The notes under the pieces are model-generated. The model was not told the DNA's origin. It searched no databases and saw only the letters and a list, made by a program, of their open reading frames with translations. The position numbers were made by a program, and so were the translations under genes. A stretch of DNA of 21,263 bases, from positions 1-21,263 of the forward strand of contig JALGZR010000081.1 in NCBI GenBank assembly GCA_025774805.1, read 5' to 3'. Below are positions 1-21,263 of this stretch, piece after piece; positions within the stretch are counted from its first letter, which is position 1; the number at the start of each line of letters is the position of its first letter. Origin of the DNA: a bacterium (GTDB taxonomy: Bacteria > ARS69).

Positions 1-945
<945 letters not shown>

Positions 946-1019
946 TCGTCCGCTTCCATTTCGCGCGGCCTGGCCACGGGAGACGAAACGGAGCCGCCGC
1001 GGAGGAGAGAACCGAACCG

Positions 1020-3470
1020 ATGGCCGTTGGACCCGAGAAGATCGTTCATATCGACATCGAAGACGAGATGAAGTCGTCGTACATCGACTACTCGATGTCG
1101 GTCATCGTCTCCCGAGCCCTGCCCGACGTCCGCGACGGCCTCAAGCCCTCCCAGCGCCGCGTCCTCGTGGCGATGAACGACTTGAACCTCTCGCCCACGT
1201 CCAACTACCGGAAATGCGCCAAGGTCGCCGGAGACGCTTCGGGTAACTACCACCCGCACGGCGAGGCCGTGATCTATCCGACGCTCGTCCGGATGGCCCA
1301 GCCGTTCAACCTGCGCTACACCCTGGTCGACGGTCAGGGAAACTTCGGCTCGGTCGACGGCGATCCGCCCGCGGCCATGCGCTACACCGAGGCCCGGCTC
1401 ACGCGCGAGGCCCTCGAGCTCATGGCCGACCTCGAGAAGGAGACCGTCGACTTCGTCCCGAACTACGACGAGACGAAGGAGGAGCCGGTCGTCTTCCCCG
1501 GCAAGTTCCCGAACCTCCTCGTCAACGGCTCCTCCGGGATCGCGGTGGGGATGGCCACGAACGTGCCCCCGCACAACGTCATCGAGGTGTGCGACGCGAT
1601 TGCGGCGACCATCGACGATCCCGAGATCACCGACGCCAAGCTCCTGAAGATCGTGTCGGGGCCCGACTTTCCGGGGGGCGGCATCATCTTCGGGCGGAGC
1701 GGGATCCGCGACGCGTACCTGACCGGGCGCGGAAAGGTGATTCTGCGCGCGCGGGCGAACATCGAGACGTACAAGAACGGTCGCGAGGCGATCATCGTCT
1801 CGGAGATCCCTTACGGGGTGAACAAAGCCGCCATGCTCGAGACGATCGCCAAGCTCGTCCGCGAAGACCGCGTCTCGGGGATCTCCGATCTGCGCGACGA
1901 GTCGGATCGTGACGGCATGCGCGTCGTTCTCGAGTTGAAGAGGGACGCGGTCGCACACGTCGTCATGAACCGTCTCTTCAAGCACTCCCAGATGCAGGCC
2001 ACGTTCGGCGTGATCATGCTGGCGCTCGTCGATGGGCGGCCGCGGGTCCTCACCCTCAGGCAGCTCATCGCGCAGTTCATCGAGCACCGGGTCGAGATCG
2101 TCCGGCGCCGTTCGGAGTTCGAGCTCCGGAAGGCCGAGGCGCGGGCGCACATCCTCGAAGGACTGAAGATCGCTCTCGACCACATCGACGCGGTGATCAA
2201 GGTGATCCGTGCCTCGAAGACTCCGGAGGAAGCGAAGCAGGGGTTGATGAAGAAGTTCGACCTCTCCGACGCGCAGGCGCAGGCCATCATCGACATGCGC
2301 CTTGGCCGACTCACCGGCCTCGAGATCGAGAAGGTCGAGGAGGAGTACGCGGAGCTGCTCAAGACCATCGAGCGGCTCAAGACCATTCTCTCCTCCCGGG
2401 TGAACATCCTCTCCGTGGTCCGAGACGAGACGGCTCAGATCCGGGACCGGTTCGGCGACGAGCGGCGCACGGAAATCGTCGACGACACCGGTGATTTCGA
2501 GATCGAAGACCTCATCGCCGAAGAGGACATGGTCATCACGATCAGCCACCTCGGCTACATCAAGAGGCTTCCGGTGGGAACTTACCGCCGGCAGGGCCGG
2601 GGCGGTCGAGGAGTGACCGGAGCCAAGACGAGGGAAGACGACTTCGTCGAGCACCTCTTCATCGCGAGCACGCACCAGTACATCCTCTTCCTGACCGCTC
2701 ACGGACGACTCTACTGGCTGAAGGTGCACGAGGTCCCCGAGGGGGGTCGGACCGCGCGGGGCAAGGCCATCGTGAACCTGCTCGCTCTGGAGAAGGGGGA
2801 TCAGATTCGGGCGTTCGTGCCGGTGCGCGAGTTCACCGAGGACCACTTCCTGGTGATGGCGACTCGGAAGGGCGTGATCAAGAAGACGTTCCTCACCGAG
2901 TTCTCCCGGCCGCGGCGGTCCGGAATCATCGCGGTCGGGCTCGACCCGGGCGACGCCCTCATCGCCGCCGATGTCACCGACGGCAGCCACGACATCCTGC
3001 TGGCGAAGTCGGGCGGAAAGGCCATTCGCTTCCGCGAGTCGGACGTGCGGGCCATGGGCCGGACGGCCCGCGGAGTGCGGGGAGTCGAGATCGAGGGCGA
3101 CGAGGACGTCGTCGGGATGGTCTGCGTGAAGGGAGAGGACGCGAGCATCCTCGTCGTCACCGAGAACGGCTACGGAAAGCGGACGAAGCTCGACGACTAC
3201 CGGATCACGAACCGCGGCGGGAAGGGCATCATCACGGTGAAGACGAGCGAGCGCAACGGGAAGCTGGTCGCCATCAAGCACGTCGCGACCACCGACGAGC
3301 TGATGCTCATCTCCAAGCAGGGGATCCTGATCCGGCTGTCGGTCGAGAGCATCGCCGAGATCGGCCGAAACACGCAGGGCGTGCGTCTCATGAAGCCCGG
3401 TGAGAGCGACCGGGTCGTCAGCGTCGCGCGCGTGATCTCGAGCGACCCGAAAGAGAACGAGACCGAGTAG
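1020..3470 (+). CDS. gyrA: DNA gyrase subunit A
   Basis: This is the breakage-reunion subunit of DNA gyrase, 816 residues and full length. The start is ATG 1020, preceded by GGAGGAG at 1001-1007. The winged-helix/tower region contains the catalytic tyrosine Y122 in RYTEARLT. The C-terminal beta-pinwheel carries the GyrA box QGRGGRG at 525-531, which separates it from the topoisomerase IV subunit ParC. In the quinolone-resistance-determining region the numbering coincides with E. coli: position 83 is alanine and position 87 is proline, where E. coli has serine and aspartate. It follows gyrB and precedes a small regulator gene by 24 bases, so the three may be co-transcribed. Confidence 0.98.
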   Translation: MAVGPEKIVHIDIEDEMKSSYIDYSMSVIVSRALPDVRDGLKPSQRRVLVAMNDLNLSPTSNYRKCAKVAGDASGNYHPHGEAVIYPTLVRMAQPFNLRYTLVDGQGNFGSVDGDPPAAMRYTEARLTREALELMADLEKETVDFVPNYDETKEEPVVFPGKFPNLLVNGSSGIAVGMATNVPPHNVIEVCDAIAATIDDPEITDAKLLKIVSGPDFPGGGIIFGRSGIRDAYLTGRGKVILRARANIETYKNGREAIIVSEIPYGVNKAAMLETIAKLVREDRVSGISDLRDESDRDGMRVVLELKRDAVAHVVMNRLFKHSQMQATFGVIMLALVDGRPRVLTLRQLIAQFIEHRVEIVRRRSEFELRKAEARAHILEGLKIALDHIDAVIKVIRASKTPEEAKQGLMKKFDLSDAQAQAIIDMRLGRLTGLEIEKVEEEYAELLKTIERLKTILSSRVNILSVVRDETAQIRDRFGDERRTEIVDDTGDFEIEDLIAEEDMVITISHLGYIKRLPVGTYRRQGRGGRGVTGAKTREDDFVEHLFIASTHQYILFLTAHGRLYWLKVHEVPEGGRTARGKAIVNLLALEKGDQIRAFVPVREFTEDHFLVMATRKGVIKKTFLTEFSRPRRSGIIAVGLDPGDALIAADVTDGSHDILLAKSGGKAIRFRESDVRAMGRTARGVRGVEIEGDEDVVGMVCVKGEDASILVVTENGYGKRTKLDDYRITNRGGKGIITVKTSERNGKLVAIKHVATTDELMLISKQGILIRLSVESIAEIGRNTQGVRLMKPGESDRVVSVARVISSDPKENETE

Positions 3471-3494
3471 GCGATCGTCTCCGAGGTCCGTGCC

Positions 3495-4151
3495 ATGCCA
3501 TCCGCTCCCGTCGGCGAGGTCCGGCTCGTTCGCGATGCCGCGGAAGCCGCCGCGCTGCTCCATCCGATCCGGCTCCGCCTTCTCGAGCACCTATCGGAGC
3601 CCGACACCGCGTCGGGCCTGGCCCGGCGTCTCGGTCTCTCCCGACAGAAAACGAACTACCACCTCCGGCAGTTGGAGCGGCAGGGTCTCGTCGTCCTCGT
3701 GGAGGAGCGGCGGCGGGGCAACTGCAGGGAGCGCCGGGTCCGCGCCGTCGCGGGCGGGTTCGTCCTGAGTCCCGAGGTGCTCGGACGGCTCGGTGCCAGA
3801 CCCGAGTCGGTGAGTGATCCGAACTCCACGGCGCGTCTCCTCGCCGTGGCCTCCGAGATCGTGCGCGACGTGGCCGCTCTCGGGCCATCCGACCCGGGTG
3901 ACGCCGAAACGCCGGCCCCGATCGAGCCGACCGCGACCCTGTGCACCGACTTCCGTCTCCATAGTCCGGAGGCGTGGCGGGACTTCGTCATGGAGGTCGC
4001 CACCGAGGTCACCCGCGTGGTGGAGAAGCACCGCGATCGGGACGACGATCGTTCCGAGGGAGCGGCCCGGCCCGAGCCCGGGGCCGAGGGTGATGACCGG
4101 GAAGACGGAGTGCGGGTCGTGCTGGGAATCCTCCCCGCGCCGCCCCGCTAG
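3495..4151 (+). CDS. Winged helix-turn-helix (ArsR-like) transcriptional regulator
   Basis: The protein has 218 residues. Residues about 18-85 form an ArsR/Lrp-type winged helix: AAALLHPIRLRLLEHL, then a recognition region GLSRQKTNYHLRQLERQGLV and a basic wing (EERRRGNC). The rest has a variable linker (about 120-145), a predicted helix SPEAWRDFVMEVATEVTRVV (about 165-184) and an acidic low-complexity stretch. No cysteine cluster typical of metal-sensing ArsR proteins is seen, only isolated C77 and C148, so the signal is unknown. The start is ATG 3495, with a weak GAGG upstream. The TAG stop is the first triplet of the inverted-repeat element at 4149-4328, so the element fixes the C-terminus. 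The gene is 24 bases after gyrA, but a functional link is unproven. Confidence 0.82.
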   Translation: MPSAPVGEVRLVRDAAEAAALLHPIRLRLLEHLSEPDTASGLARRLGLSRQKTNYHLRQLERQGLVVLVEERRRGNCRERRVRAVAGGFVLSPEVLGRLGARPESVSDPNSTARLLAVASEIVRDVAALGPSDPGDAETPAPIEPTATLCTDFRLHSPEAWRDFVMEVATEVTRVVEKHRDRDDDRSEGAARPEPGAEGDDREDGVRVVLGILPAPPR

Positions 4152-4328
4152 CCCGCATTTCTCACCAGGCTCGTCGCGAGGCAGCGGATAGTCGTGTCTG
4201 GCGAGGAGATGGGGTGCTTCCGCCCGAGGCGGGGCCGTAGCCCCGTCGCAGGGCGGAGGCGCCGCAACGACGAAGCCAGGCGCGGCTTCGCCGCTGCCGC
4301 AGCAGAGACTGGTGAGATATGCGGGCTA
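4149..4328. repeat. Structured inverted-repeat element, long copy (180 bp)
   Basis: The outer ends are inverted repeats: bases 4149-4168 (TAGCCCGCATTTCTCACCAG) match the reverse complement of 4309-4328 at 19 of 20 positions. Inside are nested stems: 4181-4187 GCAGCGG with 4291-4297 CCGCTGC; 4216-4225 with 4251-4260 (9 of 10); a hairpin GCGGGGC/GCCCCGT with CGTA loop at 4229-4246; and a hairpin CGAAGCC/GGCTTCG at 4271-4290. The terminal TAG on each side is the stop codon of the convergent flanking genes. A shorter relative lies at 7948-8008. No transposase or U-tract is present, so a REP/MITE-like element or a bidirectional 3'-end structure are both possible. Confidence 0.85.
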
Positions 4329-5759
4329 CCCGTCGTCGGAGCCCGTTCCGGAGTCGGCGGAAGGAGGGGCCCCGGAAGCGGCCGGCGGGACGGGGGGCTC
4401 CGAGGAGGATGGAGCGCGCGGCGCATCGGAAGACGTGACCGGCGTCTCGACCGAGGGCATGGAGGTCGCTGCGGCGGCCCCCCCCGCCGTGGCGGCGTCC
4501 GACCCACCCGGACTCTGATCCCGCCGGTCCCTCTTCTTGATCGGCTTGCCCTCCTCGTCGAGCTTCCCGTCGAGCCACTTCTGGTGATACTTGCGGGAGG
4601 TGGCGCAGTCACTGAAGGCGCGCTTCAGGTTCGCGCTCATCCAGGGCTTGCGCTTGACGCCCCCGAGCGTCGCCTGAAAGAGGCTCTTGGGAATGCACGG
4701 CTTGTCCCAGTAGTTGTGGGTGGCGATGACGCTGGCCGTCGACGAGCTCTGAATGGCCAGCTCGGTCTCGCCGAGGAATTGATTCGCGTTCTCGATGCTT
4801 CCCCCGATGAGAGGATTCGCGTCGCCCTCGATCCCGATGTGGTTCTTCGGATTGTCGCGGAAGGTGCACCGGAGGATCCTCGGCTCCCCCTCGATCGAGG
4901 AGATCGCGCCGAACCCGTTGCTGTCGACGACGCACTCGATGAGCTCCGCCGACGACGCCTCCATGACGATTCCGATGTTCTCGTGGCCGTGGATCCTCAC
5001 GCCGGTCATCAGCGGGGACGAATCCTGGAGGATGATTCCCGTGTCCCCGTTGCGGACGATCTCGCAATCGGTCACCGTGAAGTCCGCCTCCACCGCCTGA
5101 ATTCCGATCTGGGCGTTCTCGGAGATCAGGCAGTCCCGGATTCTCGCCAGATCGGTAGTCCCGCTCATGTAGATTCCGTACTTCTCTCCGAGAAGGAAGC
5201 GGGAGTTCTTGGACTCGATGGATCCTCCGGAGACGAACAGCCCCGCCGCCAGCGCGCTCTTCACGGTGACGTTCTGGACATACGGGCGCGATCCACGATG
5301 GGAGGCGATACCGTACTCCACGCCCACGATCTGGAGGTCCGAGAGCACCGGGCGGCTGTCGGAGTTGCAGAGGATCCCGCGGCGTGCCTCGTCCCGTCCG
5401 TCGATGGTGAATCCGACGAGCTGGGTGGAATTCGAGCACCGCTGGAACGTGACGACGGCTTCGTTGACGTTCGAGACTTCGCCGTAGGTAATCACGGTTT
5501 CGAGAGACCCGTGGGTCGACATGAGCACGATCCCGTCGCCCGCATTGTCGGTGAACAGCAAGGACTCGCGGTAGGTCCCCGGACCGACCAAGATCCTGTC
5601 GCCCCACCCCGCCGCCTCGAGAGCCGCGGTGATGGTCTCGTGATCCTCGGGGACGCGGAGAGTCGCCCCCTCCGCTCCGACCGGGGAGCCGATGCCCGTC
5701 GCCGGGACGATCGCGGCAAAGGCGAGGCCGAGGCTCCGGATCCAATGTTGAGTTCTCAT
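4326..5759 (-). CDS. Secreted right-handed parallel beta-helix repeat protein
   Basis: The protein has 477 residues. The start is ATG at 5759, preceded on the minus strand by GGAG about 10 bases upstream. Residues 1-30 form a Sec signal peptide (hydrophobic GLAFAAIVPATGIG, probable cleavage after VGAEG). Next comes the motif ITAALEAAGWGDRILVGPGTYRE typical of pectate-lyase-like/NosD-like beta-helix proteins, then about ten rungs of short GI/V-rich strands to about residue 345. A cap contains NYWDKPC and KRKPWMSANLKRAFSDC. The last ~85 residues are a Lys/Asp-rich linker and a Ser/Pro/Ala/Gly-rich disordered tail. No polysaccharide lyase catalytic residues can be assigned, so activity is unknown; an extracellular or envelope structural or carbohydrate-binding role is inferred. 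The TAG stop falls in the right end of the repeat at 4149-4328. Confidence 0.85.
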   Translation of the reverse strand: MRTQHWIRSLGLAFAAIVPATGIGSPVGAEGATLRVPEDHETITAALEAAGWGDRILVGPGTYRESLLFTDNAGDGIVLMSTHGSLETVITYGEVSNVNEAVVTFQRCSNSTQLVGFTIDGRDEARRGILCNSDSRPVLSDLQIVGVEYGIASHRGSRPYVQNVTVKSALAAGLFVSGGSIESKNSRFLLGEKYGIYMSGTTDLARIRDCLISENAQIGIQAVEADFTVTDCEIVRNGDTGIILQDSSPLMTGVRIHGHENIGIVMEASSAELIECVVDSNGFGAISSIEGEPRILRCTFRDNPKNHIGIEGDANPLIGGSIENANQFLGETELAIQSSSTASVIATHNYWDKPCIPKSLFQATLGGVKRKPWMSANLKRAFSDCATSRKYHQKWLDGKLDEEGKPIKKRDRRDQSPGGSDAATAGGAAAATSMPSVETPVTSSDAPRAPSSSEPPVPPAASGAPPSADSGTGSDDG

Positions 5760-5824
5760 GGGTAAAGCTCCGATTTCCCATCCGCGGGGGGCCTCGGACG
5801 GCCGCGGACCAGCAGGGGCGCGCG

Positions 5825-5853
5825 TTGACCTGCTCCCCGGGGTTTGCTAGCGT
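5825..5853 (+). promoter_or_regulatory. Candidate sigma-70 promoter for rex
   Basis: TTGACC (5825-5830) is followed 17 bases later by TAGCGT (5848-5853), with a TG one base before the -10. The -35 is good and the -10 is poor. It is placed about 40 bases upstream of the rex start, in the 134-bp region shared with the divergent beta-helix gene. A loose dyad (TTGCTAGCG..CGTGACA) overlaps the -10 and could be a degenerate Rex autoregulatory site, but the match is weak. Confidence 0.4.
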
Positions 5854-5893
5854 TCGTGACAGCTCTGTCCGACTTTCAAGGACGTCCCGCCGC

Positions 5894-6559
5894 ATGTCAA
5901 GTCCGCGGAAGATCTCGGACTCCACGGTCCGCAGACTGTCCTCCTATCTCCGCACTCTGGACAGCCTTCGGGCCCGCGGGCACGATACGGTGTCCTCCGT
6001 TCATCTGGCCGCGGCCGGCGGCCTCACCCCCGCCCAGGTCCGGAAGGATCTGTCCTTCTTCGGCAGTTTCGGGGTGAGGGGGCGGGGTTACGACGTTCAC
6101 GTGCTTCGAGGGGAGATCGCCCGGATTCTGGGTCTCGACCGCAAGTGGTCCACCGTGGTGGTGGGCGCGGGACGCCTCGGGTCGGCGCTCGCCTCCTACC
6201 CCCGCTTTTCCCGGCAGGGCTTCCGGATCGTGGCTCTCTTCGACAACGACTCCGAGAGATTAGGGACCCGCATCGGGGACGCGGAGATACTCCCGGCGAC
6301 CGAGCTGGAGAGCTACGTCCGGCAGCACGAGGTCAGCTTCGGAATCCTGACGACTCCCGCCTCCGCCGCACAGGAGACCGCCGACCGGTTGGTCGCGGGG
6401 GGCATTCGGGGGATCCTGAACTTCACTCCGACCGTTCCCGAGGTGCCCGAAACGGTCCATCTTCGCAACGTGAACCTGACCATCGAGCTCGAGGGTCTCT
6501 CGTTCGCGATCCGCGAGGCGGAGATCCGAGAGGGACCGCAAGAGGGGGAATCGGACTGA
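5894..6559 (+). CDS. rex: Redox-sensing transcriptional repressor Rex
   Basis: Rex is a homodimeric repressor that binds DNA when NAD+ is high and releases it on NADH binding, controlling fermentation and respiration genes. The chosen start ATG 5894 (AAGGA at 5877-5881) gives 221 residues, close to the family norm of about 210-220; an upstream in-frame TTG would add a non-conserved leader. Residues 1-75 are the winged helix, with the Rex signature QVRKDLSFFGSFGVRGRGY (48-66). Residues 86-200 are a Rossmann domain with GAGRLG at 91-96 and a following FDND acidic strand end. The C-terminal swapped helix follows. hflX begins just downstream and may be co-transcribed. There is no obvious target gene in the window. 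Confidence 0.95.
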   Translation: MSSPRKISDSTVRRLSSYLRTLDSLRARGHDTVSSVHLAAAGGLTPAQVRKDLSFFGSFGVRGRGYDVHVLRGEIARILGLDRKWSTVVVGAGRLGSALASYPRFSRQGFRIVALFDNDSERLGTRIGDAEILPATELESYVRQHEVSFGILTTPASAAQETADRLVAGGIRGILNFTPTVPEVPETVHLRNVNLTIELEGLSFAIREAEIREGPQEGESD

Positions 6560-6600
6560 GCCGCCGCGCCCGCTCGACCGAGCACGCCGACCAGCGCCAG

Positions 6601-7950
6601 GTGCAGCGCGAGAAGCGCCGAGTCGCGCGACGGGCGGCCCGCGCGCGCCGGGGAGAGGTTCGCGACCCGCGGCGGATCGCCGGAGAGGAGGTGGCGATCG
6701 TCGTCGGCCTGCGCCTCCCCGACCTGCTGCGGGCGGAGTGCGAAGAGAGCCTCGACGAGCTCGCCGCGCTGACGCGGGCGTGCGGCGCCCGGGTCGTCAA
6801 GAAAGTGCTCCAGAGTCGCGCCCGGATCGACGGCCGCACGTTCATCGGCGCGGGCAAGACCGCGGAGCTGAAGGAGGAGGCGGGCGCACTCGGCGCGAAC
6901 CTCGTCGTCATCGATCACGATCTGTCGCCCGCGCAGGGGCGCAACCTCGAGAGGATCGCCGACCTCAAGATCCTCGATCGGACCGAGCTGATCCTCGACA
7001 TCTTCGCCCGGCGGGCGCGCACCCCCCAGGCCAAGCTCCAGGTCGAGGTGGCGCAGCTCGAATATCTCCTTCCCCGGCTGACACGTCTCTGGGAGCACCT
7101 GAGCCGTCTCGGCGGCGGAATCGGAACTCGGGGACCGGGTGAGACGCAGCTCGAGGTCGACCGGCGACGGATCCGGGATCGCCTGGGAAGGTTGAGACGG
7201 AAGCTGAAGCGGACCGGAAAGAGGCTCGAGGTCCAGCGGAACCTCCATCCCGACGTCTTCCGCGTGGCGCTCGTCGGCTACACGAACACCGGGAAGAGCA
7301 GCCTGATGAACCGCCTCACCGACTCCGCGATCGAGAGCGGAGATCGGCTGTTCGAGACTCTGGACGCCACCACGCGCATCCTGAATCTGGGTTCCGGCTT
7401 CCGCGCCACTCTGACCGATACGGTCGGTTTCGTGCGGCGGCTCCCGCACTCGCTCGTCGAGTCGTTCCGCGCCACGCTGGCGGAGGTGTCCCAGGCCGAC
7501 CTGCTGCTGCACGTCGTGGACGCCTCGTCCTCCGAGGCGGACGCCCGCCGGCAGTCGGTCACCGAGGTTCTGCGGGAGATCGGCGCCCAGGACGTTCCGC
7601 AGGTGATCGTCTACAACAAATGCGATCTGCTCGGCGCGGAGGAGCTCACGGGGTTGAGACGGCGGTACGAGAACGATGCCGAGACCGTGCTCGTGAGCGC
7701 CCTCTTCGGCGACGGCATCGACGCCCTCGCCGAGGCCATCCGGCGCCCGCTTCGCAGTGGATGGATCGAAGCGGACGGCATCGTTCCCCCTTCGGAAGGA
7801 GAGCTCCTCGCGCGCCTCCGTTCGGTGGCCGAGATCGTGACCGAACACCCCCTCGAGGACGGGATCCGGGTCAAGGTCCGCGTCTCTCCGGGAGAGTGGG
7901 GTCGCCTGCGCGCCCGCTACGGCGACCGGGCTCCTCGTCTGTTCGACTAA
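6601..7950 (+). CDS. hflX: Ribosome-associated GTPase HflX
   Basis: HflX is a GTPase that binds the 50S subunit and splits or rescues stalled ribosomes. The N-terminal HflX domain has GRTFIGAGKTAEL and DHDLSPAQGRNLE. The linker has the family hallmark GGGIGTRGPGETQLE followed by a basic helical segment. The G domain carries G1 GYTNTGKS (226-233), G3 DTVGF (273-277) and G4 NKCD (339-342). The start is uncertain. GTG 6601 gives 449 residues with a basic N-terminal leader but no clear Shine-Dalgarno. A CTG at 6556 overlapping the rex stop has a strong GAGGGGG seven bases upstream. GTG 6691 would cut close to the first conserved strand. The TAA stop is the first triplet of the short repeat copy at 7948-8008. 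Confidence 0.93.
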   Translation: MQREKRRVARRAARARRGEVRDPRRIAGEEVAIVVGLRLPDLLRAECEESLDELAALTRACGARVVKKVLQSRARIDGRTFIGAGKTAELKEEAGALGANLVVIDHDLSPAQGRNLERIADLKILDRTELILDIFARRARTPQAKLQVEVAQLEYLLPRLTRLWEHLSRLGGGIGTRGPGETQLEVDRRRIRDRLGRLRRKLKRTGKRLEVQRNLHPDVFRVALVGYTNTGKSSLMNRLTDSAIESGDRLFETLDATTRILNLGSGFRATLTDTVGFVRRLPHSLVESFRATLAEVSQADLLLHVVDASSSEADARRQSVTEVLREIGAQDVPQVIVYNKCDLLGAEELTGLRRRYENDAETVLVSALFGDGIDALAEAIRRPLRSGWIEADGIVPPSEGELLARLRSVAEIVTEHPLEDGIRVKVRVSPGEWGRLRARYGDRAPRLFD

Positions 7951-8008
7951 CCCGCATGTCTCACCGGTCCCTGCGGCGGCGGCAGAGGCTGGGGAGAGAT
8001 GCAGGCTA
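7948..8008. repeat. Structured inverted-repeat element, short copy (61 bp)
   Basis: The left 22 bases match the left end of the element at 4149 at 18 of 22 positions, and the right 38 bases (7971-8008) match 4291-4328 at 30 of 38. The ends are inverted repeats of each other (14 of 18). The internal stem-loop block of the long copy is absent. As in the long copy, the outermost triplets are stop codons: TAA (7948-7950) of hflX and TAG (8006-8008, minus strand) of the aminotransferase. It lies in a convergent gap of only 55 bases. Confidence 0.78.
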
Positions 8009-9253
8009 CCCCTCCACCGTCATCGCCTGCATCCGCCGCGCGGCCTCCCGCAACCGCTCCGGAGTCTCGTTGCCGACCGCGATGCGGAGGCGGTCGTGCT
8101 CGTTCCTCCCGAAGGCGGAACCGGGAAGGCAGACGACGCCCGTCTCGCGCGCGACCCGGTAGGCGAGGCGCCAGTCGGTCGAGTCACCGGTCACCGGGCC
8201 GGAGGTCGCGTCCGGAGGTGCGTCGAGAGACTCGGTCGGGGGCGCGCCGCGGAACGTGCGGGGCGTCGCGCGCACCCAGGCGAAGAACGCTCCTCGAGCC
8301 TCCACCTCGAAGGGGCCCGGCCGGCCGCCGAGCTCCGAGGTGAACGCATCGACACGACGCTCGATCTCGGAGCGATGGAGTGCCAGCCAGTCGTCGAGAC
8401 CGGGCCAATCGAGCGCGGCGATCACCGCGAGCTGTCCCGGGTGCGGCGCGCAGACGGCGGCCGAGTCCTGCACCTTGAGGACCTCCGCCACCACCCGCGC
8501 GGAGGCCGCAACGAACCCGACACGGTAACCGGTCATGGCGAGGGACTTGGAAAACGTGCCGAGCACGATCGCGTGATCCGCCCACCCGTCGAGGGCCAGC
8601 AGCGTCGCGGGCGCCCGGGACTCGGGAAAGAACTCGAGGTAGGTCTCGTCGACGACGAGACACACCGAGCGCGCGGCCGCCCACGCGAGCAGGGCCTCCA
8701 GCCCGGCCCGCTCGAGGCAGTGCCCCGTCGGATTGCTCGGATTCACGACGACGAGGATTCCGCCCGCCGGCACGACGTCGAGCAATCCCTCCCGGAGGCA
8801 GCTCTCGATCGAGCGGTCGAGGGGCAGCCGGATCTCCCCGACCTCACCGCCGAGGAGCTCCACGGACATCGCGTGGTTGAAGTAGTAGGGCGACACGAGG
8901 TGAACCCGGTCCCCCGGATCGAAGAGCACGTTCGCGGCGAAGTGGAAGGCGGCGTTCGCCCCCGGCGTGAGGAGCACGTTTTCGGCGGCCAGGCGGGCTC
9001 CGTGACGGCGCGTCAGCCAGGTGGCGGTCGCATCGCGACACGCGGGGAGCCCCGGGTCGGGAGTGTAGCGCGCCGCGGCGGGATCCGCGGCCGCGGCGGC
9101 CAGGGCCTCCCGCGCCGGATCGGGAGGGGCATAGGACGGCACCGCCTGACTGAGATCGACCACGTCTCCCCGGGCCAAAAGCGCGCGCAGGGTGTCCTTG
9201 AAGGCGACGATGGGCGGGGCGATCACGCGCTCGGCTCGGGCGGCGATCCTCAT
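8006..9253 (-). CDS. Class I/II pyridoxal-phosphate aminotransferase
   Basis: This is a fold-type I PLP enzyme of the aspartate aminotransferase superfamily, 415 residues. The ATG at 9253 was chosen because GGAGGA sits six bases upstream and the conserved sequence begins there; an upstream ATG at 9367 has no such support. The PLP-binding aspartate is D202 in VVDETY, the Schiff-base lysine is K236 in GTFSKSLAMTGYRVGF, the cofactor/substrate asparagine is in NPSNPTG (171-177) and the carboxylate-binding arginine is R390. A poorly conserved Pro/Asp-rich loop (about 331-360) interrupts the small domain. Substrate cannot be assigned; aspartate, aromatic or branched amino acids are all possible. 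It is transcribed divergently from the DUF72 gene, and its stop lies in the repeat element. Confidence 0.9.
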   Translation of the reverse strand: MRIAARAERVIAPPIVAFKDTLRALLARGDVVDLSQAVPSYAPPDPAREALAAAAADPAAARYTPDPGLPACRDATATWLTRRHGARLAAENVLLTPGANAAFHFAANVLFDPGDRVHLVSPYYFNHAMSVELLGGEVGEIRLPLDRSIESCLREGLLDVVPAGGILVVVNPSNPTGHCLERAGLEALLAWAAARSVCLVVDETYLEFFPESRAPATLLALDGWADHAIVLGTFSKSLAMTGYRVGFVAASARVVAEVLKVQDSAAVCAPHPGQLAVIAALDWPGLDDWLALHRSEIERRVDAFTSELGGRPGPFEVEARGAFFAWVRATPRTFRGAPPTESLDAPPDATSGPVTGDSTDWRLAYRVARETGVVCLPGSAFGRNEHDRLRIAVGNETPERLREAARRMQAMTVEG

Positions 9254-9353
9254 GAAGTCCTCCGCGGCGAACGACCGAACGGGACCGCGGGCGGAGCGGG
9301 AAGGTCGGCCGCTTCGGAACGCCGTCGCTCGTCTCCCGGGCCCCGGTTCGGTG

Positions 9354-9359
9354 TATCCT
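9354..9359 (+). promoter_or_regulatory. Candidate -10 element for a leaderless DUF72 transcript
   Basis: TATCCT lies six bases before the ATG at 9366, which would put the transcription start at or next to the start codon. The intervening bases (CGAGCC) contain no Shine-Dalgarno sequence. No good -35 is seen, so this rests on the -10 and its spacing only. Confidence 0.4.
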
Positions 9360-9365
9360 CGAGCC

Positions 9366-10184
9366 ATGAAACCACTCGATTCCTCCCGCGTCTATGTCGG
9401 CACCTCGGGGTACAGCTTTCCCGACTGGGTCGGTCCGTTCTATCCCGCGGGCACGCGGAACGAGAACATGCTCCCGTTCTACGCGGAACGCTTCCCGGCG
9501 GTCGAGATCAACGTCACGTACTACCGGATGCCGGACCGCCCCCTGTTCGAGCGGATGGTGAGGCGAACCCCGGAGGGGTTTCGTTTCGTGGTGAAGGGCT
9601 ACAAGGGGATGACCCACGATCCGGAGGAGTGGAAAGGGGGCGCCATCTGCGAGCCGTTCCTGCGCGCCCTCGAGCCGCTGCGGGATGCCGGTCGATTCTC
9701 CGGACTGTTGCTCCAGTTTCCCTGGTCGTTCCGCAACCGGGAGGAAAGTCGACGTCACTTGAACGAGCTACGTCGCCGCCTGCCCGAGATCCCGCTCTTC
9801 GCCGAGTTCCGTCGGGACGACTGGAATCGACCTCCCGTGTTCCGTTTTCTGGAAGATCGGCGGATCGGATTCTGCTCCGTCGACGAGCCCGATCTCGAGG
9901 GGCTCATGCCCCCGGTCCACCGGATCACGAACGGGCAGGCGTACGTGCGACTCCACGGCCGCAACCGGGACGCCTGGTGGGGCCGTTCGTCCAAGGACCG
10001 ATACGACTACCTCTACTCGAAGGAGCAGCTCCGGGAGTGGGTGGCGAAGATCCGGTCCACGCTCGCAAAAACAGAGTACACGTTCATCTTTTTCAACAAT
10101 TGTTATGCGGGCCAGGCCGCCGACAACGCGCGCGTGATGCAAGAGCTGATGTTCGAAGGAGATCGACGCCCCTCCTCCGGCTGA
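9366..10184 (+). CDS. DUF72 family protein (YecE-like TIM-barrel)
   Basis: The protein has 272 residues, the usual length for DUF72. The family signature is clear: VYVGTSGYSFPDWVGPFYP (9-27), the FYAERFPAVEINVTYYRMP block (38-56), the FRFVVKGYKGMTH strand (72-84), LLLQFPWSF (115-122), and a C-terminal YVRLHGRN (193-200) with FIFFNNCYAGQAADNA (240-255). The fold is a TIM barrel related to xylose isomerase-like proteins; a biochemical role is not established for the family. The start ATG 9366 matches the conserved N-terminus and appears leaderless. It is divergent from the aminotransferase and followed by a 218-base non-coding leader before the DUF2203 gene. Confidence 0.92.
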   Translation: MKPLDSSRVYVGTSGYSFPDWVGPFYPAGTRNENMLPFYAERFPAVEINVTYYRMPDRPLFERMVRRTPEGFRFVVKGYKGMTHDPEEWKGGAICEPFLRALEPLRDAGRFSGLLLQFPWSFRNREESRRHLNELRRRLPEIPLFAEFRRDDWNRPPVFRFLEDRRIGFCSVDEPDLEGLMPPVHRITNGQAYVRLHGRNRDAWWGRSSKDRYDYLYSKEQLREWVAKIRSTLAKTEYTFIFFNNCYAGQAADNARVMQELMFEGDRRPSSG

Positions 10185-10402
10185 GAGCCCGGCTCCGGTC
10201 GAGCGCTCGGGCCGGTAAGCCGTGCGGGCTCCGGTCGGGCGCCCGCTCGAAAGAGCGTATTCTCGCTTCGCGCCGCCCTTCCTCCCTCCCCTTCGCGGAG
10301 CCTCGGAAAGATACTTGCCGGTTTCCGGGAACCTTTTGGTTCCCCGGCGCATCTCATTAGTGAAAGCCCCCCGGTAACCTCCTCAGCCACGGGAGGCGGA
10401 CC
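10185..10402 (+). promoter_or_regulatory. Intergenic leader of the DUF2203 gene with several hairpins
   Basis: No gene is seen in these 218 bases. An 11-base direct repeat GGCTCCGGTCG occurs at 10191-10201 and 10227-10237. A CGCTC-GAAA-GAGCG tetraloop hairpin is at 10244-10257. A possible -10, GATACT (10310-10315), is followed by a hairpin GGGAACC-TTTT-GGTTCCC (10327-10344) that would sit near the RNA 5' end. The Shine-Dalgarno GGGAGG (10391-10396) can pair with CCTCC at 10378-10382 across a nine-base loop. No known riboswitch was recognised. Confidence 0.45.
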
Positions 10403-10849
10403 ATGGCCAGCCAAGCGGATGTTCGGGTATTCACGCTACAGGAAGCCAACTCTGCGATCCGCGATCTTCGGGAGATCCTGCCGGCGATGCGCGAGACGCT
10501 CCAGCGGATCGAGCGGATGGAGAGTCGACTCTCCGTTCTCGATCTGATCTGCGATCGAGCCGTTTCCTCGGAGAACTCCGATCTCCAGGAGTACCTGAGT
10601 CTCAAGGTCAAGTATCATCGCGCAATCCACGAGTTCGAGGCGATGCTCACCCACGTCGGTGAATCGGGTTATCTCCTGCGGGATCTGGACAAAGGTATCG
10701 TGCACTTCCCGGCAAAGCGGGGATCCGAGACCGTGTTGCTCTGCTGGTCCGAAGGCGAGGAGAAGATCGCTCACTGGCACCGGCTCGAGGCTTCCGGCGG
10801 GCCCGACGAAGAAAACCGCTACGAAATCGAGAAGTGGGACGACCTCTAG
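10403..10849 (+). CDS. DUF2203 family protein
   Basis: The protein has 148 residues. It starts at ATG 10403 with GGGAGG six bases upstream. The N-terminal motif VFTLQEANSAIRDLREILPAM is the DUF2203 hallmark. A long helical, probably coiled-coil segment follows (about 25-85), then the C-terminal signature LLRDLDKGIVHFPAKRG (91-107) and ETVLLCWSEGEEKIAHWHRLE (109-129). The family is cytosolic and its function is unknown. The gene is about 10-20 residues longer than many family members, at an acidic C-terminus. It precedes the pyrophosphatase gene by 56 bases in the same direction. Confidence 0.88.
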   Translation: MASQADVRVFTLQEANSAIRDLREILPAMRETLQRIERMESRLSVLDLICDRAVSSENSDLQEYLSLKVKYHRAIHEFEAMLTHVGESGYLLRDLDKGIVHFPAKRGSETVLLCWSEGEEKIAHWHRLEASGGPDEENRYEIEKWDDL

Positions 10850-10905
10850 ACCGTCGGTAGTCTGCTCCGGGTGGCCGGGCTACGAGCGTTGCGGGGACCT
10901 CACGT

Positions 10906-11517
10906 ATGACGTTTCCGAAGCCCTTCTACCGTTGGCGTCCCCATCCCTGGCACGGCCTCGCGGTGGGTTCCGATCCCCCCTCTCTGGTTCACGCGTACAT
11001 CGAGATCACGCCCTTTGATCTCGTGAAGTACGAGGTCGACAAGACCACCGGGTATCTCCGGGTGGATCGTCCCCAGCCGACGTCCTCGCTGCCCCCGACC
11101 CTCTACGGGTTCATTCCCCGCACGTACTGCGGCGAGCGTGTCGGTACCCTCATGGAGGGCGCCCGCTTCGGCGATCGGGACCCTCTGGACGTTTGTGTCG
11201 TGAGTGAGCGGCCGATTTCCCGGGCGGAGATCATACTCGGGGTGAGGGTGGTCGGCGGGCTTCCCATGCTGGACGCCGGTGAGGCCGACGACAAGATCAT
11301 CGCGGTCCTCGAGAACGACAACATGTGGGGGGCGGTTCGGGACGTCTCGGACCTGCCGCCCGCCCTCGTGGACCGTCTTCGTCATTATTTCAGCACCTAC
11401 AAGATCCTGCCCGGCGAATCCGCCCCCATCTCGATCGGATCTCCCTACGGTCGAGAGCGGGCGGAACGGGTAGTCGAGGCGGCGATCTCCGATTACGAGC
11501 AGGAGTACGGAGGATGA
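10906..11517 (+). CDS. ppa: Inorganic pyrophosphatase, family I (soluble)
   Basis: This enzyme hydrolyses pyrophosphate to phosphate and pulls biosynthetic reactions forward; it is a cytosolic, Mg-dependent oligomer. It has 203 residues. The family I signature DRDPLDVCV is at 90-98, providing metal ligands D90, D92 and D95. Further active-site positions are K41 and E43 in VKYEVDK, R55 in VDRPQ, and D123/D128/K130 in LDAGEADDK. The late FSTYK motif fits the usual HYK position. The N-terminal 30 residues ([15 protein letters not shown]) are longer than in E. coli Ppa and resemble the extended forms. The start ATG 10906 has GGGGA eight bases upstream. Confidence 0.95.
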
Positions 11518-11832
11518 GGCGGGGCGCGTGTGTGCCCGAGGACCGGCGTCCCTGAGCTCTCGCGCCCGGGGGACCACCGTGCGGACGGGAGCTCATTCCG
11601 GCCTCGTGAGGGCCCGCCCCCGGTTCGGGGCGATCGAATCGCGCCGGCTGTGGTACGCTGCGGCCCGGCGTGCCCCGGGGCGGCCCGGGGGTGGATCGGG
11701 TCCCGTCCGGAAGAGCCGACCGGAACCGTCCGGGGATCGGCTTCGCCTGATCTCCGACGTGGGTCCACGCGTTTCCCGCGGGGTCCGGGAGTCGGTTTCC
11801 GCCGCATGTCCCTCGAGCCACAGGAATGATCC
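11518..11832. other. 315-base non-coding gap upstream of the SDR gene
   Basis: No convincing gene is seen; the small open frames lack conserved sequence and have no good ribosome site. A GC hairpin around 11616-11631 (CCCCG/CGGGG) may end ppa transcription, but there is no U-tract. A stem AGCCGACCGG/CCGG-bulge-TCGGCT spans 11714-11742, and CCGTCCGG is repeated at 11703 and 11726. TACGCT at 11654-11659 could be a -10 but lacks a -35. It may be a structured leader for the SDR gene. Confidence 0.35.
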
Positions 11833-12606
11833 GTGACTGAGAGCACCTTGGACTTCGCCGGACAGAACGTCATCGTCACCGGGGCGTCGGGAGGAATCGG
11901 CCGGGCGACGGCCCGGCTCTTCGCCCGGCACGGGGCGGGGGTCATCGTTCACTACCACGAGAACGGCGTCGGAGCAGAGGAGACCCTGCGATCGCTTCCT
12001 TCGGGACCCCACCGGAAGCTCTCCGCCGACCTGCGCAATTCCGATTCCGTTCGCCAGTTCGTCGACTCCGCCGTCGGAGCGATGGGGAGAATCGACGTTC
12101 TCGTGAACAACGCGGGCATCTACGAGGAACACCCGATCCTCTCCGTGTCCTACGACGCCTGGCGGCAGTCCTGGAACCGGGTTCTGAACACGAATCTCGT
12201 CGGGCCCGCGAACCTGACCTACTGCGTCGTGCAGCATATGAAGGAGAACGGCGCCGGCCGCATCGTGAACGTGTCCTCGCGGGGCGCTTTTCGCGGGGAG
12301 CCGAAGGGACCGGCCTACGGCGCGAGCAAGGCGGGGCTGAACGCGATGGGTCAGTCGCTCGCCAAGTCTCTGGGCGGGAGCTCCATCTTCGTGTTCACCG
12401 TGGCCCCGGGCTTCGTGGAGACGGACATGGCGGCCGAGACGCTATCCGGGCCGCAAGGGGATTTCCTGAGAAACGAGAGCCCCCTCGGCCGCGTCGCGAA
12501 ACCGGAGGAGGTGGCCTGGACGGTCCTGCTCCTGGCCGCTCCCGGCTCGGAGTTCCTCACGGGATGCATCGTGGACGTGAACGGGGCCTCCTACCTGCGG
12601 ACCTGA
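11833..12606 (+). CDS. Short-chain dehydrogenase/reductase (3-oxoacyl-ACP reductase-like)
   Basis: This is a classical SDR oxidoreductase of 257 residues. The cofactor motif TGASGGIG is at 16-23, NNAG at 92-95, and the catalytic serine S149 (NVSSRG), tyrosine Y162 and lysine K166 (YGASK) are all present. The C-terminal part has the PGFVETDM motif (192-199) common in FabG-like enzymes and ends with a G-x-x-x-D-V-N-G motif. HY rather than an acidic residue follows the second beta strand (VIVHYHENG), which favours NADP. It starts at GTG 11833, with AGGAA six bases upstream. The substrate is unknown; fatty-acid reductase is one option, but no fab genes are adjacent. Confidence 0.88.
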   Translation: MTESTLDFAGQNVIVTGASGGIGRATARLFARHGAGVIVHYHENGVGAEETLRSLPSGPHRKLSADLRNSDSVRQFVDSAVGAMGRIDVLVNNAGIYEEHPILSVSYDAWRQSWNRVLNTNLVGPANLTYCVVQHMKENGAGRIVNVSSRGAFRGEPKGPAYGASKAGLNAMGQSLAKSLGGSSIFVFTVAPGFVETDMAAETLSGPQGDFLRNESPLGRVAKPEEVAWTVLLLAAPGSEFLTGCIVDVNGASYLRT

Positions 12607-12616
12607 ATCGCGGCGG

Positions 12617-12645
12617 TTGATTCTTCCGGCCGGGCCGCATATCTT
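12617..12645 (+). promoter_or_regulatory. Sigma-70-type promoter of icd
   Basis: TTGATT (12617-12622) and TATCTT (12640-12645) are separated by exactly 17 bases. They lie in the 89-base gap between the SDR stop and the icd start, in an otherwise GC-rich context. The predicted transcription start near 12652 leaves a leader of about 44 bases containing AGGA (12683-12686). It is the best promoter match in the window. Confidence 0.65.
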
Positions 12646-12695
12646 GCTTCGGTCCGCCGCCCACCCACCCCATTCCTCGACCAGGAAGAACCTCC

Positions 12696-14036
12696 ATGCA
12701 GTTCAAGGAAGTCCAGGTCCCCGAGGGCGACCTGATCCAGTCCGAGAACGGAAAGCTGACTATTGGCGATCGACCGATCATCGGAGTCCTTCGGGGCGAC
12801 GGCATCGGCACGGATATTACCCCGGTGATGCAGAAGGTCGTGAACACGGCCGTCGAGAAAGCGTTCGGAGGCCGGCGCGCCATCGCCTGGTGCCCTCTCT
12901 ACGCCGGTCTGGAAGGATTGCGCCGCTACGGCAGCGAGTTTCCCGACGAGACGGTGGAGGCCATTCGATATCTGCGAATCGCCATCAAGGGTCCGTTCAC
13001 GACTCCCATCGGGGAGGAGACACACGTCTGTCTGCACTGCGCCCACCAACAGGACAAGCCGGGCAAGTGCGAGAAGTGCGGAAAGGACGACGGCGTGTGC
13101 GAGCGGTTCCGGTCCATCAACGTCCGCTTTCGGCAGCATCTCGAGCTGTTCGCCTGCGTTCGCCCCATCCGTTACTTCGCGGGCGTTCCCGCCCCGAACA
13201 AATACGCCGACAAGGTGAACTTCGTGATCTTCCGTGAGAACACCGAGGACGTGTACGCCGGCTACGACTTCGAGAACGGCAGCGATACGGCCCGGGCGAT
13301 CATCGATCTCATCAAGCAGAGGGAAGGCCGAGAGATCCGTTCGGACAGCGGCATCGGAGTGAAGCCGATCAGCGTGTTCGGAACGAAGCGAATCGTCCGC
13401 AAGGCCCTCCAGTGGGCGGTCGCCCAGAATCTCCCGTCGGTCACGCTGGTGCACAAGGGCAACATCATGAAATTCACCGAGGGGTCGTTCTGCAAGTGGG
13501 GCTACGAGCTCGCGCAGGAGGAGTTCGGCGACCGCACCATCACCGAGAAGGCGCTTTGGGACGATTTCGACGGCAAGATGCCCGGCGGCAAGATCCTCAT
13601 GAAGGACCGCATCGCCGACTCGATCTTTCAGCAGATCCAAACCCGTCCCGACGAGTACAGCGTGCTGGCTCTGCCGAACCTGAACGGTGACTATCTCTCC
13701 GACGCCGCGATCGCCCTCGTGGGCGGCCTCGGATTGGGACCGGGCGCGAACATGTCCGACGACGTGGCTCTGTTCGAGGCCACTCACGGAACCGCCCCGA
13801 AGTACACCGGCATGGACAAGGTGAACCCCGGCTCCCTGATCCTCTCCGCGGTGATGATGCTCAATCACATGGGATGGTACGAAGCCGCGGACCTCATTCT
13901 GAGGGGAATGGAGCGATCCATCCAGGACGCCCACGTCACGTACGATCTCGCGCGACTCATGGTCCGCGACGGGCGATCGGACGTGAGCGAGGTCTCCTGC
14001 AGCGGCTTCGGCGAGGCGATCATCCAGCGGATGTAG
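12696..14036 (+). CDS. icd: NADP-dependent isocitrate dehydrogenase with a cysteine-rich insertion
   Basis: The enzyme oxidises isocitrate to 2-oxoglutarate and CO2 in the TCA cycle; it has 446 residues. Substrate residues align with E. coli Icd: S140, N142, R146, R156, R180, Y187 and K254, and metal ligands D332/D336 in NLNGDYLSDA. K369-Y370 in HGTAPKY indicates NADP use. Between KGPFTTPIG and the substrate serine, where E. coli has only GGGIR, there is an insertion of about 30 residues (107-138). It holds CLHC (112-115), CEKC (125-128), C135 and H110/H114/H117, which resembles a zinc ribbon or knuckle. The reading frame is intact across it. ATG 12696 is preceded by AGGAAGAA. The next gene begins 19 bases after the stop, so co-transcription is likely. 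Confidence 0.95.
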   Translation: MQFKEVQVPEGDLIQSENGKLTIGDRPIIGVLRGDGIGTDITPVMQKVVNTAVEKAFGGRRAIAWCPLYAGLEGLRRYGSEFPDETVEAIRYLRIAIKGPFTTPIGEETHVCLHCAHQQDKPGKCEKCGKDDGVCERFRSINVRFRQHLELFACVRPIRYFAGVPAPNKYADKVNFVIFRENTEDVYAGYDFENGSDTARAIIDLIKQREGREIRSDSGIGVKPISVFGTKRIVRKALQWAVAQNLPSVTLVHKGNIMKFTEGSFCKWGYELAQEEFGDRTITEKALWDDFDGKMPGGKILMKDRIADSIFQQIQTRPDEYSVLALPNLNGDYLSDAAIALVGGLGLGPGANMSDDVALFEATHGTAPKYTGMDKVNPGSLILSAVMMLNHMGWYEAADLILRGMERSIQDAHVTYDLARLMVRDGRSDVSEVSCSGFGEAIIQRM

Positions 14037-14055
14037 GAACGGTTGAGGTACCGTC

Positions 14056-15264
14056 ATGAGTCTCCGCGCGAGAATTCGGGCCGAGGGTCATCTGATCGAC
14101 TCGGGCAAGCTGACCCGGATCTTCGATCGCATCGTGCAGGATGGGGCGACCTACGAAGTCGTCCACTTCGAGATCGGTCGCACGAACGATCAGGTCTCGA
14201 CGGTGGAGCTTCGCATCACCGCTCCGAGTACCGAGGTCCTGGACGAGCTTCTGGTGAACCTCCTCCCGCTCGGGGCGTCGCGCGTCGAACCGAAAGAGGC
14301 GCGCACCGAGACCGCGCCCGCCGACGGCGTCGTTCCGGAAGACTTCTACTCCACGAGCAATCATCCCACGGAAATCCGCCTCGGCGACTCTTGGGTGTCC
14401 ATCGAGCGACCGCGCATGGATACCGTCGTCGTCGTGGAGGAGGATCGCGCCGTCGGCACGAAGCTCCGGGACGTGAGGAAGGGCCAGCGGGTCGTCGTGG
14501 GAAGGGACGGGATCCGGGTCCACCCGCCGGACAAGGAGCGAGACCGGGCCCACTTCGGCTTCATGACCAACGAGGTCTCTTCGGAGAAGCAGGTCGAGCT
14601 CGTCGTCCAGCGTCTCGTGGCGGACATCGCGGAGGCCGGGGAGCGCGACGGGCGGACCGTCGTCGTGGCGGGTCCCGTCGTCGTGCACACGGGCGGGGTG
14701 GAGCCGATGGAGCGCCTGATCTCCGCGGGAAAGGTCGGTGCGATTCTCTCCGGAAACGCGCTCGCCGTGCACGACATCGAGCGGGCGCTCTACGGAACCT
14801 CGCTCGGCGTCCACGCGGAGACGGGCGAGACGGTCACCGACGGACACCGCAATCACATACGGGCGATCAACGTCATCCGTCGCGCGGGCGGAATCACCGC
14901 AGCGGTCGAGCAGGGCATCCTGACTCGGGGCATCATGCATCGCTGCGTCACGGAGCGGGTTCCCTTCGTTCTGGCGGGAAGCGTGCGGGACGACGGGCCT
15001 CTCCCCGAAGTCATCACGGACATGAACGCGGCGCAGAATGCGTACGCGGAGGTGCTGCGCGACGCGAGCGTGGTCCTCATCCTCTCGACGATGCTCCACG
15101 GAATCGCCGTCGGAAACATGCTGCCGTCGTCGGTTCGGACCGTGTGCGTGGACATCAACCCCGCCGTCGCCACGAAGCTGGCCGACCGGGGAAGCTCGGA
15201 GGCGATCGGCGTCGTCACCGACGTGGGACTCTTCCTCTCGCTCCTGGCGGATCGGATCGCCTGA
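14056..15264 (+). CDS. TIGR00300 / LOR-SDH family protein, probable archaeal-type ornithine cyclodeaminase
   Basis: The protein has 402 residues. It belongs to the family first seen as the conserved region of plant LOR/SDH and as the C-terminal part of cyanobacterial AgrE; methanococcal members convert ornithine to proline and ammonia with NAD. Visible family blocks are GHLIDSGKLTRIFD (11-24), the VVHFEIGRTNDQVSTVELRI block (35-54), HFGFMTNEVSSEK (166-178), VVVAGPVVVHTGGVEPM (202-218), LSGNALAVHDIE (231-242) and HRNHIRAINVIRRAGGI (264-280). The glycine-rich block near 205-215 and the later VCVDINPAVATKLADRG (about 366-382) fit a Rossmann fold. ATG 14056 has GAGG seven bases upstream. It follows icd by 19 bases, suggesting one transcript for 2-oxoglutarate and proline/ornithine metabolism. 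Ornithine as substrate is inferred from the family. Confidence 0.85.
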   Translation: MSLRARIRAEGHLIDSGKLTRIFDRIVQDGATYEVVHFEIGRTNDQVSTVELRITAPSTEVLDELLVNLLPLGASRVEPKEARTETAPADGVVPEDFYSTSNHPTEIRLGDSWVSIERPRMDTVVVVEEDRAVGTKLRDVRKGQRVVVGRDGIRVHPPDKERDRAHFGFMTNEVSSEKQVELVVQRLVADIAEAGERDGRTVVVAGPVVVHTGGVEPMERLISAGKVGAILSGNALAVHDIERALYGTSLGVHAETGETVTDGHRNHIRAINVIRRAGGITAAVEQGILTRGIMHRCVTERVPFVLAGSVRDDGPLPEVITDMNAAQNAYAEVLRDASVVLILSTMLHGIAVGNMLPSSVRTVCVDINPAVATKLADRGSSEAIGVVTDVGLFLSLLADRIA

Positions 15265-15324
15265 CCCCGGCCCGTACGCACGAACTCGAGGGCGGACCGT
15301 GGGCGTCGCGGGTGCCGCGGCGTC

Positions 15325-16209
15325 TCAGCCGCGCATCACCGCCTCCGCCATCGCGGCCGGCGTCGGCGGTACGTCCTCCGCGAGAAGACCCCGCGCGCGC
15401 AGGGCGGCGGCGAGCGCGACCAGCTCTCCCCCGTGAGCCGCCATGTCCTCGCGCCACGACCGGGGGGCACCCTCCGCGAGCCCGGCCGGCGGGCCCTCCC
15501 AGGCGACGCGCCCCTGCTCGAGCACGAGCACGCGGTCGCACTCCTCGAGCACGAGCGGGAGATCGTGCGAGACGAGCAGCGTGGCGATCCCCCGCTCGTG
15601 AAGGGACGCGAGGATCTCGCGAAGCCGGTCGCGTCCCTCGGCGTCGAGACCGCTCGACGGCTCGTCGAACACCAGGAGGCTCGGACCGAACGCGAGCACG
15701 CCGGCGATCGCCGCGCGGCGCGCCTCTCCCCCGGAGAGCGTCTCGGGAGCGCGCGGCCCGAACGTGTCCGGCTCGAGGCCGACCGTGCGCAGGGCCTCCC
15801 GCGCCCGGGTCCGCGCCTCCTTATCGGAGAAGCCGGCGTTCGAGGGCCCGAAGGCCACGTCCTCGAGGACGCTCTCCTCGAAGAAGCCCCGCTCCGGATC
15901 CTGGAAGACCAATCCGACGGCGGGGGGAGGTTGGCGGGCCGCGCCGCTTCCGGGTTCGGGCCGGCCGGTACCTCCCGCCGCCGCGCCCCACGTGACCGTT
16001 CCCGCGGACGGCTCGAGGAGGCCGGCGAGGATCGTGACCAGTGTCGTCTTCCCCGCCCCCGAGCGTCCGACGAGCCCGACCCGCTCCCCGGACTCGATCG
16101 AGAGATCGACCCCGGACAGGATCTCCCGTCGGGTCCGCATCCCGTCGTCGGCGATCCAGCGCACGCCGCGCATCCGGACGAGGGCCGAGGAGACCGAGGT
16201 CCCGCTCAC
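15325..16209 (-). CDS. ECF-type ABC transporter ATP-binding protein (second ATPase)
   Basis: This is a cytoplasmic ATPase of an energy-coupling-factor (or CbiO/NikO-like) importer, 294 residues. The GTG start at 16209 overlaps the TGA of the preceding ATPase gene by four bases (GTGA), so translational coupling is likely. Motifs: Walker A GRSGAGKT (48-55), Q-loop Q103 in VFQDPERGFF, signature LSGGE (158-162), Walker B LLVFDEP (178-184) and H-loop H215 in VSHDL. The PERGFFEESVLEDVAFGPSNAG segment corresponds to the Q-helix region typical of EcfA proteins. A Gly/Pro-rich insertion (about 76-97) precedes the Q-loop. No EcfT or substrate-binding component follows; the next gene is convergent. Confidence 0.9.
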   Translation of the reverse strand: MSGTSVSSALVRMRGVRWIADDGMRTRREILSGVDLSIESGERVGLVGRSGAGKTTLVTILAGLLEPSAGTVTWGAAAGGTGRPEPGSGAARQPPPAVGLVFQDPERGFFEESVLEDVAFGPSNAGFSDKEARTRAREALRTVGLEPDTFGPRAPETLSGGEARRAAIAGVLAFGPSLLVFDEPSSGLDAEGRDRLREILASLHERGIATLLVSHDLPLVLEECDRVLVLEQGRVAWEGPPAGLAEGAPRSWREDMAAHGGELVALAAALRARGLLAEDVPPTPAAMAEAVMRG

Positions 16210-17141
16210 GGCCCGGCTCCCCGCGTCCGCGCGATCGACTCGACCAACGGGGCCGGGTCGTTCCACCCCTCGCCCTCGGGGTTGGGCAAGCTCAGGCCCC
16301 GCGCGCCCGCCTCCCGGCGGAACCGGTGCAGGCCCGACCAGAGGATTCCGAGTCGATCCGTCTCCGGCGATCGGAGCAGCTCTCCGGGGGACCCGACGAA
16401 GACGACCCGGCCCCCGCGGAGGCCCACGACACGGTCCGCGGTCATCACCTGCTCGGACCGGTGGGTCACGTGCACGACCGTCGCCCCGGTCCGTTCCCGC
16501 TCCCGGCGGACCTCCTCGAGGAACCGACGCCTCCCCTCCGGGTCGAGTCGGGCGGTCGGCTCGTCCAGCAGGAGGAGTGAGGGCTCGAGAATCATGGCCG
16601 AGGCCAGGGCGAGCCGCTGCTTCTCGCCGTCGCTCAGAAGGTGGGGCGGTCGCTGGGCGACGGGGACGAGACCGCTCCACTCGAGGGCCTGGTCGACCCG
16701 GCGCCGGATCTCGAGGGAGGGCAAAGCCCGGTTCTCCAACCCGAACGCCAGGTCCCGCTCGACGGTGCTCCCGACGATCTGATCGTCCGGGCTCTGGAAA
16801 ACGAGCCCGAGGGCGGGGGGGCCCTCAGATTTATCTGGATTCTCGAATGTGATCTTCCCCGCCGTAGGGGCCCGTAAACCGGCCAGAAGGTGGAGAAGGA
16901 CGGTCTTTCCGGCTCCATTGGGTCCGACGATACATGTATATTCGGTTTTGCGAATATATAAATGCCGGATCTGGATCAGGGGCGACCCGGGATGCGACCC
17001 GGTCCGCGACTCGGTCCGCGGCTCGGCGGCCGACCGGGGCGGGGACGCCGGCTCGGCCGGGGCCCGACGACGATCGCGAGCGGTGGATTGGGCGCGGACC
17101 GCCGCCGGCGGATCCCACTCGACCTCCTCGAGGGTGATCAC
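16206..17141 (-). CDS. ECF-type ABC transporter ATP-binding protein (first ATPase)
   Basis: This ATPase partners the next gene as a probable EcfA1/EcfA2 heterodimer; it has 311 residues. The GTG start at 17141 overlaps the TGA of the lipoprotein gene by four bases, with AAGGA eight bases upstream. Residues 1-8 (MITLEEVE) are the usual first strand. About 45 residues rich in Arg, Pro, Ala and Ser (10-53) then interrupt the fold where a short A-loop is normal. The core resumes with PLIQIRHLYIRKTEYTC, Walker A GPNGAGKT (73-80), Q116 in VFQSPDDQIVGSTVERD, signature LSDGE (169-173, D instead of the second G), Walker B LLLLDEP (189-195) and H227. PDDQI is characteristic of ECF ATPases. Codons 61-70 are unusually AT-rich and contain a palindrome. 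Confidence 0.9.
   Translation of the reverse strand: MITLEEVEWDPPAAVRAQSTARDRRRAPAEPASPPRSAAEPRTESRTGSHPGSPLIQIRHLYIRKTEYTCIVGPNGAGKTVLLHLLAGLRAPTAGKITFENPDKSEGPPALGLVFQSPDDQIVGSTVERDLAFGLENRALPSLEIRRRVDQALEWSGLVPVAQRPPHLLSDGEKQRLALASAMILEPSLLLLDEPTARLDPEGRRRFLEEVRRERERTGATVVHVTHRSEQVMTADRVVGLRGGRVVFVGSPGELLRSPETDRLGILWSGLHRFRREAGARGLSLPNPEGEGWNDPAPLVESIARTRGAGP
16938..16957. promoter_or_regulatory. Candidate operator palindrome, site 1 (ATATTC-N8-GAATAT)
   Basis: ATATTC (16938-16943) and GAATAT (16952-16957) are separated by eight bases; the arms extend to TATATTCG/CGAATATA, a perfect 8-bp inverted repeat around GTTTTG. It lies within codons of the first ATPase gene, in an AT-rich patch that contrasts with the GC-rich surroundings. 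The same geometry recurs at 17969 and 18031. Confidence 0.45.
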
Positions 17142-17995
17142 CCTCCCGTTCCTTCGCGGATCCGCTCTTCGACCCGGTCGAGGTGGCGCTGGGCGGAGGG
17201 GACGAGGGGATCGTCGGGGTACCGCCGCAGAAAGCGTTTCCACTGCCGGCGGGCTTCCCGGTCGCGACCGAGATCTTGCACCGTCCGGGCCAGAGCGAAC
17301 TGCGCCGCCGGATGCCGGGGCTCCAGGTCGAGGACCGCCTGGAACTCCGCCAGCGCCCGTTCGTAGGCCCGCCGTTTCCGGAGCAGGGAGCCGAGGGCGT
17401 ACCGGGACTCCGCGTCCATCGGACGTGCGGCGGCGACCGCTTCCAGATGCGGCGTGGCCTCCGGGAGATCCCCGGCCCGCATCAGCGCGAGCCCCAGGTT
17501 GTAGCGGACGTCGAGTCGATGGGGCGCCGAGTCGAGGGCCCTCCGAAAGAGGTCCGCCGCCTCCCGGAATCGACCCTCGTCGGCGGCGGCCAGGCCCCGC
17601 TCGAAGTGCTCCTCCGTCGCCCTCTCGACCCGGAGCCGCCCCTCGAGCTCCTCCCGGGGTGGAAGGACGAGCACCGTCCCCGGGGGGATCGACGCGTCCG
17701 GGGCCACGCGCGCGAGCGTCGCGAGGGCCGGGCCGAGCTCCGGATCCCCGTACACCCGGTCCGCCAGGTCCGCCGGAGAGATCGACCGAACGACCCGGAC
17801 CACCGTCTCGCCCGTCTGGGCGGTCTGCACGCTCAAGGGGCGCAGGGCGGCACACCCGCCGATCAGGGTGGCGACGATCAGCAGGGCGGCCAGGGGCCGG
17901 GCCGACCCGCGATCGGACGCCCGTGGTGCCGGTGTGGCCCATCGGAAAGGTTGGCGGAATCGAGATATATATTCGATCGTATGAATATGACTCAA
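17138..17995 (-). CDS. LysM/TPR-repeat lipoprotein
   Basis: The protein has 285 residues. It has a long N-region (1-33), a hydrophobic stretch RPLAALLIVATLIGG and a lipobox cysteine at C48, so it is probably an envelope lipoprotein. Residues about 67-113 resemble a LysM domain (ADLADRVYGDPELGPALATL, then IPPGTVLVLPP), which binds peptidoglycan-type glycans. Residues about 127-260 hold three to four TPR repeats (for example AADLFRRALDSAPHRLDVRYNLGLAL), suited to protein-protein contact. The only in-frame start is TTG at 17995, overlapping the larC TGA (TTGA), with no strong ribosome site. The first 12 codons are AT-rich and contain palindrome site 2. Its place between larC and the ATPases suggests co-expression; a role in metal uptake is speculative. 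Confidence 0.82.
   Translation of the reverse strand: MSHIHTIEYISRFRQPFRWATPAPRASDRGSARPLAALLIVATLIGGCAALRPLSVQTAQTGETVVRVVRSISPADLADRVYGDPELGPALATLARVAPDASIPPGTVLVLPPREELEGRLRVERATEEHFERGLAAADEGRFREAADLFRRALDSAPHRLDVRYNLGLALMRAGDLPEATPHLEAVAAARPMDAESRYALGSLLRKRRAYERALAEFQAVLDLEPRHPAAQFALARTVQDLGRDREARRQWKRFLRRYPDDPLVPSAQRHLDRVEERIREGTGG
17969..17988. promoter_or_regulatory. Candidate operator palindrome, site 2 (ATATTC-N8-GAATAT)
   Basis: ATATTC (17969-17974) and GAATAT (17983-17988) are separated by eight bases. It sits at the very 5' end of the lipoprotein gene, next to the larC stop codon, in an AT-rich island. A short CCCC-TTTCA-GGGG hairpin (18008-18020) lies between it and site 3. Confidence 0.45.
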
Positions 17996-19215
17996 CTGTC
18001 CCGGCTGCCCCTTTCAGGGGAGATGTCTTTCCATTCAATTGTTCGAATATGATTGCTCACGTGGTCGTAGAGCTCCATGAGCGGGACTCCACGGGTGCGG
18101 GCGAGCTCCCTCAGGGAGTCGTGCTCGGGCGTGACGCGGCGATCGCCTCCTCCGAGATGCCCGATCTTGACCCGGACCGGGCCCCACGGGGTCTCCAGCT
18201 CTCGACTCTCCCGGACCAGGATCCAGCGCGTTTGGGTCCGGCGGCGGACCCCGAAGGTCGAGGTCTCCCGGAAGAGGACGGCGGCGAGCTCGGCCGCGCG
18301 GGCCGGCTCGGCCAGGACGGTGAGGAGGTGGCCGGGTCGGCCCTTCTTCATCACGATCGGGGTCAGGAACGCGTCGAGCGCCCCCGCCTCGAGCGCCCTC
18401 TCCAGCACCGTCGGGAGGATCTCGGGGTTCATGTCGTCGAGGTTCGTCTCGAGAACCTCGACCACGTCGCTCTGCCACGCGTCCGTCGGGGTGCCCTCCG
18501 GTCCGACCGCCTTCCCGATGGAGACCCGCAGCAGGCTGGGTCCCCCCTCGAACTCCCGGTGACCGGCGGCGATCCCGACCGACTCGGCTACGAAGGGAGC
18601 CGAAGCGATCGGACGGCCGAGGGTCGTCAGCAGCGCCGCCCCCGTCGGCGTGAGGATCTCCGTCGGGATGTCCGTACGAACGATCGGAACGCCCTTCGTC
18701 AGCTCCACGACGGCGGGAACCGGCACGGGCAGCGGGCCGTGGGCCGTGTCGATTCGCCCGGTACCGACGTGCAGTGGGGAGTAAGTGATCTCGTCGACGC
18801 CCAGATGCTCGAGGGCGAGAACGGTCCCCGCGATATCCACGATCGAGTCGAGCGCTCCCACCTCGTGGAAGTGGATCTCTTCGACCGCGACGCCGTGGCA
18901 GCGAGCCTCGGCTTCCGCCAGCCGGCGGAAGACCCGTTCGGCCCGCTCGAGCGCCCGGGGAGGCAGCTCGCCCGCGGCGAGGATGCCAAGCACGTCGTCG
19001 AGCCGCCGGTGACGATGCTCGTCGGGGAGGGTCACCTCGAGTCGGCGCACGCGAAGGGCGCGCACCCGAACCTCGGGAGCCTCGAGATGCAGCGAGGGAA
19101 GGGGAAGGGTGGCGAGGTCGGTGCGGATCGAATCGAGGGAGGCACCCGCGTCGATCAGTGCCGCGAGAACGAGATCGCCCGACGCCCCTTCGACCGGATC
19201 GAAGTGGGCGATCAT
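17992..19215 (-). CDS. larC: Nickel insertion protein LarC (nickel-pincer cofactor biosynthesis)
   Basis: LarC is the CTP-dependent cyclometallase that inserts nickel into the pyridinium-3,5-bisthiocarboxylate mononucleotide to give the NPN cofactor used by lactate racemase and related racemases/epimerases. It has 407 residues as one uninterrupted frame, unlike the lactobacillal larC1/larC2 pair joined by programmed frameshifting. Visible motifs: [12 protein letters not shown] (4-15), [16 protein letters not shown] (113-128), TPTGAALL (189-196), [10 protein letters not shown] (256-265) and MKKGRPGH (289-296). The ATG at 19215 overlaps the larB TGA by four bases. The C-terminal ~20 residues after MELYDHV do not resemble the usual family end; they are encoded by AT-rich DNA containing palindrome site 3. 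Confidence 0.95.
18031..18050. promoter_or_regulatory. Candidate operator palindrome, site 3 (CCATTC-N8-GAATAT)
   Basis: The right arm GAATAT (18045-18050) is perfect and the left arm CCATTC (18031-18036) matches ATATTC at four of six positions, with the same eight-base spacer as sites 1 and 2. It lies in the 3' end of larC. It is the weakest of the three sites. Confidence 0.35.
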
Positions 19216-19985
19216 CCGCTCTCTCCCTCGCCCTCGGAGTCGACGAGCCGGTTGATGAGAGAGGCGGCGACACCCGCCCCGAACCCGTTGTCAATGTTGA
19301 CGACGGTCACGCCCGAGGCGCAGCTGTTCAGCATCGCGAGGAGCGCGGCGAGGCCGCCGAAGCTCGCGCCGTAGCCGGTGGAGGTCGGCACGGCGATCAC
19401 CGGCCGGCTCGTGAGGCCGCCCACGACACTCGGAAGCGCCCCCTCCATTCCCGCGACGACGACCAGCACGCGCGCGCCCTGGATGGCCTCCTTCTGACCG
19501 AGCAGCCGGTGGATTCCCGCCACGCCGACGTCGTAGAGCGTCACGACCTCGTTCCCGAAGGCCTCGGCGGTCACGACCGCCTCCTCCGCCACGGGAAGAT
19601 CGGACGTTCCCGCCGAGATGACGAGAATGCCGGGACGTCCGGGTCCCGCCCTCTCCGCCCGCCAGCGGACGGTGCGGGCCAGGGCGTTGTGCTCCGCCTT
19701 CGGGTGGGCGGCGAGCAGCGCGGTCGCGGTCGCCTCGTCGGCGCGGGTGACGAGCAGGTCCTCCCCGTGGGCGAGGAGCCGCCCCGCGATCTCGACCGTC
19801 TGCGAGACCGTCTTGCCCTCGGCGAAGACGACCTCGGGGAACCCGCGGCGCAGCCGGCGATGGTGGTCCACGCGGGCGAAGCCGATGTCCTCGAAGGTGA
19901 GATCACGAAGGCGAACGACCCCCTCGTCCAGGGAGATCGCTCCGGCCTTCACCTGCTCGAGAAGACGGCGAAGGGTCTCTTCCAT
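19212..19985 (-). CDS. larB: NaAD carboxylase/hydrolase LarB (nickel-pincer cofactor biosynthesis)
   Basis: LarB carboxylates nicotinic acid adenine dinucleotide and releases AMP, giving pyridinium-3,5-biscarboxylic acid mononucleotide, the first step of NPN cofactor synthesis. It has 257 residues. The C-terminal half is a PurE-like domain: [13 protein letters not shown] (124-136), [12 protein letters not shown] (151-162), [13 protein letters not shown] (179-191), [20 protein letters not shown] (200-219) and the conserved cysteine C222 just before [13 protein letters not shown]. The N-terminal helical region includes AEGKT (55-59), typical of the family. The ATG at 19985 lacks a Shine-Dalgarno and has a -10-like element six bases upstream, so the operon may start with a leaderless message. 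The four-base overlap with larC implies coupling. Confidence 0.95.
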
Positions 19986-19991
19986 GGGAGG

Positions 19992-19997
19992 AATCTA
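19992..19997 (-). promoter_or_regulatory. Candidate extended -10 element for leaderless larB transcription
   Basis: On the minus strand TGGTAGATT (extended -10; core TAGATT) ends six bases before the larB ATG, and the intervening CCTCCC cannot act as a ribosome site. A poor -35 (CTGCGA) is 17 bases further upstream. The arrangement matches the TATCCT-6-ATG spacing of the DUF72 gene. Confidence 0.4.
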
Positions 19998-20060
19998 CCA
20001 CGGGAGAGGGGAAGTCGCAGGGCCGGACCGGGCCGACGGAGGAGGCGACGGGCGTCGGTC

Positions 20061-21105
20061 TCAGTGGGCCCCGACCGTGGCGGGGTCCTCCCGGAGCACC
20101 CGAACGGTCTGCCCCACGATCTCCAGGACCTGAGGCTCCCCGCCGTAGTGCGCGGACATTCCGACGTCGACACACCACACGCGGTCGTCGCAGTAGGAGG
20201 TGATGCCCTCCTCGTGTACGGTGTGCCCCACGATCATTCGAACGGCCTCGAGCCGCTCGAGAACGGCGGCGAGTTCTTCGCAGCTCTCCGGGTCCGGTTC
20301 GTCCGAGTAGCGGCGCGTCCAGACGAGGCTGTCCCTCCCGTGGATCCACTCCGGCTCCGGCCCCTCACCCGCGAGCCATGTCCGGATCTCGGCGTTCATC
20401 CGTTCCAGACCGTAATCCAGGTGCTCGAGAAGCACGCCGCCGTGCACGAACACGTTGTCACCGATCAGGATCACGGTGTTCCGTTCGGACAGAATCCGAC
20501 CGTAGCGCCCGCCCGGGCGAAACGCCGCGACACGGGACCGCCGCTCCGGCGGATGCCGCGCGATCGTCGAGTCGGTCGAGTCGACACCGACCGCGTCCTC
20601 GAAGTCCGCAAAGCCGCCCTCCGTCACGTAGCGCAGATCGAGCGCGCCGTTCATGACCTCGTGGTTTCCGTTCAGGGCGTGAACCGCGCCGCCGGCCGCA
20701 CTCGCCTCCCGCGCCAGGCGCTCGAAGAGATCGAGCACTTCCTGTTCGTCGTCCCCCCGGTCGAGCTGGTCCCCGATCGAGCACTTCCTGTTCGTCGTCC
20801 CCCCGGTCGAGCTGGTCCCCGAGCTGCACGAGGACGAGACTCCCGCCGACCCAGCCGTCCCCCTCGTCGATCGCTCCGGCCAGCCGCAACGCCCGGCGCG
20901 TCGCATCGAGATCTCCGTGCAGATCGCCGATGGCGACGACGCGCGGGGCCGCGGCGAATCGCATCGGAGGATCCGCCGACCGGGCCGCGTCGCCGCCCGT
21001 GAGAACCGGCCCGAGAGCCAGAGCCACGAGGGCGGACCACGACGGTCGCGTTCTCCCCCGAGCGCCCGCACCGGGACGCCTTCGCGTCCGCAATCGCGAT
21101 CTCAT
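20061..21105 (-). pseudogene. Shewanella-like metallophosphatase, frameshifted by a 46-bp tandem duplication
   Basis: This is a PPP-type metallophosphoesterase split across two frames. The start ATG at 21105 has GGAGG about eight bases upstream and a basic, hydrophobic signal-like N-terminus (about 1-45). The first frame carries GDLHGD (60-65) and GDQLDRGDD (96-104). The second frame carries the rest: LNGNHEVMN, a VHGG histidine motif, GHTVHEEG and the C-terminus ending at TGA 20061. The two frames meet in a perfect 46-bp tandem repeat (20729-20820). As 46 is not a multiple of three, the second copy shifts the frame; with one copy the gene would encode about 332 continuous residues. As it stands the product would stop near 20458 without GNHE. 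It could be a real mutation or an assembly error. Confidence 0.85.
20729..20820. repeat. Perfect 46-bp tandem duplication
   Basis: Bases 20729-20774 and 20775-20820 are identical, each beginning GATCGAGCACTTCC and ending GAGCTGGTCCCC. The unit encodes the GDQLDRGDDEQEVLD active-site segment of the phosphatase on the minus strand, and both copies translate to it in different frames. There is no sequence divergence between copies, so the event is very recent or artefactual. Confidence 0.97.
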
Positions 21106-21147
21106 CGGAAGCCCTCCATCGATCGTCGGGATCCCGGGAGGAAGGAG

Positions 21148-21263
21148 TCAGTCCTCCCCCGAGAGGCGGGTGGGCTCGCACAGGTACTTCCGGTCGGACG
21201 CCACCCGACCACATTCCTGGCACATGAACCGGGGCTCGAGGACGATTCTCCGGTAGCTGCGCA
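21148..21263 (-). CDS. C-terminal end of a small cysteine-motif (zinc-ribbon-like) protein, 5' truncated
   Basis: On the minus strand an open frame enters from the right edge (first full codon at 21261) and runs 37 residues to TGA at 21148-21150. It contains FMCQECGRVASDR and YLCEPTRL, a CxxC pair followed 11 residues later by a third cysteine, suggesting half of a metal-binding knuckle or a redox motif. Low-bias codon use and the motif support real coding, although only the end is visible. It lies 42 bases upstream of the phosphatase gene on the same strand. The function is unknown. Confidence 0.6.
   Translation of the reverse strand, partial: RSYRRIVLEPRFMCQECGRVASDRKYLCEPTRLSGED

Follow-up and report, generated by a model that had tools for sequence, protein, structure and literature searches.

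The two inverted-repeat elements that separate convergent genes in the window (the whole stretch of 21,263 nucleotides analyzed here) are best explained, on the evidence as a whole and with a probability of about three in four, as a full-length and an internally deleted copy of a high-copy, non-coding transposable element with a conserved folded strand of its own. The element would insert into a 4-bp YTAR target, in this genome mostly CTAG, and duplicate it. One of its strands folds into a rod of ~178 nt with conserved internal motifs, as covariation shows, and propagating lineages would keep this rod across phyla even when the sequence of the terminal helix is replaced. The rod would serve the element, with no service to the neighboring genes. 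The features of the two copies in the window are the following.

4148..4151, unstranded: left target copy CTAG; TAG at 4149-4151 is the stop codon of the gene at 3495-4151 (+)
4152..4325, + strand: full-length element, running from end A to end B on the + strand; covariance-model score 132.8 bits
4152..4168, + strand: left terminal inverted repeat CCCGCATTTCTCACCAG, end A, from arm comparison
4172..4180, + strand: conserved internal motif CGTCGCGAG of the 5' side, from the alignment consensus
4228..4247, + strand: apical hairpin GGCGGGGC-CGTA-GCCCCGTC, which covaries between lineages
4298..4306, + strand: conserved internal motif CGCAGCAGA of the 3' side, from the alignment consensus
4309..4325, - strand: right terminal inverted repeat, end B, from arm comparison
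4326..4329, unstranded: right target copy, now CTAC; 4326-4328 is the TAG stop codon of the gene at 4326-5759 (-)
7947..7950, unstranded: left target copy CTAA; TAA at 7948-7950 is the stop codon of hflX, 6601-7950 (+)
7951..8005, + strand: internally deleted copy of the same element; covariance-model match with E=1e-5
8006..8009, unstranded: right target copy CTAC; 8006-8008 is the TAG stop codon of the aminotransferase gene at 8006-9253 (-)

An earlier note on this DNA held that related inverted-repeat elements fill both convergent gaps, and coordinates and arm complementarity agree with it: the arms of the first element are 24 nt each and 92% complementary, and the second, of 57 nt, is by the covariance model an internally deleted member of this family. 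The bounds are corrected to 4152-4325 and 7951-8005, the outer bases being the target duplicate (CTAG/CTAC and CTAA/CTAC). With one flanking base per side, the first element folds as a 176-nt rod of -135.7 kcal/mol, compared with -108 for the other strand. All four stop codons that the note had placed at element ends coincide with element junctions, and the four flanking genes are indeed unrelated (encoding an HTH regulator, a beta-helix protein, HflX and an aminotransferase). At the remaining convergent junction (15264/15325), which ends in TGA, there is neither a CTAG nor such an element. Three of the four CTAG sites in the window are TAG stop codons. Duplication of CTAG leaves an inward-reading TAG at both ends, which accounts for the four stop codons in the window.

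The possibility that these were the only two copies in the genome is refuted by 314 terminus matches with at most one mismatch, against 0 in a reversed control (525 against 25 with at most two mismatches). In the 2.13 Mb of this genome (G000) that were read for the survey there are 98 paired elements and ~80 good solitary ends. Lengths cluster at 175-177 nt, with deleted forms of 49 and ~57-78 nt, and the sequence of the 49-nt form can be accounted for by a deletion bounded by two GAGGCTG repeats, the first within the A arm and the second beside end B. The family is thus short, multi-copy, without coding capacity and bounded by terminal inverted repeats, as MITEs are. Ends A and B can be told apart within the terminal repeat (..GGCTCGTCGCGAGG at end A and ..CTCTGCTGCGG at end B), so every copy has an orientation, and neighboring elements abut one another at a single shared CTAG. 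A second subfamily with termini CCCGG-NNNN-TTCATGAAGATC is present at L036:8712-8889, L038:13909-14086, L038:15855-16032, L042:4652-4829 and L048:5289-5466, and its length and internal motifs are identical to those of the main family. In a genome of the same family and a different genus (G004), a 50-nt version at L052:1501-1550 is flanked by TTAG and CTAA and may mark a further pair of convergent stop codons.

The flanks are most often CTA[G..C]TAG. Where they are not CTAG they can be equal at both ends, as in TTAA..TTAA at L230 and CTAA..CTAA at L194 and L201; many copies are flanked CTAG..CTAG, and some have unequal flanks such as CTAG/CTAA. From the cases of TTAA..TTAA and CTAA..CTAA, which match at both ends, we infer that the element is CCYGCAT..ATGCRGG with a duplicated 4-bp YTAR, usually CTAG. 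The same cases fit 4 bp and not the 2-bp TA duplication of an IS630/Tc1 MITE, which the CTA..TAG flanks had suggested and for which the genome has no DDE_3 (PF13358) gene. IS4/IS5 mobilization and REP/RAYT were rejected as well, DDE_Tnp_1 and the Y1 transposase both being absent from this genome. A 1-kb candidate for an autonomous copy in L198 was set aside, its interior ORF, judged by eye, not being recognized as a transposase.

Most likely, the element is mobilized in trans by transposases of the IS1380 family, which would recognize the shared termini; this view is drawn from the termini, the target site and an IS1380 copy with an identical end in Eisenbacteria. That Eisenbacteria genome, which carries 161 termini, bears an IS1380 transposase gene of complete length (L204; PF13701, E=1e-149), and the terminus 3' of the gene is identical to that of the element over 17 bp. 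The left side of the L204 copy is cut by another insertion, and an intact helper with both matching ends was not seen in element-bearing genomes. Elsewhere, IS1380 ends match the element termini on both sides (L217), with CTAG|CCCGCATTTYTCAC at both ends in an IS1380 of Bradyrhizobium; an Azotobacter IS1380 terminus, CCCGGATTTCTCATGA, is close to the second subfamily of this genome, and the IS1380 elements L220 and L221 are flanked CTAA..CTAA. The likeness to IS1380 (DDE_Tnp_1_4, PF13701) covers both the termini and the YTAR-type 4-bp flanks CTAG/CTAA, although IS1247, a member of the IS1380 family, was reported with 5-bp repeats (PMC3281130). Unlike IS1380, the element has no transposase gene, and its interior did not appear to derive by deletion from any of the IS1380s that were compared. 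IS1380 transposases form the prokaryotic outgroup in piggyBac trees (PMC10813416), and piggyBac shares the 4-bp duplication (TTAA) and ends starting with CC; it differs in being eukaryotic and protein-coding, and the resemblance runs through IS1380 only.

The only trace of the IS1380 family in this genome is a C-terminal transposase remnant (L131:1747-2085, on contig C17 of G000), near which no matching element ends were found. Against such mobilization, an intact IS1380 gene was found neither in this genome nor in most other hosts, these being draft assemblies, which can lose multi-copy transposons. The ends examined at IS1380 loci in genomes G035 and G159 were uninformative. At L162, L167, L191 and L197, from Myxococcales bin59p, contigs end ~50 bp or less from an element terminus. 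Contigs break at these repeats, so multi-copy helpers could be lost from draft assemblies.

The choice of target bears directly on the proposal, made in the earlier note, that the element is a device kept at the 3' ends of genes to stop translation and to protect or terminate both converging transcripts. In favor of that proposal, the hairpin is very stable, and of 95 gene ends running into an element 36 stop exactly at the junction, against at most 4 for any other offset, counts that are approximate since the gene calls come from a simple hexamer-based finder. Placement without regard to stop codons is thereby refuted, and the in-frame bias recurs in other phyla (18 in frame, compared with 7 and 8 for the two remaining frames). 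The target itself, however, is sufficient to account for the association. CTAG is ~18-fold depleted in the 2.13 Mb (359 observed against 6335 expected by base composition); 111 of the 359 sites are gene stops, and among unoccupied non-coding CTAG sites 111/229 (48%) are TAG stops. Elements with both CTAG flanks intact lie at stops in 14/27 cases, a share that equals this CTAG null (p=0.84). Thus the claim that the element targets 3' ends holds insofar as termini lie at stops far above chance and fails as a preference beyond that for CTAG: the stop-codon rule is real yet a by-product of target choice and tolerance of harmless insertion. Harmless insertions would concentrate at stops, CTAG being rare and about half of its non-coding sites being TAG stops.

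The preference for convergent gaps is likewise only partly upheld. Every gene orientation is used around elements (++ 33, -- 22, +- 20, -+ 15 and 6 inside genes), with a modest convergent excess at stop insertions, 15/32 against 29/111 for free CTAG stops (p=0.03). For a selected device in place the data speak poorly: the full copies in this genome show no clear bias of element orientation relative to gene sense, a test for intrinsic terminators (a GC-rich stem followed by a T run) found no T-tract terminator at elements, and the copies decay in a near-neutral manner, single changes giving G:U 85 times and A·C 58 times, with 31 and 29 distinct types. The pneumococcal repeats BOX, RUP and SPRITE show the same pattern of convergent gaps and stop codons, with 36 genes of Streptococcus pneumoniae taking their stop codon from a BOX element, and these repeats are read as parasitic (PMC3049150). 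We consider a 3'-end device very unlikely. The apparent supply of stop codons reflects target choice and harmlessness rather than design, and advises caution against reading function into such junctions.

The transposable element of our main reading is spread well beyond this genome. Full copies of 174-180 bp occur in several phyla, with interiors only ~50% identical between most lineages. Among the matches listed in a pattern scan, the same termini and spacing (177-179 bp) are found in Nitrospirota, Myxococcota, Acidobacteriota, Deltaproteobacteria and Eisenbacteria, and the terminus alone in further groups; the terminus pattern gave no copies in viral contigs. Full-length relatives whose terminal helices are quite different were detected with the covariance model in this genome, in a member of its family and in distant genomes, with a patchy distribution (12 of 145 sampled genomes). 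In genome G151 (L275, L286, L290 and L294) there are rod-core relatives of 115-126 nt, whose ends are self-complementary and quite unlike those of the element and which lack a YTAR flank.

In all lineages the element folds as the same unbranched rod, with A->B-strand z-scores between -9.7 and -13.3. In a 32-sequence alignment of the main family, 30 of 48 pairs have double changes and 93.1% of cells are paired, compared with 35-47% with slid partners; shuffles reach none of these measures. Among relatives with other terminal helices, whose helix sequences differ outright with complementarity kept, double changes affect 45 of the 48 pairs, every one of the 18 terminal pairs among them, and the covariation score is 0.716 against 0.07-0.12 in controls, figures from an alignment that was fitted to the model and so leans toward structure, and of which a few rows are main-family copies. 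The compensatory changes exceed controls as in structured RNAs, and the interior retains conserved sequence (T.CGT.GCGAG, CCGGA..CGTA / TACG.CGAGGA and CGCAG.AG.A). The element thus resembles Rfam structured RNAs in its conserved fold, compensatory changes and conserved loop sequences, although Rfam 15 contained no family that reached its gathering score, with only chance-level matches below it.

Bacterial MITEs are usually regarded as passive deletion products. The element might be an ordinary MITE of the IS1380 type that arose as an inverted duplication, its hairpin being accidental and its interior having no conserved function. This would suit the termini, the target and the copy number; individual copies decay, and bacterial MITEs commonly give rise to transcripts with stem-loops (PMC10969869). 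Against this, interiors that have diverged to ~50% identity between phyla keep the rod, the bulge pattern and the length through compensatory changes, the terminal pairs covary without exception in the relatives, internal motifs are conserved and the pairing is strand-specific, all of which makes a plain MITE rather improbable. The strand preference is seen in each of the 45 full copies scored in this genome, in which the A->B strand folds better (mean -121.7 against -94.9 kcal/mol), and among ten lineage representatives in the ratio of G:U to A·C positions, 31:4, which is partly favored by the folding itself and with which the consensus pairs agree.

Pairing kept on one strand most simply indicates an RNA. 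The folded strand could alternatively be single-stranded DNA that moves like integron attC sites or IS200/IS605 ends, with the terminal helix as a recombinase substrate. Terminal-helix bases that are hypervariable yet complementary, in genome G118 and in the second subfamily here, would suit such a substrate (in one genome a stretch of ~4 nt is hypervariable and complementary copy by copy), and tolerance of G·T in DNA could also yield the strand asymmetry. However, a YTAR duplicate at either end is what a DDE reaction on double-stranded DNA would suggest, a Y1 transposase is lacking here as mentioned above, and copies show no clear orientation bias relative to local GC skew (17/45), so that we regard single-stranded DNA as quite improbable.

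A further alternative is a family of host-beneficial, structured non-coding RNA genes that was made mobile in some lineages by acquired transposon ends. The fixed length and the motifs kept across phyla are compatible with it, as are several low-copy relatives, some of them close to tRNA genes: three of the four short relatives in G151 are near tRNA genes, the nearest 4 nt upstream of tRNA-Met. The hundreds of decaying copies here, the patchy occurrence and the absence of any conserved gene neighborhood of the element in what we saw argue against it, and we think it unlikely.

We return to the element whose fold is its own. The fold is preserved in propagating lineages and not in each inserted copy, which suggests that it has a part in the life cycle of the element itself. 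The folded single strand, probably RNA, would belong to that cycle: it might assist transposition as an RNA, make insertions tolerable by acting as a shield, or be a single-stranded DNA substrate. We read the family, from its sequences, as a class of mobile element with a conserved single-strand fold. The paired core kept across phyla, the covarying terminal pairs, the strand-specific wobble and the fixed length imply that the folded strand matters to the element, and the question of whether small transposons need an RNA becomes directly testable.

Classed as a repeat, the element belongs to a known type, the MITE; the conserved structured element that it represents appears to be undescribed, and its termini were not found in the literature searched. 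Correia and ERIC elements are likewise short repeats in high copy number that have inverted termini and whose transcripts fold, and RUP, BOX and SPRITE resemble the element in these respects and in convergent-gap enrichment. None of the five is known outside related species, whereas the element here spans phyla and exhibits strand-specific covariation and exchangeable terminal helices. It is tempting to go further and propose an undescribed class whose propagation depends on a conserved, strand-specific rod RNA of fixed length (~178 nt). The class would be spread over many phyla and would swap terminal helices to suit one or another IS1380-type transposase, with the RNA core kept; we put this forward tentatively, at somewhat less than even odds.

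In 13 of 96 elements the outward neighbor gene is predicted to start at an ATG within the terminal repeat, as at L035:6455-6630, L036:14459-14633 and L099:12698-12872. The terminal repeat contains GGTGAGANATG, a sequence resembling a ribosome site followed by a start codon, and element ends may donate translation starts too.
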